DNA of 60,264 nucleotides. It comes from a virus. The translations under genes were made by a program, and so were the position numbers. Positions 1-60,264 of this stretch are shown piece by piece (position 1 is the first letter of the stretch; each line of letters begins with the position of its first letter). Under the pieces are notes generated by a model. That model saw only the letters and a list, made by a program, of their open reading frames with translations, was not told the origin of the DNA and did not search any database. Where the stretch lies: positions 1 through 60,264 of IMG/VR virus record IMGVR_UViG_3300035198_000074. One strand, written 5' to 3'.

Positions 1-1
1 T

Positions 2-187
2 GATTATTTAGGATGCCAAGTAATTAGTTTCTATCTAATTTGTCCGAAGTGTAGAGTCATATTCAGGGGTGAGCCATATCCAGTGATGGAATTCCCAGCT
101 GGTGCATACAGGGTGTATCCGAAGACTTGCCCTAATTGTGATACGCCACTAACCCCTGTTCTTAATAAGCAAGAACCATTGGAATAA
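2..187 (+). CDS. Partial zinc-ribbon protein, 5' end missing
   Basis: An open frame runs in from the left edge and ends at TAA 185-187, giving 61 residues. It carries two metal-binding knuckles, CPKC and CPNC, about 27 residues apart, as in small zinc ribbons. Its function is unknown; in phages such proteins often bind nucleic acid. It lies entirely in the 202 bases that are not repeated at the right end of the window, so it is an alternative upstream neighbour of the membrane-protein gene at 203. A ribosome site for that gene (GAAAGGAG) follows the stop. Confidence 0.6.
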   Translation, partial: DYLGCQVISFYLICPKCRVIFRGEPYPVMEFPAGAYRVYPKTCPNCDTPLTPVLNKQEPLE

Positions 188-202
188 TAAGAAAGGAGAA
201 AA

Positions 203-385
203 ATGGAAGCAAGTGAAATTGAACAAGCACGTAAGAAACAATACATTCACAAGCGTGCAGAGGACATTAGAGCAAGTTGGTTATTGTTCTGTCTGGTTGG
301 AATTCCCGTCTTAATTGTTTATCCTTTCTTGCTTGTTTGGTATTGGATAAAGAACGATGAGGAGGAGCGAAATGAGTCTTTATAA
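203..385 (+). CDS. Small single-pass membrane protein
   Basis: A 60-residue protein with a charged N-terminus, one hydrophobic segment (about residues 26-49, ending VWYWIK) and an acidic tail, so probably one transmembrane helix with positive residues on the N-terminal side. Ribosome site GAAAGGAG lies upstream. The first 127 bases recur at 60138-60264, where the gene instead starts inside the end of a different upstream gene. Function unknown. Its 3' end overlaps the next gene by about 14 bases, suggesting one transcript. Confidence 0.7.
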   Translation: MEASEIEQARKKQYIHKRAEDIRASWLLFCLVGIPVLIVYPFLLVWYWIKNDEEERNESL

Positions 386-791
386 CATGATGTTCGGAGT
401 TAACAAAATATATTCTATTTTATTGAAAGTGTTAAATTTGACACTTGAAGATATTGGTAGGTTCAGAAACGCTGTTGTTACAAAGAATGATGAAATAGCT
501 ATTTACACCAGATTGGGAGGTGGGAATAGAGAATATTATCAAGAAACTATTGCAAATCTTAGATCTCACCCAAATTATAAATACGATGAAGATGATGATT
601 TTGATTGCACGTATGCAACTTTTTACTTTTCAATACCAAAAGGTGCAGAATGGTTGAAAGTATTTAAAGAAGATTTTGAGCCTAATAAAAAGTGGAAAGA
701 AAAAATTGAAGAAATAAAGACAATGTCGAAGGAACAGATAGAGGAGAATTTTCCAGAAGTTGTAAAGGTGCTTAAAACACTTTTAGAGTGA
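372..791 (+). CDS. Conserved phage hypothetical protein
   Basis: A 139-residue acidic soluble protein. ATG 372 is chosen because GGAGGAG lies 5 bases upstream; an in-frame ATG at 357 has no such site. It contains the block RLGGGNREYY, then LRSHPNY and DDDFDCTYATFYF, a pattern I recall from a family of uncharacterised phage and bacterial proteins that usually open with an MFG motif, as here (MMFGVN). No catalytic motif is evident. It is followed directly by the structured RNA element at 791-885. Confidence 0.7.
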   Translation: MSLYNMMFGVNKIYSILLKVLNLTLEDIGRFRNAVVTKNDEIAIYTRLGGGNREYYQETIANLRSHPNYKYDEDDDFDCTYATFYFSIPKGAEWLKVFKEDFEPNKKWKEKIEEIKTMSKEQIEENFPEVVKVLKTLLE

Positions 792-885
792 GGCAGGTTG
801 GTGGCGTTCTGTGGTCTGATAGCCTAATGAATGTCAGGACGGGAATACCGACTATCAGCGGAGACAAGTCTTGCCCGACCTACCT
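791..885 (+). ncRNA. Predicted pseudoknotted intergenic RNA element, copy 1
   Basis: This fills the gap between two plus-strand genes and ends just before AAAGGAG and ATG 904. Closing stem 791-801 pairs with 875-885 (one C-A mismatch, one G-U). Inside, 816-822 (CTGATAG) pairs with 852-858 (CTATCAG), and 835-840 (CAGGAC) within that loop pairs with 868-873 (GTCTTG, one G-U) beyond it, which makes an H-type pseudoknot. The outer arms match copies at 1265-1367 and 59244-59321. The fold is hand-drawn, not computed. Role unknown; a translational switch or processed leader is possible. Confidence 0.55.
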
Positions 886-903
886 TATTGAAAGGAGAGA
901 AGA

Positions 904-1302
904 ATGAAAAGCGAAGAGATAAATCAAATTATAGCCTCTTGGGATGGAAAAGATAATTTGCCCTATGAATCATTTGGAGGTAAAGCGATACCCTATATAG
1001 GTTGGTTTTGGAGAGATGTTGATTTTGATAGCAATCATTGTTGGCTTGGAATTTTACCTATTTGTCAGGATGTATTAGATCCAAATGACAAAAGACGAGC
1101 TGGTTTTATGCAAAACAATAAATGGGGCTATGAAGAATATATTGTAGAAGGTGAAATTTGGAAAGAAATTAAAAGATTAATTGAAATCGCCGTTCAGAAC
1201 CCAACAAAAGAAAATTTAGAAGCAGTAGATAATTTTATTCAAGAAACATTACCTAAAGAAAAAGAGGCAGGTCGGTGGCGAAAGTCGCCAAGCGTTGAGT
1301 AG
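904..1302 (+). CDS. Hypothetical protein
   Basis: A 132-residue soluble protein with good ribosome site AAAGGAG. It is rich in Trp and acidic residues early on (YIGWFWRDVDF) and helical at the end. I do not recognise the family. Its last codons (AGRWRKSPSVE) are encoded by the 5' arm and first hairpin of the RNA element at 1265-1367, so the C-terminus may have been remodelled when that element arrived. Confidence 0.65.
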   Translation: MKSEEINQIIASWDGKDNLPYESFGGKAIPYIGWFWRDVDFDSNHCWLGILPICQDVLDPNDKRRAGFMQNNKWGYEEYIVEGEIWKEIKRLIEIAVQNPTKENLEAVDNFIQETLPKEKEAGRWRKSPSVE

Positions 1303-1367
1303 CCAGAGCGAGAGGCTTATTAAAAGCTCTACGAGCAGGAGTTAAAGGCAGCCTGCCCGACCTGCCT
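1265..1367 (+). ncRNA. Predicted pseudoknotted intergenic RNA element, copy 2
   Basis: An 11-bp perfect closing stem pairs 1265-1275 (AGGCAGGTCGG) with 1357-1367. Inside are a hairpin 1277-1281/1285-1289 with loop AAG, a stem 1305-1309/1326-1330 (AGAGC/GCTCT, extendable by GT/AC), and 1313-1317 (AGGCT) in its loop pairing with 1350-1354 (AGCCT) beyond it. The outer stem matches copy 1, but the inner stems differ in sequence while keeping the same order. It overlaps the end of the upstream gene and is followed by AAAGGAG and ATG 1390. Confidence 0.55.
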
Positions 1368-1389
1368 AAATGAAAGGAGATGATTTGGA

Positions 1390-1569
1390 ATGAAAGTAGA
1401 ATTTAAGAAACAAAGCATTGAAATCATTCCACAGAACGATCAAGATGAAGTCTATCTCGAATCGGTTTTAAACCTGCATAAAAAAGGTGATAAAGCTGTA
1501 GCAATACGAGTTGCACCAATGAATCTTGATCATGCATGGGCTTATCTCGAAATAAAGAAAAGTGAATAA
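1390..1569 (+). CDS. Small hypothetical protein
   Basis: A 59-residue protein starting at ATG 1390 after AAAGGAGATGATTTGG. It begins MKVEFKKQSIEIIPQND and ends AWAYLEIKKSE, a mixed strand/helix composition without Cys or membrane segments. Family not recognised. It follows RNA element copy 2 and is 16 bases before the next gene. Confidence 0.6.
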   Translation: MKVEFKKQSIEIIPQNDQDEVYLESVLNLHKKGDKAVAIRVAPMNLDHAWAYLEIKKSE

Positions 1570-1585
1570 AGTGAGGTGATGTGGA

Positions 1586-1780
1586 ATGAAAATTAAAATT
1601 ATAAAGAGTAGTAAGCAAGGATCCCCCTCTGAATATTTCTGCAAGAATTGTTTGCAGCTTAGATTATCGTTGACAGATGAAAAATCTAAATGTGGAAATT
1701 GTGGGAGCACTCGAATCATAAAGGGAGAAGTTGGGACTCTTAATAAAGCAAATTTAATTAGATTAACTATGATGGAGTAA
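1586..1780 (+). CDS. Zinc-ribbon protein
   Basis: A 64-residue protein with CKNC near residue 19 and CGNCGS near residue 36, a typical two-knuckle zinc ribbon. Start ATG 1586 follows GAGGTGATGTGGA. It probably binds zinc and perhaps nucleic acid. It belongs to the run of small genes ahead of the RepA-like ATPase. No other function can be assigned. Confidence 0.65.
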   Translation: MKIKIIKSSKQGSPSEYFCKNCLQLRLSLTDEKSKCGNCGSTRIIKGEVGTLNKANLIRLTMME

Positions 1781-1787
1781 ATGTAAG

Positions 1788-1952
1788 ATGAACGTTATTC
1801 AAGAATTAGAACAACTTGAGAAAGACAGACATAATTTAGGGCCTGACTTGACGTTGTATGCTCTAATTAAGATATTAATAAAATACTTCTCTTTGGAGGA
1901 GATAAAAGAAAGAGAACAAATAATCTTACCAGAAGGGTCAATAGATTCTTAA
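1788..1952 (+). CDS. Small helical hypothetical protein
   Basis: A 54-residue, mostly helical acidic protein (MNVIQELEQLEKDR, then a hydrophobic LIKILIKYFSLEEIK). It ends 3 bases before the next ATG, so it is probably translationally coupled to the RepA-like gene, which lacks its own clear ribosome site. The nearest Shine-Dalgarno-like GGAG is in the end of the upstream gene. Confidence 0.5.
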   Translation: MNVIQELEQLEKDRHNLGPDLTLYALIKILIKYFSLEEIKEREQIILPEGSIDS

Positions 1953-1955
1953 ATT

Positions 1956-2864
1956 ATGCAAAAAAAGAAATTTACTGCCCAAGATGTAGATGACCTATGC
2001 CTTCCTACCTCCAAGCAATTGGAGACATTTGACGTTGAAATTGAGTGGGTAGTGGAGGGTATCATCCCCAAACACGCCAATACCATGATTTATTCCGAAG
2101 GGGGGGTTGGCAAGTCTCTTTTAATGCTCCAAATGGCTACAGCAGTAGCCAATGGCGAGGAAATATTTGGCCTAAAAGTGGAAAAAATGCCCGTAATTTA
2201 TATAGATTTCGAGAATCCATTGTCAATTGTCGTGGACAGGGTCCGGAAAATTGGGGGATCATCTAACCTAAAAGTATGGCATCTTGATAATATTCCTCCT
2301 CCTTACCGATTAGACACTGACAAGTGGGAGATTTATCGTGTATTTGACCCAGGACTGTTTATTATTGATTCCCTAAGGTCATCCCATAGGCTTGATGAAA
2401 ACTCTTCTCAGGACGTATCCTTGTTGATGGAGAGGCTAAAATTTATACGGGGAGGCGATTCTACCATCGTCCTAATACATAATGAGAGTAAAACGGGAGA
2501 TTTTAGGGGTAGCTCATCGCTTGCCGACCTATGCGATCAAGTGCTCATGTATGGATGTGTCGAGGAAGTTGGCAGTGAGCGGGAGATTTCAGTCGCCAAT
2601 ACAGTAAGCACAATCAGGAGGCTTGGGATTGGGGGGAAACATAGATTTGATACTCCCATTATTAAATTTCCCCTTTATTTGACGTTAAATGATAATGGAA
2701 AGCTCGAAAAGGCTGAATTTGAGGAAAGGTTATATCAATGTATGGAATTGTTTCAAGAAGGCATTCCCCAGGCTGAAATAGCAAAAATATTTGGAGTTAC
2801 GCAGCAGACTATTTCAAGGTGGCTTCAAAAAATTAAGAAACTACAGGATAAGTGTAAGCTTTAA
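1956..2864 (+). CDS. RepA/RecA-fold ATPase with C-terminal HTH, probable replication helicase
   Basis: A 302-residue AAA_25-type (RepA/DnaB-like) ATPase. Walker A is GGVGKS (residues about 49-54); Walker B-like strands are PVIYIDFEN (about 79-87) and LFIIDSLR; sensor-like VLIHNE follows. The C-terminus (about 265-302) carries a helix-turn-helix, AEIAKIFGVTQQTISRW, suggesting DNA binding. Together this suggests a hexameric helicase or initiator-like ATPase acting at the replication origin. The downstream 450-base gap holds repeats and a long hairpin and is a plausible origin. The start has no strong ribosome site and probably relies on coupling with the gene before it. Confidence 0.75.
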   Translation: MQKKKFTAQDVDDLCLPTSKQLETFDVEIEWVVEGIIPKHANTMIYSEGGVGKSLLMLQMATAVANGEEIFGLKVEKMPVIYIDFENPLSIVVDRVRKIGGSSNLKVWHLDNIPPPYRLDTDKWEIYRVFDPGLFIIDSLRSSHRLDENSSQDVSLLMERLKFIRGGDSTIVLIHNESKTGDFRGSSSLADLCDQVLMYGCVEEVGSEREISVANTVSTIRRLGIGGKHRFDTPIIKFPLYLTLNDNGKLEKAEFEERLYQCMELFQEGIPQAEIAKIFGVTQQTISRWLQKIKKLQDKCKL

Positions 2865-2869
2865 AAAAT

Positions 2870-3330
2870 ATGTCTAAAATGCAATTTTTGGTTAAGCCTT
2901 GCGTCTCACGCCCTAACTTTCAAACAACTACTTTCCCTCAAAGGAAAGTAGTTGTAGTTAGGGTGTGAAGGTAACCCGTGAATTTTTTGTTTTATATATA
3001 TATAGGGGCCGTTGTAACGGCGTAGTTATTGAAATCATTAAGGAATTTAGGCAAGTTTCCAAAGTAGGCATGTGTAGGGTTTAAGCTATGGAAATTATTA
3101 ATGTTTTGGTCAATTTTCAAAAAGGGCTACACTTTGGTTTACACTTTGATGAGAAATTAGCCTACAATAGGACTACACTTAATTTTACAACGCTCAAGTG
3201 CTTGTATTTGTTCATTCTACAACAGGCTACACTTGATTTTACAATTTTAGGGTAAAAATGGCAATTTTATGTGTAAAAGCTGTTGTAAGGCCGTTGTAGC
3301 AAGTGTAAAAAAAGATAAATTTAAGTGAAA
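2870..3330. other. Gene-free region with iteron-like repeats, candidate replication origin
   Basis: About 590 bases separate two genes and no convincing gene is seen. Motif CTACACTT(A/G)ATTTTACAA occurs at 3173 and 3228. Further TACACTT copies lie at 3128 and 3140, and reversed copies (TTGTAG, AGTGTAAA) at 3290-3310. GCCGTTGTAACGGC is an inverted repeat at 3008-3021. A 26-bp stem sits at 2906-2968. Placement next to a RepA-like ATPase with an HTH fits an origin. This is inference; no DnaA-box array was identified. Confidence 0.45.
2906..2968. repeat. Long inverted repeat forming a 26-bp stem
   Basis: 2906-2918 pairs with 2956-2968 (13 bp, one G-T) and 2924-2936 pairs perfectly with 2943-2955 (13 bp). 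The loop is CTCAAA and there is one 5-base bulge. No T-run follows directly, so a simple terminator is less likely than a cruciform or single-strand hairpin, although termination of the RepA-like gene cannot be excluded. Confidence 0.8.
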
Positions 3331-3452
3331 GGAGGTAGGAATTGCATTAAGTTTTTACTGGACATTGTCCGCAGAAAGGAGGCAATTGCGTCTAAATTCA
3401 AAGCGTGTAGAAGGAAGTTTATCAATCCACAAAATTCAAAGGAGGAAGTATT

Positions 3453-4199
3453 ATGGCAAAAGAAGAATATGCAAGTTTTAGTAGTGAGGATGATTTCTCG
3501 GAAGGTGGGGGATTGATTCAGGGAAGGCTTAAATGGAACAATCCCAGGTTTGTGATTTTTGATTACAATGGCGCAGGACCAGAGACACCATCCTTTGCGG
3601 TGGATCTGGAGCCAGAAGATGGGGAAACGGTGACTCAGTATTGGTCATGCGGATCGCTTGACGAATGGATTCCATCAAAGGATGGGAAACGGCTTCTTAA
3701 GGTCGGGAGAATGTCCAAGTTGAGCAAGTCCTGTAAGTATTACCGACTATTGACCTCGCTTTGGGAAGCCAAATTCCCAAAGGATAAAATGGTTGATGAT
3801 GTATCGGTATTGGATGGCATGGTGTGTGATATGGTGCGAGTCCCTGACGTAGAGAGAAAGGGGCTTGAACCAAAAAAGGATAAGAAGTATGCCGCTGATG
3901 TCCTTGTGGTGGATGCCATTGTAACCTTGCCATGGGATCAAGAAGGTAGTAAGTCTGCTGGTGATGATTTGACATCCGAAGCCACTTCCATCATTTTGGA
4001 GATATTGCCAGATTATAAAAATGGCATTGCCAAAATGAAGCTTGCTGGCGAGGTATTCAATCGACTCAAGAAAACCCTTGGCACGGGCAAAGAATCCATG
4101 ACCAAAATTAACTCTATCGTTCAGTTGATCACGGCGAAAGATGAAGAGCTGCTGAAGTTGGGGCCATGGACGTATGAGAAAGGGATAATCAGTCAGTAA
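3453..4199 (+). CDS. Probable phage single-stranded DNA-binding protein
   Basis: A 248-residue protein with strong ribosome site CAAAGGAGGAAGTATT. The beta-rich N-terminus (APSFAVDLE-like block, YWSCGSLDEWIPS, then DGKRLLKVGRMSKLSKS) resembles a phage family commonly encoded just upstream of Sak4-type RecA ATPases, where an SSB is expected. The C-terminal part is helical. Its position between the RepA-like ATPase and a Sak4-like gene supports a recombination or replication role. No acidic SSB tail is present, so the assignment is tentative. Confidence 0.5.
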   Translation: MAKEEYASFSSEDDFSEGGGLIQGRLKWNNPRFVIFDYNGAGPETPSFAVDLEPEDGETVTQYWSCGSLDEWIPSKDGKRLLKVGRMSKLSKSCKYYRLLTSLWEAKFPKDKMVDDVSVLDGMVCDMVRVPDVERKGLEPKKDKKYAADVLVVDAIVTLPWDQEGSKSAGDDLTSEATSIILEILPDYKNGIAKMKLAGEVFNRLKKTLGTGKESMTKINSIVQLITAKDEELLKLGPWTYEKGIISQ

Positions 4200-4210
4200 T
4201 ATAGAATAGG

Positions 4211-4308
4211 GTTGGCGGCCAATAGATTTATCGTTGCCGACAGGTAAACAAGGGTTTATAGGAAGTAAGATCGGCATCTTATAAATTCCTTGGCTATTGG
4301 CCGTCAAC
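4211..4308 (+). ncRNA. Predicted pseudoknotted intergenic RNA element, divergent type
   Basis: A 15-bp closing stem (one G-U) pairs 4211-4225 with 4294-4308. Inside, 4235-4240 (TGCCGA) pairs with 4271-4276. Within that loop 4249-4253 plus 4255-4260 (CAAGG, TTTATA) pair with 4280-4285 plus 4288-4292 (TATAAA, CCTTG), an 11-bp second stem crossing the first. This is the same closing-stem-plus-pseudoknot order as at 791-885, but the sequence is unrelated. It ends 13 bases before ATG 4322. Confidence 0.5.
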
Positions 4309-4321
4309 ACAAGAGGTTATC

Positions 4322-4594
4322 ATGAAAAAATATATTGATAAATGCTTAAAAAATGATCATTGGATTATCAAAAAAGTAGTAGATGAAAAAAGTAACCAAC
4401 TTCTTAAATGGGGCATCCAATCTCGTTCTTCATTTGAATGGCTAACTTATACTACTGAAGAACTTGGAGAATTAGCTAAAGCTATTGGGGAATATGAATA
4501 TCGAAATGGAACTAAAAATGATGTAGTGAAGAAAGCTATTCAGACAGCAACACTTGCCCTTACTATTGCAGAAATGTTTGAAATGGAAGATTAA
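4322..4594 (+). CDS. MazG-like nucleotide pyrophosphohydrolase
   Basis: A 90-residue all-helical protein with EELGELAKAI (residues about 42-51), the metal-binding EExxE-type motif of MazG-like NTP pyrophosphohydrolases, and a conserved second helix IQTATLALTIAEMF. Phage MazG-like enzymes hydrolyse (d)NTPs or alarmones to adjust host nucleotide pools. It is short, as expected for the single-domain form. The ribosome site AGAGG lies directly after the structured element. Confidence 0.65.
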   Translation: MKKYIDKCLKNDHWIIKKVVDEKSNQLLKWGIQSRSSFEWLTYTTEELGELAKAIGEYEYRNGTKNDVVKKAIQTATLALTIAEMFEMED

Positions 4595-4651
4595 ATAACC
4601 AATTACGGGGAGACTACTTAAGAAACATCTAAAAAATAGAAAGGAGTAATT

Positions 4652-5395
4652 ATGGCCATAATCAAAGGATTTGTAAAGGCAAAAAAGGATAGTAGGGCGA
4701 AGCGGTGTCTAATATCAGTCGAGGGCAAGGAAAGGACGGGGAAAACTACCTTTGGATTATCAGCGCCAGGCCCCCTTGTCTATCTTCCTCTCGATCCTGG
4801 TATGGAAGGAGTAATTGATAAGGTAATAGGCACAAAGGAGATTCTGCTGCCAATTAAAGAAAATGGGGACATTGAAACGTTTAACTATCGGGATGCAACT
4901 TCCCAAAAGGATTATGAGAGGCTATGGGAGAAATTTAAAGCTACCTATGAAATGGGGTTGGCGTCTAAAGAGGTTAAGAGTCTTGTGATTGATACAGGAA
5001 CTGAGGCTTGGGAATTAGTGCGATTAGCCAGACTTGGGAAGTTAACGCAGGTTATGCCCCATCATTATGGCCCTGTTAATGCCGAATTCCGAGACCTCAT
5101 TAAACGTGTCTATGAAACGGACAAGAACCTTATTATTATTCATAAAGTCAAGAAGGAATATGTAAATGATAAGGCAACAGGGGAAATGGAGCGTGCAGGA
5201 TTTAATGATATTGGCTATCTTGTTCAGATTAACCTTGTGACATGGTGGAGTCAGGAGGAAGGATTCGGAATGAGCGTAAAGGATTGTCGCCAGAACATGG
5301 ACATAGCAGGGAATAAGTATAATGAACCTATGAATACATTTCCATTTCTGGCTTCGCAAGTCTATCCCGATACCGATCCCGAAAACTGGGAGTAG
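4652..5395 (+). CDS. Sak4-like RecA-fold ATPase (recombination)
   Basis: A 247-residue AAA_24/Sak4-type ATPase. Walker A is GKERTGKTT (about residues 24-32) and Walker B is SLVIDTGTE (about 109-117). The middle shows the family helix around FRDLIKRVYETDKNLIIIHK. These RecA-related proteins promote single-strand annealing or pairing with a partner SSB, which fits the upstream 3453 gene and the nearby ERCC4 nuclease. The Shine-Dalgarno AAAGGAG is well placed. Confidence 0.75.
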   Translation: MAIIKGFVKAKKDSRAKRCLISVEGKERTGKTTFGLSAPGPLVYLPLDPGMEGVIDKVIGTKEILLPIKENGDIETFNYRDATSQKDYERLWEKFKATYEMGLASKEVKSLVIDTGTEAWELVRLARLGKLTQVMPHHYGPVNAEFRDLIKRVYETDKNLIIIHKVKKEYVNDKATGEMERAGFNDIGYLVQINLVTWWSQEEGFGMSVKDCRQNMDIAGNKYNEPMNTFPFLASQVYPDTDPENWE

Positions 5396-5433
5396 TTAGA
5401 CATAGGAAATGATAAGGACGAAAGGAGTAAGTG

Positions 5434-5751
5434 ATGAAGTGTAGCTTCTGTGATATGGAGGCAGTAACTGGTGTTGGGCTTGCCTATTGCGAGGATCATC
5501 TTGGTAACTTTGAGTCTGGCTTCTTTGAGAAAGCGATTATTGGAAAGCTTAATGGTAAGGAGGAGCAAGAGAAGTTCTTTGTATGGGCCTTCGGGAGCGA
5601 AAAGCCTAAGTTGTCGGATTTGCAGAAATGGCATGATAGACTACCACGCAAGGAACGCCCGCATGGAAAACAAAATCAAGGTATTTATATGGAAGAGCAA
5701 GACACTTATATCCAAAGGATTTTGGAAATATATTTAAGGCCAGAAGTATGA
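5434..5751 (+). CDS. Hypothetical protein with N-terminal Cys/His cluster
   Basis: A 105-residue protein starting at ATG 5434 (AAAGGAG 6 bases upstream; a GTG lies 3 bases earlier). The first 25 residues contain CSFC and YCEDH, a possible zinc-binding knuckle. The rest is helical and charged. Its stop overlaps the start of the ERCC4-type nuclease gene (ATGA), implying coupled translation and perhaps joint function in DNA processing. Confidence 0.6.
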   Translation: MKCSFCDMEAVTGVGLAYCEDHLGNFESGFFEKAIIGKLNGKEEQEKFFVWAFGSEKPKLSDLQKWHDRLPRKERPHGKQNQGIYMEEQDTYIQRILEIYLRPEV

Positions 5752-6482
5752 TATATGTTGATGATAGAGTAGGGAGTAAGGAACTTGCTGACTTGATAGA
5801 GGACAGTATCTTAGTGCACCTCGACTATGCCGATATTGCATTTGAGGGAAATGGGCCAAATGGAAAAGTCCAGATTGGTATTGAGCGAAAAACATGGGGA
5901 GACCTCATTAACTCCTTCAGGACAGGAAGACTCGTAGGACATCAGGTACAGGGGCTATTGGATAATTACCATAAAGTTTATCTGGTGTGTGAAGGCATTA
6001 TACGTGAGAACCAGAAGACAGGCGAGATAAATGAATGGAAGCATGGTAAATGGAAGAAGGTGGATTATTCTACATCAGAATCGGCAAGGAATAGATTTAA
6101 TTATTCGTCTATATGGAAACATTTGATTACACTGGAGAGTAAAGCAGGCATAGAATTGCGTTCTTCTTGGAATATGCAGGAGACTGCCCGGATGGCGGAA
6201 ATATTGTATGCCTGGTGGAGTAAGCCATGGGAAGCACATAAAAGTCATCTACAGCATTATAGCAGTATTCAGACTGCATTATTGCGACCCGATAAACCAT
6301 CCTGGCCAGTGCAGTTTGCCGCAAACCTGCCTGGATTTGGGTGGGATAGGGCGGTTAAGGCAGAAGCATATTTTGAAACTGTTCCCCGGATGATAGGTGC
6401 AAGTGAGCAAGAATGGAGAAAGGTAGAAGGGATAGGGAAGGTGTTGGCGAAAATGGCATGGGAAGCGTTGCATAAAGCATAA
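5748..6482 (+). CDS. ERCC4-domain structure-specific nuclease with HhH
   Basis: A 244-residue protein. The N-terminus (VDDRVGSKEL) and ERKTWGDL (about residues 47-54) match the XPF/Mus81 catalytic signature ERKxxxD, with an upstream Asp pair and a downstream strand VYLVCEG. The C-terminus (about 190-244: LPGFGWDRA and VEGIGKVLAKM) shows two helix-hairpin-helix motifs that bind branched DNA. The role is probably cleavage of flaps or Holliday-type intermediates during phage recombination, alongside Sak4 and the SSB candidate. Confidence 0.8.
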   Translation: MIYVDDRVGSKELADLIEDSILVHLDYADIAFEGNGPNGKVQIGIERKTWGDLINSFRTGRLVGHQVQGLLDNYHKVYLVCEGIIRENQKTGEINEWKHGKWKKVDYSTSESARNRFNYSSIWKHLITLESKAGIELRSSWNMQETARMAEILYAWWSKPWEAHKSHLQHYSSIQTALLRPDKPSWPVQFAANLPGFGWDRAVKAEAYFETVPRMIGASEQEWRKVEGIGKVLAKMAWEALHKA

Positions 6483-6500
6483 TATATAGGGAGGAAAACA

Positions 6501-6800
6501 ATGCAAGGTTATTATATCCATTTAGAGAACGGTGAATGGCAAAAGGTTAAGGGTCATAGAATTAAAATTGAAGGCTTTGAAGACCTTGATCTATTTTGCC
6601 ATAAAGAGGATAAGTATTATCATATTTCGGAAGGAAAGACAGGAATGGAAATTATTCCTGAATTTGGATTTTTAAAGATTGCTAAAGAATGTGCTCAACA
6701 TGCTCTAATAAAAGCAAAGAAAAAAGGTGTATTGGATAAGGCAATAAGCAGGTCCATCAAACAATATGGGTTATCTCCAAGATGGAGGAAAAAAGTCTAA
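6501..6800 (+). CDS. Hypothetical protein
   Basis: A 99-residue basic protein with ribosome site GGGAGGAAAACA. The N-terminal half looks strand-rich (YYIHLENGEWQKV), and the C-terminal half is helical and Lys/Arg-rich (ALIKAKKKG, SPRWRKKV), compatible with nucleic-acid binding. Family not recognised. Confidence 0.6.
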   Translation: MQGYYIHLENGEWQKVKGHRIKIEGFEDLDLFCHKEDKYYHISEGKTGMEIIPEFGFLKIAKECAQHALIKAKKKGVLDKAISRSIKQYGLSPRWRKKV

Positions 6801-6822
6801 TAAATTCACAGGAGGTGACAAT

Positions 6823-6936
6823 ATGAGAAATTGGAATTGGGGTCTGATAATTATGGTCGGTTGTTTACTGGCATTTTGGGGTTGGGTAGCTACTCAGTTA
6901 ATTCCTTTTGCCTTAAAAATTAGCAGGATGTTCTAA
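6823..6936 (+). CDS. Very small membrane protein
   Basis: A 37-residue protein starting 6 bases after a full GGAGGT ribosome site. It is mostly one hydrophobic helix (LIIMVGCLLAFWGWVATQL), ending in a basic tail. Probably inner-membrane; function unknown. Confidence 0.55.
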   Translation: MRNWNWGLIIMVGCLLAFWGWVATQLIPFALKISRMF

Positions 6937-6951
6937 TGAAAGGAGTTTGCC

Positions 6952-7191
6952 ATGACTAATTTCGATGAAGGTAGTTACAAAAAGTGTCCATGTTGCGGTG
7001 AATTATACTTTGTGCCAGAAGGGCCCTTATGCGATTGCTGGGAATGCTCAAACTGTGGGGAGTGGTTCTCAGATTTTGACATGCTTGCCAATAGAAATGA
7101 GTGGCTATGTTTGTATTGCGAAGATGAGAGATATCAGGAAGAAATGAAAGTTGCCAGTAGTGATTGGGTCGATAAACTTTGCGACTGTTAA
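6952..7191 (+). CDS. Cysteine-rich zinc protein
   Basis: A 79-residue protein with CPCC, CDCWECSNC, CLYC and a C-terminal CDC: ten Cys in all, enough for two or three zinc sites. It is very acidic between knuckles. Ribosome site AAAGGAG. It probably acts in nucleic-acid or protein binding; no family assigned. Confidence 0.65.
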   Translation: MTNFDEGSYKKCPCCGELYFVPEGPLCDCWECSNCGEWFSDFDMLANRNEWLCLYCEDERYQEEMKVASSDWVDKLCDC

Positions 7192-7216
7192 AACAACCTA
7201 AGAGGAGGTAAGTAAA

Positions 7217-7381
7217 ATGAAGCCCAAAAGGAAGTATGTGGTGCTTGAGGTGGAGACAAATTTAACTAATAAAGAACTAAAAAATAGAGAATTATGGAAA
7301 CAGACGTTGGAGGAAGAACCTACATTTTACAGAACTACATTGATTCAGATTCAAGTAAATACTGTAAAGCCTATAAAATAA
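7217..7381 (+). CDS. Small hypothetical protein
   Basis: A 54-residue protein preceded by GAGGAGGTAAGTAAA. It reads MKPKRKYVVLEVE, a charged helix, then a strand-like TFYRTTLIQIQVN, suggesting a compact alpha/beta fold. Family not recognised. Confidence 0.55.
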   Translation: MKPKRKYVVLEVETNLTNKELKNRELWKQTLEEEPTFYRTTLIQIQVNTVKPIK

Positions 7382-7394
7382 GATGGAGACAACA

Positions 7395-7700
7395 ATGAAT
7401 GTAGATGCATTTAAGAAACAATATGGAGAACAATATCTCCACGAATTATTCAAGCATGACATAATTGCAGAGACTATCCAGGCCATTAACCGAATCTATA
7501 TTCCCTATACTCTTAAATGGATTATTCAAAAGAAGCCAAAGGTATGGAGACAGATTAGGGAGATTGAGGAAGGAATAAATGTAGCGGTGATGTGTGAAGA
7601 TGAAGAATATTTGAAGGTAGAATTAGACCTTTATTATCATGCATGGGGAGATGCCATTATGGAGTTTGATGCAGGGGGAAGGAGATACGTGCCATTTTAG
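7395..7700 (+). CDS. Hypothetical protein
   Basis: A 101-residue protein. ATG 7395 is preferred because GGAG lies 5-6 bases upstream; an earlier ATG at 7383 has none. It is helical in the middle and rich in Tyr and Trp (YHAWGDAIMEF near the end). Family not recognised. Confidence 0.55.
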   Translation: MNVDAFKKQYGEQYLHELFKHDIIAETIQAINRIYIPYTLKWIIQKKPKVWRQIREIEEGINVAVMCEDEEYLKVELDLYYHAWGDAIMEFDAGGRRYVPF

Positions 7701-7710
7701 GCGAGATTAT

Positions 7711-7812
7711 ATGAACCATTCACTAATGTTGGCAATTATATTAACAATAGTTACACTTTGGTTGGGAGTAGTCTTGGCTTGGTGGATATATATACTATTC
7801 ATGCTGTCGTAA
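7711..7812 (+). CDS. Very small membrane peptide at the end of the plus-strand block
   Basis: A 33-residue peptide made almost wholly of one hydrophobic helix with several Trp (VTLWLGVVLAWWIYILF). The ribosome site is weak (GGCGAG). It is the last plus-strand gene before the convergent minus-strand block; only a dozen bases separate its stop from the opposing stop. Confidence 0.4.
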   Translation: MNHSLMLAIILTIVTLWLGVVLAWWIYILFMLS

Positions 7813-7823
7813 CTGGTATCTTC

Positions 7824-8123
7824 TTACGGGAGACTTTCTTCTTCGGCCTGATTATTCGCCAGATGAACCTTGGCCATCGCATGGCTATCGCACGTGTAGC
7901 AATTACACTTCCCGCAATATAGGAGAGGGAAAACGGAAGGTAGAAGAGGTCCACCACAAGTAGGGCAAGAGCCAGAAGTCCCAGAGATTCGTCCAGCCCA
8001 TCGAGTATCATGGAGATATTCCCTCGTTTGCTGAGGGTAGTGAAAGTCCCCAACCTCACGAGGTAGGTTTCCATGAACTTGGAAGAGAAAATGATCAGCA
8101 TCCAGAGGAATATCACTTGTCAT
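7824..8123 (-). CDS. Zinc-ribbon protein (alternative overlapping frame exists)
   Basis: A 99-residue frame whose C-terminal half has CPTCGGPL, then YCGKCNCYTC, a convincing zinc ribbon. Third-position composition is closer to neighbouring genes than that of the overlapping frame. Against it, AAAGG abuts ATG 8123. A second frame (GTG 8116 to 7799, 105 residues, two possible membrane helices, basic tail) has AAAGG 7 bases before its start. Which frame is used, or whether both are, cannot be settled here. Confidence 0.45.
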   Translation of the reverse strand: MTSDIPLDADHFLFQVHGNLPREVGDFHYPQQTREYLHDTRWAGRISGTSGSCPTCGGPLLPSVFPLLYCGKCNCYTCDSHAMAKVHLANNQAEEESLP

Positions 8124-8167
8124 CCTTTACTTATTCCCTTTCTTAATCATCTATTATGCATCACTGC

Positions 8168-8506
8168 CTAATTTACTATGCATCGCTTCTCCCACTGGAG
8201 AATGACATTCTTAAATGTCTTGGGTTCAATGTAAATTGCCTTAACAGGCTTGTCTAAAGCAATGCACATTCCCAGATCGAACATTGTGCCAAATGAGCGC
8301 TGATCCCAGAACAGATGCACTTCATCAGCCCATTGTACAAGACTTTTATTATATAGGCAGATACCAAGCTCGACATCGCCCTCACCATAACCATCATCAT
8401 CATCGAAAGCGGGGAGGCGAACCTCATGTCCTTTTGCTTCTAATTCTCTTTTATGCATTAACATGCGAACCAAGTAACTTGTAGTGCCTATAATAGCTAC
8501 TTTCAT
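8168..8506 (-). CDS. Nucleoside 2-deoxyribosyltransferase-like protein
   Basis: A 112-residue Rossmann-like protein. It opens MKVAIIGTTSY and continues HKRELEAKGHEVRLPAFDD, LGICLYNKSLVQWADEVHLFWD and GTMFDLGMCIALDKPVKAIY, the pattern of short proteins related to nucleoside 2-deoxyribosyltransferases. The family cleaves N-glycosidic bonds of (deoxy)nucleosides or nucleotides, so a nucleotide-salvage or signal-degrading role is possible. Ribosome site AAGGAG. Substrate unknown. Confidence 0.65.
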   Translation of the reverse strand: MKVAIIGTTSYLVRMLMHKRELEAKGHEVRLPAFDDDDGYGEGDVELGICLYNKSLVQWADEVHLFWDQRSFGTMFDLGMCIALDKPVKAIYIEPKTFKNVILQWEKRCIVN

Positions 8507-8522
8507 ATAACTATCTCCTTTC

Positions 8523-8726
8523 TTAAGGCTTCATAAATACCAATTCCTGTATTGGCTTTACTCCCCATTGCACTTTTAATTGACGTAAATCTAATTCAGC
8601 ATCTTGGATATCTTCTTTATGGCGTTGTATCTCGTTCCAAAGGAAATTGCAAAGAGCTTGAGCTTCATCCTTGTTTTGGCAGTGTTTAATAGCTACACCT
8701 CGGCCTTCCACTGACTTCAATGCCAT
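8523..8726 (-). CDS. Small hypothetical protein
   Basis: A 67-residue helical protein with ribosome site GGGGAGAAATAGATA. The middle (NKDEAQALCNFLWNEIQRHKEDIQDAELDLRQLK) looks like a coiled coil. It lies between the deoxyribosyltransferase-like gene and another small helical gene. Function unknown. Confidence 0.6.
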   Translation of the reverse strand: MALKSVEGRGVAIKHCQNKDEAQALCNFLWNEIQRHKEDIQDAELDLRQLKVQWGVKPIQELVFMKP

Positions 8727-8729
8727 TAT

Positions 8730-8969
8730 CTATTTCTCCCCTTCATGGTATTTGCCATCTGTCATTGATCTCTCGTCTATCTCGATTTTGTTAAGCGGAG
8801 CAAAATCAGAGCCAAGTATCCAGCACGTAAGGCGAAGAGCAAAATAAGAAGAGTCAATATTGTATGAATTGACATGATTCTCGAATGCTTCAATCGCCTT
8901 CTCCAACGCCTCGAATACAATTTGCTTATCGGATTTTTCTTCTTCTATTTTTTTATTAACTTTCCCCAT
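8730..8969 (-). CDS. Small hypothetical protein
   Basis: A 79-residue charged helical protein whose start overlaps the end of the metallophosphoesterase gene by 25 bases. No good ribosome site is seen, so coupling is likely. No known domain. Confidence 0.5.
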   Translation of the reverse strand: MGKVNKKIEEEKSDKQIVFEALEKAIEAFENHVNSYNIDSSYFALRLTCWILGSDFAPLNKIEIDERSMTDGKYHEGEK

Positions 8970-9889
8970 GGTGTATTCTCGCTAAAGAGAATCGGCTTAT
9001 TGCCATCAAAAATGACCACAAATCCTGTAACCCATTCATTATGACTGGTATCCCAGATGTTCTTATATGGGACTTTCCGCTTGTCCACCAAGCACCCAGG
9101 AGCAATTAAATGATGGATACCATCTGGGGCATATTCATGTCCCCACCAATGCCCATGACCAAATATCAGACTTTTGTGATGTTTGGCAAATAACCTAATA
9201 GAAGACAAGCCCCCAATCTTCACCACATTCTTGGGGTGACTCACCCTCCATTCTTTCCCTATATCGCAATACCTATAAGAGGATATTTTAATTTGTTTCT
9301 TGGCAGTCAGTAATTGCCAAATATCATCAAATGCTGTTGCCTTTCCCTGATCATATAATAATTTCCACATACGAATATCATGACTTCCGAGAAAGAAACG
9401 AACATCACTGAAGCCCGATACCAGTGCATTCATTAAGACATTGCTATACTCAACCTCCTTGTTAAAATCTACCATGTCTTCCTTTGATACCCACCACGTG
9501 GAAAACTGATCCTGATTCCAGAAATCGCCAGCATGGAGAAAATTCTTAATCCCATAGTGATTGGCTACCTTGAGCATCAAGTTAATGATTTCTTCATTTG
9601 TGAATGGGGAATGGGCATCAGCCGCAACGATCGCCTCATCCCAATTAAGCTTCCAGTAACCAGCCCAGTAATCTCTTGTAGCGAAAGGTTCTACAAATCG
9701 CTGATTAAGAGAATTGGGATGACCAATACCCAAAGCATGTTGAATTTCCGATAAGGAATAGCGTACATCATGATAGGATAATCGCTTTATTGATAGATTA
9801 TGCTTTTGGGCTAATTTGGAAACAGTGGCTCTATCAATATTTAATCGCTTACTTATTTCTGGCGATGTAAGAAAATCGTTTTTGATCAC
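8945..9889 (-). CDS. Metallophosphoesterase with N-terminal HTH
   Basis: A 314-residue protein. Residues about 8-50 look like a helix-turn-helix (SPEISKRLNIDRATVSKLAQK). The phosphoesterase core follows: ADAHSP (DxH motif, about 90), HAGDFWN (GD motif), FLGSHD (usually GNHD/E), a late VSHPKN and GHGHWWGHEY. These are the metal ligands of calcineurin-like phosphatases/nucleases. The Asn-to-Ser change in the GNHD motif is notable. It starts at GTG and overlaps the upstream coiled-coil gene. Possible roles are DNA nuclease or phosphatase; the DNA-binding module favours DNA. Confidence 0.7.
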   Translation of the reverse strand: MIKNDFLTSPEISKRLNIDRATVSKLAQKHNLSIKRLSYHDVRYSLSEIQHALGIGHPNSLNQRFVEPFATRDYWAGYWKLNWDEAIVAADAHSPFTNEEIINLMLKVANHYGIKNFLHAGDFWNQDQFSTWWVSKEDMVDFNKEVEYSNVLMNALVSGFSDVRFFLGSHDIRMWKLLYDQGKATAFDDIWQLLTAKKQIKISSYRYCDIGKEWRVSHPKNVVKIGGLSSIRLFAKHHKSLIFGHGHWWGHEYAPDGIHHLIAPGCLVDKRKVPYKNIWDTSHNEWVTGFVVIFDGNKPILFSENTPWGKLIKK

Positions 9890-10416
9890 AATGCAGCCCC
9901 TACTATAAGGCCAAGAAACAGAAGTAATTCACCTATAGCCAATGATCGCCAAAATGTTTTCTTGCTCGCTTCCTTGGTAAGCCTATCTATTAGAGCACTC
10001 TGTTGTTGAATAATAGTATCTTTAGCTATTCCCTGCTCAATATAGAATTGAGCACGCTCATGCTCCAGTTCTGTCCTCTTCTTTTCAATATCAAGCAGTT
10101 GTTTGGCAATCTCTACTTGTTGCGTCAAGTTGGCATTCTGTTCAGATAGGTTTATATTGGATTCCTTTTGGGCAGCCAATTGTTCTTCAAGATTGTGCAG
10201 GCGTTCTTCAAGAATAGGAACCTTCTCCAAATCACGTACAATCTTCTCGCTGGATTCGTCTCCAATAATCAAGCCCCCGTAAGGAGAAGGTTTTCCTTCC
10301 TCAATTGTCTCAATCTGGGCAGAAACTTCAGTATCCCAAGCTACGTAGCAAATCCCTGCGATCAGGACGAGAAGTAGGAACAACAATCGAATCATATTTT
10401 TTCTTAAGGTCAGCAT
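9886..10416 (-). CDS. Coiled-coil exported protein, possible lysis (spanin-like) component
   Basis: ATG 10416 is chosen because GGAG lies 7 bases upstream, giving 176 residues. The N-terminus MIRLLFLLLVLIAGIC is a signal or anchor segment followed by a possible cleavage site after VSA. A long coiled coil follows (about 60-140), and the protein ends in a second hydrophobic segment (LLLFLGLIVGAAL). With the gene upstream, which is also membrane plus coiled coil, it resembles a spanin-like pair, but the C-terminal helix is unusual for an outer spanin. Confidence 0.5.
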   Translation of the reverse strand: MLTLRKNMIRLLFLLLVLIAGICYVAWDTEVSAQIETIEEGKPSPYGGLIIGDESSEKIVRDLEKVPILEERLHNLEEQLAAQKESNINLSEQNANLTQQVEIAKQLLDIEKKRTELEHERAQFYIEQGIAKDTIIQQQSALIDRLTKEASKKTFWRSLAIGELLLFLGLIVGAAL

Positions 10417-10726
10417 ATTTTCGCTCCAATTCGGTACTCCTTTTTTGTATCTCTGTATTCTGTGCAATTAGGGCAGTATTGCGTTTTTGAAGCTCAGCAA
10501 GACGCTTTCCAGCATCTTCTGCCTCCTTACTTAATTCACTTATGGACGTTTTATAGTCTTTTTCACGCATCTCTGCCTCTGCCTTCATTTGCTGCATCTC
10601 TTTTCTCAATTTATCTACTTCCTGTTTATAGGGGGAAGTGGATAGGATGCCACTAAAATATAAGAATAGAAATACAACGACAGGAATTGCCACTATCCAG
10701 AACCACTTACTTTTCAGGATTGCCAT
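10328..10726 (-). CDS. Inner-membrane coiled-coil protein, Rz-like
   Basis: A 132-residue protein with start ATG 10726 after GGAGGCAGTA. One N-terminal transmembrane helix (FWIVAIPVVVFLFLYFS) is followed by about 85 residues of coiled coil, the layout of inner-membrane spanins. It overlaps the next coiled-coil gene by 89 bases in another frame, an arrangement typical of overlapping spanin genes. Membership is inferred from architecture only. Confidence 0.5.
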   Translation of the reverse strand: MAILKSKWFWIVAIPVVVFLFLYFSGILSTSPYKQEVDKLRKEMQQMKAEAEMREKDYKTSISELSKEAEDAGKRLAELQKRNTALIAQNTEIQKRSTELERKYADLKKKYDSIVVPTSRPDRRDLLRSLGY

Positions 10727-11036
10727 TACTGCCTCCAATATGGATATTAGGACCCACTTGCTTTAGACCATATAGCATTGCAATTAACCCAGATAAAGCA
10801 ACAGGTAAATCGGGAATTATGCCTTTTGTCAAAACAATATAGCCAGAATAGTAGATATAGGAGACAACCAACAAGAAACACATGAGCCTACCCGAACTTA
10901 GCACTTTTGTCTTATCATCCTGTAGAAATTCTTTCAGTGTATTGGAGTAGGCAATTAGAATGACTAATCCAATCATCATACAAATGAATAGAAAAACGAT
11001 AATTGGCTGAGAATTGCTTATAAAGAAAGACAGCAA
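10707..11036 (-). CDS. Holin-like membrane protein
   Basis: A 109-residue protein starting at TTG 11036 after AGAGGTGTTAA. Three hydrophobic segments are visible (about 12-29, 52-68, 77-92), separated by the charged stretch LKEFLQDDKTKVLSSGRL. The size, topology and position directly before spanin-like genes and after the DUF5675 gene suggest a holin. I recall similar phage proteins with an SSGRLM motif, but the family name is uncertain. Confidence 0.5.
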   Translation of the reverse strand: MLSFFISNSQPIIVFLFICMMIGLVILIAYSNTLKEFLQDDKTKVLSSGRLMCFLLVVSYIYYSGYIVLTKGIIPDLPVALSGLIAMLYGLKQVGPNIHIGGSNGNPEK

Positions 11037-11106
11037 TTAACACCTCTATGAGAAAAAGAATGGCAGGGGCAAAACATAATATGCCCCCTGCCAGAAAAAG
11101 CAAGGT

Positions 11107-11295
11107 TTACTTTAATGCGTCTTCAATCTTCTGCTTCAAGTCTTCAAGTTTAGCTTTTCCGAGGCTAAGTAGTTGATCTCGTTCTGCCTTGAGCATCTTG
11201 TCAATCCCGAAATACTTTGGATTGTTCCGCATTACAAAGAAACTTACCACAAATCCAATGACAAAACAAACAATGCAAGTTATTACATACCACAT
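11107..11295 (-). CDS. Small membrane protein
   Basis: A 62-residue protein with ribosome site AAGGAGGGAAGAAGT. One N-terminal transmembrane helix (VITCIVCFVIGFVVSFFV) is followed by an amphipathic helical tail (LKAERDQLLSLGKAKLEDLKQ). It lies in the lysis group and may be a holin accessory or antiholin; this is inferred from position only. Confidence 0.55.
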   Translation of the reverse strand: MWYVITCIVCFVIGFVVSFFVMRNNPKYFGIDKMLKAERDQLLSLGKAKLEDLKQKIEDALK

Positions 11296-11319
11296 ACTTC
11301 TTCCCTCCTTTCTTTGAAT

Positions 11320-11733
11320 TTAGACCTGTATCCACCTTACGTGGAGCACAAATTCGTCCACGTCTTTAGTGCGAGCAAGAAATTCTTCAAATGCCTTGCC
11401 ACTTGAGACTACCCCGTAGCTGCCCAATACTGGTTCGTATTGTTCCCCCACTATTACGCATCCATGTGAATCATCATCAATATTCCCTTTATGAAAGAGA
11501 CAGGCAGTGCGGTTAGGAATATTGGTAATTTCAAACGTATTACCAAACTTGGGTGAAGTGACTCGTTTGCATATATAATCCCCGTCCGGGAAGCAACTAA
11601 TATTCTTCTGGTTGTCAAGCCATTCCCTTTCCAATGTAAGACAAAAAGGAATATTACCATCCAGTAATACGCCAAATGTGCCAAACAACGTGCTTGGAAA
11701 TCTATATAACCATATTTGCTTCACTTCCACCAT
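11320..11733 (-). CDS. DUF5675 family protein, possible cell-wall enzyme
   Basis: A 137-residue protein matching the DUF5675 pattern as I know it: FGVLLDGNIPFCLTLE, a Gly-Asp-Tyr block (FPDGDYIC), NRTACLFHKGN, DDDSHGCVIVG. The conserved His and the SHGC motif resemble the active site of L,D-transpeptidase-like folds. In phages these proteins often occupy the lysis region, so a peptidoglycan-modifying role is plausible but unproven. It overlaps the upstream gene by 13 bases. Confidence 0.6.
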   Translation of the reverse strand: MVEVKQIWLYRFPSTLFGTFGVLLDGNIPFCLTLEREWLDNQKNISCFPDGDYICKRVTSPKFGNTFEITNIPNRTACLFHKGNIDDDSHGCVIVGEQYEPVLGSYGVVSSGKAFEEFLARTKDVDEFVLHVRWIQV

Positions 11734-11942
11734 CCTTTCTTCCTACCAGCCTCATCAGATGTGTTAATTAACAAGAAAAGTTCTTTATGACTTTTGCCAA
11801 TATTTGTTACAAGGGTAGCAAGTTCCTTCTCCTTTTGTTCAGGTAAATGTCGTGCCTTATGCGATAGCATTTCAATGACTACAAGTTTATCCCTTATCTT
11901 ATCTATGCGTTTCGGGGAATGATTAGATTGATTGCGCTCCAT
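11721..11942 (-). CDS. Small hypothetical protein
   Basis: A 73-residue basic helical protein that starts 20 bases inside the end of the exported-protein gene and ends inside the DUF5675 gene. The ribosome site is TGGAAG. No family recognised. Confidence 0.5.
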   Translation of the reverse strand: MERNQSNHSPKRIDKIRDKLVVIEMLSHKARHLPEQKEKELATLVTNIGKSHKELFLLINTSDEAGRKKGWWK

Positions 11943-12321
11943 AGGCTTCCAATAACATCTGATGAGCTACTTCAATGGCATCTTCTTTCGAAATCTCAAC
12001 ACGCTTCCCGTCATTATATAGAGCAAATCTATTTTCCTTAACCCAATATTCTATCGCAAGAATGTTAAATTTAGTCGTTGCCACAATAGCAATCATTTCC
12101 TGTTTAGGGAAATAACATGCCCAGATGTCAATCCCACTTTCTGTCGTTGCGAGTTTGGCAACATAGTAACCATTGGCGTTTTTAGGTTGTAATAATGCGG
12201 TCGCTTTTATTTTATCAAATGGGGTAGTAGGAGTGTCCTGCGCCGAAACTATTGTCAAACAGAAAAGGAAAATTATGGTAGCAATTATTAATTTCTTTCT
12301 CATTGACATCTTCTTACCCAT
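11923..12321 (-). CDS. Exported hypothetical protein
   Basis: A 132-residue protein with a classic signal peptide: basic start (MGKKMSMRKK), hydrophobic core (LIIATIIFLFCLTIV) and a likely cleavage site after SA. The mature part is a mixed alpha/beta domain with one Cys. Its start overlaps the gene before it. It may act at the envelope during lysis or exclusion. Family not recognised. Confidence 0.6.
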   Translation of the reverse strand: MGKKMSMRKKLIIATIIFLFCLTIVSAQDTPTTPFDKIKATALLQPKNANGYYVAKLATTESGIDIWACYFPKQEMIAIVATTKFNILAIEYWVKENRFALYNDGKRVEISKEDAIEVAHQMLLEAYGAQSI

Positions 12322-12562
12322 GGATTAGTTTATATAAAGTGTAGACAATACCAAGGGCAACAGTGAATCCACCACTTATGGCAGATAGTAATTTAAGCGT
12401 TCCATTTCGTCTTCGCTTCCTTGCAAACTCACATCCTTCATCATCAATCTTATCTATACATTGCCTTACGGCAGTTACTCCCTGAAATAATATCCAGTTT
12501 TGATCTTGGACAGGCTTTTGCTTGAAGTCCTGCTCAGTAATGTTGATCTCGAATCCGCTCAT
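12314..12562 (-). CDS. Small C-tail-anchored phage protein
   Basis: An 82-residue protein with ribosome site GAGGAGAAGCGCCC. The N-terminal domain has two Cys (AVRQCIDKIDDEGCEFA) and a strongly basic stretch (ARKRRRNG). It ends in one hydrophobic helix (GGFTVALGIVYTLYKLI). The layout recalls small haemolysin/XhlA-like or holin-accessory proteins beside lysis genes. Confidence 0.5.
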   Translation of the reverse strand: MSGFEINITEQDFKQKPVQDQNWILFQGVTAVRQCIDKIDDEGCEFARKRRRNGTLKLLSAISGGFTVALGIVYTLYKLIHG

Positions 12563-12581
12563 GGGCGCTTCTCCTCTTTTC

Positions 12582-14018
12582 TCAATATTTTTTCATCTTG
12601 TATCCTTTCTGAAATACTACTCCTTCAGGCGTTTGGGCGGTAGTAGCTCCCAATGATGGCCCCATTTCACTTTCAGCCTGTTGCAATAATGATGTAGCTA
12701 CTCCTTGCCGTCTACTTTTGGGAGCTACTTCAATCTTGTTAACTGTAAATCCTTCTGGCTTCTTAGTATACCATAGATAGCCTATATCATTGCCCTTAGT
12801 ATCTTTTGCCACCAGCATCCCATCATCAGGGCCAAATAGGGAAGTCTTGCGTTGGCCTCGGTAAGTATTAGATTCAATAATCTTAAAAGGTGGAGGTTGT
12901 TCAATGGGAGCCCTAAGTTGAGGTTGTTCAATGGGAGTGCCTAATTGTAGACTTCCTTTCTCACTTTTTAGAAGATTTGTTGGCCCGCCTTTTGGAAGCT
13001 GAAAGGTAGGGCCAGCAATCGTAGACTGGAAGAAGGGACTGGTTTCATCTACAACCTGCCACATATGCATAGCATCTTGTGAATATGGAGTGAATTTTTG
13101 CAATCCAACATATTCGAGATTTTCGGGCTTTACTCCCACCTTCTTAGCAGCTAATTGGGCATCTCTACTTAGTTCTGGTACCTTCATCCATTCAGATGGA
13201 GGCATATAATGACGCACTTCTTGTAACAATTCGGGGGTTTCCATAATATTCTTTTGTGCCACATTAACCCGACTTTCGGGTTCTGTCAAGACATTTTTTT
13301 GTCTTAATGGCTCAAGCATTTGACCAGTAGTTTCCAGTTCAGGTGTACCTTTACGAAGATCGAATAGTTCTGCACGCCCAACTTTGGCTTTAGGTGGCAT
13401 AGGTTTTTCAAGCCATACATCATAAGGATTAGTTTCATAAGCAGAACCAAGAGTTTCGATCATTGGGGATTTAGTAGAGGATGGAGGTATGGCAGGTCTC
13501 GCAGTTCCTTCTGGCATTCGAGTAATGAGACCTGGGGGAGTAACAGGATAAGGTGAAGGGCCTTTTGCCATCGCTTTGAGTCCTAATATCCCCATTAGGA
13601 TTTCAGGTGCCCCAGAAACGACAGTTCCAGCGCCTGTGGCAAGGAGAGGACTACCTGTTTTCTCCTGCACCCAATCAGCAACCTTCGGCCCAGTTTCCCT
13701 GGCAAGTTCAAAAGGTAATGCTATGGTGCGTTGAAGAGCTTGACCAGCTTGAGTTTTTGGCTGGTAGATTATTTCTGGTCGTGCAAGAAATTCTGATGCC
13801 TGTTTTAGGCCAATTTTTTCAGGTAGGCCAGGAGCGACTGCCTCTACACCTTGATGTACGCCTCCCACAATAAAAGAAGGAAGCCCAGATACCATACTTA
13901 AGGCAACTTCGGCAGGCCCGTAACCTGTAGCGACGTTTTTGACTGTCTCCAGAGATACGAGATAAGGATTATCTTCCTCTTCCCGCTTGATTTCTGGTGT
14001 CATCCAGGGTAACGCCAT
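12582..14018 (-). CDS. Internal virion/ejection-type protein with C-terminal GNAT domain
   Basis: A 478-residue protein. The N-terminal half has hydrophobic Gly-rich helices (ALSMVSGLPSFIVGGV and SPLLATGAGTVVSG) that are similar to those in the 16042-17628 protein, so the two look like paralogs of the ejected-protein type. The last ~90 residues resemble a GNAT acetyltransferase: VNKIEVAPKSRRQGVATSLL contains the acetyl-CoA-binding RxxGxA motif. This suggests an enzyme delivered with the DNA (polyvalent protein). Start ATG 14018 follows GAGGTAAAATA. Confidence 0.6.
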   Translation of the reverse strand: MALPWMTPEIKREEEDNPYLVSLETVKNVATGYGPAEVALSMVSGLPSFIVGGVHQGVEAVAPGLPEKIGLKQASEFLARPEIIYQPKTQAGQALQRTIALPFELARETGPKVADWVQEKTGSPLLATGAGTVVSGAPEILMGILGLKAMAKGPSPYPVTPPGLITRMPEGTARPAIPPSSTKSPMIETLGSAYETNPYDVWLEKPMPPKAKVGRAELFDLRKGTPELETTGQMLEPLRQKNVLTEPESRVNVAQKNIMETPELLQEVRHYMPPSEWMKVPELSRDAQLAAKKVGVKPENLEYVGLQKFTPYSQDAMHMWQVVDETSPFFQSTIAGPTFQLPKGGPTNLLKSEKGSLQLGTPIEQPQLRAPIEQPPPFKIIESNTYRGQRKTSLFGPDDGMLVAKDTKGNDIGYLWYTKKPEGFTVNKIEVAPKSRRQGVATSLLQQAESEMGPSLGATTAQTPEGVVFQKGYKMKKY

Positions 14019-14027
14019 TATTTTACC

Positions 14028-15293
14028 TCAAAATTTAATCCCAATTGAATTAAGCTTATCTATTTCTTTATGCACATCATCAAAGCAATCAGGAAATAAA
14101 TCAATATAATATCCCTCTATTTCCCTTGAATACTCTTGAACCTTCCCGATTGCTTCATCTAAAGTGTTGCCTACAGCCACTATAGCACCTATTTCGGGTA
14201 ATCCCACATTCTGTGGAACAACATAATATTCTTCGTTTATTATAGTTAAGTTTCTAAGCTTTACATTTTCCCGCAAGTGCTTTGGAAATTGTACAGCCTG
14301 CCAATTCTTATCTGCCCAAGAGGAGTGAATTAGCATTTCAGCACCGTAGTTTCCTAAAAATTCGGGATCGATACATTTTCCTTCAGCGCCATACCATAAA
14401 ATGTCAGGCAAATTGGTAATAGAGAAAAGTTGTAATTCTCCAGGCGGAGAGCCAAATCTACAACACGGATCAGTTACGAATGGCATCCTATCGGCAAGTC
14501 TAATTCTCATTTCAGGTGAAATAAAATTACGATACTTGGCTCTCTTTAAAAAGGGAATCAATCGTTTGTTTACTTCAATTAATTGTTTTGGTAATTGTTT
14601 ATATTCACAGACAACGCCAACATATCCCTTATCCTTAACTTCAATTCCATACATTGTCTTATTTGGAAATATTCCATCTATGCAGGGTCCATCATAAGCA
14701 ATTTCAATAGCGTCATCTATAGAATCCTCTACGATAAACTCCGTGATTAATTTTTTTGCGCCAAGACTATGTTCCAATTCATCAAGTCTTGGTTCTATAA
14801 GTTTATAGTTCTTTGAATGAAATGATTCCATGTCCCCACGGGTAAGACTTATTTTAACCCATACATTATCGTGAGACTTCAGGTAAGTTCTAAGATTAGG
14901 AAGACCTATCACTATCTCATATTTTCCAATAGGGATACCTGCATTTTTGAGAAGTATTTTAGCCTCATGCCTTAATAACTCTAATTTTTCCCCCAGTCTG
15001 CTTCCCCATACTCTTTTTTTATATTTTTCCTCAAGTTCAAGTTGCAGACTTCCATGATAAATATCTGGAAAAACAAATAGATCGGTCTCGCTTATAACGC
15101 TGCTAACATCAAATATACGCATTACATCCGCAATCCCATATCCAACTAATCGCTGATTTGATTTTGGGAAAGGGCCTTCCCATGGGGAGTAATAATTAAC
15201 TTTCCCGAAATGCTTTGACAGGGTAATAGCCAATTCCACAAAAAGGCCATTATCAACAACAGTTACACATTTTGTTTTATAATTCTGTAACAT
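14028..15293 (-). CDS. ATP-grasp-like enzyme
   Basis: A 421-residue protein whose order of motifs resembles ATP-grasp ligases of the GAR-synthetase type. It has helix RLGEKLELLRHEAKILLKNAGIP followed by VWVKIS (an ATP-binding Lys strand), then LITEFIVEDSI and an Asp/Glu-rich region. Late in the protein, FVTDPCCRFGSPPGELQ resembles the metal/phosphate site. Such enzymes join a carboxylate to an amine using ATP. The substrate is unknown. It overlaps the AdoMet-decarboxylase-like gene by 17 bases, so the two are probably co-translated and may act together. Confidence 0.55.
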   Translation of the reverse strand: MLQNYKTKCVTVVDNGLFVELAITLSKHFGKVNYYSPWEGPFPKSNQRLVGYGIADVMRIFDVSSVISETDLFVFPDIYHGSLQLELEEKYKKRVWGSRLGEKLELLRHEAKILLKNAGIPIGKYEIVIGLPNLRTYLKSHDNVWVKISLTRGDMESFHSKNYKLIEPRLDELEHSLGAKKLITEFIVEDSIDDAIEIAYDGPCIDGIFPNKTMYGIEVKDKGYVGVVCEYKQLPKQLIEVNKRLIPFLKRAKYRNFISPEMRIRLADRMPFVTDPCCRFGSPPGELQLFSITNLPDILWYGAEGKCIDPEFLGNYGAEMLIHSSWADKNWQAVQFPKHLRENVKLRNLTIINEEYYVVPQNVGLPEIGAIVAVGNTLDEAIGKVQEYSREIEGYYIDLFPDCFDDVHKEIDKLNSIGIKF

Positions 15294-15666
15294 CGTCTAG
15301 ACATAATCCTTCACAAAAAGTTTGTGTAATTTTCAAATGATTTGATCTAAGTATCTTTGCTACAACCGATGTCCAAAAGAGTTTGCAAGAACATATAATG
15401 AGATATCCTCCTCCTAAATCTTCCCACACATCCCAGGCAATGAATGAATCCGTGATTGGTTGAATAAAAGTATATCCATTGCCTCCTCTCCCTTTATGCG
15501 GATATTGATAAGTAACTGCGCCTGGAACTCTTCTTAAACCGACCTCACTAATGATATTGTCCACAATCTTTCTGCTTTTTGTTAAGGGAAGGTCTCCCTT
15601 AACAACAAATGAAGCGAGAAGTAACTTTGATCCGAATTTATCCATGTTTTTCTTGTAAATAGTCAT
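15277..15666 (-). CDS. S-adenosylmethionine decarboxylase-like (SpeD-fold) protein
   Basis: A 129-residue protein; ATG 15666 is preferred because AAGGAATACA precedes it. GGNGYTFIQPITDSFIAWD and then GYLIICSCKLF align by eye with the bacterial AdoMetDC core: the Ser that becomes pyruvoyl and the catalytic Cys 20 residues later are both kept. The position of the second catalytic His is Asp (IAWD). It could be an active divergent enzyme, a SAM-binding or SAM-depleting protein, or an inactive relative. It is coupled to the ATP-grasp gene. Confidence 0.55.
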   Translation of the reverse strand: MTIYKKNMDKFGSKLLLASFVVKGDLPLTKSRKIVDNIISEVGLRRVPGAVTYQYPHKGRGGNGYTFIQPITDSFIAWDVWEDLGGGYLIICSCKLFWTSVVAKILRSNHLKITQTFCEGLCLDDVTEL

Positions 15667-16057
15667 TGTATTCCTTCCATGAAGTTCCAGTACAGGCACA
15701 GATCAATGCCTCAACTGCATTGGCGATAAGGTGTTCCTTCTTGTAAGGAGCATCGGAGTCTTCTCCTGGTTCGTCCATGCTTCCTGGATGTTTTTTGTCA
15801 AATTCCATGTCAAATTTATCAATATCTTCAAACTTCACTCCATCTATCTCACATAAAAAGCATTCAATTAAAGCATGAATTATAAGCAACTTGTTGTAGA
15901 TAGCGTTTCCTGTATCCGCAATGGTAATAAGTAAGCTTCCAGAGGGCAAACGGCGGTAATAATCATAGGTGTCATAAGGCATTTCATTCTTAGGCATCAA
16001 TACGATTCGTATATCTATCTTCTCTATATCCATTATTCTGGTTACCTTGCTGGCCAC
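15638..16057 (-). CDS. Conserved phage hypothetical protein
   Basis: A 139-residue protein with LLIIHALIECFLCEIDG, IDKFDMEFDK, DAPYKKEHLIANAVEALICACTG and WKEYNDYL. I recall this pattern in many phages beside structural genes; no function is known to me. Start is GTG 16057 (AGGGGAA upstream), with ATG 16033 (AAGG 11 bases upstream) an alternative. It overlaps its upstream neighbour by 16 bases. Confidence 0.6.
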   Translation of the reverse strand: MASKVTRIMDIEKIDIRIVLMPKNEMPYDTYDYYRRLPSGSLLITIADTGNAIYNKLLIIHALIECFLCEIDGVKFEDIDKFDMEFDKKHPGSMDEPGEDSDAPYKKEHLIANAVEALICACTGTSWKEYNDYLQEKHG

Positions 16058-17628
16058 TCTTCCCCTGTGCGTTGCTTAAACATTTGCTTGACCTTATCAG
16101 GAGATGCCCCTCTTGAAATAGCATCTTGCGCTTGAATAAGTTCCTTATCAACATTCACTGGAGGCGTAACCGTTTCCTTTTCTTGCGGTTTGCTTAATAA
16201 TCCACGTGTCGTGCCCTTCGAAATAGCTTCTTGAGCCTGTATAAGTTCCTTTCCCTTCTGTGGCACTCCTATTATCGTTCCAGCCATTAGACCTTTCTCG
16301 ACGGGAGGAAGCATTTTGCTTGCCCTGTCTAAAGCAATAGCCAACGCACTCTTGACTTTAGGAGAATCCAAAATGCCTATAACTAATCCAGCTATGGCTC
16401 CTGTTGCTGGACCACCCGCAGCATATCCAGCGCCTGCTCCACCAGCAACTTTCAGCGCTTTTCCAGCCATGGTTTTTAGAGGTATGCCGATTCCAATCAA
16501 ATCACGGTTCTGTATTCTCTTTACTGCTCTTTGGATTTCATCTTCAAGTTGAAGCATAGGCCCAACTTTTTCGTTTAATGTGGATATTTCTGGATATTGT
16601 TTTGCGATTTCGTCTTTTACCGCACGTGCAACAGTTTTTTGTGCTTCGTTAACAGCACTACTCAATTCTCCGTAACTTTTCCGTATAAGTTTATAGGTAT
16701 TCTGCTTAAATGCTTGGGCCTCCTCGGCAGACATATAATTACCCTGACTAAGCACTTTATTTCTTACGTCATTTATACTGGCATAAGTTTCTGGAGGCAT
16801 CCCCGACCTGTTATACATATCAATAAGACTATCGAGACTATCGGCAATATCCAAAGTTTTGATAGGTTTTGCGGTAACTTTTCCTTGTTTAATAATGGAG
16901 TCTATTTGATTCTCAATAGAGTCAATTTTAGTGGCAAGCTTATCCAAACCTCCCATAGTCGGAAGAATACCTTCCTCTACACCAGCCCGCATTGCTGATT
17001 CTCTTTTACCCACAGACAATTTCTGTCGTATACCTGGCTTGATAGCGCTTGTGTATAATCGCTCTGGAATGTTGAATTTCTCTATTGCTTTCCTACCGTA
17101 AGGAAACAGGAATGGCAATGCTTGGACACCAATGTCTGCTCCCGTGGCAACAATAGGGCTACCCGTAACATTTTCCGCAAATCTTCCTACTGTTTCAGCA
17201 GCTTTACCTAAATACCGAAACGGAATTCCCATCAACTCATATGCTCGTTGACCAGTTGGAGTTACTGGCTCAGGTGCAATGGCTTGCCCAATCTTAGCCA
17301 GTTTTTCCGTCCAACCTTCAGGTGAGGGTTCAACAGAAGATGCATATTTTTCATAAGATGATGGTTCAATAGGCGGTGCGTATTTTTCGTAAGTTGATTT
17401 AATCATGTGGGGAACCATAAATGGAAGGGAAGCAAGGCCAGTAGCCATCGAAACAAGATTTTCCCCAACACCTCTTGGTATTTCCGAATATCTGGTACTT
17501 GGAACCTGAGTCTCGGGTGGCTCTGGTGCTGGGGAAGCAATATTAAATGCTTGTGCGATTTCTGCTTTAGTAAGTGGAGTATCGGAAGAGATAGATTTAC
17601 CTGTTTCGGGATCAGTATATCTTGGCAT
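16042..17628 (-). CDS. Internal virion/ejection-type protein
   Basis: A 528-residue protein with ribosome site GAGGAGGACTAAGT. The N-terminus (YTDPETGKSISSDTPLTKAE) is followed by hydrophobic helices shared with the 12582-14018 protein (SPIVATGA block), a long helical middle, and a Gly/Ala-rich amphipathic segment (AGGAGAGYAAGGPATGAIAG) that could insert into membrane. The tail holds a duplicated motif, KELIQAQEAISKG and KELIQAQDAISRG. This suggests a protein ejected into the cell envelope, but no lytic domain is evident. Confidence 0.55.
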   Translation of the reverse strand: MPRYTDPETGKSISSDTPLTKAEIAQAFNIASPAPEPPETQVPSTRYSEIPRGVGENLVSMATGLASLPFMVPHMIKSTYEKYAPPIEPSSYEKYASSVEPSPEGWTEKLAKIGQAIAPEPVTPTGQRAYELMGIPFRYLGKAAETVGRFAENVTGSPIVATGADIGVQALPFLFPYGRKAIEKFNIPERLYTSAIKPGIRQKLSVGKRESAMRAGVEEGILPTMGGLDKLATKIDSIENQIDSIIKQGKVTAKPIKTLDIADSLDSLIDMYNRSGMPPETYASINDVRNKVLSQGNYMSAEEAQAFKQNTYKLIRKSYGELSSAVNEAQKTVARAVKDEIAKQYPEISTLNEKVGPMLQLEDEIQRAVKRIQNRDLIGIGIPLKTMAGKALKVAGGAGAGYAAGGPATGAIAGLVIGILDSPKVKSALAIALDRASKMLPPVEKGLMAGTIIGVPQKGKELIQAQEAISKGTTRGLLSKPQEKETVTPPVNVDKELIQAQDAISRGASPDKVKQMFKQRTGEEWPAR

Positions 17629-17630
17629 AC

Positions 17631-19979
17631 TTAGTCCTCCTCAATGATACGTTTACCGTTAATTATAATTTCTTTGCGTGCTGCTTGCGGAGTGCCTTGA
17701 CCTTTCCCAACTGACTCTCCCTTTATAGACCCGGTTAATTCTATTGGCACATCTGTAGTAACATCCATGTCGCCTATCTTAATTTTCACCTTTTTATATT
17801 TAGGTCTTTCAACAGGAGGAGTCGTGTTAGTCATTTCATAAATTTCTTTTCGCTGTTCTGCCTCCCTGTTATAGATGCTATTGGCAGCATGTCCAGCATC
17901 AGCTCTAATTGTTTGAAGAAGCGCCTTTAGCTGATCTATATTAGTTGACGCATTTAACAAGGCATCCATGTTTCTCTGCGCCTGGACACTAACTTCAGCC
18001 ATCCCCAAGGAACCAGAAGTAAGTTTAGCCCACTCTACAGCAACCCTACCTAATTGGGTTTTAAATGCCACCACGTCTGGATTACCTGCATTATGTTGCA
18101 TCCATAACTTGATGTTGTTCACGGCTGGATATTTTGTTCGTAGCACTTTTAAATTCTCTTGTTCGAGAAGATCTGTATTCTGTTTTAACATATTCTCAAA
18201 ATAGAGAGTTGCAGCCTTTCTCTTTGCCGTAGTCTGATATTCGGTTGTAAGTCCTTTGTATGCGGCTTCCCTAACTCCAGCTTCGGTTCCAGTAAATCCC
18301 TTCTCTCTGGCTCTGCGATATATTTCTGTCGCAACAAGAGGGTATCTATAAGCCATTCGAGAAAACTCAAAGGGTATAACGCCTTTAGTCATATAGCTCT
18401 CAACGGCTTGTTGCCAAGCATCTTCACTAATGTTTCTGATAACAGCTTCTTGCTGTCCCTGTATTGTTGCCCCTGCTTTTTGTTGAGTGCGATTAATCTG
18501 CATTTTGTCCCATGCTTTCAGAGCTTCATCTTCAGATAACCCTAACCCACCTTGCTCTTTTGGCGATTTAGCATGTCGCATAAAGTCCCTATATTCATTT
18601 TGTTCTTCTGGCGTTGTCTTTCCCATAATGCCCGCTGGAAGCACGCCGCCAGGGGTAGCCCATACATATTCTCCTGTGGAAGTCTGCACTAAATGAGGAG
18701 TAAAAGGCTTAGTTGGTGTTGGCTCCATTGCCTTTAGGTATTGAGGGCCAGTTGCTTCCTCTCTCGCTGTCGCTTGGGTTAATGCTTGAGTGAGTGAAGC
18801 AACGTCTTTACTGGCCTGAAGCCTTTCTGCTGCTGCTCTTTTTGGAGTTAGTCCCATTAACCCAAATCCCTGCGATTTAGTTCGTGCTTCTTCAAGAGCC
18901 TTCTGCATAGCGTCTGTAGTAGGTTTATTTTGCTCAGCGATAAGTTCCATCATTCTTTCTTCAGGATGGGCTTCATAGTAAGTTCTTTCATATCCAGGGA
19001 ACACGCCTATTACTGGTAATATAGATGGCCCGCCTTTGAGACTAATCGTGCCTTCCTTTGCCCGCTCCTCGGCCAATCGTTTCTCTGCATAACCAGGAAC
19101 AGCCCATTTTTCTCGTTCGGCAAGCTCCAGGCTTTCAGGGGTAGGTGGCCATACACTTCCACCACCCTGTCGTGAGAAAAGTCGAGAAAAATCCTGCCAC
19201 TTCTTATTGTAAGCAATTTCTTGATCTGACCCAAATATCGGGGAACGGGTATTTTCCTTAAAAGGAGGTGGCGTAAATGGAGACAACGATGTTTGATTGG
19301 TTTGGGTAGTGGGCAATAAACCTCTCATATGTTGGCCAGCTTCCTCGTATGCAGCCATGCCAGTCGGTGCAGATTCTCCTGGCGCCAATGCTGGCAATCC
19401 TCTCATTTTCCTCGCATTGGCTTCATATTCTGCCATACCAGTAAGAGGAGTTACTTCACCCCCCATTTGGCGAGAATAGAGTTTGAGGGTAGGGCGCAAA
19501 AATTCCACTAACTTATCAATAATATCTGGTTCTTTCTTAGGAGGAGGCGTAGACACAGGTTGTGGCGGGGGTGCAGATGTAGGTTGAGGCGGGTTAGTAT
19601 CTTCATCAATACCAATGTCTGCCTGTCCCCATCCCCCTCCTTGCTTCTTCTCCATTTCAAGTAAAGTAGGGGCTACAGTTCCTCCACTTTGTCGTGGAGT
19701 ATACTTATCCTGCCATAGAAAGTTACTTCCTCCAAGTTTTGACGCTTCTGGCAGCATGGAGTAACTTCTACCAGTAGGCGCCTTGGGCAATCCTGGGATT
19801 GGAGGAGGCCTTAATGGTATCACCTTCCCATTCTCGGCAGGAAAGTAGACTCCAGGGGCAGTTACCACTTCTGGGGCAGTTTCAGCTACTGTGTATCCAT
19901 GTGAAGGCTTGGCAATTCCCAAAAGGGCGATCAGCCTCTCTAAATTCGGGTTAGGCTTCTTATAATTTGCAGTTGCCAT
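17631..19979 (-). CDS. Large internal virion protein
   Basis: A 782-residue protein, the longest of the internal group, with ribosome site AAGGAGGAAGT. Residues about 1-260 are Pro/Gly-rich and low in structure and contain a duplicated 24-residue segment (GMAEYEANARKMRGL and GMAAYEEAGQHMRGL). Residues about 330-720 are helical, with a block around SEDAWQQAVESYMTKG and TAKRKAATLYFENMLKQN that resembles helical domains of podovirus internal proteins. Probably part of the ejected set; no enzyme domain was found. Confidence 0.55.
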   Translation of the reverse strand: MATANYKKPNPNLERLIALLGIAKPSHGYTVAETAPEVVTAPGVYFPAENGKVIPLRPPPIPGLPKAPTGRSYSMLPEASKLGGSNFLWQDKYTPRQSGGTVAPTLLEMEKKQGGGWGQADIGIDEDTNPPQPTSAPPPQPVSTPPPKKEPDIIDKLVEFLRPTLKLYSRQMGGEVTPLTGMAEYEANARKMRGLPALAPGESAPTGMAAYEEAGQHMRGLLPTTQTNQTSLSPFTPPPFKENTRSPIFGSDQEIAYNKKWQDFSRLFSRQGGGSVWPPTPESLELAEREKWAVPGYAEKRLAEERAKEGTISLKGGPSILPVIGVFPGYERTYYEAHPEERMMELIAEQNKPTTDAMQKALEEARTKSQGFGLMGLTPKRAAAERLQASKDVASLTQALTQATAREEATGPQYLKAMEPTPTKPFTPHLVQTSTGEYVWATPGGVLPAGIMGKTTPEEQNEYRDFMRHAKSPKEQGGLGLSEDEALKAWDKMQINRTQQKAGATIQGQQEAVIRNISEDAWQQAVESYMTKGVIPFEFSRMAYRYPLVATEIYRRAREKGFTGTEAGVREAAYKGLTTEYQTTAKRKAATLYFENMLKQNTDLLEQENLKVLRTKYPAVNNIKLWMQHNAGNPDVVAFKTQLGRVAVEWAKLTSGSLGMAEVSVQAQRNMDALLNASTNIDQLKALLQTIRADAGHAANSIYNREAEQRKEIYEMTNTTPPVERPKYKKVKIKIGDMDVTTDVPIELTGSIKGESVGKGQGTPQAARKEIIINGKRIIEED

Positions 19980-19994
19980 ACTTCCTCCTTATTG

Positions 19995-21005
19995 CTAACC
20001 AGCCTTAATTTGTGCAACTTCTACATCACTTGAACTGTAATTATAATTTGCTGCGTTGCTTGCAGAAATATGGGCTGCGGCACTTACGCTTGCTAACGCC
20101 CCTGCAACTATCTGGGAATTGATCCTTCCTATTGAATCCATTGCAGCCAATCGTAATTGCTTCATAACCTCATAGTTTTTAATATCAATTTCAGCATTCT
20201 TAATGAGCAGGTCAGCCCTTGCTAATTCATACCGCAATTCAGTATCAAAACTCTTAATATCAATATCTGCAAGAGCGGAATGCACCTGGGCAGATGTGCG
20301 ATAAGCATCCAATTCTCCCAGGTAGGTCTTAACTATGGCATCTATACGAGCGGCTTCAGCAGCAATTTCCGCCTGGTAAATCTGGATTCGCTGGAGAATG
20401 AAGGCAGTTCCTTGCTGAATCGCAAACTTAATGTTAGCATCTGACATTTCAAAGTTCTTAATAAGAATATCCCTGCTCTTGTCAGTGCGTTTATTGCCGT
20501 GTTCAGTAATGGCCTGCTGTAGATTAGCCATTAACATGGCATTAGGAAGAGAAAATCCCCGTTTACTCCACTCATCATTAATCCTATCCAGAGTATCTTC
20601 CAGTATTAAGGCATCTCTTTCACTATCTTTTGCAATAATGGCATCCTGGATATTTTCAGGTATGCCCTGTGACTCTCCCTGCACAAGTGTCATAAGCTTG
20701 GACTGGATGAGGTCTTCAAGTTCACTCGCAGTAGGAGCAGTAGGGAAATTAGTAGTTGTATCAGGTTTAGTAGGCTTGGTGTCGGTGAAATCAGATATAA
20801 CAGGAGGGGTAATGGTTCCTAAGTTGGCATCAACATCTATTGCGTTCAATTCCGATGCAATAGTTTGTATGTTATTCATTATTTGAGTGGCTTGGCTTAA
20901 AGCACTGGTAGCATAGGTTCGACCATCCTCAAATTTCTCATCAACAATGGTCATTGATTGATTAAATATAGCCCACCTGTAGGCAATATCATCAGCTACT
21001 GACAT
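19995..21005 (-). CDS. Helical virion protein
   Basis: A 336-residue protein, almost wholly alpha-helical with heptad-like repeats (about 130-290) after a Pro/Thr-rich linker (TDTKPTKPDTTTNFPTAPT). The motif WSKRGFSLPNAML occurs in phage structural proteins I recall as uncharacterised. It ends in an Ala/Ser-rich helix. Its position between the large internal protein and tail genes suggests a tail-tube or internal component. Ribosome site AGGAGGTAGTAAG. Confidence 0.55.
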   Translation of the reverse strand: MSVADDIAYRWAIFNQSMTIVDEKFEDGRTYATSALSQATQIMNNIQTIASELNAIDVDANLGTITPPVISDFTDTKPTKPDTTTNFPTAPTASELEDLIQSKLMTLVQGESQGIPENIQDAIIAKDSERDALILEDTLDRINDEWSKRGFSLPNAMLMANLQQAITEHGNKRTDKSRDILIKNFEMSDANIKFAIQQGTAFILQRIQIYQAEIAAEAARIDAIVKTYLGELDAYRTSAQVHSALADIDIKSFDTELRYELARADLLIKNAEIDIKNYEVMKQLRLAAMDSIGRINSQIVAGALASVSAAAHISASNAANYNYSSSDVEVAQIKAG

Positions 21006-21016
21006 CTTACTACCTC

Positions 21017-21484
21017 CTATTTGAGTCCATCATCTGTTATCGTCTTGATTCCAAAAGCTTTTTTGCTTCCATTAGGGATTTCTATGCCCATTTCATTCAA
21101 TACCTGCGTCAGAAACTTCTCTGACTTTTCCATTATAACACCACATTTTTGACAAGTCCATGCTGAATGATACTTGCCACCCTCGGAATCCTTGCAGGAG
21201 GGACAGAGGGAGACAAGGATAACGGTATTCTTCTCATTGCAATTTGGGCAGTCCTTTCTGGGGATAGTAAATGCTCCCTTATCATTTACCATTTCGGCAG
21301 GGGACGGTAAATGGTTCACGTCTCTGGAACTCATGGTGCGGACAGGGATGCCAAGAAGCGGAGCAGTTTCATTGTAAAGTGTTGTGATATTCTTCTCTTC
21401 TGGCAAGCCTTTTAATTGTCGAATAATTGCCCCTGCCTTCAATACTATTTGAGTTATTTGGTGTGGACATGGATCAAAAGCCAT
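21017..21484 (-). CDS. Zinc-ribbon protein in the structural operon
   Basis: A 155-residue protein. A helical N-terminus is followed by CPNCNEKN, CPSCKDSEG and CQKCG, giving two zinc knuckle pairs. Ribosome site AAGAGGAGAAGATT. Zinc ribbons inside tail operons are unusual; it may be a chaperone or a small structural protein. Confidence 0.6.
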   Translation of the reverse strand: MAFDPCPHQITQIVLKAGAIIRQLKGLPEEKNITTLYNETAPLLGIPVRTMSSRDVNHLPSPAEMVNDKGAFTIPRKDCPNCNEKNTVILVSLCPSCKDSEGGKYHSAWTCQKCGVIMEKSEKFLTQVLNEMGIEIPNGSKKAFGIKTITDDGLK

Positions 21485-21502
21485 AATCTTCTCCTCTTAA
21501 TA

Positions 21503-21970
21503 CTACAAGTTTGTCAGTCTATGAAATTCCATTAAATATGCCACCGCTTGATTTAAAATCTCTGGATCATCTCCAAAAAAACCAAGTCCTGTATTACAAG
21601 ATCGGCACAAAATTCCCCTAATTTTATTACTTGAATGTTCATGATCTATAACGGTTGTTTGATCTGAAAGGGAATTTTTACAGATAGCGCATTTATTATC
21701 TTGCTTAATTAATAGATATTCAAATTCTTTTAATGAAATTCCATATTTATATTTCAACTTTCGGTCTTTATATATTGATTTTCTTTCTTGATAATACCTT
21801 TGATGATATTTATGCTTTCGTTCTTTAATTTGAACCTTATTTTCCATGGCATAAACCTTACCATTCTCTGACATTTTCTTCCTATTCTTTTGATACCATG
21901 CTCTTGTTCTCTGTAACTGTTCTTGCTTGTGCTTTGCATACCATTTTTTTCTTTGTTCTGCGGTATTCAT
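21503..21970 (-). CDS. HNH endonuclease, recombination endonuclease VII type
   Basis: A 155-residue protein from ATG 21970. The N-terminal ~80 residues are a basic helix rich in Lys, Arg, Tyr and Gln. The C-terminus has CAICKNS, VIDHEH, RGILCRSCNTGLG and FGDDPE: the Cys-Cys, DHxH and CxxC hallmarks of Endo VII-like HNH nucleases. It sits inside the tail operon, overlapping no structural domain, which suggests a homing-type insertion. Alternatively it resolves DNA branches before packaging. Confidence 0.8.
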   Translation of the reverse strand: MNTAEQRKKWYAKHKQEQLQRTRAWYQKNRKKMSENGKVYAMENKVQIKERKHKYHQRYYQERKSIYKDRKLKYKYGISLKEFEYLLIKQDNKCAICKNSLSDQTTVIDHEHSSNKIRGILCRSCNTGLGFFGDDPEILNQAVAYLMEFHRLTNL

Positions 21971-21972
21971 AA

Positions 21973-23859
21973 TCAAAATGGTAATCCCGTCCATGGATTA
22001 ATGGGACAGCAACCTTGATCTTTCATTGCCTGCGTTCTTTTATCGCAAGTATAGCCACAAGGATGTGCATAGGAGCATGTTGGTGGTTGGCATTGATATG
22101 CACCACAATTTATTCCAGAATTAGTAATGTAATCGCATGGATCTCCAAATATATCTTCACATGAAGCCCCCAATTGGTTACAGGAAAACGTCACTTGAGC
22201 ACAATTTCCAGGATTATAGCCTGGACAACCAGGCCCAAGAGTTTCAGAAATAAAACTTCCATCGCAACGATAGCTGTAATATTTATAGCCGATACCACAT
22301 ACCCTCAAAACCCCACAACCATAACAATCTGCCCATCCACATATCCCCGGCCAGTTTGCCCATTGCTCATTATAGGCAATCTCATCGGGTGTATAACAAT
22401 TTACGGCTATCTTAATATCCGCACTGTCACCGCAACAGTCTGTAACTGTAATTGTAGGATTAAAAGCACATCCAGCATTTGAAGCAGGGGCTGTATATGA
22501 CGCAGATGAACCATCGTCGCTTTGTGTCAGTGTGCCACCACCTGCAAGACTCCATTCATAGGGACCGATCCCGCCATTAGCTGAGAAATTTTGGCCTTCG
22601 CTACATTCCATCATCAGCGATGTATATCCTATTGAAAGAGGCTCATGTTGACCACTACAAGCATCAACTGTTTGAACAACATACTGGACTCCACAACGAT
22701 CTGTCAAAGTAATAGTCACTTTATCATGACAGTCTTCTGATAGATTAGTAATATAATAAGCAACCGTTTTATACCCGCTCTCTGGAACAATAAGCTCTCC
22801 AGGGCCAGATAAAGTCCATTCAAACGGAATACAGCTTCCTTTAATATCAGGAATGGCATATAAGGGAGCGCGGTCATAAGGACTTAATAATGAATATAGC
22901 CTTAATTTCGGTTGGTCTAAATCTTGAGGCATTTTACAAAGTGCAACATCTCCATACATAATAAAAGGTGAGCACGTCCCAAAATCTTCCCACCAGATTT
23001 CTACTTTTCTATCATCCGCCGCTTTTTCGCAACAATCCACCTTCACGATGGTTTCGACTTGACAAAGCTCATTTCCACCATACTGGATAAACAATTTTAA
23101 AAGAAGGTATCCCAAACCAGTTCTTGAGAAAATGCCACCTTCCCATTCTGTATAGGCTTTCCATAAGAAATAAGTACCTTGCGCATCATGATCAAACTTT
23201 AGAATTTCGGCTTGCCCAGAGTCATAGAAACTGTAGATGAGGTGATTTTCAGGATCGGGCGGAACAGGGGGAGTACTGTCTGGATGACCTTGAAAATAAG
23301 GAACAGCCCCACCCAGATAAAGGCGTTTTGAAGCATCATAAGTATAGGGATGACATTCAGGCGAACTTATACTATCTGTCTCGCATACAGTAGAAAGAAC
23401 GGAGGAACAGGTAGTACAATTCGTCAAACTGAGACGATAATATGTTTTAAGATAATCCACTCCTTCTACCTCAGTATTGCCCTCTGGGTCTTTAATTATC
23501 CACACATCGCCTTCCTTTGTAAATATCTCCTGACCTGGGGCATACCACTTCATCGGGGGTATTTTTTCTGGTGGATTTATAAATTCAATAACACATGCAG
23601 GCGCCAAAGCCGCCACTGCCGCCAGAGTTGTATCAATATTGACAAAGTCTTGTCCGAATATTGACCATGCCGTGATGATGGTTCCGTCTGTGAAATAGCG
23701 GGTCATCTTCAACTGACCGAGGGCATTAAACTTCATTTGATTCTTGAGTTCATAGAGGAGTTTATCCGCCTCGCCCCGAAATTGACTCGCATAAACCTTA
23801 TCGCCCTTGACGGTTCGAGTGAGTGCTGTGCTTGGATACTGGAATTGCCATTCCTTCAT
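21973..23859 (-). CDS. Cys-rich tail/adhesin protein with Ig-like domain
   Basis: A 628-residue protein whose start overlaps the end of the SPSX protein. The N-terminal half is beta-rich. Residues about 420-500 (NFSANGGIGPYEWSLAGGG and SSASYTAP) look like a bacterial Ig/PKD-type domain, with a related but weaker repeat just before it. The last ~130 residues hold many Cys (CGWADCYGCGVLRVCG and others), implying disulphides or metal sites. It probably binds receptor or stabilises the tail tip. Confidence 0.55.
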   Translation of the reverse strand: MKEWQFQYPSTALTRTVKGDKVYASQFRGEADKLLYELKNQMKFNALGQLKMTRYFTDGTIITAWSIFGQDFVNIDTTLAAVAALAPACVIEFINPPEKIPPMKWYAPGQEIFTKEGDVWIIKDPEGNTEVEGVDYLKTYYRLSLTNCTTCSSVLSTVCETDSISSPECHPYTYDASKRLYLGGAVPYFQGHPDSTPPVPPDPENHLIYSFYDSGQAEILKFDHDAQGTYFLWKAYTEWEGGIFSRTGLGYLLLKLFIQYGGNELCQVETIVKVDCCEKAADDRKVEIWWEDFGTCSPFIMYGDVALCKMPQDLDQPKLRLYSLLSPYDRAPLYAIPDIKGSCIPFEWTLSGPGELIVPESGYKTVAYYITNLSEDCHDKVTITLTDRCGVQYVVQTVDACSGQHEPLSIGYTSLMMECSEGQNFSANGGIGPYEWSLAGGGTLTQSDDGSSASYTAPASNAGCAFNPTITVTDCCGDSADIKIAVNCYTPDEIAYNEQWANWPGICGWADCYGCGVLRVCGIGYKYYSYRCDGSFISETLGPGCPGYNPGNCAQVTFSCNQLGASCEDIFGDPCDYITNSGINCGAYQCQPPTCSYAHPCGYTCDKRTQAMKDQGCCPINPWTGLPF

Positions 23860-25091
23860 GATGTCTTAATAGGCTCCACAAGCATACTCATGTTATCAAT
23901 ATCAAAATCTGCACCATCATTATTCATGATTCGGATTGTGAAATAGTATCCCTTCAAACCAGTAGGCATCTTAAGCCGCTCTTGCGCAATCACGCTACCT
24001 GTTATTGTAGATGCTTTACTTACTTCTTGAGTTACATCTTCATCAGGGTAGACGTAGACAGTAAGAGTGCCTGTTGCCCTAAACATAAAGGTTATATCCC
24101 GCAAATATTTGCGCAAGCTTGTCCCGAAGTCAGTAGAGCCAGTCTTGAGCTTGGCAGATATAGTCGTTCCATTATCATCTGTCCCGCCTATCTCATAAAT
24201 ACCAGTCGGAGTAGCCCCCAATATTCTTCCGTTAAAATTAGCAATGGAGTTAAAGTTGAAGCCACTGTAGGTAGAGATTGCCTTATTCTTTATGTTGATT
24301 ACGATTCCAGTATATACCTCAGCAGGAGCTTCGCTGGGGCTGGCGCTTGGGGAAGCGGAAGGGCTGGCAGACGGAGACATGGAAGGACTCATTGAAGGCG
24401 AGGGAGAAGGACTTTCCGATGGGCTTCGTGAAGGAGAGGCTGTGCCACTTGCGCTTGGGCTACGGCTTGGGCTTGCGCTGGGAGATTTACTGGGGCTTTC
24501 CGAAGGCGACATGCTTGGGCTGGGAGAAGGAGAAATTGATGGACTCTTACTGGGACTCATACTTGGCGAAATACTTGGGCTTTCAGATGGCGATTCACTT
24601 GGGCTTCGACTCTTGCTTGCAGATGGTGATAAGCTTGCGGAAGGTGATAAGCTTGGGGATTCGCTGGGCGACATACTGGGGCTTCTGCTGGGGCTTAGCG
24701 ATGCTGATGGCGACAAACTGGGACTTGCACTGGGACTCATGCTTGGACTTTTGCTTGGTGATTCACTGGGACTAATACTCGCTGATGGGGATAAGCTTGG
24801 GCTTGCAGATGGCGATCTGCTTGGACTGGCAGAGGGAGAAGCACTTGGGCTTATACTGGGACTCATAGATGCAGAGGGAGATAAACTTGGACTCTTACTG
24901 GGGCTTACTGATGGAGAAGCGCTGGGACTTCTGCTTGGACTGACAGAAGCCGATGGAGACAAACTTGGGGAGGCGCTTGGACTCTGGCTTGCAGACGGAG
25001 AGAGACTCGGTGAGACACTGGGGCTCATCGAAGGGCTTAAACTTGGAGAAGCGCTTGGGCTTGCTGATGGGCTTTCACTTGCACTTGCCAT
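23856..25091 (-). CDS. Ser-Pro-Ser-X repeat tail protein
   Basis: A 411-residue protein from ATG 25091 (GGGAGGTAGTAAT). Residues about 5-255 are an uninterrupted (S-P-S-X)n array in which X varies (A, L, M, V, E, K, R, I, P). The last ~155 residues form a beta-rich domain ending in a segment with YYFTIRIMN and NMSMLVEP, as in phage tail proteins adjacent to propeller-like proteins. The repeat is probably an extended stalk. Its first residues, MASASESPS, match the capsid-side protein at 42331-42774. Confidence 0.65.
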   Translation of the reverse strand: MASASESPSASPSASPSLSPSMSPSVSPSLSPSASQSPSASPSLSPSASVSPSRSPSASPSVSPSKSPSLSPSASMSPSISPSASPSASPSRSPSASPSLSPSASISPSESPSKSPSMSPSASPSLSPSASLSPSRSPSMSPSESPSLSPSASLSPSASKSRSPSESPSESPSISPSMSPSKSPSISPSPSPSMSPSESPSKSPSASPSRSPSASGTASPSRSPSESPSPSPSMSPSMSPSASPSASPSASPSEAPAEVYTGIVINIKNKAISTYSGFNFNSIANFNGRILGATPTGIYEIGGTDDNGTTISAKLKTGSTDFGTSLRKYLRDITFMFRATGTLTVYVYPDEDVTQEVSKASTITGSVIAQERLKMPTGLKGYYFTIRIMNNDGADFDIDNMSMLVEPIKTS

Positions 25092-25095
25092 ATTA

Positions 25096-25986
25096 CTACC
25101 TCCCAATAGCTAAAAATTGCTGAAATGGGGAATTTCTGATAATAGCAGAACCAGACGTGAGTCCAGTCTTTTGGAATAGTCCTTCCTGCACCTTGACTAC
25201 AACCCCCTGATTATAGCCTGCATATACGTAACCATCTTCCGCAAGCCAGTAAGCTACCCTTGCTGCTGGTGCGCCTTTGGGGACCAATACCGCAGACATG
25301 CCTTCAATAGCAGGATAATCTAACTTTGGAGTTTCTACCCACTCTGATATTGGACTCCTGCCCGCTTCAAAATAGACTTTTTCACTATCGCTTACATAGA
25401 TGCCATTATCCACAGCCTTTACCATGGTAATCCTGCTTTTGAAAGAAATGGCATTTTTTCTTGTATCCATACGAGTAGGGATAGTGGCATCTGAGAAGAA
25501 TAGGTTGGTATTGTTAGCTGCATAAAGTCTGCTATTATACCATTCAAGTATCTGACCACCCACCATTCTTACTTTATAATCTTCTGTTGGGGTCGGAAAT
25601 GGATAGGGCAATCCTGTTCTCACATCAATATAGCCAATGATACTCATATTGGAGAAGTAGACGTAATTGCCGTTAAATGTGTAGGCAAAATCGTCATCAC
25701 CACTCACATCCTCAATCAGGATAGTGGAAGTATTGTCGGCATTGAGTCGTTTGAAAGTTGTGCCTTGCAGGTAGAGACAAATGTCGTCATTTGCCCACAG
25801 GCTTCTTATGTTAGTGCCTGATACTATTGCACTCCCGAAGCCATCTCGTAAGTGAGGCTTGCCCATATCATCAATATCCACATTCTCAATCTCGTAGAAG
25901 TAGGCTCCATCCTTGCGAAGTCTGTTGGTTGCAAGGTCAGATACATTATCAATTCCATAGACTCGTGTAATTTTATAATCAGGCAT
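25096..25986 (-). CDS. Tail stabilisation/structural protein
   Basis: A 296-residue protein. Start ATG 25986 is chosen because AAAGGAGG lies 8 bases upstream; a longer frame begins inside the previous gene. It starts MPDYKITRVYGIDNVSD and contains ENVDIDDMGKPHLRDGF, VYFSNMSIIGYIDV and LYAANNTNLFFSD, repeated blade-like beta units. I recall this pattern in podovirus tail proteins adjacent to the neck and fibres. Confidence 0.65.
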   Translation of the reverse strand: MPDYKITRVYGIDNVSDLATNRLRKDGAYFYEIENVDIDDMGKPHLRDGFGSAIVSGTNIRSLWANDDICLYLQGTTFKRLNADNTSTILIEDVSGDDDFAYTFNGNYVYFSNMSIIGYIDVRTGLPYPFPTPTEDYKVRMVGGQILEWYNSRLYAANNTNLFFSDATIPTRMDTRKNAISFKSRITMVKAVDNGIYVSDSEKVYFEAGRSPISEWVETPKLDYPAIEGMSAVLVPKGAPAARVAYWLAEDGYVYAGYNQGVVVKVQEGLFQKTGLTSGSAIIRNSPFQQFLAIGR

Positions 25987-27079
25987 CGAGGAAGCCTCCT
26001 TTATACCCATAGTATGACGCATTTGAATAACTTGTGCCATTATTAATTCTAATGTCTCTTACCCACCCAGCATAGGGAGGTTCCGTTATTGCTTCTGATG
26101 GCGATGGGGAAGGACTCATAGATGGACTGACGGATAGACTTAAGCTTGGGCTTAATGAAGGAGAAATGCTTGGCGAAGCGCTCGGCGAAACACTGGGCGA
26201 TAGACTTGGACTAATACTTGGACTCTTAGACGGCGATCCGCTTGGAGAAATACTTGGACTTAATGATGCACTGGGGCTGAGTGAAGGACTCACAGATGGA
26301 GACGCAGAAGGTGACTCAGACGCAGAAAGTGACGCTGAGGGACTTAGCGAAGGACTCATGCTCGGCGATATAGAAGGCGAAGCCGAAGGGGAAACACTTG
26401 GTGAAAGCGATGCAGAACCTATTGCCACACTTGGGCTTGCAGATGGAGACTCGCTTGGACTTATTGACGGAGATAGACTCGGAGAAATAGATGGAGATAA
26501 AGACGGAGACACCGATGCTGATGGACTCAAGCTTGGGCTTTCACTTGGAGAAATAGAAGGAGAAATGCTTAGACTAATGGATGGGCTTGCGGATGGAGAA
26601 ACTGAAGCTGATGGAGATAAGGAAGGACTTGCCGAGGGCGACATAGATGGTGACAAGCTTGGTGACTGCGAGGGCGATGCTGAAGGAGAAAGCGATGGCG
26701 ATTCGGAAGGTGACTCACTGGGACTCATTGAGAGCGACATACTTGGAGAAACTGATGCTGAAGGACTTAATGAAGGACTTTCAGATGGAGACTTACTGGC
26801 ACTTAGCGAAGGAGATGCGGATGGCGACAAACTCGCACTCTCAGAAGGTGATTTAGAAGGTGATAGACTCGGACTTTCTGATGGCGAGGGTGAAGGGCTA
26901 ACAGATGGAGATATTGATGGGCTAAGGCTTGCACTTGGCGAAAGCGATGGACTGGCACTTGGCGATTCGGATGGACTTACCGATGGAGATAAGCTTGCCG
27001 AAGGGGCACTAATAATCACCTCATCGCCAGCATTACTGATAACTTGATTGCCTAAATTGTCTATGACATATAAAGCCAT
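25979..27079 (-). CDS. Ser-Pro-Ser-X repeat fibre protein
   Basis: A 366-residue protein. A short N-terminal module (MALYVIDNLGNQVISNAGDE) is followed by about 300 residues of (S-P-S-X)n and a 30-residue C-terminal tail (GWVRDIRINNGTSY and YYGY). That tail recurs at the end of the 27899-30496 protein. The N-terminal module resembles the 37-residue gene at 27100-27213. It probably forms an extended fibre or stalk attached by its ends. Confidence 0.65.
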   Translation of the reverse strand: MALYVIDNLGNQVISNAGDEVIISAPSASLSPSVSPSESPSASPSLSPSASLSPSISPSVSPSPSPSESPSLSPSKSPSESASLSPSASPSLSASKSPSESPSLSPSASVSPSMSLSMSPSESPSESPSLSPSASPSQSPSLSPSMSPSASPSLSPSASVSPSASPSISLSISPSISPSESPSLSPSASVSPSLSPSISPSLSPSISPSESPSASPSVAIGSASLSPSVSPSASPSISPSMSPSLSPSASLSASESPSASPSVSPSLSPSASLSPSISPSGSPSKSPSISPSLSPSVSPSASPSISPSLSPSLSLSVSPSMSPSPSPSEAITEPPYAGWVRDIRINNGTSYSNASYYGYKGGFLDA

Positions 27080-27099
27080 AATTCTCTTTTATTTACCTT

Positions 27100-27213
27100 T
27101 CAATCATTTCCCATACCTGACCCACAATCAATGGCCATACCCTTTTCCGAATTCCCTACATTGTCAATCACATCGTTGGTCAAGTTATCTATCACTTGTC
27201 TTGGAATAGCCAT
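27100..27213 (-). CDS. Short relative of the fibre N-terminal module
   Basis: A 37-residue protein, MAIPRQVIDNLTNDVIDNVGN onwards in content, matching the spacing of the VIDNL and VI.N.G motifs of the neighbouring SPSX protein. It may be a truncated duplicate or a free-standing attachment peptide. The ribosome site is a distant GAGGA. A 16-codon frame with a perfect AGGAGGAG site lies just before it (27219-27269). Confidence 0.4.
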   Translation of the reverse strand: MAIPRQVIDNLTNDVIDNVGNSEKGMAIDCGSGMGND

Positions 27214-27334
27214 TTACTCTAATTCCTCAATGCTCGACTTGTCTCGTCCCATGAATAGGAATAAGCCATTTTTCTCCTCCTATAATTGTTTTCTCATAAC
27301 AATTCTATTATGAACTTAAATATTGTTCTCATTT

Positions 27335-27883
27335 TCAATACCATTCTACCCAATAATTTAGAGATGCAGAACCAGAAGTGCCAATCTTATAATAGTTATT
27401 TGGTAAAACCATAAATGCCAACGTAAAGGCAGTACTATTATAAGACACTCCAGCAACTATAGTTGTTGGGGGATTACTGGCGTCTGTATAAGCATACTGC
27501 CAACCAGAGGTAGATACCAAAGTAACCACTACAAATATTGTTTTACCTGTTGTGTTCTGATACACTGTTCCAATTGCACGTGAAGCAGTAACCACATTTT
27601 GGGTAGAAAATGGAGCAGCTGTTATTGTTACGTCAACCTCATCATCAGTGGCATCATCTGCAACTGTTAGGGTAATGTTAGTTCCTTCAACTAAGTTAAG
27701 CCTTTTTCTTGTTCCAACGTTCGCTCCGCTATTCTTTCTTACCGTAACTTTCTGAGCATCAGCTAAAAGTCCTGACAATCCTGCTACACTAATCTCATCA
27801 CTTCCTCCATCCTGATGGGAAGTTGAATGAGCTTTTGGACTATGAAGATCGGCATCAGTCAAATCTTTATGATATACAGTCAT
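27335..27883 (-). CDS. Tail fibre protein
   Basis: A 182-residue protein with ribosome site GGGAGGTAATAACAA. Residues about 15-45 (HSTSHQDGGSDEISVAGLSG) and the following KNSGANVGTRKRLNLVEG match the collagen-like/adhesin-linker blocks common in phage tail fibres. The rest is beta-rich and ends in aromatic residues (YWVEWY). Probably a trimeric fibre segment. Confidence 0.65.
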   Translation of the reverse strand: MTVYHKDLTDADLHSPKAHSTSHQDGGSDEISVAGLSGLLADAQKVTVRKNSGANVGTRKRLNLVEGTNITLTVADDATDDEVDVTITAAPFSTQNVVTASRAIGTVYQNTTGKTIFVVVTLVSTSGWQYAYTDASNPPTTIVAGVSYNSTAFTLAFMVLPNNYYKIGTSGSASLNYWVEWY

Positions 27884-27898
27884 TTGTTATTACCTCCC

Positions 27899-30496
27899 TT
27901 AATAAATATAATAAATTGCTGGTACATAACTACTTCCATGACTTTCCCTAATATCCCTTACCCAATCCCCGAACTCGAAATCCCCTGCAACCTGTGGAGA
28001 AGGAGATGCGGAAGGAGACGGTGATGGTGATTTAGATGGAGAACGAGATGCCGACATGGATGGGGAGCGACTCGGACTCTCCGATGGACTCTTACTTGGC
28101 GATGCAGAAGGCGACATAGAAGGAGAGCAAGAAGGCGATGCAGAAGGTGATGCGGATGGACTCTTAGATGGAGATATAGATGGAGACAAGCTTGCAGACG
28201 GCGATAGACTTGGCGATATAGACGGCGATAGGCTTGGCGAGATGCTTGGACTTAGTGAAGGAGATGCGCTTGGCGAAATTGATGGCGATAAACTTGCCGA
28301 GGGAGATAGGCTGGGCGACTCCGAGGGAGATTCACTTGGAGAGATGCTTGGGCTAAGCGAGGCACTGGGGCTAAGTGATGGACTCTCACTGGGGCTAAGT
28401 GATGCAGAAGGACTAAGCGATGGGCTTGGCGAAGGTGAGAGCGATGGACTGGCAGATGGAGACATTGATGCCGATCCAGGAGTTTCTTCCGCTCCCCAAC
28501 TTCCCCAGGCTGGTTCTGGATCAAGATATTGTCGAACAAAATAATCATCAATACTATGTGTAATATAATAAGCATCAGTATAAAAATCTCCCCAAGCTAA
28601 ACATTTGCCACTTGCAAATGCTTTCACGGAAGCAATGGCAATAGAAGCGGGTGACGTAAAAAGACTGACTCCACCAGAAAAAATATCACAAAGAAAATTT
28701 GTGCCGTCTGACCAAATTTTAACCACAAGGTTGCTGTTAGCAGTAAGTACAGTTGCGGTGGTAGTCCATGCACTCCCTGTCCAAAAATGAAATGTGCCAC
28801 CTGTATCTTGGTATAGAACGGAAATCTTATTCGGATTAGTAGCAGCATTGGAATTATATCTCATAAAGTAAAATCTTCTCTTCGGCCCAGCAACGGCAGC
28901 GGTTCCTATTAAGTGAGCAACTGTATCTGAATCAAAAAGACCAACTATACTTTGATGACCTGCGGTTGTACCACCAATGTGTGTGTTCCACTTATTGATA
29001 GTAGCTTCAAATGCCCAATCGGCAAGAATAGCACCAGCAATTCCGCAATCGTCAGTACTATCTTCTGTAAGTGTATACTCTCCTGATCCATGTGATAAAG
29101 CACCTGTTCCAGATACAGCTTCCGTAAAACTGCCAGCAACCCCGTCATCACCCTTTATAAAAGTATTTATAATATTTGAAACAGAGGTTGCGTCTGCCTT
29201 TCCATAATACATATAGAAAGTCGTTGCACCTGTTCCAATGGAATCAAATTCAATGAAGAATTTTGCTATGGGTCTCTCGCTGGTAGCTTGTCCAATAAGT
29301 GGATAACCTGTACTTGCATACCCAGAATAAAAAAGAGTAAACTGCTTATTTGCATCAACTACAATATTCTTTAATGCATCTGTAAGAGGACTACTCCTAT
29401 AAATATGTAATGCTTCCCAAGACCAATCTGCATTTCGAGCTAATACCTTACCCTGATATATCCACGTCTTCTTATCAGTACAAGTAAATAGAGCAAGTTC
29501 AAAATTCACAGAAGCAACTATCTCACGAACACAATACATATAGTAAATGCCATTGTAGAGCGAAACATGTACATGGCCTAAACCACTTTTAAAATCGCTG
29601 TCTTCAGCTGGGTAAGCGATTGGATTCCCCCCATCTCTGGTAAAGTTCTCAACAACATTGGTTGTATTATTCCAAGTAAAAGTAGCTAATAAAAGTTTTC
29701 CTCTATTATTTCCTAAAAATGTTGTTCCTCCCGCAGCCCCCGTCACATACCAGAGATAAAAAACTCCACCTTCATAAGTAAGACTTGGTTGATAACAATT
29801 CCTTTCATTTGTATCTGAATACTTCTCATAAGAAGCCGTACCATCAACCAAGACTCCCAATTTTGTCCAACTCTTTCCATCAGACGAATAGGCCAAACCA
29901 ACTGTCGTATTATTATGCAGCGGTTCTTTGCCTGCTCCAGATTTCGACCCAGCATAGGCAATGAACCACTTTGAATAATCAGAAACGTAAACCATGGATG
30001 GATCGGCGCAATGGTACTCATCCCATTCACCAGTACCACCCAAAGAAATGACAGGATTTGTAATTCCAGTCTCCACCCATGTTATCCCATCATTACTTCG
30101 AACTATACAGGGAGTTTCACTTGCATCAGGCGGATATGGAGTATAAACCATCCAATATTTATAACCATCTACCGCAGAATCAAAGTAGAGTACATCTGGA
30201 TGAACAACCCCATTTGCACCCTGCAATGGCAAAGTCAATGGATTGAATCTATATTTTAGAAACGATTTACCAAATAATGAATAACTTTTGAGAAAATAAT
30301 CCAGAAGAGTTTCACCATCAGCCTTTGTAAATCGAAGATCACCAAAATCAGCAAGGCAGTGGTCATTGCAATCAACATCCGCACCGGCATCTGCATTCTT
30401 ACCAACCAGCAATTTCATCTGGTAATTGGTGACAGCACCAGAGGCACGACTTAATGTAATACTCTTACGATATGCCCAACCAGTTAACCACGCCAT
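27899..30496 (-). CDS. Tail spike: DUF2341 lectin split by a propeller, plus SPSX stalk
   Basis: An 865-residue protein. Residues 1-75 (AYRKSITL, DLRFTKADGETLLDYF) match the first half of DUF2341. The second half appears only at about 405-440 (TTFYMYYGKADATS). Between them lie repeats resembling a five-bladed GH43/sialidase-type propeller (YKYWMVYTPY, WFIAYAGSKSG, FYLWYVTG, YYMYCVREI). About 445-660 is another lectin-like beta domain, about 672-830 is (S-P-S-X)n, and the end repeats the GWVRDIR-type tail as GDWVRDIRESHGSSY. A carbohydrate-binding or -cleaving receptor protein is likely. Confidence 0.7.
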   Translation of the reverse strand: MAWLTGWAYRKSITLSRASGAVTNYQMKLLVGKNADAGADVDCNDHCLADFGDLRFTKADGETLLDYFLKSYSLFGKSFLKYRFNPLTLPLQGANGVVHPDVLYFDSAVDGYKYWMVYTPYPPDASETPCIVRSNDGITWVETGITNPVISLGGTGEWDEYHCADPSMVYVSDYSKWFIAYAGSKSGAGKEPLHNNTTVGLAYSSDGKSWTKLGVLVDGTASYEKYSDTNERNCYQPSLTYEGGVFYLWYVTGAAGGTTFLGNNRGKLLLATFTWNNTTNVVENFTRDGGNPIAYPAEDSDFKSGLGHVHVSLYNGIYYMYCVREIVASVNFELALFTCTDKKTWIYQGKVLARNADWSWEALHIYRSSPLTDALKNIVVDANKQFTLFYSGYASTGYPLIGQATSERPIAKFFIEFDSIGTGATTFYMYYGKADATSVSNIINTFIKGDDGVAGSFTEAVSGTGALSHGSGEYTLTEDSTDDCGIAGAILADWAFEATINKWNTHIGGTTAGHQSIVGLFDSDTVAHLIGTAAVAGPKRRFYFMRYNSNAATNPNKISVLYQDTGGTFHFWTGSAWTTTATVLTANSNLVVKIWSDGTNFLCDIFSGGVSLFTSPASIAIASVKAFASGKCLAWGDFYTDAYYITHSIDDYFVRQYLDPEPAWGSWGAEETPGSASMSPSASPSLSPSPSPSLSPSASLSPSESPSLSPSASLSPSISPSESPSESPSLSPSASLSPSISPSASPSLSPSISPSLSPSISPSLSPSASLSPSISPSKSPSASPSASPSCSPSMSPSASPSKSPSESPSRSPSMSASRSPSKSPSPSPSASPSPQVAGDFEFGDWVRDIRESHGSSYVPAIYYIY

Positions 30497-30497
30497 T

Positions 30498-31418
30498 TTA
30501 GTATCCTATCCCCGACCCTGACCGTATCGTAAAAGTCTTATCAGGTTTATTGAGTAATATTCCCTTCCGCTTGGCATTGCGCTTTGCTTCCTCAAATAAT
30601 CCACGATGGTATTCTGCCTTTTGAGGAAAGTAGGTATACTTATCGGGCTTGAGGAAGGCACGTTTGGCAATCCCATCTACCAAGTCATCTATTAAGTCTT
30701 CCTGGATGTCAGTTATTTCTGTCAAGGAAGTAATATCAGATACGGCGAATCTTGCAGTAGGCAATCTGCTAACCGTCATAAGCAACGTATCTCGCACCTT
30801 GCGCAATATGGCGTTGGTATTTGCTTCACAGACAAGCGCATCAGTTACTGTAATCGAGGTTGTGCCTTCAGTGGCTACTGTGTAGTAGCCGTCATTACTT
30901 GTTGTGCCAGACACGTAGAACTCATCACCCACTGCGAAGTCCGAGAAGTCTCCCCCAACCTGGGAAATGGTTACGCCATTAAAAGTAATGTTAGAAGCCC
31001 CTGTTACCTCGCCTTCATCGTCAAACTTTGGGTAAATGGATAAGTAGCCAGAATACGCCCCTGGACAGAAGCGAGAAGGTATCCCTGTCGTGCTGCGCCA
31101 ATCAGAGATAGTTTTATCGAGGACGGATTCAGTTGTCCGTAGTAATGGACCAAATGAAGAGTTAGTCTCCAGTCTTGCGTCATGCACACTGATGACACGT
31201 GAATCGAGGGCATAAACGCCTACATTGCTTATAAGCTTGATAGTGCGTATCGCCTCAGTTGTCTGATCCCTGATTGGTAAAGCGGACTTTACCAGTTCAT
31301 TGATAGCACGATTTAGAAGGTGGATAAGCTCCGTATTGCTCCATAAATATTTCTGGCTATCTGTATCATCCAACACCTCTTCCCTTGTCCAATTTATTAC
31401 ATCAGCTACGGTTGACAT
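30498..31418 (-). CDS. Head-to-tail adaptor protein
   Basis: A 306-residue protein with ribosome site GGAGGAAGAAA. The N-terminus (VINWTREEVLDDTDSQKYLWS) and the following helix ELIHLLNRAINELVKSA match podovirus adaptor/gp4-like proteins that join portal to tail. A small beta domain appears inserted at about 142-200 (ITFNGVTISQVGGDFSDF, DGYYTVATEG). The C-terminal helices resume the adaptor fold. Confidence 0.7.
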   Translation of the reverse strand: MSTVADVINWTREEVLDDTDSQKYLWSNTELIHLLNRAINELVKSALPIRDQTTEAIRTIKLISNVGVYALDSRVISVHDARLETNSSFGPLLRTTESVLDKTISDWRSTTGIPSRFCPGAYSGYLSIYPKFDDEGEVTGASNITFNGVTISQVGGDFSDFAVGDEFYVSGTTSNDGYYTVATEGTTSITVTDALVCEANTNAILRKVRDTLLMTVSRLPTARFAVSDITSLTEITDIQEDLIDDLVDGIAKRAFLKPDKYTYFPQKAEYHRGLFEEAKRNAKRKGILLNKPDKTFTIRSGSGIGY

Positions 31419-31668
31419 TTTCTTCCTCCATGTATCTATATTCCTTTAAATTTAGCTCTTCCTCCATTTGCTTGTATTGCTTCAATTTCTCGTGCATAGC
31501 CTTCGTCATGGCCATCGCTTCTCGACACTTCAACTTCAATCCTGCATCATCAGTCATATGGTAAATGTCCCGCAACGTTTGACAGATGGAATGATGCCCT
31601 TCCCACCTCGTCTTATCCATTTCCTCTAATGGAGCAGGTTCACGCTTGGGGAGATGCTTAAATCCCAT
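31402..31668 (-). CDS. Small helical protein, paralog A
   Basis: An 88-residue protein. Start ATG 31668 aligns its N-terminus with the upstream paralog (MGFK versus MPYK) and overlaps that gene's stop. It contains ICQTLRDIYHMTDDAGLKLKC and AMTKAMHEKL. Two relatives lie at 31658-31891 and 35404-35712. Function unknown; it probably has a helical bundle fold and may assist virion assembly. Confidence 0.6.
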   Translation of the reverse strand: MGFKHLPKREPAPLEEMDKTRWEGHHSICQTLRDIYHMTDDAGLKLKCREAMAMTKAMHEKLKQYKQMEEELNLKEYRYMEEENVNRS

Positions 31669-31891
31669 CCTGATACTCTGGTTTGCCGAGTCCATATTTC
31701 TCCTTGTATTTTGACAACTTCTCACACATAGCTTTCCCCATAGCCATCGCCAGACGACACTTAAGTCTTATTTCCTGGTTATCTGTCATATGATACATAT
31801 CACGTATCGTTTGACACAAGGTATTTTCCCCTTCGTAAATCTTGCGATCCATGACCCTTTCTGGCACAGGGTCTCTACGTTTGTAGGGCAT
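31658..31891 (-). CDS. Small helical protein, paralog B
   Basis: A 77-residue protein with ribosome site GAAGGAGGCAGCAA. It contains LCQTIRDMYHMTDNQEIRLKC and AMGKAMCEKLSKYK, nearly the same pattern as paralog A, so the two are a tandem duplication. It overlaps the glycosyltransferase gene at its start. Confidence 0.6.
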   Translation of the reverse strand: MPYKRRDPVPERVMDRKIYEGENTLCQTIRDMYHMTDNQEIRLKCRLAMAMGKAMCEKLSKYKEKYGLGKPEYQDGI

Positions 31892-33632
31892 TTGCTGCCT
31901 CCTTCAGCCATTCATTAAAACGCCCCTTACATCTTCCCCAAAATGGAATCTCATCTGCCATAGTCCAATCCACCACCTGACCTCGGTAGCCACTTGGGTC
32001 AAAAATGTTGCGAGTTAGGGCATCCCCATGGCGAATATCAACATAGGGAATTTCAGACATCCATGTGTCAAAACCATGAGGAGTTAATTGCCTGTATTCT
32101 TCCCTGCAATGCCCGCCTGGTTCAAAGTGCCTGCGTCCTCCTATCACTCCTTGCTCAATTAATCTTACCCTATTGCGGTAATATTCAATAAGAATATCTC
32201 GGTATGCACACAATCCCGACACCTGCTTAGCTTTAAAATGGAGCGCTTGACCATCTCCTGCCCTCACTTTCCACCAATTGAGGTTATAATAGAATGTATC
32301 CTTTCTTGGAGGCGTAAATTCAAAATGGCACTTCGGGTAGAGGATGTCGTGTTCGACCATAAATGCAATGTCAGTATCAAGCGCCTCCAATCCAGCCAAC
32401 TGTTGCTTAGCCATGGTAAGGTATCCCCTCTTCATATTTAATACTATATTTTCGCCAAAATTGATAGGGGATAAGGAGACAGTAATAAGTCTATACCCAT
32501 TTGAGGAAGCAAGTAACTTTGTTTTCACAGCTTCAAAAATCGTAGGATCAATCCTGTTATCTGTGTAAAAACACAAGCCTTTTGTGGGATGGGATGCACC
32601 TTTTGGCACAGGAGGAGGGATGCTTTTCCTTGATTCCATGCTATATGGCACAAATGACTTACTGGCCTCCCGCAACTGTCGCCTGTCTTCTTCCGACCAT
32701 CGTGGCACAGGCCAAAATTTGTCAATAAGCCAAATAAGTGGGTATTTTTGGTGAGGCCATTTATTGCCAAAGAATATTTCCCTGGCCCGCTTCTTGGCGA
32801 ACTCAACCTGTTTACCAGAGAGTGTATAAGGAAACCCAAAATCTCCCCCTTGTGTCCTAAACATATGGGCATACCAGGTATTGTGATTACATACAACTCT
32901 ACCCCCTGATAGCCATGTTTTTACTGCTACCTCTATCCCCTGGCTTCCCCATGATCCAAAATCCTCATCACACAAATTAAGCTCCCAAAATTTATCTCTG
33001 GTTACCATGAAAAAGGAACCCTGAAGCGACATTGTTTCGGTGAGTTGCTTCTTCCTTGCTTCTGGACGGGACTTAAACTCCCGAAAATATTGAAAATGGG
33101 GTTCTGGGTCGAAGCAGTAGGAAGTAGATTGAGGGTTAGTTTTGGCGATCCAGCATATATCCATGGTGGTGGCCTTACCGCATAATATCTCCTGCCCACT
33201 TTTATCTTTCCCTATTACCTCTCTGCATGGCCCTGATGGACTCTGGTAACGTCTATGGCCATCTGGGCATACCCAATCAAATGCATGCAGATTGCGCATT
33301 ACTGGCACCATAGTCCAGTCATCCTGCATATCTTTCATTAACTTAACATCGAACCCTTCATCGAAGGCGCAATGGGCGTCAACTTTTGCGATATACTTGG
33401 CCTTAGATAGCTTAACGCATTCGTTGGTAATTGCCCTTTGCCCAATGGGGGTACTATGATAAATCATGTGGACTAAGGGATGATCGTTAATTGGCGGGTC
33501 AGGCCAATTGCCATCACACCCTATGATTATCTCAGTATTCCCCCTGATATTCTTGAGTAAATCCTCCACGGTGCGGGCAAGAAATACCTCATTTCTCGCA
33601 GGAATGCAGATACTCAAATCAACCTTTGCCAT
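31875..33632 (-). CDS. Two-domain glycosyltransferase
   Basis: A 585-residue protein. Residues about 1-330 are a GT-A fold family 2 transferase: LSICIPARN, then IIGCDGNWP and AKYIAKVDAHCAFDEGFD with a DxH-type metal motif. This half is paralogous to the 36965-37963 protein. Residues about 350-585 (FYTDNRIDPTIF, INFGENIVLN, FMVEHDILYP, YYNLNWWK) are paralogous to the 35699-36373 protein. It is therefore a fusion of two families that also exist separately in this cassette. It probably adds sugars to virion protein or to host glycans. Confidence 0.7.
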   Translation of the reverse strand: MAKVDLSICIPARNEVFLARTVEDLLKNIRGNTEIIIGCDGNWPDPPINDHPLVHMIYHSTPIGQRAITNECVKLSKAKYIAKVDAHCAFDEGFDVKLMKDMQDDWTMVPVMRNLHAFDWVCPDGHRRYQSPSGPCREVIGKDKSGQEILCGKATTMDICWIAKTNPQSTSYCFDPEPHFQYFREFKSRPEARKKQLTETMSLQGSFFMVTRDKFWELNLCDEDFGSWGSQGIEVAVKTWLSGGRVVCNHNTWYAHMFRTQGGDFGFPYTLSGKQVEFAKKRAREIFFGNKWPHQKYPLIWLIDKFWPVPRWSEEDRRQLREASKSFVPYSMESRKSIPPPVPKGASHPTKGLCFYTDNRIDPTIFEAVKTKLLASSNGYRLITVSLSPINFGENIVLNMKRGYLTMAKQQLAGLEALDTDIAFMVEHDILYPKCHFEFTPPRKDTFYYNLNWWKVRAGDGQALHFKAKQVSGLCAYRDILIEYYRNRVRLIEQGVIGGRRHFEPGGHCREEYRQLTPHGFDTWMSEIPYVDIRHGDALTRNIFDPSGYRGQVVDWTMADEIPFWGRCKGRFNEWLKEAANALQT

Positions 33633-33653
33633 CTATCCCTCACTAAATTTTAC

Positions 33654-33681
33654 TTGACAAATTAGAACTATATGCTATATT
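33654..33681 (+). promoter_or_regulatory. Promoter of the Tad2-like gene
   Basis: A consensus -35 TTGACA (33654-33659), a 16-base spacer, and -10 TATATT (33676-33681) preceded by TGC, an extended -10. It lies about 25 bases before the first ribosome site of the only plus-strand gene in this minus-strand block. The 11 bases TATGCTATATT recur at the small-terminase promoter (51471-51481, minus). Confidence 0.75.
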
Positions 33682-33705
33682 TCCCATATCAAATATCCGC
33701 TATGA

Positions 33706-33759
33706 AAGGAGTCAATAATGTCAGACAACGATAAGGAGTCAATAATGCCAGACAACGAT
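33706..33759 (+). repeat. 27-bp tandem duplication of ribosome site and start codon
   Basis: 33706-33732 and 33733-33759 are identical except for one base (T/C after ATG). Each copy carries AAGGAG and an ATG, so the gene has two in-frame starts, each with its own Shine-Dalgarno, adding 9 residues if the first is used. Confidence 0.9.
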
Positions 33760-34017
33760 TATTATAAACTTGAAGTATCACCTACGCATCCAACTACCCC
33801 AATACTTAATAACTTTGGGATTGCCATGGACCGAATTCTAAGCGGCTTTGTCATGCGAAGGTTATCATGGCCCGACGATGGAACTGTAGTAGCCATGCAT
33901 AATGACATATTGTCCATATTCATCCCAACCGATAAACAGTGGCATCCCCTTATGGTATCCATCGCTGACATAGCTGGGGAAGACTGGGTAACTGCATCAC
34001 CCCCAAGAGTTAATTAA
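33718..34017 (+). CDS. Tad2-like (DUF2829) protein, candidate anti-Thoeris factor
   Basis: A 99-residue protein (or 90 from ATG 33745). The core fits DUF2829 as I know it: FGIAMDRILSGFVMRRLSW, then LSIFIPTDKQWHP and DIAGEDW, the conserved Arg-x-x-Trp and the C-terminal Trp/Asp/EDW features. Tad2 proteins of this family bind the cyclic ADP-ribose signal of Thoeris defence and block it. The lone plus-strand orientation inside late minus-strand genes, the private sigma70-type promoter and convergent neighbours are typical of an added cargo gene. Anti-defence activity is inferred, not shown. Confidence 0.65.
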   Translation: MSDNDKESIMPDNDYYKLEVSPTHPTTPILNNFGIAMDRILSGFVMRRLSWPDDGTVVAMHNDILSIFIPTDKQWHPLMVSIADIAGEDWVTASPPRVN

Positions 34018-34733
34018 GGTTGAGCCAAACTTAATTTATGAAATAGTCCAAATGGATTGTTGTCTCCATCTGTCCTGAATTTACTCACAGGATAACAATA
34101 AATCTTAGGGCCTATTACTTGCTCTTTTGCCTTTCCCAACCTTACCAATCTATCAAAACTACCATTGAATTGCCCTTCTTCAGAAATAAATCTTCCTCCC
34201 ATATGAAATCCTTGCTCACAGAAGCGCACATCGTAGCCCCCGATAGCATTGAAAACTGCCTTGCGGATTAAGTAAGTGTTGCCATGAAAACCTCCACAAA
34301 GGTGTCCTCTTCTGGTACGCACTCGTGCAGGATTTAGTCCAAATTCCAGCATAGACTTCTCATCGCATACGATATCCCCATTTTCATCGAGAATCCCGTA
34401 GTAGCGTGGAAATACCATCTTATCAGAAGTAAATGTTAGGGAAGCGTCTATTGCCTCTTGTGTGATGATGTGGTCAATATCAGTAAAAAATAGGTATTCC
34501 CCTTTGGCGTTGGTTGCACCGAGGTTGCGTGCCAATCCCTGTGTCCAGGGACGCTTATCGTGAGTATAGTAGAAGGTTAGATTCCGCATCTCGCCAGTAA
34601 GTGGTGGCTCACTCCCGTCATCCACGAAAATAAACTCCACCGAATCGGGCAAATCCATTTTCTTGAAATGTGCAATCTGTCTTCGCACAACTTCATGACT
34701 ATCCAGAATTGCGATAACAATGGATATCTTCAT
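34014..34733 (-). CDS. Family 2 glycosyltransferase
   Basis: A 239-residue GT-A protein: MKISIVIAILDSHE, then VEFIFVDDGSEPP, LARNLGATNAKGEYLFFTDID (nucleotide-sugar binding and DxD-type motif TDID), and HLCGGFHGNTYLIRKAVF with GGYD. It has no membrane segment, so it is soluble. Its stop overlaps the plus-strand Tad2-like gene's stop by 4 bases. It belongs to the glycan cassette. Confidence 0.75.
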   Translation of the reverse strand: MKISIVIAILDSHEVVRRQIAHFKKMDLPDSVEFIFVDDGSEPPLTGEMRNLTFYYTHDKRPWTQGLARNLGATNAKGEYLFFTDIDHIITQEAIDASLTFTSDKMVFPRYYGILDENGDIVCDEKSMLEFGLNPARVRTRRGHLCGGFHGNTYLIRKAVFNAIGGYDVRFCEQGFHMGGRFISEEGQFNGSFDRLVRLGKAKEQVIGPKIYCYPVSKFRTDGDNNPFGLFHKLSLAQP

Positions 34734-35404
34734 CTATACCTCACAAGTGTCAGGTAGGGTAATTTGAAGTCATGATGATGCTCGGTGGGGATTACCTTTA
34801 CCATACAATTGTGCTTAAATAGTACATAGGGAAAGGACAATTGATCCACTGAGTGATACCTTGACGTATGATACCACCAGTCTTTAAGCATTACCCGATT
34901 CTTCTCAATATTGCGGTAAACGAAGGCAGTAGAGGCGTAGAGTTTATCGTCCACGTACTCCTTATCGCTAAAAATTTCTGATAACTGATCATCTATCAAT
35001 TCATTGTCATATCTAAGGGTTACGTATTGATCCATGCCTGGATTTTTGCGCTCCTTTTGCAATCTCTGCTTGAGATATATCGCCTCCTCCCTGATGGAGT
35101 TTCGTATGGGGTGCTTCAGGACAGCAATATCCACTCCACTGCATTGCTCTACGAACCATTTCACTGAGTCAATATGCTGTAGTGAAAAGGAAGCATCTAT
35201 CCATATATAATAGTCGTAGCCTGGCACCATCTGCCATGCGAACATTTTTGGGATACGTGCCTGCAGTCGTGGTGTCATGGAACAATGCCGTAGTGGGAAA
35301 TTAGCATCTGTGAAAATGTGGAAATCATAGGGGATACTTTGCGGAACGTAGGGCACAAGTTTGTCGAAATCTCCCATGTTGGCAGTAACCACTGCGATTC
35401 GCAT
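34730..35404 (-). CDS. Glycosyltransferase of the TOD1/MUCI70 (DUF616) type
   Basis: A 224-residue protein; ATG 35404 is chosen for the perfect GGAGAGGATA site. It has MRIAVVTANMGDFDKL, IPKMFAWQMVPGYDYYIWID and ASFSL (the DxD-like IDAS motif), as in DUF616/TOD1-type GT-A proteins. Downstream helices and the HHHDFKLPY end are less conserved. It overlaps the next gene by 4 bases, consistent with a single transcript. Confidence 0.6.
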   Translation of the reverse strand: MRIAVVTANMGDFDKLVPYVPQSIPYDFHIFTDANFPLRHCSMTPRLQARIPKMFAWQMVPGYDYYIWIDASFSLQHIDSVKWFVEQCSGVDIAVLKHPIRNSIREEAIYLKQRLQKERKNPGMDQYVTLRYDNELIDDQLSEIFSDKEYVDDKLYASTAFVYRNIEKNRVMLKDWWYHTSRYHSVDQLSFPYVLFKHNCMVKVIPTEHHHDFKLPYLTLVRYR

Positions 35405-35712
35405 TATCCTCTCCGTCCTGGCATTACGCATCCTGGTTTACCAGCTTCCCACCAGGGAGTCAATGGATACACCTTCCGCCCCCATCCTCTACCTTCATGC
35501 ATAGTAATTCTTTTTGCCATAGATTTAGACATGGTTGTAGCTATTCGCAATAAACGCCTTATTTCAACTAAATCTACATTTTCCTCTTTGGTCAATTGGT
35601 AAATATGTCGTAAAACCTCGCATGGAGAAAGTAGGCGATATGACCCATGCATCAATTCTTCTTTCTCTGGCTCACAATGAAACCAGTCAGTAGGGTATCT
35701 ATTTTCCTCCAT
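35404..35712 (-). CDS. Small helical protein, divergent paralog C
   Basis: A 102-residue protein. Its middle (CEVLRHIYQLTKEENVDLVEIRR, IATTMSKSMAKRI) follows the same pattern as the proteins at 31402-31668 and 31658-31891, so the set has three paralogs that bracket the glycan cassette. It overlaps both neighbours by short stretches. Confidence 0.55.
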   Translation of the reverse strand: MEENRYPTDWFHCEPEKEELMHGSYRLLSPCEVLRHIYQLTKEENVDLVEIRRLLRIATTMSKSMAKRITMHEGRGWGRKVYPLTPWWEAGKPGCVMPGRRG

Positions 35713-36373
35713 TCCAGTATTGCTCCCACAATTCTGTCGCCTTTCCCCAATAAGGCAATTCTCGCTTTATCTTATCTTTTCTACGAATAATTCTTACTCC
35801 TCCTACGCTGGGACGATGGTTAAAAACAATAGTAGGAGTTCGAGTCTGAAATCTCTCAATTCCCACTATAGGCAATCCAAGTTGCTCCTCAAATCTTCCA
35901 GGCTCCCCAAACCCAATAAGTTCTCCCTTTTCCCTACTAAGGGGATTGGGAAATTTCTTGAAACGTGTTTCAAGAGTATCTACCATTAGCTCAGTTGAGG
36001 CAATGCACATAGACATATTTGCCCTATTGCGCCAGAAAAATAGGTCTCGATTGGCATTCCATCTATTAACATTATAGGAGAAGGTTCCATCAGGGGGGCG
36101 GTGTCGGAAATGCTCCTCATTATAGAGTGCATCGTCCTCGCAACATGCTACATACTTGGTTTTTGCCTCTATTGCCCCAATAAGCACCTGCTTATAGATA
36201 TTGTAGATGGATGCCCCAATGTCGCCTACACAGATATTGTAGCCAAAGTCGAGTGGCTTCTGGGAGACAGAGATAATGGGAAGACCGAAGGAGAGCAGGG
36301 ACTGCCTGATGTTATTAGCAAATTTCTCATCCACTAAGTTGGCAGTATAGTAAATGAGGGTTAAGTCCGTCAT
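35699..36373 (-). CDS. Glycosyltransferase-like protein
   Basis: A 224-residue protein homologous to the C-terminal half of the 31875-33632 protein: LTLIYYTANLVDEKF, DFGYNICVG, YVACCEDDALYNEEHF and FSYNVNRWN. The EDD stretch could be the metal-binding motif of a GT-A fold. No ribosome site; the start overlaps the methyltransferase stop (ATGA), so coupling is likely. Substrate unknown. Confidence 0.6.
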   Translation of the reverse strand: MTDLTLIYYTANLVDEKFANNIRQSLLSFGLPIISVSQKPLDFGYNICVGDIGASIYNIYKQVLIGAIEAKTKYVACCEDDALYNEEHFRHRPPDGTFSYNVNRWNANRDLFFWRNRANMSMCIASTELMVDTLETRFKKFPNPLSREKGELIGFGEPGRFEEQLGLPIVGIERFQTRTPTIVFNHRPSVGGVRIIRRKDKIKRELPYWGKATELWEQYWNGGK

Positions 36374-36963
36374 GGCTTCACCCAGAAAAAGCTATGTAAT
36401 TCATCCTGTGTAATGTACCACTCAAGTATCGAATGCCCTCGTGTATACCCCTCAACCGCTGGCACTACTCCGCAACCATGCAAATTGGTATAGTCATGCC
36501 CCGACACTATTCCTCCCCTTCTTACCTTCTTGCTCCATCCAATAATGTCCATCATGACATTGTCAAAGTCATGCATAGCATCAATATAGACAAAATCAAG
36601 CGATTCATCCTCGAAGTCGGCCAGCGCCTCCATGCTTGGCTTTCTTATCAGAGTAGCACCAAGCGGAGTAAGTACCTTATTAGCTCTTCTAAATACTCTC
36701 TCCTGTCGAATAGGTCCTATTCTGCCATAAGGTGCCCATGAGTCGATGCAAAACATCTTAACCCCTGGATTCTTACGAATTATCATCTCTGAATACTCTC
36801 CCCACCTAACTCCTATTTCTGCCCCTACCTTGAACCCAGCTTCAGCAAACAATTCCGCAAGATTTTCACGGGTACTTTTCAACCATCCCGCATAAGGGAT
36901 AGTCGATATACCCTTTACTCTGAATTTTGCCTTAATATAGGCATTTAGTTCGGATGCGTTCAT
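36370..36963 (-). CDS. Class I SAM-dependent methyltransferase
   Basis: A 197-residue protein from ATG 36963 (AAGGAGGTATAGA). Motif I is GAEIGVRWGEYS, motif II-like is KMFCIDSWAPYG, and LDFVYIDAMHDFDNVMMDI marks the Methyltransf_24-like family. RRGGIVSGHDY follows. In a glycan cassette it probably methylates a sugar hydroxyl, for example as a chain cap, though a small-molecule substrate is possible. Confidence 0.7.
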   Translation of the reverse strand: MNASELNAYIKAKFRVKGISTIPYAGWLKSTRENLAELFAEAGFKVGAEIGVRWGEYSEMIIRKNPGVKMFCIDSWAPYGRIGPIRQERVFRRANKVLTPLGATLIRKPSMEALADFEDESLDFVYIDAMHDFDNVMMDIIGWSKKVRRGGIVSGHDYTNLHGCGVVPAVEGYTRGHSILEWYITQDELHSFFWVKP

Positions 36964-36964
36964 T

Positions 36965-37963
36965 CTATACCTCCTTAAAGGGCAGTGCATCTATGCCGTC
37001 TGGATCAAATATACGGAAATTTGTATTGAATTGTGGGTTCTCCTTCTCAAATCTTACCTTATCTTCCTTCCAGTTGGCTGGCCAGCTTGGGATAGGCCAG
37101 AAATGCTCCACAAACCACTCCATCTTACGGGTTGCAAGAGGCCATAGATCATTCATCCAGTAGTAGGTCTGGAAGCGCCCCGTTTCCCGCATGGCCTGCC
37201 ACGACAATTTCCATGTCCTGCCGTGCGAATCCTTTTCCCGTTCGCTTTTGTGCATATGGGCATACCACGTATTCTTATTCACAATGCACCTACCACCTGA
37301 TAGCCATACCTTAAATCCTAACTCTTGCGGCTCGTTCTCCATTAAATCGCAATGCTTCTCGTCAAGTCCGCCTATTGCGAGATACTTCTCCTTCGTCATC
37401 ATCCAGAAGGAACCCTGAAACGTCATCATGTCATCTATGGGCTTATCCTTATTGTGTATCTCCATCCAGTAAAATTCGCTTACTCCCATATTCTTTCCGA
37501 ACCCATCTTTCCCTATCCACTTCCTGCCATGGAGTCCATTGCCATACATATTGTCAGGAGTATAGGGGTAAGTGATGAAGAGATATTCGGTAGGTCCCCT
37601 TCCCCTTTCCCATTTTTCGGCATCCATTGCATATCGACTGGGGTTAACAAGCCAATCATCTTCCATGTCCTTCTGTAATATTTCATCGAACCCTTTTCCA
37701 AACATTGTGTGATCATCGCATTTTGCGACATATTTACCTTTGGCAAGTGCTACCCCAAGGTTGACACTTTTACGCATTCCTGTAACTTGTGGTTTATGAA
37801 CAATGGTGAGATTTGGGTGGGGCTTTATTTCTGGGACGGGCCAGTACCCGTCGAGAATTGCGAGTACTTCAATTTCCCCCGTGGCGTTTTTGAAAATATC
37901 TTCAACAGTATTCGATACATATTTGCAATTCCGACTTGGAATTATTATGCTCAGCAAGGCCAC
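36965..37963 (-). CDS. Family 2 glycosyltransferase
   Basis: A 332-residue protein starting at GTG 37963 (GGGGAAGAC upstream). It has LSIIIPSRNCKYVSNTVEDI, ILDGYWP, KYVAKCDDHTMFGKGFD (DxH/DD metal motif) and FQGSFWMMTKEKYLAIGGLDE. It aligns along its length with the N-terminal half of the 31875 protein. It is soluble and cytoplasmic and probably uses a nucleotide-sugar donor. Confidence 0.75.
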   Translation of the reverse strand: MALLSIIIPSRNCKYVSNTVEDIFKNATGEIEVLAILDGYWPVPEIKPHPNLTIVHKPQVTGMRKSVNLGVALAKGKYVAKCDDHTMFGKGFDEILQKDMEDDWLVNPSRYAMDAEKWERGRGPTEYLFITYPYTPDNMYGNGLHGRKWIGKDGFGKNMGVSEFYWMEIHNKDKPIDDMMTFQGSFWMMTKEKYLAIGGLDEKHCDLMENEPQELGFKVWLSGGRCIVNKNTWYAHMHKSEREKDSHGRTWKLSWQAMRETGRFQTYYWMNDLWPLATRKMEWFVEHFWPIPSWPANWKEDKVRFEKENPQFNTNFRIFDPDGIDALPFKEV

Positions 37964-38468
37964 TTCGTCTTCCCCATGGATAGCAATATTCTTTCACAAT
38001 CTCTCTTACTTTCATTCTTCGGCCAGTTATATTCATTTCGCACGACCATGGTGGGATTTGATTAATCCAATACCGAAACTCATCTAAATCAACAATGTAG
38101 CGATACACATCCTGGATATTGGGCATTTCCCCACGCCTGATCTGATTTCGGATAAAATTTATAAGCGTATGGGGATTGTTACCCCATGTAATGTTACCAA
38201 CCCTGACAATAGTGTAGGGATGAAAAATACTTTTTACGATATTCTCTACTGTCCTCTTGTGACGTGCATAGCGAGAATCGGAATAGAATACGCATAGAGA
38301 GCTAAAATAGACAAGGTGCATGGATCTGTCTTGCTTATACAGTAATGCTATTTCTCTTTGGTATTCTGATTCTCGTGTCTCGTTGCTATTGCTTACGCCT
38401 GAAGCGAAATAAATTAAGTCGGAGCGGTCAGTTAGGGCACTGGCCAGATCTCCATATCCAACTATCAT
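37902..38468 (-). CDS. Small NAD(P)-dependent epimerase/dehydratase-like protein
   Basis: A 188-residue protein. MIVGYGDLASAL is a Rossmann glycine motif, VYFSSLCVFYSDSRYARHK provides the Ser and YxxxK active-site pattern of extended SDR enzymes, and YTIVRVGNITWG follows. It is shorter than full-length sugar epimerases (about 300) and lacks much of the substrate domain. It overlaps the next gene by 62 bases. It could make or modify a nucleotide-sugar for the adjacent transferases. Confidence 0.6.
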   Translation of the reverse strand: MIVGYGDLASALTDRSDLIYFASGVSNSNETRESEYQREIALLYKQDRSMHLVYFSSLCVFYSDSRYARHKRTVENIVKSIFHPYTIVRVGNITWGNNPHTLINFIRNQIRRGEMPNIQDVYRYIVDLDEFRYWINQIPPWSCEMNITGRRMKVREIVKEYCYPWGRRSGLAEHNNSKSELQICIEYC

Positions 38469-38803
38469 AAGGTGCGGGCCTTCTTTGATTGGGTCATGGC
38501 ATCCAACATAGACTCATGCTTATTGCTTTCGCATCCAACTTCATGAAGTTGCACTTCCACTTCCCAACTTTCCTTCCCCTCTTTCTGCTCGCTCATGCGA
38601 ATCTCAGTAACTTCTCCAACTCCTTGCACCGTTACCTTCTGCCCAATCTTCATGTCCTTCAAATGGGGGAGTTTGTCTACCTGGTCGGTCTCAAAGTGAA
38701 GTCTCAAGCCATACGGCCAGCGATCCCCTTCTTCTATAGCTGGCATTTTGCCCATCATTTCCTTTTTCGTCTTTTTGGGTAACTTGACATCCACCATCTT
38801 CAT
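38465..38803 (-). CDS. Capsid-associated (staple-like) protein
   Basis: A 112-residue protein with ribosome site GTAGGAGACAGTT. It reads MKMVDVKLPKKTKKE, then WPYGLRLHFETDQVDKLPHL and VTVQGVGEVTEIRMSE. This is a pattern I recall from phage proteins annotated as capsid staple or capsid-stabilising, encoded near the capsid gene. The C-terminus holds one Cys. The assignment rests on pattern memory. Confidence 0.55.
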   Translation of the reverse strand: MKMVDVKLPKKTKKEMMGKMPAIEEGDRWPYGLRLHFETDQVDKLPHLKDMKIGQKVTVQGVGEVTEIRMSEQKEGKESWEVEVQLHEVGCESNKHESMLDAMTQSKKARTL

Positions 38804-38812
38804 AACTGTCTC

Positions 38813-38914
38813 CTACGCCTTGGCCCCACATTTTGGGCACGTTCCCTGATAAATATCGTGGTCAATGTAGATTGCCCCACATTTCTTACACCGCTTCACT
38901 TTGCCTATTGCCAT
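38813..38914 (-). CDS. 33-residue zinc-ribbon protein
   Basis: Starts at ATG 38914 after GGAGTAGGAG and ends 9 bases before the staple-like gene. It consists almost only of a zinc ribbon, CKKCGAIY and CPKCGAKA, 14 residues apart. Too short for most gene callers, but the Cys pairs and ribosome site support it. Confidence 0.55.
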   Translation of the reverse strand: MAIGKVKRCKKCGAIYIDHDIYQGTCPKCGAKA

Positions 38915-38927
38915 CTCCTACTCCGCC

Positions 38928-39584
38928 CTACTCAACAGGAGCCGTTTCTACTGCGTTCTCCTGTTCCTTCTTTACACCACCCCGCATTCTTTCTCTAAAG
39001 GCCGGGTCTTTCCAACGTTCCTTCAATGTTGCGCTCTGTTTCTTGTGAGCCATGCCCAGTTTCTTTGGTAATACCTCTAATTTAGCAATCCTTTCCCCTT
39101 GAGATAGGACGGCTGTAGTGAGATTGCTAATCGCTCCAAGCACCTTATCGAGCCTATCATCTACTTTCTCGATATTGGTCTCACCTACCTCTTCACCCCC
39201 TATAGCTTCGATGATGTCTGGTCTCTCATCTGATCGCACCCAGTTTGGTTCTGGGGGCTTCAACTCTTTAGGAGGAGGGGCGTTAACGATTGCTTCTTTG
39301 GGGATGGCGGTATTTTCTGCGTCAAACCATGCCAGTGCCTTATCCCGCATGGCTTCTGGCAAGTTTTCCAGATGGTTTCTCTTGTTAACAATCTGACCAG
39401 AACTATAACAAAATGCCCCGCCAACTAACTCATAAATGGTGGGGGCTGGTTCAAGCATCTCCGCTGATCCATCGGCATGACGAATCCTCTTGGGACCGTC
39501 TGTCCAAACTCTTACAACCTTCAATCCTTTCTTTGACTTCTGGGGGTAAATAATACCGTATCCAGGATACTTACCTTTTTCCAT
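38928..39584 (-). CDS. Structural-region hypothetical protein
   Basis: A 218-residue protein with ribosome site AAAGGAGATATT. The N-terminal ~70 residues are a beta-rich domain (GYGIIYPQKSKKGLKVVRVW). A Pro-rich linker (PPPKELKPPEPN) and a helical coiled region (DDRLDKVLGAISNLTTAVL) follow, with a basic tail. Probably a head accessory protein; no family rec­ognised. Confidence 0.55.
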   Translation of the reverse strand: MEKGKYPGYGIIYPQKSKKGLKVVRVWTDGPKRIRHADGSAEMLEPAPTIYELVGGAFCYSSGQIVNKRNHLENLPEAMRDKALAWFDAENTAIPKEAIVNAPPPKELKPPEPNWVRSDERPDIIEAIGGEEVGETNIEKVDDRLDKVLGAISNLTTAVLSQGERIAKLEVLPKKLGMAHKKQSATLKERWKDPAFRERMRGGVKKEQENAVETAPVE

Positions 39585-39643
39585 AATATCTCCTTTACAG
39601 CGAGTAATCGCATATGCCTTATCCGAGTCGCTGTGGTTAAATT

Positions 39644-39681
39644 TGGGGAGGGGTGAATGTCACATGACACTTCCCTCCCCA
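39644..39681 (-). terminator. Probable terminator after the capsid decoration gene
   Basis: 39644-39652 (TGGGGAGGG) pairs perfectly with 39673-39681, with an inner TGTCA/TGACA pair. On the minus strand the stem is followed by AATTTAA, a weak U-rich tail. It lies just after the stop of the 39702 gene, so it could end or attenuate the capsid transcript. Confidence 0.5.
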
Positions 39682-39701
39682 GTTTGATTAATTGCTACTT
39701 A

Positions 39702-40160
39702 CTATCCAGCCACCATTGCGGAATTGTTACCTGGCATTTCAGGGAATAACTCTACGAGCAACCAGGGAATTCCTTTCCCTGCGACAGTAGAAGCTGTTGT
39801 TACTTGAACTACGACCTGCTCGCCTTCGTCAAGGTAATCAACCCATTCCCCTGTTCCAGCGTCAACATAGTCGGTGTTCTCATAGTAGGCTTTCCCAGCC
39901 GCAGCAGTCGAAGCAATGGTGATTGTTCCTACATCGCCATCGCCACGACTCGTATCTGATCCTGCAGTGGGTCGTCTATCAAACTTCACAACCACAGACG
40001 CAGCAGAACTGACGGTAGTGGTAATGGTGACTCCTGCCCTAATGGGCTTGCATTTGAAGGGGATTGTAAAAGTATGGATGTCGGCAGCGCTGGTAAGCAA
40101 CTGTTCCGCACCCGCAGCCCCTCCACCAATAAAAGCGAATAAAGGCTTTCCTCCAATCAT
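39702..40160 (-). CDS. Probable capsid decoration or structural protein
   Basis: A 152-residue beta-rich, Ala/Thr/Val-rich protein (TFTIPFKCKPIRAGVTITTTV, VVVKFDRRPTAG, EGEQVVVQVTTAS) directly downstream of the capsid gene, with ribosome site AAGGAGGAAAAGTT. Composition and position fit a head decoration protein. No enzyme motif. Short hairpins fill the 110-base gap between it and the capsid gene. Confidence 0.55.
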   Translation of the reverse strand: MIGGKPLFAFIGGGAAGAEQLLTSAADIHTFTIPFKCKPIRAGVTITTTVSSAASVVVKFDRRPTAGSDTSRGDGDVGTITIASTAAAGKAYYENTDYVDAGTGEWVDYLDEGEQVVVQVTTASTVAGKGIPWLLVELFPEMPGNNSAMVAG

Positions 40161-40270
40161 AACTTTTCCTCCTTAACTGACAAAAATTGTCAGGTATTAG
40201 TTGTCACTGACACCTACCAATGGTCAGTAATCAATGACCACTTACGAGATGCCAGTAATATGACCACTAA

Positions 40271-41227
40271 TTATGATGCTTCACCAGTGATGTAAAGAAC
40301 TCTAACTTCACCTGCGGTGCTTGTCTCATTCCAGATCAACCCGTATCCAAGCACCCCATACCAGGCCATTCCCTTCCATCTACCGTATCCACCAGGGATT
40401 GCGGCACGAAGTTCAGGGGTAAGAACCTCAGCAATGGCCACTCCATCTTCCCCAAATACAAGGCCCTCACCAAGAACTCCACCTGATCCAACTGACTCAT
40501 CCAGTGAATCGGTATTGGTAATCTCGATCCACCTGATCTGCTCCACCATCCCTACCTCGGACTTGAAAAGCACATCGCCAGGCTTCAGCCAGTATCTCCA
40601 TGCCTGAAAATCAGGATCATTCTTGATACCTCTTAGAAGTTTGGTTGTGCCAAGACCAATGTAGTTTCCGGCTTCGTAGAAGGGGATTTTATAAGTGGAT
40701 CGCATTGCGTCCCGAATGGCGCCACAATGGGTGATGTTGAGGTTATTGGTTGCAACCTCCGCAAATGTCGGAGTATCGAATGTTACTGCCGTTGCGGAAG
40801 TAGGCACTGCCCTTACATAAGTCGTCTTGAAAGCGGTAGCCGCAAGGGCGTCATTGACTGCTGCCAACTGATCCTTCAGCCTTCTCTGGACAGGAATTTC
40901 CAGGTCGAATCTCGCAAAATCTTGTGCGAGACTGGTATACTGCACCGCCCTACCAAGCTCTTTAGCCTCAATACCAACTGTCCCGATGGAAATGGTATCC
41001 ACTGGGATGTCGGTATTTTCATCCAGAAGAGCAGAAGTAGGAATAGAGATATTTTTGATTTTGGTGATATTGATGGTATCGCCCATCTTACGACCAAAAC
41101 CTGGCTCTTTGCGGCAAAACTGAGCGATTTCAAAATCGTCAACCGCCGCATACCTTAACTCTTTTGACATCTCTTCACACACCGAATAACCAGTGGCGAG
41201 AGACCCAGTCCATGTAAATGATGCCAT
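40271..41227 (-). CDS. Major capsid protein (HK97-fold, N4-gp56-like)
   Basis: A 318-residue protein with ribosome site AAGGAGGATAGATT. It begins with a helical arm (SVCEEMSKELRYAAVDDFEIAQFC), then GDTINITKIKNISIP and a long middle with ELGRAVQYTSLAQDFARFD, and ends in GRWKGMAWYGVLGYGLIWNE. The length and pattern agree with podovirus N4-gp56-type capsid proteins, and it is flanked by the scaffold and decoration genes. Confidence 0.8.
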   Translation of the reverse strand: MASFTWTGSLATGYSVCEEMSKELRYAAVDDFEIAQFCRKEPGFGRKMGDTINITKIKNISIPTSALLDENTDIPVDTISIGTVGIEAKELGRAVQYTSLAQDFARFDLEIPVQRRLKDQLAAVNDALAATAFKTTYVRAVPTSATAVTFDTPTFAEVATNNLNITHCGAIRDAMRSTYKIPFYEAGNYIGLGTTKLLRGIKNDPDFQAWRYWLKPGDVLFKSEVGMVEQIRWIEITNTDSLDESVGSGGVLGEGLVFGEDGVAIAEVLTPELRAAIPGGYGRWKGMAWYGVLGYGLIWNETSTAGEVRVLYITGEAS

Positions 41228-41250
41228 AATCTATCCTCCTTAGAGACGGG

Positions 41251-42135
41251 TTAGAATTTTAGGTCTTCTCTTTTAACCCGCCTGTTTTCCTTTAATTGCC
41301 TCAATGCGTCCGTCATGGTAGCGGGCTTATCGCTGCCAGACGTCTTCTCTCCTTCCTTGCGACTGGAACCTCTACCTAACACCTTCAGAGAATTCTTTTC
41401 ATCTTTGTCTTGCATCTGACGTTTTGTAAATCCTTCCCGCAGGCGAGACAATCTGGATTTGGTAACTTCAACGGCCTGACTAATCCTGTCCTCTAAGTTG
41501 CTAATATCAGATAATCTGTCAAACGCCGTAGCTACCATGTCCATCTCATCATCTGAAGTAAGTCCCTCATCTTTGGCTTTCTTCGTCAACTTAGTTACTG
41601 TGTTTCGCCAGTTGCTTGTCTCTTTTTCCCTCTCATCTATCTCAAGACGAGCAATGGTGCGCTGCGCCTTGGCCCAAATAATAGCTGAATCCAGATCCCG
41701 CTTAGCAAGGGATTCTGCGGTAGGCTTACCTTCCGCATCATATTGGACAGGCAAAGCGCTGATTGCCTTAAGTGCCTCCTGGGTAATTTCAGTAATCTTG
41801 TCGTCAATAGTGGGAGGTTTAGGCTCAGGAGGCTTGCGGTATTGCGCTAATTCCTTTTCGAGATTAGCTGCACGAGTAGTTGCCTCATGCATCTTTCTCT
41901 CTGCTTCCTTATAAGCCTTATCATATTCCTCTATTGACTTATGCTTATACTCTGTTTTCTCTGAAGGTTTAGGTTGAGGTTCCTCGCCGCCTTCCTTCTT
42001 CTCCGCTTCGGGTTCCTGCTCAACTACCTGCCCATCTTCGCCAATCATGGCATCAGATGGAATCTCTTGAGTAGAAGTATCCTCTGCAACAGTTTCTTCT
42101 TCCTGAAAATCCTCCTTCTTTAATACTTTTGGCAT
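41251..42135 (-). CDS. Scaffolding protein
   Basis: A 294-residue protein from ATG 42135 (AAGGAGGACAAT). Residues about 1-80 are very acidic and disordered. A long coiled coil follows (about 85-240), and the C-terminus is basic (LRQLKENRRVKREDLKF), the expected capsid-binding end of scaffolds. It lies immediately upstream of the capsid gene and downstream of a strong terminator. Confidence 0.75.
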   Translation of the reverse strand: MPKVLKKEDFQEEETVAEDTSTQEIPSDAMIGEDGQVVEQEPEAEKKEGGEEPQPKPSEKTEYKHKSIEEYDKAYKEAERKMHEATTRAANLEKELAQYRKPPEPKPPTIDDKITEITQEALKAISALPVQYDAEGKPTAESLAKRDLDSAIIWAKAQRTIARLEIDEREKETSNWRNTVTKLTKKAKDEGLTSDDEMDMVATAFDRLSDISNLEDRISQAVEVTKSRLSRLREGFTKRQMQDKDEKNSLKVLGRGSSRKEGEKTSGSDKPATMTDALRQLKENRRVKREDLKF

Positions 42136-42237
42136 ATTGTCCTCCTTATCCGTATCCTGCATTGCCTTGCAGGGGGTAGTGCCAGTAGGGTGTCCAGTTA
42201 TGGGGCCTGCTGGGGTAATGTTACTTGTCTCGGCAAC

Positions 42238-42282
42238 AAAAAAGGGCTGATACGAAGGTACGGCTCCGTACAGCCCTTTTTT
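42238..42282. terminator. Bidirectional intrinsic terminator
   Basis: 42238-42249 (AAAAAAGGGCTG) pairs with 42271-42282 (CAGCCCTTTTTT), and TACG/CGTA extends the stem inward. The A-run and T-run make it functional in both directions. It separates the 42331 capsid-side gene from scaffold and capsid genes, so part of the transcription may stop here. Confidence 0.8.
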
Positions 42283-42330
42283 GCCAATTATTTGAATCGT
42301 TAGGGGATCAGACTAACGACTTGCCTTTTA

Positions 42331-42774
42331 TTAGAATCCTATTGCCATTACCTCCAATGTGGTAGATGATAAATATGCACCTTCACTCACCTCTGTTCCA
42401 TAGGTAGTGAAAACTCTAATGGTATTGGCCGATCTATCCCATTCATAATTTATTCCCGCTCCATTAGCTTCAAGAATGACTACTGCGTCAATGTTACTCA
42501 TCCCCAATTCTCCAGCGGTTAATGGAACCCCGCCAGATGGATAGGATGCTGGCGCACCCCCAAAAGCAATCGTAGCAAATGTCAACCTTTTCCTGCCTAT
42601 TCTCGATATTTTACCATGAAGAGTGTAAGTAACGTCTCCAGCAGGGATAGGTGATGGCGAAGCGCTGGGGCTTGCGCTGGGGCTGGATGAGGGAGACCTG
42701 CTTGGGCTCACACTTGGTGATGCACTGGGTGATGCACTGGGGCTAATGCTTGGGCTTTCTGATGCTGATGCCAT
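42331..42774 (-). CDS. Ser-Pro-Ser-X protein beside the capsid genes
   Basis: A 147-residue protein from ATG 42774 (AAGGAGGAAGGAAAT). Residues 1-42 are (S-P-S-X) repeats with the same MASASESPS opening as the tail protein at 23856-25091. The rest (VTYTLHGKISRIGRKRLTFAT, AFGGAPASYPSGGVPLT, YEWDRSANTIRVFTTYG) matches a beta-rich phage head protein pattern that I recall from genes next to capsid genes. It suggests surface-exposed repeats on the head. Confidence 0.65.
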   Translation of the reverse strand: MASASESPSISPSASPSASPSVSPSRSPSSSPSASPSASPSPIPAGDVTYTLHGKISRIGRKRLTFATIAFGGAPASYPSGGVPLTAGELGMSNIDAVVILEANGAGINYEWDRSANTIRVFTTYGTEVSEGAYLSSTTLEVMAIGF

Positions 42775-42855
42775 ATTTCCTTCCTCCTTATTCCCCTTGG
42801 TATTTGTGGGCAATTACGTCCCACGTTAGACTTCGGAGATAAATTTTAGTTGTGT

Positions 42856-42968
42856 TTCAGCAAACGCTGAAATGTTCACTATTTGTGAACGAATACATTT
42901 AATGAACATCAGAGTGTCCCTTTCGGGGTCTCACCTGCCAAAGTAGGGTATCCTCACTGGGGCCTACT
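42856..42968 (-). promoter_or_regulatory. Run of four short hairpins before the 42331 gene
   Basis: Perfect stems are 42856-42862/42867-42873 (TTTCAGC), 42875-42880/42886-42891 (GTTCAC) and 42942-42947/42963-42968 (AGTAGG). A weaker one lies at 42912-42932 with loop TTTC. The region is otherwise gene-free and would be the 5' leader of the downstream head gene. A regulatory or RNA-stabilising role is inferred. Confidence 0.45.
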
Positions 42969-42982
42969 ACATCACATTACCT

Positions 42983-43011
42983 ATATGACATAAGACACAA
43001 TAAGTTGTCAA
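42983..43011 (-). promoter_or_regulatory. Possible minus-strand promoter
   Basis: On the minus strand, TTGACA (43011-43006) is followed after 17-18 bases by TCATAT/CATATA with TGT before it. The -35 is perfect, the -10 poor. It could drive the head genes below it. Confidence 0.35.
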
Positions 43012-43320
43012 TTATTTTTTTGTTACAAGGCTGACAAGCCTGTCTGCCGCAACCTTTCCCACATCAATTGTTACACCCATATCTATCAGAAGCCTCTTTA
43101 GCGCCTTGCATTCCCCATCATTGTTCACAAGCTCATTAACTCTTGCCATCAAGTGAGCGTGGATTTTATTAAGTATCTCCTTCCCCTTCTCACTCTCCAC
43201 CTCATGAAGCAATAGGTCAGCCTTAGCCTTCTGTGCGCCAAATCTATCGAGGAGTGACTGATTAGTTGTTCCTATAGGCTCAACTTGTGGCAATCCACTT
43301 ACTGGGTCTACAGTTACCAT
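43012..43320 (-). CDS. Hypothetical protein
   Basis: A 102-residue helical protein (SLLDRFGAQKAKADLLLHEVE, LNKIHAHLMARVNELVNND), with a C-terminal VAADRLVSLVTKK. It sits among head genes and may be a minor virion or assembly protein. Ribosome-site support is weak, and the family is not recognised. Confidence 0.55.
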   Translation of the reverse strand: MVTVDPVSGLPQVEPIGTTNQSLLDRFGAQKAKADLLLHEVESEKGKEILNKIHAHLMARVNELVNNDGECKALKRLLIDMGVTIDVGKVAADRLVSLVTKK

Positions 43321-43352
43321 ATACTGATCCTACCTTTCTGGCAATTTGCTGC

Positions 43353-43595
43353 CTATCCTACCTTCTTATACCCTTGTTTAATGTCTGCCTGGCTAAACTC
43401 CCCGCTACCATGTGCTGACTTCTTATGCATTCCGCTAAGAGTTAAGGCAAGTCTCGCCCTCTGTCCTACTTTTCCACCTCGCTTAGCTGCTGCCTCAAGG
43501 GTAGATTTAGGTATCTTCTTGCCTTGCGGAACACCCAAATCTTTATGTAACTGACCAGGTTTTCTAATCGCTTCTTGTATCCATTTCTTCGCCAT
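43353..43595 (-). CDS. Small basic phage protein with shared C-terminal tag
   Basis: An 80-residue protein from ATG 43595 (AAAGGAGGAAGAAG). It reads MAKKWIQEAIRKPGQLHKDL, PQGKKIPKS and KVGQRARLALTLSG, a pattern I recall from small basic proteins encoded by many phages near structural genes. Its last ~20 residues (KKSAHGSGEFSQADIKQGY) almost repeat those of the neighbouring 43675-43872 protein. Confidence 0.65.
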   Translation of the reverse strand: MAKKWIQEAIRKPGQLHKDLGVPQGKKIPKSTLEAAAKRGGKVGQRARLALTLSGMHKKSAHGSGEFSQADIKQGYKKVG

Positions 43596-43674
43596 CTTCT
43601 TCCTCCTTTGGCCTTCTTGCAAGACCAATATCATCATCTACATCATCTTCTATCCAAATATCATGACAACACAT

Positions 43675-43872
43675 TTAAATCTTCCTATACCCTTGCGCAA
43701 TCTCGGCAGGGGTAAATTCCCCACTACCATGCGCCGATTTCTTCACTTTCTCTGGCAACTTGGATATGTTGGGAGTCTCGTGTGCCCATTTTCCCGCTGT
43801 ACCCTTGGGCAATTCTCCCCTATTTTCCATAGCAAAAAACTTCCGCATCTGTTTCTTGCTCTTAAATGGCAT
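43675..43872 (-). CDS. Small basic phage protein with shared C-terminal tag
   Basis: A 65-residue protein with ribosome site GTAGGAGGCAGGAAT. MPFKSKKQMRKFFAMENRGELPKGTAGKWAHETP is a small-protein pattern I have seen in phage genomes. It ends KKSAHGSGEFTPAEIAQGY, nearly the same as the adjacent protein although the N-terminal parts are unrelated. The tag may be a docking or targeting segment. Confidence 0.65.
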   Translation of the reverse strand: MPFKSKKQMRKFFAMENRGELPKGTAGKWAHETPNISKLPEKVKKSAHGSGEFTPAEIAQGYRKI

Positions 43873-43883
43873 ATTCCTGCCTC

Positions 43884-44090
43884 CTACCTCAACCTAAACC
43901 GTCTCGCAATCTCTGTCTCAATCATCCTTAATTCGGTTGGACTTACTTCCTTCATATCCCATGCATCCCTGAATCTATTAAACTCCCTTATTCTTCTTGT
44001 GAAGAAACGTATCTCGCCAGAGTGGAAAGTATCATCTGGCTTCGTAACTTCCACTCTTCCCCCAATGTAGCCATTGTAATCAGGATTCAT
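43884..44090 (-). CDS. Hypothetical protein
   Basis: A 68-residue protein if started at ATG 44090 (AGAGGAAG upstream); ATG 44129, directly after the previous stop, is an alternative. It has a beta start (YNGYIGGRVEVTKPD) followed by basic helices (IRFFTRRIREFNRF, IETEIARRFRLR). Family not recognised. Confidence 0.55.
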   Translation of the reverse strand: MNPDYNGYIGGRVEVTKPDDTFHSGEIRFFTRRIREFNRFRDAWDMKEVSPTELRMIETEIARRFRLR

Positions 44091-44129
44091 GATGGCTTCC
44101 TCTATGAAGGAAATGTGGATATTTTTCAT

Positions 44130-44474
44130 TTATTTCTTTACCGCATAGACATAAACAGTCACTTGCGCCCCGCTTGCACCTGCATCCCCGCTCGGATCAA
44201 TCCCAATGCTTCCGCCTTCTATAAATGGCCATTCATGGTTTTCAGTTGTACTCGGCCCCAGAACCGTAGTCCCGTCATCGGCAATAGAAGCCTTCGAGAA
44301 TAGCGACACTCCATGGGAATTGCGGAGTGTCAATGTAAAAGTCACATTGTTATCAGTAGCCCCTGCCACAACTACAAATGTATGTGTAAGTCCATTTGGC
44401 ACACCTGTAAATGTCGAAGTCTGCTCTGCGTGCCCTGTCGCATCCCATGTAAACGCTGCTTTATGCTCTATCAT
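44130..44474 (-). CDS. Beta-rich structural protein
   Basis: A 114-residue protein with ribosome site CAGGGAGGATTGAC. It is rich in Thr, Val and Gly (HTFVVVAGATDNNVTFTLTL) and lacks enzyme motifs. Directly downstream of the portal gene, it fits a small head or connector protein as seen in other podovirus-like operons. Confidence 0.55.
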   Translation of the reverse strand: MIEHKAAFTWDATGHAEQTSTFTGVPNGLTHTFVVVAGATDNNVTFTLTLRNSHGVSLFSKASIADDGTTVLGPSTTENHEWPFIEGGSIGIDPSGDAGASGAQVTVYVYAVKK

Positions 44475-44523
44475 GTCAATCCTCCCTGTTAACTTATGTT
44501 AACTATCAAATAGTAACTTAACA

Positions 44524-46416
44524 TTAGGCCGTAGGAGGCATCCCAGCAGGTGCAGTTTCCATAGGTGTCGGCGCAGGCTCTCCTGCCATTGGCGGTGGCC
44601 CTCCTGGTGCCTGTCCCCCTACTTCTGGCACCTGTCCCCCTACTCCTAATGAATCCAGAAACTCTTTTATCTTTGCCTGCACCTCTGGCCCGCCCGATGC
44701 CACAAGTTCCCCTAACTTCTCGACCAATTGCTCCCCAATCTGGGTCTGCTCCAACTCCTCTTTCGTTTTTATGAATGGGGCCTTATACATTCCTATTGCC
44801 CCCATTACTTCATCAAGGTATTCTTTTAACTTAAAGAAGGGCTGAAATTTCGGGTCATCTGTAAATGCCTTCATTGCCATTAGCAATTTCGACTTTTCTG
44901 CCTGTTTAAGTTGAGAAGAAATTCCCGTGATGCTCAAATCACACTCCTCTGACAAGAATTGCTTTTTCTCATCAAGACTTGCCCCTTCCAGAAATCTTGT
45001 AAATTCATTATCTCCCAATACCCTTGTCGGAGTGGGGTCAGACAACCCATTCCAGTTTAGCACCATTGTCTCAAAAAGGGAATATCCTACATTGACCGCT
45101 CCACTCTCTATTTCCGCCCCTATGGAATCAAATATGCCTAAACTTTGCTCAGTCTTAATCTCCACTTCCCCTTTTGTAATCTGCTCCCTATATCCAGGCA
45201 ACCCTGCCGCCATAGCATTTACAAAATCCCCTTCCTCAATTAGGCCAGTGACATATTGCGCCACGGCGAGAATCTTCTCAATATTGGAAGTTGTCAAGAC
45301 ATCCTTAACTACTGGATATTGTATCATATCTGTGGTGCGATAGACTTCCTTACCGGGATAAAAATCAAGGTCTGTGGGATCAAGCATCAGTTCAGGCGCT
45401 ATCTCCCGCATACGGTTCACCACCCACGAAAAGTCATCCATGGTGAGGCTTAGCATATTATTGAGCATTCTCCAAATATCAAACACTCCCTCAATCAACC
45501 CTCTTCCGTCATAGCGAAGAATATGGGGAATGGGAACAAAGGAAGTACCTGCCCAGCGCATTTTTACAAAAGGAATCACTTCTGGCTTTCTGATAAGCAC
45601 CTCACCCGCAATTGTATATTTTGCATTAGGGAGAAGCATATCCCCTTTCTTATCAAGCACTATGCCATTAAATTCCCGCACAAGAACCGACTTTCGATAC
45701 TTGGTGCGATCCCAGTACATTTTCTTCCTGCGCTCTATCTCCTCCTTAGAGTCCTGTAACCCAGTAGGCGCTCCCCCTTCCTTTACTTTATCAATGTTGA
45801 TATAGTAACCATCTTTTGCCGCTTCATGAAGCGTCCACATATCAAGCCACTCTTCATGGATGCAATAATTGCCCGACCACGGTTCCCCTGTCAGGGCATC
45901 TGGGTCACGCAATATTTTCCATGGCTCCGCACAATCAAGTAGCATTCCATTTTCCCAGCGAGGGATAAGCTCAAGGGAGGTGCCAGTGGCGAAAGCCATT
46001 CGGCATGAATTAGCAAATTTTCGGGGAAAGTCGATTTTTCGTGGGGCAGACCAGAAAAGTAGGGCGTTCTTTACCTCATATGACATGTTTTTATCATTAA
46101 CTTCTACTCCTTCCACATTAATGTAGTTGGGATCTCGGAAGGCCCTTCTGATGATGGACACTGCTCTTTCTACGGCAGTGAATGGCTTATTGGTGGTGAC
46201 TCGTGATTGCCATGCTTCCTTATCGCCAAATGCCATAATGTTCTGGTAGGCATCCCAGAGTAAGGTCATGGCGTCAAGTATATCTATTCTGGCTCTTCGG
46301 GATTCGGTAGCGCATTCTATGCAATAATCGACAAAATGTTGGTCATCCTCTCCCGCAATAGCAATCGCTTCTTCCTCTCTTTCCTTTAGTTCTTTATCAT
46401 CTATGACATCAGGCAT
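44524..46416 (-). CDS. Portal protein
   Basis: A 630-residue protein in the expected place between large terminase and scaffold. The N-terminus contains an acidic, helical clip-like region (ATESRRARIDILDAMTLLWDAYQ) and repeats such as PRRAFRDP-type turns (IIRRAFRDPNY). VREFNGIVLD, WAGTSFVPIPHILRYDG and WRMLNNMLSLTMDDFSW resemble podovirus portals. The tail is Pro/Gly/Ala-rich (VGGQVPEVGGQAPGG). The length fits the family. Confidence 0.75.
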   Translation of the reverse strand: MPDVIDDKELKEREEEAIAIAGEDDQHFVDYCIECATESRRARIDILDAMTLLWDAYQNIMAFGDKEAWQSRVTTNKPFTAVERAVSIIRRAFRDPNYINVEGVEVNDKNMSYEVKNALLFWSAPRKIDFPRKFANSCRMAFATGTSLELIPRWENGMLLDCAEPWKILRDPDALTGEPWSGNYCIHEEWLDMWTLHEAAKDGYYINIDKVKEGGAPTGLQDSKEEIERRKKMYWDRTKYRKSVLVREFNGIVLDKKGDMLLPNAKYTIAGEVLIRKPEVIPFVKMRWAGTSFVPIPHILRYDGRGLIEGVFDIWRMLNNMLSLTMDDFSWVVNRMREIAPELMLDPTDLDFYPGKEVYRTTDMIQYPVVKDVLTTSNIEKILAVAQYVTGLIEEGDFVNAMAAGLPGYREQITKGEVEIKTEQSLGIFDSIGAEIESGAVNVGYSLFETMVLNWNGLSDPTPTRVLGDNEFTRFLEGASLDEKKQFLSEECDLSITGISSQLKQAEKSKLLMAMKAFTDDPKFQPFFKLKEYLDEVMGAIGMYKAPFIKTKEELEQTQIGEQLVEKLGELVASGGPEVQAKIKEFLDSLGVGGQVPEVGGQAPGGPPPMAGEPAPTPMETAPAGMPPTA

Positions 46417-46504
46417 AGTTTCCTCATGGTAGAGCGTTATATTTATCTTAATTCATTTATCCCAGCGAATCAAGTCATAGTTTTGGCGATATGCCTTACT
46501 CGCT

Positions 46505-46723
46505 TTATGATAGACATGATCTTACCTCCACCAATGCTTTCCCAAAATCGCCAAGCTCTCCTATATTCCAGTAATCTATATCCTGAATAAATTCAGAATC
46601 CCTATCTGAATAAATGGTTACTTTCATCCACACACTATCATCATCATCTATATCCCGAATAAAAATATGTTTCTCTCTCTTTTTGTTAATTTCAACATAA
46701 GCCTCGATTGGTCTTAATTTCAT
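46505..46723 (-). CDS. Small hypothetical protein
   Basis: A 72-residue acidic protein from ATG 46723 (GGAGGTATTTG). Strand-rich with IFIRDIDDDDSVWMKVTIYS. It lies upstream of the portal gene. Function unknown. Confidence 0.55.
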   Translation of the reverse strand: MKLRPIEAYVEINKKREKHIFIRDIDDDDSVWMKVTIYSDRDSEFIQDIDYWNIGELGDFGKALVEVRSCLS

Positions 46724-46807
46724 CAAATACCTCCATTATTCCATCTTATGAAATCATCTATCTCATACTCATTCATAATCCGATATACCTACGGGCTGTA
46801 ATTTAAA

Positions 46808-47080
46808 TCAATTCTTGTCCTTCGACCCTGAACTATTCCACTTTATTTTTGAATAATTATTCCTATATGCCTCACTTGTTCCCCCAGTAGTCGGCACATA
46901 CCCATTATCGCACAATTCCCTTGGCGGGCCCTCGCTGTGCTTGCGGTGCGGTACCCGCTTATTGCATCCGCATGTACATGCCCATCCCTGGCCATGGAGC
47001 TTACCATCACTCAACTCCATTTCATCATGAATGACATCATGCCTACGGGTAAATATTTCTGTCCATTTACCTTTCTTCAT
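46808..47080 (-). CDS. Hypothetical protein with Cys cluster
   Basis: A 90-residue protein from ATG 47080 (GGTGATAAA upstream; ATG 47095 is an alternative). It includes GWACTCGCNKR, which may bind metal, with His and further Cys nearby. Very polar C-terminus. Family not recognised. Confidence 0.5.
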   Translation of the reverse strand: MKKGKWTEIFTRRHDVIHDEMELSDGKLHGQGWACTCGCNKRVPHRKHSEGPPRELCDNGYVPTTGGTSEAYRNNYSKIKWNSSGSKDKN

Positions 47081-47182
47081 TTTATCACCATCCAAGCATA
47101 TGTAAGATTGTTCCGAGTATAAAGAGAGCCATTTCTATAGCTATAAAAATTAATTCTAACTTATTAGGACACAGTAATTTTA

Positions 47183-47446
47183 TCATTTTATCACCATCAT
47201 CTTCCTATCCTGCCTCTCAGCAATTGCCCTCATTGCTATATCTCGCTTACTCTCAAACTCTCTTGGAGCAGGATTAAATATTGAATTCATGTACTTACAC
47301 ATATCACAAATCTTCTCGCCTTCCCGAATCTTGCCTCCGCAGGGACACAGACGCTCCTCATCCATATTGCTTATGTTTGTCCCTATCTCCATATTACTTA
47401 CATTCACTTCCGCCCCCATATTGCCTACGCCTCTCCCCATGTCCAT
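47183..47446 (-). CDS. Zinc-ribbon protein with Met/Asn-rich N-terminus
   Basis: An 87-residue protein from ATG 47446 (AAGGGGG upstream; ATG 47464 also possible). The start has short repeats (GNMGAEVNVSNMEIGTNISN), then CPCGGKIREGEKICDMC, a zinc ribbon, and a basic end. It overlaps the gene at 47425-47583. Confidence 0.55.
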   Translation of the reverse strand: MDMGRGVGNMGAEVNVSNMEIGTNISNMDEERLCPCGGKIREGEKICDMCKYMNSIFNPAPREFESKRDIAMRAIAERQDRKMMVIK

Positions 47447-47583
47447 GTCAATGCCCCCTTCCATCCCCCATCATCCATAACCTCCACCACAGATAAGGGT
47501 ATCTTCATATCCATGATCATGTCAAATACCCATATAATATCTCCTACTTTTATTTCCAGGTCAGGGGAAGTATCGGTTAACAT
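47425..47583 (-). CDS. Small hypothetical protein
   Basis: A 52-residue protein from ATG 47583 after AAAAGGAAATGATAA. It reads LEIKVGDIIWVFDMIMDMKIP and ends GALTWTWGEA. The ribosome site and tight spacing (3 bases after the previous stop) support it. Function unknown. Confidence 0.5.
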   Translation of the reverse strand: MLTDTSPDLEIKVGDIIWVFDMIMDMKIPLSVVEVMDDGGWKGALTWTWGEA

Positions 47584-47586
47584 TTA

Positions 47587-47715
47587 TCATTTCCTTTTCT
47601 TGATTCTATATGGACATTGCACATTACTGCACGATTTCGCCTCTGAGCATACACCATCATCAATCCATACGGTTATTATACTATGTTTACATTTTTTCGC
47701 AATATGGACACTCAC
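47587..47715 (-). CDS. Small Cys-rich protein
   Basis: A 42-residue protein from GTG 47715 after AAAAGGAGATAGTT. Four Cys (KKCKHS, GVCSEAKSCSNVQCPY) suggest a metal site or disulphides. It ends immediately before the next gene's start. Confidence 0.45.
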   Translation of the reverse strand: MSVHIAKKCKHSIITVWIDDGVCSEAKSCSNVQCPYRIKKRK

Positions 47716-47759
47716 AACTATCTCCTTTTACATAGATATTTACGCATGGATGTTTACTC

Positions 47760-49331
47760 CTACCCTCCATACAGTGATTGTACTGAACTTGCAATTGCTG
47801 CCTTCTTTCTACCTGCTGGTAACTTAATCCTCGCCTCCCTATCCATTTGAAACAATTTAGCTATGCCATGCGACAACCCTGCGGCTGGATGTGAGTTAAT
47901 ATCCCGATTATCAGGCTCATCTGATACCTTGCCACTGGCAGATTTATGATAGTGCCACCCACCTGATAATGCCCTATGGAGTATCTTCTCATGCTTGCTT
48001 ACCACAAACATAGGCTCCCCGCTTCCTATTTCTGATAGTAGAAGCTGCTTCAATGCCTCCTTTCTCGGCCCCCACCTCAACACTCCCCCTTCATATCTGG
48101 TATTTAACTCTTTCTCAATAATGGATGCTGCCGTCTGGGAACTATCAGATGGGTCACGATCCGCAAGAGTAGGATCGCCTAAATCTCGCCACTTAGTGAT
48201 TGCGTGATAGCGGTTCTGAATAAGTGGCTTTACCTGATCATCTAAGAATTGCTTCATCCCATATCCCAATATAGGCGCCCTCAATGTATCTGTGACAATG
48301 AACTTTCCCCTGGGCGTCCATTGAGCAAATACCACAGATGGGTGCATATCTCCATCCCAGAATCTATACGTAGTCTGATTTGGCATAGGGTCAAGGTCTT
48401 TATCAGACCTATGCCAGGGGCCATTATTCTTAGTTGCCTGGTATTCAGGGGTTACCGCAACCCCCTGCTGGACATGGGCAGGTCTACCTACAACCAGTCT
48501 ATCGAGCAAGTCAGGCCGCCCCCGAAGTGATGCTTCCATTGTCTTGCGGTAGACAATATCAATGTGCGGATTCTCTCCTCTTGGGATTCGGAACATCCTC
48601 CTATCCCATCCCCCCTCTTCATAAAACCTTACCCATGTCCAGTGATCTTCGGCAGGATAATTCTCTGTTATCATCCCGTGCCTTCGCTTTACCAATATCT
48701 CTGGTCCATTCCCGAAGTCTGTCCTTACCAGAGCTCCCATCCTCAGTCCCTCCTTGACCTCGGCAGGTGTCAGGCGCTCTTTTCCTCCCAATGCATCCAT
48801 CTTTTCTATAAACTCAGACGCCTCATTCGACATAATTGGATGTCGGAGTGAGGTAAGTCCAATTGTCCACACTTCTTCAGCTATCCCTCTCCCAATTTCC
48901 TCCTGCATGGCTGGGGCAGCTTCCTCCATCCATAGCCCGAATAATTGCATGGATTGTAACTGGTTAAGGTCGTCTGGGGAATCTACCCCAAAAAGGTAGG
49001 CTGTCCACCTTCCTGGAAGTTCTATATATCTGCCACCATCCCTTATAATTAGCATTTTCCGTATTTGGGCTGCGAATGAGTCTGGTTGAGGAAGAGTAAA
49101 GCTCTTAAGAGTGGTTCGGTCAAGGTTTGTCCATGTATCACGCACTATGGCCCAAGGAAGAGGCAGATATTGCTTATCAATAAGCGAGGCCCAGAAAGTC
49201 ATATCCATAATGCCTCCCTGTGTCTTACCTTCGCCTCTGGGGGAAACAATGAGCTTCTCAGGCGCATCGCATTTAATGAAATCCCATTGGGTAGGATTGG
49301 GAAGTAGCTTAACCTGTAATAGTTCAGTCAT
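47760..49331 (-). CDS. Terminase large subunit
   Basis: A 523-residue protein. The ATPase has the variant Walker A SPRGEGKT (about residues 30-37) and Walker B-like LFGLWMEEAA (about 130-139). The nuclease half shows RFWDGDMHPS and DLGDPTLADRD, acidic residues of the RNase H-like domain. It cuts concatemeric DNA and drives packaging into the portal encoded downstream. It overlaps the upstream 60-residue gene by 8 bases. Confidence 0.85.
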   Translation of the reverse strand: MTELLQVKLLPNPTQWDFIKCDAPEKLIVSPRGEGKTQGGIMDMTFWASLIDKQYLPLPWAIVRDTWTNLDRTTLKSFTLPQPDSFAAQIRKMLIIRDGGRYIELPGRWTAYLFGVDSPDDLNQLQSMQLFGLWMEEAAPAMQEEIGRGIAEEVWTIGLTSLRHPIMSNEASEFIEKMDALGGKERLTPAEVKEGLRMGALVRTDFGNGPEILVKRRHGMITENYPAEDHWTWVRFYEEGGWDRRMFRIPRGENPHIDIVYRKTMEASLRGRPDLLDRLVVGRPAHVQQGVAVTPEYQATKNNGPWHRSDKDLDPMPNQTTYRFWDGDMHPSVVFAQWTPRGKFIVTDTLRAPILGYGMKQFLDDQVKPLIQNRYHAITKWRDLGDPTLADRDPSDSSQTAASIIEKELNTRYEGGVLRWGPRKEALKQLLLSEIGSGEPMFVVSKHEKILHRALSGGWHYHKSASGKVSDEPDNRDINSHPAAGLSHGIAKLFQMDREARIKLPAGRKKAAIASSVQSLYGG

Positions 49332-49506
49332 ACAAATCTCTTATACTATCTGGAGATGGGTTTGCTTTCCATGTAGCCATAATATTACCTTCCGCATCAA
49401 GGAATGTGCCATACATCCCCCATATTACCACCACTACCCCATTATTGTGGGCCTCCTTCACTTCTTCATTATTGCAGGTATTTTTATCCATATCCACCTC
49501 AACCAC
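49324..49506 (-). CDS. Small hypothetical protein
   Basis: A 60-residue protein. The N-terminus is acidic (MVEVDMDKNTCNNEEVKE), followed by VVVVIWGMYGTFLDAEGNIM. The stop overlaps the terminase start, so it is part of the same operon. Function unknown. Confidence 0.5.
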   Translation of the reverse strand: MVEVDMDKNTCNNEEVKEAHNNGVVVVIWGMYGTFLDAEGNIMATWKANPSPDSIRDLYD

Positions 49507-49571
49507 CTCTCCACCAAGTATCTAATATACTTAAGGATGTAGGCTCAGCAGAAGGGATAAAGTAGTGATTT

Positions 49572-49844
49572 CTAATCTTCATTAAAGTATTTGCATCCCA
49601 TATTTAATAGCCACGGCTGCGGGCCAATATTTAGCGGAAACAGCTTGCAGTATTCTGGTTTGGCATCCTGCACCGCACATTTGTTATCCTTCGTGAGCCA
49701 TTTACATACCGATGGCACATATACATGCTCCCCCACAACTCTCCCACCTCGCCCCTCCACCCACTTCAGATCGTAATTGACCTGTTCGAGACGGAGATGG
49801 GAAGTACGGCAGCATATCCCGCACTGACGGCAGTAATGCTTAAT
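49572..49844 (-). CDS. YkgJ-like Cys-cluster protein with probable AUU start
   Basis: A 90-residue protein if begun at ATT 49844. It has YCRQCGICC near the start, then CKWLTKDNKCAVQD and PEYCKLFP, the spacing of YkgJ-type iron/zinc-chelating clusters. The only in-frame ATG (49760) would delete the first cluster. Between the upstream in-frame TAG and that ATG, ATT 49844 has GGAG 7 bases before it and overlaps the previous gene's TAA by one base. Role unknown. Confidence 0.6.
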   Translation of the reverse strand: MKHYCRQCGICCRTSHLRLEQVNYDLKWVEGRGGRVVGEHVYVPSVCKWLTKDNKCAVQDAKPEYCKLFPLNIGPQPWLLNMGCKYFNED

Positions 49845-49995
49845 TTTCCCGCTCCTCTACAATCCACTTATAAATCTCTTGCGCTCTGTCTATAAGCTGA
49901 GACTCTCTTATTTTATCTGTTTTATCTGAGTCGTATTCTAACGCTAATTCTAATGCTAATTTAATACACATCAATCTAAGTTCATCTCTTTCCAT
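49840..49995 (-). CDS. Small helical protein
   Basis: A 51-residue protein from ATG 49995 after AAAAGGAGGGCACAA. Helical (LRLMCIKLALELALEYDSDK, IDRAQEIYKWIVEER). It overlaps the YkgJ-like gene's ATT start by three bases, giving a coupled pair. Confidence 0.6.
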   Translation of the reverse strand: MERDELRLMCIKLALELALEYDSDKTDKIRESQLIDRAQEIYKWIVEEREN

Positions 49996-50212
49996 TTGTG
50001 CCCTCCTTTTGGCGACGTACTGCCCTACACGCTTTCTCTGTTAGCTTCATCCACCCATCTTCCCGCCTATGCCATACTTCCATTACCTTTTCGCCATGGT
50101 CCAATGCCGATACCTTATACTTATATTGCCCCTTGCGGTTGGTGATTCCTGTATTGAGAATATCCACTCTATCAATTGCGAGATTGTTAATGAATGCTAC
50201 AATATGCAACAT
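49982..50212 (-). CDS. Small hypothetical protein
   Basis: A 76-residue protein with a strand-rich core (YKYKVSALDHGEKVMEVWHR), EDGWMKLTEKACRAVRR, and a basic tail. It overlaps the next gene by 14 bases. It lies at the edge of the repeat array at 50254-50630; no strong ribosome site is seen. Confidence 0.5.
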   Translation of the reverse strand: MLHIVAFINNLAIDRVDILNTGITNRKGQYKYKVSALDHGEKVMEVWHRREDGWMKLTEKACRAVRRQKEGTNGKR

Positions 50213-50253
50213 GTTATTTCTACCTTAACATACTTCGCCAGTTTTTCAAGGTA

Positions 50254-50630
50254 AATTTTTCACGCCAATTTTCCAAGGTAAATTTTGCATACCAGTTTTT
50301 CCAGGTAATTTTTGTCTCCTAAATTTTCCAAGCAATTTTGTCCACAGAAATTTTCCAGGTAAATCTCGCCCCCTAAATTTTCCCCCAGAAATTTTCAAGC
50401 ACAAATTTTTAGGCCCAATTTTCCAGGTAGAAATTTTTAGGCATAATTTTCTGGACAACAATTTTTCGCCTCATCTGCGAGGTAAGAATTTTTTGGCGTA
50501 TGCAAGACATAAGAATTTTCCGACCTACCTGCCTGGGCAGAATTTTTGCCCCATTTATTTGGACAGAATTTTTGCCCCATTTATTTGGGCAGAATTTTTT
50601 GGCGCATGGCATCTAACAGAATTTTTTGGC
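50254..50630. repeat. Phased AATTTT tandem array between terminase genes
   Basis: At least 21 AATTTT-type blocks (a few AGTTTT/AATCTC) start at 50254, 50267, 50281, 50294, 50307, 50322, 50334, 50349, 50362, 50376, 50390, 50404, 50417, 50432, 50445, 50460, then every 26-28 bases to 50620. The period is therefore 13-14 bases, with a 27-base super-unit (AATTTTCCAGGTA alternating with AATTTTTnnGCC). Frames across it are not preserved, so it is probably non-coding. A packaging (pac) or origin-type binding array is plausible. Confidence 0.75.
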
Positions 50631-50639
50631 GCATGGCGT

Positions 50640-50963
50640 AGAGTTGGATGGGGGGAGACCTTGTTACCATATATATGCTCCCCGACCCAAGGGGGGTATC
50701 CATGGTTTTTTGATTTCCCACTATTCCCATAGATATGGTATGGTATCCTATTTGTCATCATCACTATCCTCCCCCTTCACCTAAACAGGGTATGATAATA
50801 TCTAATTCTGTCTACTTTGACTATAATATCCAAATTAGAAACATACATTATTTTAATAAGTTACAATCCATAATTAAAGTAAATTGTTTTTCCACAATAA
50901 ACCTGCCCGCAAATCCTTTATTTCTGGGCTATGTAGACTTTGCATAGATGCCAAATCTATCTT
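50640..50963. other. Gene-free AT-rich stretch
   Basis: No convincing gene on either strand. One GGGGAG/CTCCCC inverted repeat lies around 50655-50685; the remainder is AT-rich with many TATAAT-like words but no clear promoter. It separates the repeat array from the small terminase gene. Confidence 0.4.
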
Positions 50964-51446
50964 TCATAAGTCAATTTCCTTGCGATCAGTGGCCCGGCGG
51001 GGCGGGATAACCTGGAGAATTATATCTCCTCCATCTTTACCGGTATGTTCCTGGACGTCCCTAAAACGTCCTTTTGCTTTGCCTAATAATTCCGCAAACT
51101 TAGCTCTGGCCGAAAAATCTGGCGTTTCCAGGGTATCAGTGATCTTGCCCCGGAATGTTGCAAAATTGAAACGTGTCGAATTTAAGCCTTCCTTTAATTT
51201 CTCGGCCAATAAATTATCGGAAAGTCCTTTGATTTCGAGAAGTTGGTCGAACTCAATATTAAGTTTCTTTAATCTTCCGTACCCGGCCACAGCCAGAGAC
51301 TGTCTATTTTTCGACATACTCCCAGCATGTTTTTCGCATTGCCAAAGTGGTTTGCCTTGTAAATAGTAGTCAAGGAAACGGCGGTCTTTAAGGCTAAGTT
51401 TGCGTGTACCTATTAGTTTGGGTATATCCGGCGGTGATAATGGCAT
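50964..51446 (-). CDS. Terminase small subunit
   Basis: A 160-residue protein with ribosome site TAGGAGGAGTATACATT. The N-terminal half is helical with LSLKDRRFLDYYLQGKPLWQC and a helix-turn-helix-like pattern. GLSDNLLAEKLKEGLNSTR followed by FRGKITDTLETPDFSARAKFAELLGKAKG is typical of phage small terminases. It recognises packaging sites on DNA. The array at 50254-50630, transcribed after it, is a candidate target. Base composition is richer in GC than that of neighbours. Confidence 0.75.
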   Translation of the reverse strand: MPLSPPDIPKLIGTRKLSLKDRRFLDYYLQGKPLWQCEKHAGSMSKNRQSLAVAGYGRLKKLNIEFDQLLEIKGLSDNLLAEKLKEGLNSTRFNFATFRGKITDTLETPDFSARAKFAELLGKAKGRFRDVQEHTGKDGGDIILQVIPPRRATDRKEIDL

Positions 51447-51470
51447 AATGTATACTCCTCCTAAGCAGTT

Positions 51471-51499
51471 AATATAGCATAATATTTGATGTTAGGCAA
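51471..51499 (-). promoter_or_regulatory. Late promoter before the small terminase gene
   Basis: On the minus strand, TTGCCT (51499-51494), a 17-base spacer, and TATATT (51476-51471) with TGC before it, forming TATGCTATATT. The same 11 bases form the -10 of the Tad2-like gene. The implied leader is under 25 bases. It would drive the packaging and head operon. Confidence 0.65.
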
Positions 51500-51712
51500 G
51501 GAGATAATGAGTAAATATAATTTTAGATGTTATTGGGCGCATACCGCAAAAATTGTTAGTTTGTGCATAAAATTTTTATCTTTTGTAGAATCAAGTAGTT
51601 AGGCGAGTTATCAACATTTCTACAGGACGTAAATTGTCAGTCTGATGTAAAATGCGACAAGTGACAAAGTTTGCGCTATTGAAATCATTGAGGATTTTTG
51701 TTTGGGGTTGGC

Positions 51713-52045
51713 ATGAGGGTTGCAGTATTAAATGTTATGAAAAATTTAATAAATCTCATTTACCAGCGGGCTGCGGAGCAAAACATAAAGATAGAGTCCG
51801 CACCCTCCCATCGAAGGGATAAAGACCATATTAGTGCAGGCCGCCGCTCGGTTACAATGCCGAATGGCAGAGTGTATGATTACAGGGACACTCTGATCGG
51901 CATTGGCCTGCGACTCAACCTGATAACTCAGGCTGAGTACGAGGAGGCGTTATTGCGCAATCCTCGTAATATGCGCTGCCCTCGATGCGGCAGGGTAACC
52001 GAGAAAGAGGTAGTAACCCAATTTGGGTACTGCCTAAATTGCTAA
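51713..52045 (+). CDS. Zinc-ribbon-tailed hypothetical protein
   Basis: A 110-residue protein from ATG 51713 (GGGG 5 bases upstream; longer starts lack a site). The body is basic and helical. The C-terminus CPRCGRVTEKEV and YCLNC is a zinc ribbon. It is the first gene of the rightward early block. Its DNA contains three nested stems at 51836-51911. Function unknown. Confidence 0.6.
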   Translation: MRVAVLNVMKNLINLIYQRAAEQNIKIESAPSHRRDKDHISAGRRSVTMPNGRVYDYRDTLIGIGLRLNLITQAEYEEALLRNPRNMRCPRCGRVTEKEVVTQFGYCLNC

Positions 52046-52055
52046 GGAGGAGAAA

Positions 52056-52478
52056 ATGAAAGTAATCGTACCACGGAAAGCAGAAGTAACGGTAAAACGG
52101 CCAGACGGGACGGTGGAAACCATCGTCCATCCTAAAATTGACTATTTTACCCCCGCACTTTTTGACCGTTTTCGGCAGGCAATGAAGGACGCTGGGCGAG
52201 GCGCAGCGCTTTCCTACCACAACATCGATGCGGTTGTCGAGATGGAAGAATCCGATTATCAAGGTCGCTGTGAGAGATGCGGTGCGAAGATTGATACTCG
52301 GAAAGCCTACTCCCAAAAAGAGTGGACCAGATTTGGTGGGCAGAAAGTTGGGGTAATCGCCCATTACTGTGACTCCTGCCATAACATTCTGACCACGGTT
52401 GGCGCCGGTGAAATCACAGACATGGAACATCGAGCTGGGTACGTCCCAAGCTACGAACCCTACACAAAGGAGGATTAA
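52056..52478 (+). CDS. Zinc-binding hypothetical protein
   Basis: A 140-residue protein with ribosome site AAGGAGGAGAAA. It opens MKVIVPRKAEVTVKRPDGTVE, has CERCGAKID and HYCDSCHNIL, and ends with an acidic tail. Four Cys and a His could bind zinc. Early nucleic-acid-binding role is possible; family not recognised. Confidence 0.6.
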   Translation: MKVIVPRKAEVTVKRPDGTVETIVHPKIDYFTPALFDRFRQAMKDAGRGAALSYHNIDAVVEMEESDYQGRCERCGAKIDTRKAYSQKEWTRFGGQKVGVIAHYCDSCHNILTTVGAGEITDMEHRAGYVPSYEPYTKED

Positions 52479-52482
52479 TATC

Positions 52483-52761
52483 ATGAAAAAAGGATGGACA
52501 AAAAAGTCATATGATGCGCTGTATTTTTGGATTGATACCACAAAGAGGCCGAAAGTGCGCGAAACTCTATTGCAGGACGGACTCAACGACATTGTAAGTC
52601 GCCTGGAGTCCGCCAAGAACCTCGGAGAATGGTATAAGATTACGCAGGAGGCTGCTGCCGCTGTTGGTCCTAGAGTTGTCGAAAAATCTGCAATGGAAGC
52701 GGAGTTAGCTCTTGATAAGGCCGCCGCTATCGGTCGCAAGGGAGGTACAATAAGAAGGTAA
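52483..52761 (+). CDS. Small helical hypothetical protein
   Basis: A 92-residue protein from ATG 52483 after AAAGGAGGATTAATATC. Helical, with an Ala-rich C-terminus (EAELALDKAAAIGRKGG) and Lys/Arg clusters at both ends. Its DNA includes a CGGACTC/GAGTCCG hairpin (52578-52612). Function unknown. Confidence 0.6.
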   Translation: MKKGWTKKSYDALYFWIDTTKRPKVRETLLQDGLNDIVSRLESAKNLGEWYKITQEAAAAVGPRVVEKSAMEAELALDKAAAIGRKGGTIRR

Positions 52762-52784
52762 AGGGTTGGCTGGATACCCGATAA

Positions 52785-52848
52785 CCAGCCCGTGTGGAGA
52801 TTAACCCACTCCGCACTCCACGAGACGGAGTGACACTTGACGGGTTGG
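52785..52848 (+). ncRNA. Predicted pseudoknotted intergenic RNA element, compact type
   Basis: Closing stem 52785-52793 (CCAGCCCGT) pairs with 52840-52848 (one G-U). Directly stacked, 52794-52799 (GTGGAG) pairs with 52816-52821. In its loop, 52807-52813 (CACTCCG) pairs with 52826-52832 (CGGAGTG) beyond, so the two inner stems cross. Same topology as at 791-885. It sits between two genes, 20 bases before the ribosome site of ATG 52875. Confidence 0.5.
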
Positions 52849-52874
52849 CCAGTACTCCTGGCAGGGAGGAGAAA

Positions 52875-53276
52875 ATGATAATTTATTTAAAAGGGGATCC
52901 CAGTTGGGATATCCCCAAGAATGATCTTGGCGGCCAAGCTGGCTCTGTAGAGAGACGGCCTGACCTTGATCGGGATGGGTACAGAGCTTATGCACTGTAC
53001 CGAGAAAGCCACAACTTTGGCTATCCCCACCCAATAGGTGGAGAAGAAGGCCGCCCTTGCTGCAAGTGCGGCCGCATAACTCCGGTAAGATTACTGGAGT
53101 TATGTCCTGAGTGTGAAGAGGAGCTCAACCTTTTAGAAGAGGTTGAGCTAAAACCCCACGTAAAGAAGTGGGGTAACGTGGAAGAGATTGCTGACCGGTT
53201 TTTACACCGGAAGGCAACTATAGGGGAACTTCGGGCCGCCGTAAATGCGGCCAAGAAGTCCTATAAGGGAGAGTAA
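52875..53276 (+). CDS. Zinc-ribbon protein encoded by hairpin-rich DNA
   Basis: A 133-residue protein from ATG 52875 (CAGGGAGGAGAAA). It has CCKCGRITPVRLLELCPECEEE, a zinc ribbon, near residue 60, and a basic helical end. The DNA contains a chain of perfect or near-perfect stems, for example at 52893-52916, 52978-53001, 53075-53104, 53122-53149 and 53153-53174, plus GAGAGT/ACTCTC at the stop. Coding is supported by the ribosome site and ribbon; a dual RNA role cannot be excluded. Confidence 0.55.
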   Translation: MIIYLKGDPSWDIPKNDLGGQAGSVERRPDLDRDGYRAYALYRESHNFGYPHPIGGEEGRPCCKCGRITPVRLLELCPECEEELNLLEEVELKPHVKKWGNVEEIADRFLHRKATIGELRAAVNAAKKSYKGE

Positions 53277-53304
53277 AACTCTCCTAAAATTTAGAGGTTA
53301 GAGG

Positions 53305-53402
53305 CTCCCCGTAAAGCCTCGACTTAGGCTTCAGCCTCGCCGTGTGGGTGATAGGTTGAAGCCTATTTTTTTATTTAGCTGTCCTATCGGCCATACGGGG
53401 AG
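53305..53402 (+). ncRNA. Predicted pseudoknotted leader with terminator-like stem
   Basis: Closing stem 53305-53313 (CTCCCCGTA) pairs with 53394-53402. 53325-53333 (TAGGCTTCA) pairs with 53357-53365 and is followed by seven T, like an intrinsic terminator. 53350-53355 (GATAGG) within that loop pairs with 53383-53388 beyond it. Competing hairpins GAGGCT/AGCCTC (53301-53320) and AGGCT/AGCCT exist, as in attenuators. It precedes the 53420 gene by a short ribosome-site region. Confidence 0.55.
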
Positions 53403-53419
53403 AGAGGGAGATGACATAA

Positions 53420-54019
53420 ATGAGAACGTTAATTGTCAAATATCAAGGTACATGTAAAAAATGCGGTAAAACTTTAGATATTGGCGAACAAGCTATGTAT
53501 AAAAAATCTATGGGTATTTTTTGTATTGGATGCGAACCCAAAGAAATTGAAGAAATAAGAGCCTTTAGATTGGCTAAGGCTGAAGCGAAGGCTGAGCGGT
53601 ATAAAGAATGGGCAGAAAAAAGAGAACAAAAAGCTTTGGCTCAATTAAATAGCAACCCAGAAATAAGGCATGACTGGGCTTTTATTACTCAACCTGGGTA
53701 TATCCCAACGAGAGCCCGAATGATACAAGCCGATAATAAGGCACATGAAAGTTTACATATTGCTAAAGAAATGAGAAATAAAGCCGAAAATTTACTAAAT
53801 GTTAGGGTTGCGGGAGATGCCGAAAGAAATAGAGAAATCAAAAGACAAGCTAATGATGCGCTCATAACAAAAGGCTCAAAAGTCTATGATCCTGTTTTCG
53901 GGGAAGGAATAGTTTTAAGTATCCATAAAAAATCTTACCGTATCCAGTTTAATACTAAAAGTAATGATGGCCAATTGTTGGTTTATGCCAGGGATAAGAG
54001 TTATATTAAACCATTATGA
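53420..54019 (+). CDS. Zinc ribbon plus DUF3560-like helical protein
   Basis: A 199-residue protein. CKKCGKTL and FCIGCEPKE form an N-terminal zinc ribbon. A long charged helix follows (AKAEAKAERYKEWAEKREQKA), then PTRARMIQADNKAHESLHIAKEMR, which resembles the DUF3560 region. The C-terminal ~55 residues look like a small beta domain (YRIQFNTKSNDGQLL). Probably a DNA-associated early protein. It is the first gene after the candidate attenuator at 53305. Confidence 0.5.
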   Translation: MRTLIVKYQGTCKKCGKTLDIGEQAMYKKSMGIFCIGCEPKEIEEIRAFRLAKAEAKAERYKEWAEKREQKALAQLNSNPEIRHDWAFITQPGYIPTRARMIQADNKAHESLHIAKEMRNKAENLLNVRVAGDAERNREIKRQANDALITKGSKVYDPVFGEGIVLSIHKKSYRIQFNTKSNDGQLLVYARDKSYIKPL

Positions 54020-54082
54020 ATAAGAAATCACTTTTAACTATAGACGGCCCGGCATAACACCGAGGCGAAAGGAGATAATACC

Positions 54083-54700
54083 ATGTATAATAAAGAAAAT
54101 TTTACAGTGGCCAAAGTAGCGTCAAAAGACGAACAAAGATATAGAATTAATTCTATCTATTGTCATCCCAAGTATACAGTTGGATGTGATGGCTATGCTC
54201 TAATGATTGTGACAGCCCCAAAAGTGGATATAAAAGATATGCCTACACCGCCTGAAGGTGAACTTACAGATAAATTTGAACCTTTCTTGCTGGATTTAAA
54301 TGACGCCAAAAAGGTCGAAAAGTCTATTCCTCAAAAGGTAACGTTTCCAACTCAAAAACATGCAGCCATTATTAAAACCAAAAATGATAATGCTTTTGCT
54401 AAGATATTTACGACTGATCTCCAAAGTCAAAACATTACAGTATCAAAGAAAGTTGAGGGTGAATATCCTCAATTTGGCAGGGTGTTTCCTAAAGGTAAAC
54501 CTGTAAAGACAATCCGAGTGCAAACTAAATTACTTAGAAACTTACTCAGTGCCATTGAAGAGGCCCAAGGACCGGCAAAAATGCCTTATGTTGATCTCCA
54601 AATATATGATAATGAAGAAGGGCCTATTAGGTTAAGCTCCATCAACCAGAACACAAATCAAAAGATTACAGCCGTATTAATGGCAATGAAAAAAATATAA
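54083..54700 (+). CDS. Sliding-clamp-like (DnaN-fold) protein
   Basis: A 205-residue protein with ribosome site GAAAGGAGATAATACC. The C-terminal half (TIRVQTKLLRNLLSAIEEAQG, VDLQIYDNEEGPIRLSS, NQKITAVLMAMKK) resembles the last domain of beta clamps, and the N-terminal half is strand-rich with a VGCDGYALMIV segment. It is about half the length of bacterial DnaN. It may tether a host polymerase, since no phage polymerase is seen. Confidence 0.6.
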   Translation: MYNKENFTVAKVASKDEQRYRINSIYCHPKYTVGCDGYALMIVTAPKVDIKDMPTPPEGELTDKFEPFLLDLNDAKKVEKSIPQKVTFPTQKHAAIIKTKNDNAFAKIFTTDLQSQNITVSKKVEGEYPQFGRVFPKGKPVKTIRVQTKLLRNLLSAIEEAQGPAKMPYVDLQIYDNEEGPIRLSSINQNTNQKITAVLMAMKKI

Positions 54701-54721
54701 AGAGATAGGAGAAAATAAGGC

Positions 54722-54829
54722 ATGATAATTCTTAAGGGTTTTATCGCTGTCATCCTTGAACCTTTTGCAGCATCACTGCTAATCGTTATACTGCAAGTCA
54801 TTATAAACCTGCTGGAAGGAGGTGATTAA
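54722..54829 (+). CDS. Very small membrane protein
   Basis: A 35-residue protein, largely one hydrophobic helix (FAASLLIVILQVIINLL). Site AGGAG lies about 11 bases upstream. It ends one base before the next gene's ATG, and its last codons contain that gene's ribosome site. Function unknown. Confidence 0.45.
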   Translation: MIILKGFIAVILEPFAASLLIVILQVIINLLEGGD

Positions 54830-54830
54830 A

Positions 54831-54959
54831 ATGAAAGAAATAATCATAATTGAGCTATCAGAATCAGACAAAGAACAAAGCTCAGAAATAGTTAGGACAA
54901 TTGAAGAGCTTTTAGCAGGAAAAATCTCATATGATGAGATTCGAGTAGTAAAGTTATAA
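54831..54959 (+). CDS. Small hypothetical protein
   Basis: A 42-residue protein with ribosome site GGAAGGAGGTGATTAAA. It shows a beta-alpha-beta pattern (KEIIIIELSE, EIVRTIEELLAG, YDEIRVVKL), so it is a plausible small folded protein. Family not recognised. Confidence 0.55.
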   Translation: MKEIIIIELSESDKEQSSEIVRTIEELLAGKISYDEIRVVKL

Positions 54960-54960
54960 G

Positions 54961-55053
54961 ATGCAATTAAAAGACTATGGTGAAATCAATAATGATACGA
55001 AAGAGGAAACAGACCCTCAACTTAATCTCAATATTATAAAAGGAGGTGAGTAG
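54961..55053 (+). CDS. Very small hypothetical protein
   Basis: A 30-residue frame starting one base after the previous stop. It lacks its own ribosome site, and its 3' end provides AAAGGAGGTGAG for the next gene. It could be a coupled leader rather than a functional protein. Confidence 0.35.
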   Translation: MQLKDYGEINNDTKEETDPQLNLNIIKGGE

Positions 55054-55054
55054 C

Positions 55055-55198
55055 ATGGGAAAGTGTCATTACTGTGACCTATGTGGAAAAATTACTTGGG
55101 TTCTTTATGATATTATTACAATAGACGGCACAATTATCTCAGTCTGTAGGGAGTGCTTTTACGCAACCCCTATCGACAAGGTTGAGATTGGTAACTAA
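55055..55198 (+). CDS. Zinc-ribbon protein
   Basis: A 47-residue protein with ribosome site AAAGGAGGTGAGTAGC. It has CHYCDLCGK near the start and VCRECF later, a compact two-knuckle zinc fold. Function unknown. Confidence 0.6.
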   Translation: MGKCHYCDLCGKITWVLYDIITIDGTIISVCRECFYATPIDKVEIGN

Positions 55199-55240
55199 TA
55201 ACATCCTCAATCAAATATTATGATAAAGGGAGGTGACATT

Positions 55241-55495
55241 ATGAGTGATTTCATAATGACCAATGTAAATTATTATCCTAAAGTTGGGGACCAGGTATCA
55301 GGCATGGCAGGCAAAAGACTTGTGTCTGGCAAAGTTATTGCTTCAAAAAGAAATCCGCTGAAGCCTGCTATTTTTAGCCGGCATGGATTTGTAGGGCTTT
55401 ACATTCTCTGCGAAGATGGAAAGCAGAGAGTGATTAATGAAGTATGCCCTAAAGATACAAATGAGAGAGTAACCTTTATTTCGAGGAATAGATAA
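55241..55495 (+). CDS. Small beta-rich hypothetical protein
   Basis: An 84-residue protein from ATG 55241 (AAAGGGAGGTGACATT). It has [28 protein letters not shown], the spacing of a small SH3/KOW-like barrel, and then [14 protein letters not shown]. It may bind nucleic acid or protein. Assignment to a family is not possible. Confidence 0.6.
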
Positions 55496-55499
55496 GAAG

Positions 55500-55649
55500 A
55501 TGTATAAAATTTATTTGAAAGGTGAAGTAATTGGCTTTCACCCCATATATTGTGGCTGCTTGCATGAGAAAATCAAGGTATTGTTATTCTTTGCAAGCCT
55601 CATGCGAGACTATGAAAATATTTGGCTTTGCGCAATAAAAATACCTTGA
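55500..55649 (+). CDS. Doubtful small gene overlapping a structured RNA
   Basis: A 49-residue frame ([19 protein letters not shown] onwards) with a weak ribosome site. Two of the crossing stems of the element at 55544-55694 lie inside it, so either the RNA or the peptide may be the real product. Confidence 0.3.
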
Positions 55650-55694
55650 CAAAAGTAGATTTCTATTGTAAAAGGTCATCATTCAATTCATATG
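55544..55694 (+). ncRNA. Possible pseudoknotted RNA element, loose version
   Basis: 55562-55568 (GCATGAG) pairs with 55599-55605, and 55573-55582 (TCAAGGTATT, 10 bp) pairs perfectly with 55640-55649, so the stems cross. An outer stem of 55544-55552 with 55684-55694 (CATATATTG/CAAT-ATATG, two-base bulge) encloses them. Spacings are longer than in the other elements. It precedes the ribosome site of ATG 55718. Confidence 0.4.
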
Positions 55695-55717
55695 AAACTC
55701 CCGAAAGGAATACTTTC

Positions 55718-55876
55718 ATGAAAGATCGAATATGTCCCCATTGTGGATTAGCAAATCTAAAATATCGCTTGACCTGCCAAAAATGCGGCGAAAGATTATC
55801 TCCTAAAAGTACAAAATTATTCTCCCCTAAAAAGATAAAGGCATTTGGTAAACGATTGCAACAAACCGAACAATAA
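55718..55876 (+). CDS. Zinc-ribbon protein
   Basis: A 52-residue protein from ATG 55718 after GAAAGGAATACTTTC. CPHCGLANLKYRLTCQKCG is a typical 16-residue zinc ribbon, followed by a basic tail. A longer upstream extension is unlikely because it lacks a ribosome site. Confidence 0.6.
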   Translation: MKDRICPHCGLANLKYRLTCQKCGERLSPKSTKLFSPKKIKAFGKRLQQTEQ

Positions 55877-55945
55877 GAAAGGATCCTCTTTTGACCTCTC
55901 ACACCCTCGCCAAATCTATTCAATCTATCCAGAAAGGAGAAAAGC

Positions 55946-56380
55946 ATGGAAAAGATATTTCATGTTAAGGGAGAAATATTTGAACAAATTGTCATTTTCC
56001 CTGATTATATTGAATGCAGAAATGGAACAATGTCAGTGGTGCTCCTGCCAGAAGATATTGGGTGCATTGATTATTTTAATGGTCAATTGTGCCAAGATAC
56101 TGAATGCAGGCATCATATTCATTGCATTGAACTTGGCAATTGTGTATTAAATAATGAAAAAGAAATGACCCTTGAAGAGATAGGGGAAGTAATGGGGTTT
56201 TCAAGAGAAGCGGCCAGGTTAAATGAAGCGCAGGCTTTATTCAATAGTAAAAAGAAGCTAAAAATCATGAATAAGCGTCTTGTTTGGGGTACATCTGATT
56301 TCATTGACACATATGATGAATGGCCGCCATATAATCGTATACCTAAATATCTAACAAGGGAGAGAAAATTTGCCCGCTAA
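55946..56380 (+). CDS. Sigma-region-4-like regulatory protein with Cys cluster
   Basis: A 144-residue protein. The N-terminal half has several Cys/His (CQDTECRHHIHCIEL). MTLEEIGEVMGFSREAARLNEAQAL (about residues 85-109) matches the helix-turn-helix of sigma-70 region 4. Such phage proteins may redirect or modulate host RNA polymerase. Ribosome site AGAAAGGAGAAAAGC. It ends overlapping the RecB-like gene by 11 bases. Confidence 0.65.
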   Translation: MEKIFHVKGEIFEQIVIFPDYIECRNGTMSVVLLPEDIGCIDYFNGQLCQDTECRHHIHCIELGNCVLNNEKEMTLEEIGEVMGFSREAARLNEAQALFNSKKKLKIMNKRLVWGTSDFIDTYDEWPPYNRIPKYLTRERKFAR

Positions 56381-57011
56381 ATTGGATGGTAATTTTTACG
56401 TAATAAATGGTAAGAAATATCCTCGATTATCGGCAATTGTGGAGCAAGTACCTAATATTGCTCTGCGCAATTGGAAAAAGCGGGTAGGGGAAGATGCAGC
56501 AAGGGAAATAAGTGAGGAAGCCTCTACCTGGGGCAGTAAAGTGCATAAGATTACGGAATATCATGATCATCAAGATTGTATAAAAATTGATGATATGTTG
56601 AATGAAATTGGAGGCAAAAATCTTCTTATACCTTTACTTGCGTGGGAGTCATGGGTAGAAAAATTTGTAAGCAAATGGGTCGCTATTGAGAAGATTGTAT
56701 GGTCAGAGGAGTTAAAGGTAGCTGGTACAATAGACCGAGTTGGAAGGCTTAAGGGAGATAAGTGTCTATCTATTTGCGATATTAAGACAGGGCATTTATA
56801 TGATGAGATAGGGATTAAGTTATTTGGGTATCGCCTCATGTGGAATGAGAGAAATCCTAAGAGAAAAGTGACAAGATGTTTAGCGGTGAATTTGCCCAGA
56901 GAATCTCCTGGGGAAGTAAAAATTAGGGAGTATATTGATAATAGCAAGAATCATTATGAGGAAAGATTCAGGCAACTCTGCAAAGATTACCATGCATTAA
57001 TAGGGAATTAA
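56370..57011 (+). CDS. PD-(D/E)XK exonuclease, RecB/Cas4-like
   Basis: A 213-residue protein starting at TTG 56370 (GGGAGAG upstream). It has YPRLSAIVEQVP, WGSKVHKITEYH, then AGTIDRVGRLKGDKCLSICDIKTG: the TIDR Asp and DIKTG Asp-x-Lys of the PD-(D/E)XK nuclease fold. FGYRLMWNE is the typical late helix motif. It probably resects DNA ends for Sak4-mediated annealing. The following small gene starts exactly at its stop. Confidence 0.75.
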   Translation: MPAKLDGNFYVINGKKYPRLSAIVEQVPNIALRNWKKRVGEDAAREISEEASTWGSKVHKITEYHDHQDCIKIDDMLNEIGGKNLLIPLLAWESWVEKFVSKWVAIEKIVWSEELKVAGTIDRVGRLKGDKCLSICDIKTGHLYDEIGIKLFGYRLMWNERNPKRKVTRCLAVNLPRESPGEVKIREYIDNSKNHYEERFRQLCKDYHALIGN

Positions 57012-57205
57012 TGAAAGTCACAAGGCTCATTTGTTATGAAGGGGAAGATGAGTGGATTCGCAAGACCCTCGAAAAGTCATTACTTAAGAAGATAGGAATA
57101 AATTTCCGAGTGGGATTTAACACGATTAAATTACTAAAGGAGGAAGTATATGGAGATAATCAAGGAAGCGGGAAGAATATTGAATCTGAAAATGAGTGGG
57201 GATAG
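57011..57205 (+). CDS. Small phage protein
   Basis: A 64-residue protein starting at the previous stop. It reads MKVTRLICYEGEDEWIRKTLEKSL, a pattern I recall from short phage proteins near recombination genes. Its 3' end overlaps the next gene by 56 bases in another frame. Confidence 0.5.
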   Translation: MKVTRLICYEGEDEWIRKTLEKSLLKKIGINFRVGFNTIKLLKEEVYGDNQGSGKNIESENEWG

Positions 57206-57626
57206 CTGGGTAAGGGAAGCGGCCCCTATTTTAGTGGAAATAGTAAAGGAAGTAAAAGAATTGGAAACTCGAAAGAAGGAGGAATCGGAACCTTTTAGGG
57301 TTCAGATCAATGATATTGCCTCCAAATATAAGCCAGCCCTCGAACCTCTGCAAGAAATTGAGGCAAAATATAGAGAGAGGATGGTGAAAGAAGCGGAAAG
57401 TGGGGAGAGTGTTGCTTGCGAAAACGGGGGAAAGATTGCCTTTGCCGATTCGTGGAAATATCGGGTGGTGGATTTTGCCAAAGTGCCTAAAGAATTGCGG
57501 ATGGAAGTAGTGGATGATAAGGCAATTAGGGATATGATTAAGAAAGGGATAAGAAATATTAAGGGCATTGCAATTGAACAGGTAAGACAATTGAGGGTAT
57601 TTACAAAGGAGGATATAAATGAGTAA
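57150..57626 (+). CDS. Coiled-coil phage protein, Gam-like by position
   Basis: A 158-residue protein with ribosome site AAAGGAGGAAGTAT. A long helical first half (ILVEIVKEVKELETRKKEES) is followed by YKPALEPLQEIEAKYRERMV, then KYRVVDFAKVPKELRMEVVDD and IRDMIKKGIRNIKGIAIE. Proteins with such a plan sit beside phage recombination nucleases and may protect DNA ends or inhibit host nucleases. The exact family is not certain. Confidence 0.55.
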   Translation: MEIIKEAGRILNLKMSGDSWVREAAPILVEIVKEVKELETRKKEESEPFRVQINDIASKYKPALEPLQEIEAKYRERMVKEAESGESVACENGGKIAFADSWKYRVVDFAKVPKELRMEVVDDKAIRDMIKKGIRNIKGIAIEQVRQLRVFTKEDINE

Positions 57627-57804
57627 ATATGGACATATTATAGCATTAAATGCTATTTTAGCTGTTCTGGCTATATCTATCATTGCTTCTGCCTACCCCA
57701 AATTCATTGAATTGGTAAATGTGATGTGGGGATGCTTCGCCATGACTGTATTGAATTGTGTTATTTTGTTAATGATAACAATAGACCATGAAATTAAAGG
57801 ATAA
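57619..57804 (+). CDS. Small two-helix membrane protein
   Basis: A 61-residue protein with ribosome site AAAGGAGGATATAA. Two hydrophobic segments (LNAILAVLAISIIASAYPK and FAMTVLNCVILLMITI) are separated by a short loop, so it is a helical hairpin in the membrane. Function unknown. Confidence 0.6.
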   Translation: MSKYGHIIALNAILAVLAISIIASAYPKFIELVNVMWGCFAMTVLNCVILLMITIDHEIKG

Positions 57805-57860
57805 GAAATGAGACTATTGAGTAAAGTACCAAAAATCAAACGAAAGGAGGCGACATAAAA

Positions 57861-58070
57861 GTGGATAGTATAATTGAAATGTATGAAAATGCTATTGATG
57901 TAGATACCGAAGGAAATCCTACGCATATAGAAGGATATTACCGAATATGTAAAGGATGCGGAATAAAAAATAAGGACACAGACACACATTGCACTTTATG
58001 TGGTTCTGGATTATACCCCCCAAAGAGGAGACTTTCTCTAATTGAGAAAGTTCAAAAGATATTCAAATGA
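57861..58070 (+). CDS. Zinc-ribbon protein
   Basis: A 69-residue protein from GTG 57861 (AAAGGAGGCGACATAAAA). CKGCGIKN and HCTLCGSGLYPPKRR form a zinc ribbon with a following basic segment. Its stop overlaps the next ATG (ATGA). Confidence 0.6.
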   Translation: MDSIIEMYENAIDVDTEGNPTHIEGYYRICKGCGIKNKDTDTHCTLCGSGLYPPKRRLSLIEKVQKIFK

Positions 58071-58225
58071 GTAAGGTCCAAGCATCTAAGCGTGCAAGAC
58101 ACCATAAGCGCCTGGGCCTGCACCATCCAAGTCATGTACCAGGCAAGGCATGGCAAAAGTTTGTGCAAAATAAGATGAAGGCATTGAAGGAAAGTTACCC
58201 AGATTGCATATCGCATAATGCATAG
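58067..58225 (+). CDS. Small basic protein ending inside a heptamer repeat
   Basis: A 52-residue His/Lys/Arg-rich protein (RHHKRLGLHHPSHVPGKAW), coupled to the gene before it. Its last codons (DCISHNA) and stop lie in the first three units of the 7-base repeat, so changes in repeat number would alter its C-terminus. Function unknown, possibly nucleic-acid binding. Confidence 0.55.
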   Translation: MSKVQASKRARHHKRLGLHHPSHVPGKAWQKFVQNKMKALKESYPDCISHNA

Positions 58226-58274
58226 GGCATAATGCATGATGCATATGGCATAATGCGTAATGCATATTGCATAA
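58205..58274. repeat. Ten tandem heptamers (TGCATAN type)
   Basis: 70 bases divide exactly into ten 7-base units: TGCATAT, CGCATAA, TGCATAG, GGCATAA, TGCATGA, TGCATAT, GGCATAA, TGCGTAA, TGCATAT, TGCATAA. The array ends directly at GGAGATAGCAAA and ATG 58287. Palindromic ATGCAT cores allow many local hairpins. Confidence 0.9.
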
Positions 58275-58286
58275 GGAGATAGCAAA

Positions 58287-58469
58287 ATGAAGGATTTACT
58301 TCTCGGTATTATCATTGGTATTCTTGCTACATCCTTATCCTTTATGCTTATTTTCCAACAGAATCAGATTAGCACGCTCCAAGAGAAGCAAAAATCTATT
58401 ATTAAGGATGTGGATAGTTTGGCGTTAAAAATAGGGCCTCTTCATGTAGATAAGAAGGGAAAGAAATGA
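58287..58469 (+). CDS. Membrane-anchored coiled-coil protein
   Basis: A 60-residue protein. An N-terminal hydrophobic helix (LLLGIIIGILATSLSFMLIF) is followed by a polar helical tail (QNQISTLQEKQKSIIKD). The ribosome site GGAGATAGCAAA directly abuts the heptamer array, so expression could vary with repeat number. Confidence 0.6.
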   Translation: MKDLLLGIIIGILATSLSFMLIFQQNQISTLQEKQKSIIKDVDSLALKIGPLHVDKKGKK

Positions 58470-58531
58470 TGAAAATACCTTTTTTCAGATTCAAACATAG
58501 ACTTTGGAATACCAAAGAAGAAAGGAGGATA

Positions 58532-58756
58532 ATGATGGTTGGTATTGAAGACATTACTTTTTATGTAGAGATAGTAACTGGTTTAAAAGAAAACTTTCCT
58601 GAGCTTGTCCTTACTGAATCCTTCTTTGTGTTTCCTAAAACCGTAGAAGAAATACAAGAAAAGTATCAAGAATTATTAGATAGATTGGGATTAAAAGTCA
58701 AAAGAATAGCAAGGGTGAGATTGAAGGAGTTGAAAGAGAATGAGAATAAAGAGTGA
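58532..58756 (+). CDS. Small helical hypothetical protein
   Basis: A 74-residue protein from ATG 58532 (AAAGGAGGATA); a longer frame from 58466 lacks a good site. It has IEDITFYVEIVTGLKENFP and KTVEEIQEKYQELLDRLGLKV, then a basic/acidic end. Family not recognised. Confidence 0.55.
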   Translation: MMVGIEDITFYVEIVTGLKENFPELVLTESFFVFPKTVEEIQEKYQELLDRLGLKVKRIARVRLKELKENENKE

Positions 58757-58913
58757 AGACGTGGATCAGCTTCTGCTAAAAGAATTAGCAGACCTGATAC
58801 ATAATACAGCAGAGTTGCAAGGTTGGGGATGTTACCACCCTGGAGCTGGCTTAAGTTGTTGTATAGGAATGGCAAGAGTGATTATTAAATTTTTTGAGGA
58901 GAGAAAGAAATGA
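58740..58913 (+). CDS. Small Cys-containing protein
   Basis: A 57-residue protein overlapping the previous gene's end. It reads VDQLLLKELADLIHNTAELQG, WGCYHPGAGLSCCIG, then a basic helix. The GLSCC stretch may bind metal. The frame is well supported by composition, although the ribosome site (GAAGGAG) lies 8-10 bases away. Confidence 0.5.
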   Translation: MRIKSEDVDQLLLKELADLIHNTAELQGWGCYHPGAGLSCCIGMARVIIKFFEERKK

Positions 58914-58978
58914 AGAAACTTGAAGAAAACTGTAACCAGCCTGGGGTGCGCCATGAGGAGGCCGAGTCAGATGCGTGA
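58910..58978 (+). CDS. 22-residue upstream peptide, possible leader
   Basis: A short frame from ATG 58910 (GAGGAGAGAAAGAA upstream) to TGA 58978, overlapping the start of the next gene at 58971. It may merely couple translation of that gene. Confidence 0.3.
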   Translation: MKKLEENCNQPGVRHEEAESDA

Positions 58979-59258
58979 TAGAGAATATGAATTGATTAAT
59001 TGTATCAAGGAGATGGTTAACCAATTTGCCTATCAGTTGGATAATCCTCCAAGGATAACCACTGGTGGCTTAAGTGCCTTAGAGACGGCTTTCGATATTT
59101 TGGGATATTCAGATCCAGAGCCAGCGCCTGAGAGAGGATGTCAGTATGGGAAATGTCAAAGGTTTGCTACCTGTGGCGTACCAACGAAAAGCGGCTACAA
59201 GTTTGTGTGTAATAAGCACTTTAGAAAACTGTATAAGAGGTATGCAGGTCGGAGGTGA
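58971..59258 (+). CDS. Zinc-binding hypothetical protein
   Basis: A 95-residue protein from ATG 58971 (GGAGG 9 bases upstream, inside the short leader frame). It has a helical N-terminus and GCQYGKCQRFATCGVP with FVCNKHF, a Cys/His cluster. Its last codons (YAGRR) are the 5' arm of the RNA element at 59244. Confidence 0.55.
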   Translation: MRDREYELINCIKEMVNQFAYQLDNPPRITTGGLSALETAFDILGYSDPEPAPERGCQYGKCQRFATCGVPTKSGYKFVCNKHFRKLYKRYAGRR

Positions 59259-59321
59259 AAGCCATTCTCCGTCATTAAATGCAGGAACAACGATATCAGT
59301 GGAGAATCCTGCCCGACCTAT
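59244..59321 (+). ncRNA. Predicted pseudoknotted intergenic RNA element, copy 3
   Basis: 59246-59252 (AGGTCGG) pairs with 59313-59319 (extended by a C-A mismatch and a G-U). 59264-59270 (ATTCTCC) pairs perfectly with 59301-59307, and 59281-59285 (GCAGG) within that loop pairs with 59308-59312 (CCTGC). Arms match copies 1 and 2; inner stems are new sequences with the same order. Followed by AAGGAG and ATG 59342. Shorter remnants of the 3' arm lie at 59521-59536 and 59689-59712. Confidence 0.55.
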
Positions 59322-59341
59322 CCTATTGGAAGGAGAAAAAG

Positions 59342-59512
59342 ATGGTTAAAGTAATTTGTGAAATGACGCAATGTATCTATTATATCCATAAGCCTGAAGA
59401 TGGAGAAGCCTATCAACATCAATGTGGAAATGATGAAATAGAAATCGGGTATGGTGGCCAATCAGCCTCTGGAGATGTTGCCAAATGCTATACTTTTGAA
59501 GAAAAGGAATAG
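59342..59512 (+). CDS. Small Cys-containing protein
   Basis: A 56-residue protein from ATG 59342 (GGAAGGAGAAAAAG). MVKVICEMTQCIYYIH with later QCGNDE and KCYTFEE gives four Cys at spacings that could bind metal. Function unknown. Confidence 0.55.
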   Translation: MVKVICEMTQCIYYIHKPEDGEAYQHQCGNDEIEIGYGGQSASGDVAKCYTFEEKE

Positions 59513-59552
59513 GAAGAAATTCTGCCCGACCTGCCTTAAATGAAAGAAAAAA

Positions 59553-59675
59553 ATGTTTGAAGAATTATTTACTGATAAAGAATTGGAAATTATAGATGAG
59601 ATAACTCAAGATATGGAGCCAGAGACAAAGCTGGCAACCGTATTTTTAATTGCTATTAAGGAAGGTAGGCTCTGA
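59553..59675 (+). CDS. Small helical protein
   Basis: A 40-residue acidic helical protein (MFEELFTDKELEIIDEITQDM). It follows a remnant of the RNA-element 3' arm (TGCCCGACCTGCC) at 59522. The ribosome site (GAAAG) is poor. Function unknown. Confidence 0.45.
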   Translation: MFEELFTDKELEIIDEITQDMEPETKLATVFLIAIKEGRL

Positions 59676-59728
59676 GGAGGAGTTGGTGGCTATCCTGCCA
59701 GTCCTGCCTTAATGAAAGGAGGTAATTT

Positions 59729-59929
59729 ATGTGTGATTCTACTCATGCTCACTTACAAGTTCCCCCCTGTCCAGAAAGTTATGATGGGAGACACGAATAT
59801 CTGGTCGACATCAGGACACAACTCAAATCAGAGATAGAAGATGAAATTAGTGTTGGATTAGTGTGTGTTTGTGGAGCGAGAGCAAGAGCATATTATAAGC
59901 TTGTAGAGATTAGTGAAGGGGAAGTGTGA
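59729..59929 (+). CDS. Hypothetical protein
   Basis: A 66-residue protein with ribosome site GAAAGGAGGTAATTT. It contains MCDSTHAHLQVPPCPESYDGRH and VGLVCVCGARARAYY, with Cys and His that may form a zinc site. Another truncated RNA-element arm precedes it. Function unknown. Confidence 0.55.
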   Translation: MCDSTHAHLQVPPCPESYDGRHEYLVDIRTQLKSEIEDEISVGLVCVCGARARAYYKLVEISEGEV

Positions 59930-59968
59930 GCCGTTTGGATCGACATTGTGGGGAGTCGATCAACGGCT
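59929..59968 (+). promoter_or_regulatory. Stable hairpin before a ribosome site
   Basis: 59929-59935 (AGCCGTT) pairs with 59962-59968 and 59938-59944 (GATCGAC) with 59955-59961: 14 bp with a TG bulge and a 10-base loop. It begins at the stop of one gene and ends before AAAGGAG and ATG 59987, the same context as the pseudoknotted elements, but is a simple hairpin. Confidence 0.7.
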
Positions 59969-59986
59969 AAAAGAAAGGAGAAGAAA

Positions 59987-60151
59987 ATGGAAGAAAGAAG
60001 ACTTTATTTTTATCCCGACATTGAAAGAATTCTTGATAGATATGGAGAGCAAGAAGGAAAGGACGAGTTAGTTGAAAGATTGTTATTATATTTAGCATCC
60101 TTAGTTAGTGACAAAAAAGAAGAGAAGGTTGAAGAAGATGGAAGCAAGTGA
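59987..60151 (+). CDS. Small helical hypothetical protein
   Basis: A 54-residue protein from ATG 59987 (AAAGGAGAAGAAA). It is charged and helical (LYFYPDIERILDRYGEQEGKDELVERLLLYLASLV). Its last 14 bases overlap the start of the membrane-protein gene repeated from position 203. Function unknown. Confidence 0.6.
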   Translation: MEERRLYFYPDIERILDRYGEQEGKDELVERLLLYLASLVSDKKEEKVEEDGSK

Positions 60152-60264
60152 AATTGAACAAGCACGTAAGAAACAATACATTCACAAGCGTGCAGAGGAC
60201 ATTAGAGCAAGTTGGTTATTGTTCTGTCTGGTTGGAATTCCCGTCTTAATTGTTTATCCTTTCT
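60138..60264 (+). repeat. Terminal direct repeat of 203-329 (second copy of a membrane-protein gene start)
   Basis: All 127 bases equal 203-329. The bases before the repeat differ (GAAGAAG here, GGAGAAA there), so the identity begins precisely at the ATG. The length and position suggest an assembly overlap where a circular genome closes into an internal junction. Confidence 0.9.

Follow-up and report, generated by a model that had tools for sequence, protein, structure and literature searches.

A 64-nt intercistronic element with crossed pairing potential in an early operon of a phage, and the ways in which it might fold

Does a short gap between two genes of a phage early operon carry an RNA with crossed stems, or complementary words that pair in some simpler way or serve no function at all? 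The question is raised by E1, a 64-nt element (52785-52848, plus strand) in the early operon of a 60,264-base phage record, which is the whole stretch analysed here and to which we refer as the window. E1 occupies most of a 113-nt intercistronic gap, between an upstream stop that ends at 52761 and the next ATG at 52875. An earlier note on this DNA had described three stems of 9, 6 and 7 bp within the 64 nt, the first two directly adjoining, and they are present exactly so, with 44 of the 64 nt paired when all three are drawn. The features of the locus are:

52483-52761, plus strand: upstream gene, 92 aa, of unknown family (five-sequence alignment)
52762-52874, plus strand: intercistronic gap holding E1, 113 nt, from the stop of the ORF at 52483-52761 to the ATG at 52875
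52785-52793, plus strand: stem A, 5' strand, CCAGCCCGU, pairing with 52840-52848 (9 bp, one of them G-U)
52794-52799, plus strand: stem B, 5' strand, GUGGAG (6 bp), abutting stem A
52807-52813, plus strand: stem C, 5' strand, CACUCCG (7 bp), containing the first CACUCC copy (52807-12)
52814-52819, plus strand: second CACUCC copy, a nested competitor of stem C that pairs with 52827-52832
52816-52821, plus strand: stem B, 3' strand, CUCCAC, partner of GUGGAG
52826-52832, plus strand: stem C, 3' strand, CGGAGUG, partner of CACUCCG
52840-52848, plus strand: stem A, 3' strand, ACGGGUUGG, partner of 52785-52793
52863-52870, plus strand: Shine-Dalgarno region of the downstream gene, AGGGAGGA, as read in the sequence
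52875-53276, plus strand: downstream gene, 133 aa, with sub-threshold zinc-ribbon similarity

Stems B and C cross each other and both are enclosed by stem A, with linkers of 0 nt (A-B), 7 nt (L1), 2 nt (L2), 4 nt (L3) and 7 nt (C3'-A3'). The ORF boundaries derive from a simple gene caller that misplaced some starts; a GTG at 52794 was weighed as an alternative, earlier start for the downstream gene and rejected, because it is in frame and open but has no Shine-Dalgarno sequence by eye.

The crossed pairing potential of E1 exceeds chance. When the 113-nt gap was shuffled with dinucleotides preserved, 2 of 1500 sequences matched the summed stacking score of its three stems (-44.9); in a larger run on the same gap, with 8000 shuffles of each kind, 11 did so with dinucleotides and 20 with trinucleotides preserved. 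Likewise, among 8000 shuffles of each kind of the 46-nt interior of stem A, the crossed pair was matched by none that kept dinucleotides and by 12 that kept trinucleotides. Scanned on both strands for compact arrangements, the 60 kb yielded E1 as the sole site at -36 or lower, in agreement with the earlier claim that it is the tightest example of its topology, under loop limits that were modelled on E1 after it had been seen and are hence post hoc. With whole-window shuffles, the same scan gave at least one match at -36 in 14 of 40 cases, and at -44 or lower in 1 of 40. A looser sliding scan yielded 29 sites in the window, among which E1 ranks fourth, behind 4211-4308 and both strands of 53305-53402. 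The shuffle tests and scans thus uphold statistically the topology, its compactness and the existence of other examples; the result for E1 is a pairing potential, not a fold.

The window contains 47 gaps of at least 55 nt. Nine of them were dropped; the 38 that we tested are same-strand and no longer than 240 nt, and each was taken together with 35 nt of upstream sequence. Four of the 17 plus-strand gaps (that of E1, 53277-53419, 59259-59341 and 4200-4321) reached a shuffle p of 0.01 or lower, each with 0 of 200 shuffles, as did two of the 21 on the minus strand. Besides E1, the significant plus-strand gaps hold the following elements:

53305-53402, plus strand: E2, same topology, downstream of the same gene (52875-53276); 0/600 and 0/200 shuffles
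59246-59319, plus strand: E3, same topology; 0/200 shuffles, B3'-C3' linker of 0 nt
4211-4308, plus strand: E4, same topology, with a 15-bp stem A; 0/200 shuffles, B3'-C3' linker of 0 nt

Loop geometry differs among the four, E1 and E2 being of the classical H-type and E3 and E4 being without a B3'-C3' linker. Stem B of E2 has a U run behind it, in the manner of a terminator; with its stem UAGGCUUCA/UGAAGCCUA, the U run and a long competing downstream pairing, E2 looks like an attenuator or a terminator/antiterminator pair, and it is absent from the listing of a terminator scan that allowed only loops of 3-8. In a fifth plus-strand gap (792-903, holding E6), the three-stem score was matched in 4 of 200 shuffles. 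E6 (792-884) and E7 (1266-1366) have the stem A of E3 and can be drawn in the same topology, but we rejected them as support because their crossed pairs are at chance (41/200 and 26/200, respectively); the three-stem arrangement of E7 was not found in a tested segment that cut its 5' arm. Separately, a late-region gap on the minus strand (40161-40270) shows crossed potential matched in 1 of 200 shuffles, with an MFE z of -3.4.

This recurrence was compared with coding segments and with gaps from other phages. None of 86 coding segments was significant at 0.01, and 4 of 86 were at 0.05, so that the excess in plus-strand gaps over coding segments is clear (4/17 vs 0/86, Fisher p 0.0005). A first comparison set from other phages, namely lambda, a Vibrio phage, a Rhizobium phage and the IMG/VR loci L005 and L003, had 2 of 62 gaps significant at 0.01; in a second set, from loci that carry a relative of the ATPase of this phage, 5 of 79 were. 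Gaps of either set scoring above -27 were assigned p=1 without shuffling. These 7 of 141 indicate a base rate in phage gaps of about five times the nominal one, and the excess over the gaps of other phages is modest, both for plus-strand gaps (4/17 vs 7/141, Fisher p 0.019) and for all gaps in the window (6/38 vs 7/141 at 0.01, p 0.034).

Our preferred reading, held tentatively and at slightly less than an even chance, is that E1 belongs to an intercistronic mRNA leader of the early operon and makes up its structured core, with a compact fold that acts in cis. We favour it because of the position of E1, within an operon, after one stop codon and before the following Shine-Dalgarno sequence, and because of the dominance of stem A, which prevails over the other pairings in the gap when the folds are nested (P 0.56-0.99 across ensembles from six contexts). 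The RNA would adopt one of two folds, or perhaps switch between them: an H-type pseudoknot with stem A as its cap, or a nested three-way junction. In either case it would act in cis on the downstream zinc-ribbon-like gene. Two routes may be envisaged: E1 could present a recognition site to a protein close to the start, as happens with gp32 of T4, or it could set a processing or decay boundary. Simple sequestration of the Shine-Dalgarno sequence by the stems of E1 was rejected as the mechanism, because, in a 166-nt context, 52863-70 is unpaired with P 0.42-0.46 under each constraint placed on the upstream stems (the 5' hairpins, A, A+B, A+C or none).

As a model for the first route, the available text of PMC535899 describes the gene 32 translational operator of T4 and RB69 as an autogenous pseudoknot 5' of the Shine-Dalgarno sequence that nucleates protein binding; it spans ca. 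28 nt, lies beside UUAAA/UAAA repeats and has a protein shown to bind it. Like this operator, as far as that text describes it, E1 is a candidate pseudoknot in a phage intercistronic region, 5' of a Shine-Dalgarno sequence and in the same orientation to the downstream gene; unlike it, E1 is a putative pseudoknot of 64 nt with an extra enclosing stem A and no known binder. The stretch between E1 and the start (52849-52874, CCAGUACUCCUGGCAGGGAGGAGAAA) contains no UUAAA/UAAA repeats and, for this reason, E1 cannot be counted among the gene 32-type operators, although by analogy it is possibly an H-type pseudoknot that acts like one.

The closest rival concerns the crossed interior of E1, not its role as a leader. 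In this alternative, which we regard as a serious possibility if not the expected outcome, two ordinary hairpins (52792-99/52809-16 or GUGG/CCAC, plus 52814-19/52827-32) are enclosed by stem A in a nested three-way junction, and the crossing arises incidentally from the repetition of the CACUCC/GGAG words. The lowest nested energy of the 64-mer (-27.5) is unusual (z -3.64, matched in 3 of 1500 shuffles), which indicates that nested core structure also explains part of the signal. The hairpin 52814-19/52827-32, formed by the second CACUCC and GGAGUG, makes up the majority of the nested ensemble (P 0.69-0.82), and stem C reaches P 0.08-0.12; the nested interior is favoured because CACUCC occurs twice, at 52807-12 and 52814-19. 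The nested P of stem B, 0.0, is uninformative on the pseudoknot, since B and C cannot coexist in nested models. For the pseudoknot, a crude estimate that uses penalties after the Dirks-Pierce and DP09 parameter sets gives -23.5 to -24.5, that is, 3-4 kcal/mol weaker than the nested junction, with an error that we judge comparable to this difference. An L3 of only 4 nt, spanning a 6-bp stem, also counts against the pseudoknot. Conversely, a by-product of repeated words sits poorly with the rarity of the crossed score in trinucleotide shuffles, whether of the gap or of the interior, and the nested energy of the gap is unremarkable (z 0.12 with the 35-nt extension, z -1.33 alone), so the crossed potential does not simply reflect a strongly folded region. 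The crossed fold proposed in the earlier note is therefore well supported in nested folding as regards stem A, but its B/C interior is only a candidate, over which the crude estimate slightly favours nested pairing. The plain hairpin that the note had named as the sign of a merely nested structure, GGCUGG/CCAGCC, is weak (P 0.001-0.073), but another one, 52814-19/52827-32, dominates the nested ensemble. Within the leader reading, we consider a crossed and a nested interior to be at about even odds.

It is rather unlikely, though far from negligible, that E1 holds no selected RNA structure and represents chance complementarity, with no function, in a GC-richer and probably imported stretch at ca. 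51.7-53.4 kb. The GC content is 0.47-0.52 in the 500-base windows of 51750-53499, vs 0.35-0.41 in those of 53250-55250, and the relatives of the upstream gene occur in differing contexts, with E1 missing wherever downstream sequence exists. These relatives come from five distinct IMG/VR contigs (L003, L004, L006, L007 and L012), where L008-L011 denote the first four contigs again. E1 was not found at L003, L004 and L012, which have other sequence downstream, and the contigs L006 and L007 stop at the relative itself. Furthermore, E1 has p ~0.0014-0.0025 as one among 38 tested gaps, and the gaps of other phages also exceed the nominal rate. The shuffles, however, preserve local composition, and the recurrence in four plus-strand gaps also argues against chance.

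The wider searches retrieved no homologue of E1, either by DNA or via the flanking genes, in the records and contigs searched, and this weighs against the leader reading. There was no nucleotide match to E1 in 50,697 phage records and no match to the exact B/C pattern in IMG/VR. In a terminase relative (L005), no E1 equivalent was seen in the region before its terminase, with 0 of 4 scored gaps at p of 0.01 or lower, and the ATPase relatives (L016-L038) gave no sequence match past 15-18 nt. One of their gaps, L037 18047-18114, contains a hammerhead ribozyme-like sequence, which scores 22.9 bits with Rfam Hammerhead_1, below the gathering threshold of 34 (E 0.002 for a 251-base search). The downstream protein compares with Pfam PF07191 at E 0.083, below the cut-off; its gene has one weak viral relative, L002, and no relative was confirmed in genome contigs. 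In L002, tRNA-like termini (GCGGCGG...CCGCCGCACC, 6215-6350) flank a long insert in which ARAGORN calls no tRNA.

The upstream gene is the second of a two-gene cassette (52056-52761), encoding a zinc-ribbon-like protein of 140 aa and the 92-aa protein, whose contexts differ among the loci L003, L004, L006 and L007, the first with the second gene only. A promoter-like sequence, TTGACAAACC, lies upstream in these four loci and was not seen, by eye, before the copy in the window. The four aligned relatives and L012 have a C-terminal KGGRP-type tail that the copy in the window is without; the idea that E1 is a remnant of this lost tail was discarded, because three-frame translation of the gap shows no resemblance.

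We think it improbable that the repeated words in the gap (CACTCC twice, GGAGTG, GTGGAG and GGGTTGGC twice) are operator or recombination sites that act as DNA and not as RNA. By eye, there are three CACTCC half sites in two orientations, GGGTTGGC is found at 52763 and again at 52842, and the ESAS repeats of cluster K mycobacteriophages were thought by their authors, in the available text of PMC3203893, to be DNA-binding sites rather than mRNA hairpins. Against this, E1 is inside the operon: a promoter-like site lies ~1.25 kb upstream, and the gap itself has no such site listed. The G-U pair in stem A, moreover, suits RNA and breaks a DNA palindrome.

SAS/ESAS are described in the available text of PMC12699233 as repeats with inverted arms beside the starts of non-structural genes, with published spacers of 4-13 bp. 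The window has five start-associated repeats of its own (868-898, 1350-1380, 59307-59337, 59519-59549 and 59693-59723), which overlap or abut Shine-Dalgarno sequences. Their tails, with a consensus near TGCCCGACCTNCCTTAATGAAAGGAG, gave nhmmer E values of 1.8e-8 to 7.4e-7, inflated because the profile was built from these same five copies, with the next match at E 2.8; the exact tail pattern had no match in IMG/VR, leaving out the record of the window. Three of the five, those of E3, E6 and E7, have an inverted 5' arm (at 59243, 792 and 1266, respectively) and a long spacer. The five repeats resemble the SAS/ESAS of cluster K in layout, as far as these are described there, whereas their sequence is different and their spacers are far longer than 4-13 bp. 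E1 is not one of them, as the five-repeat profile had no match near 52.8 kb among matches up to E 50. Other repeats in the window include an exact one of 127 nt (203-329 = 60138-60264), which joins the contig end to position 203 and not to position 1; bases 1-202 possibly represent an alternative branch in a circular assembly. Additionally, 50240-50650 contains degenerate AATTTT(T) repeats with varied spacers and, in part, a period of ~26 nt.

Finally, it is very improbable that E1 belongs to a known class of RNA (ribozyme, riboswitch or type III antitoxin) and is too diverged to score: stem-enclosed pseudoknots exist in known compact RNAs, but Rfam gave 0 matches at gathering in the window, and permissive scans of 51400-53500 and 52700-60264 retrieved nothing at E1. 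No tRNA or tmRNA was found in the window. The twister ribozyme and the THF riboswitch are H-type pseudoknots capped by a closing stem, and E1 is similar to them in its order A B C B' C' A'; in contrast to them, it has no known conserved core, no A-B linker and no Rfam match.

The cis-acting leader thus remains our preferred reading of E1. A broader proposal, in which a dispersed set of intercistronic pseudoknots, unrelated in sequence and alike in topology, would serve as fold-only leaders of early genes, with their shape maintained and one shared factor recognising them all, seems a long shot to us. Our search of the open-access literature, in the texts available, found no report of recurrent intercistronic pseudoknots in DNA phages. 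If E1 folds as drawn, it would be a pseudoknot domain of 64 nt, small enough for crystallography or NMR, and would provide a clean test of how phages control individual genes inside long early operons. Should several gaps of one phage keep their shape and not their sequence, they would constitute a regulatory layer in phages that is missed by sequence-based RNA families.
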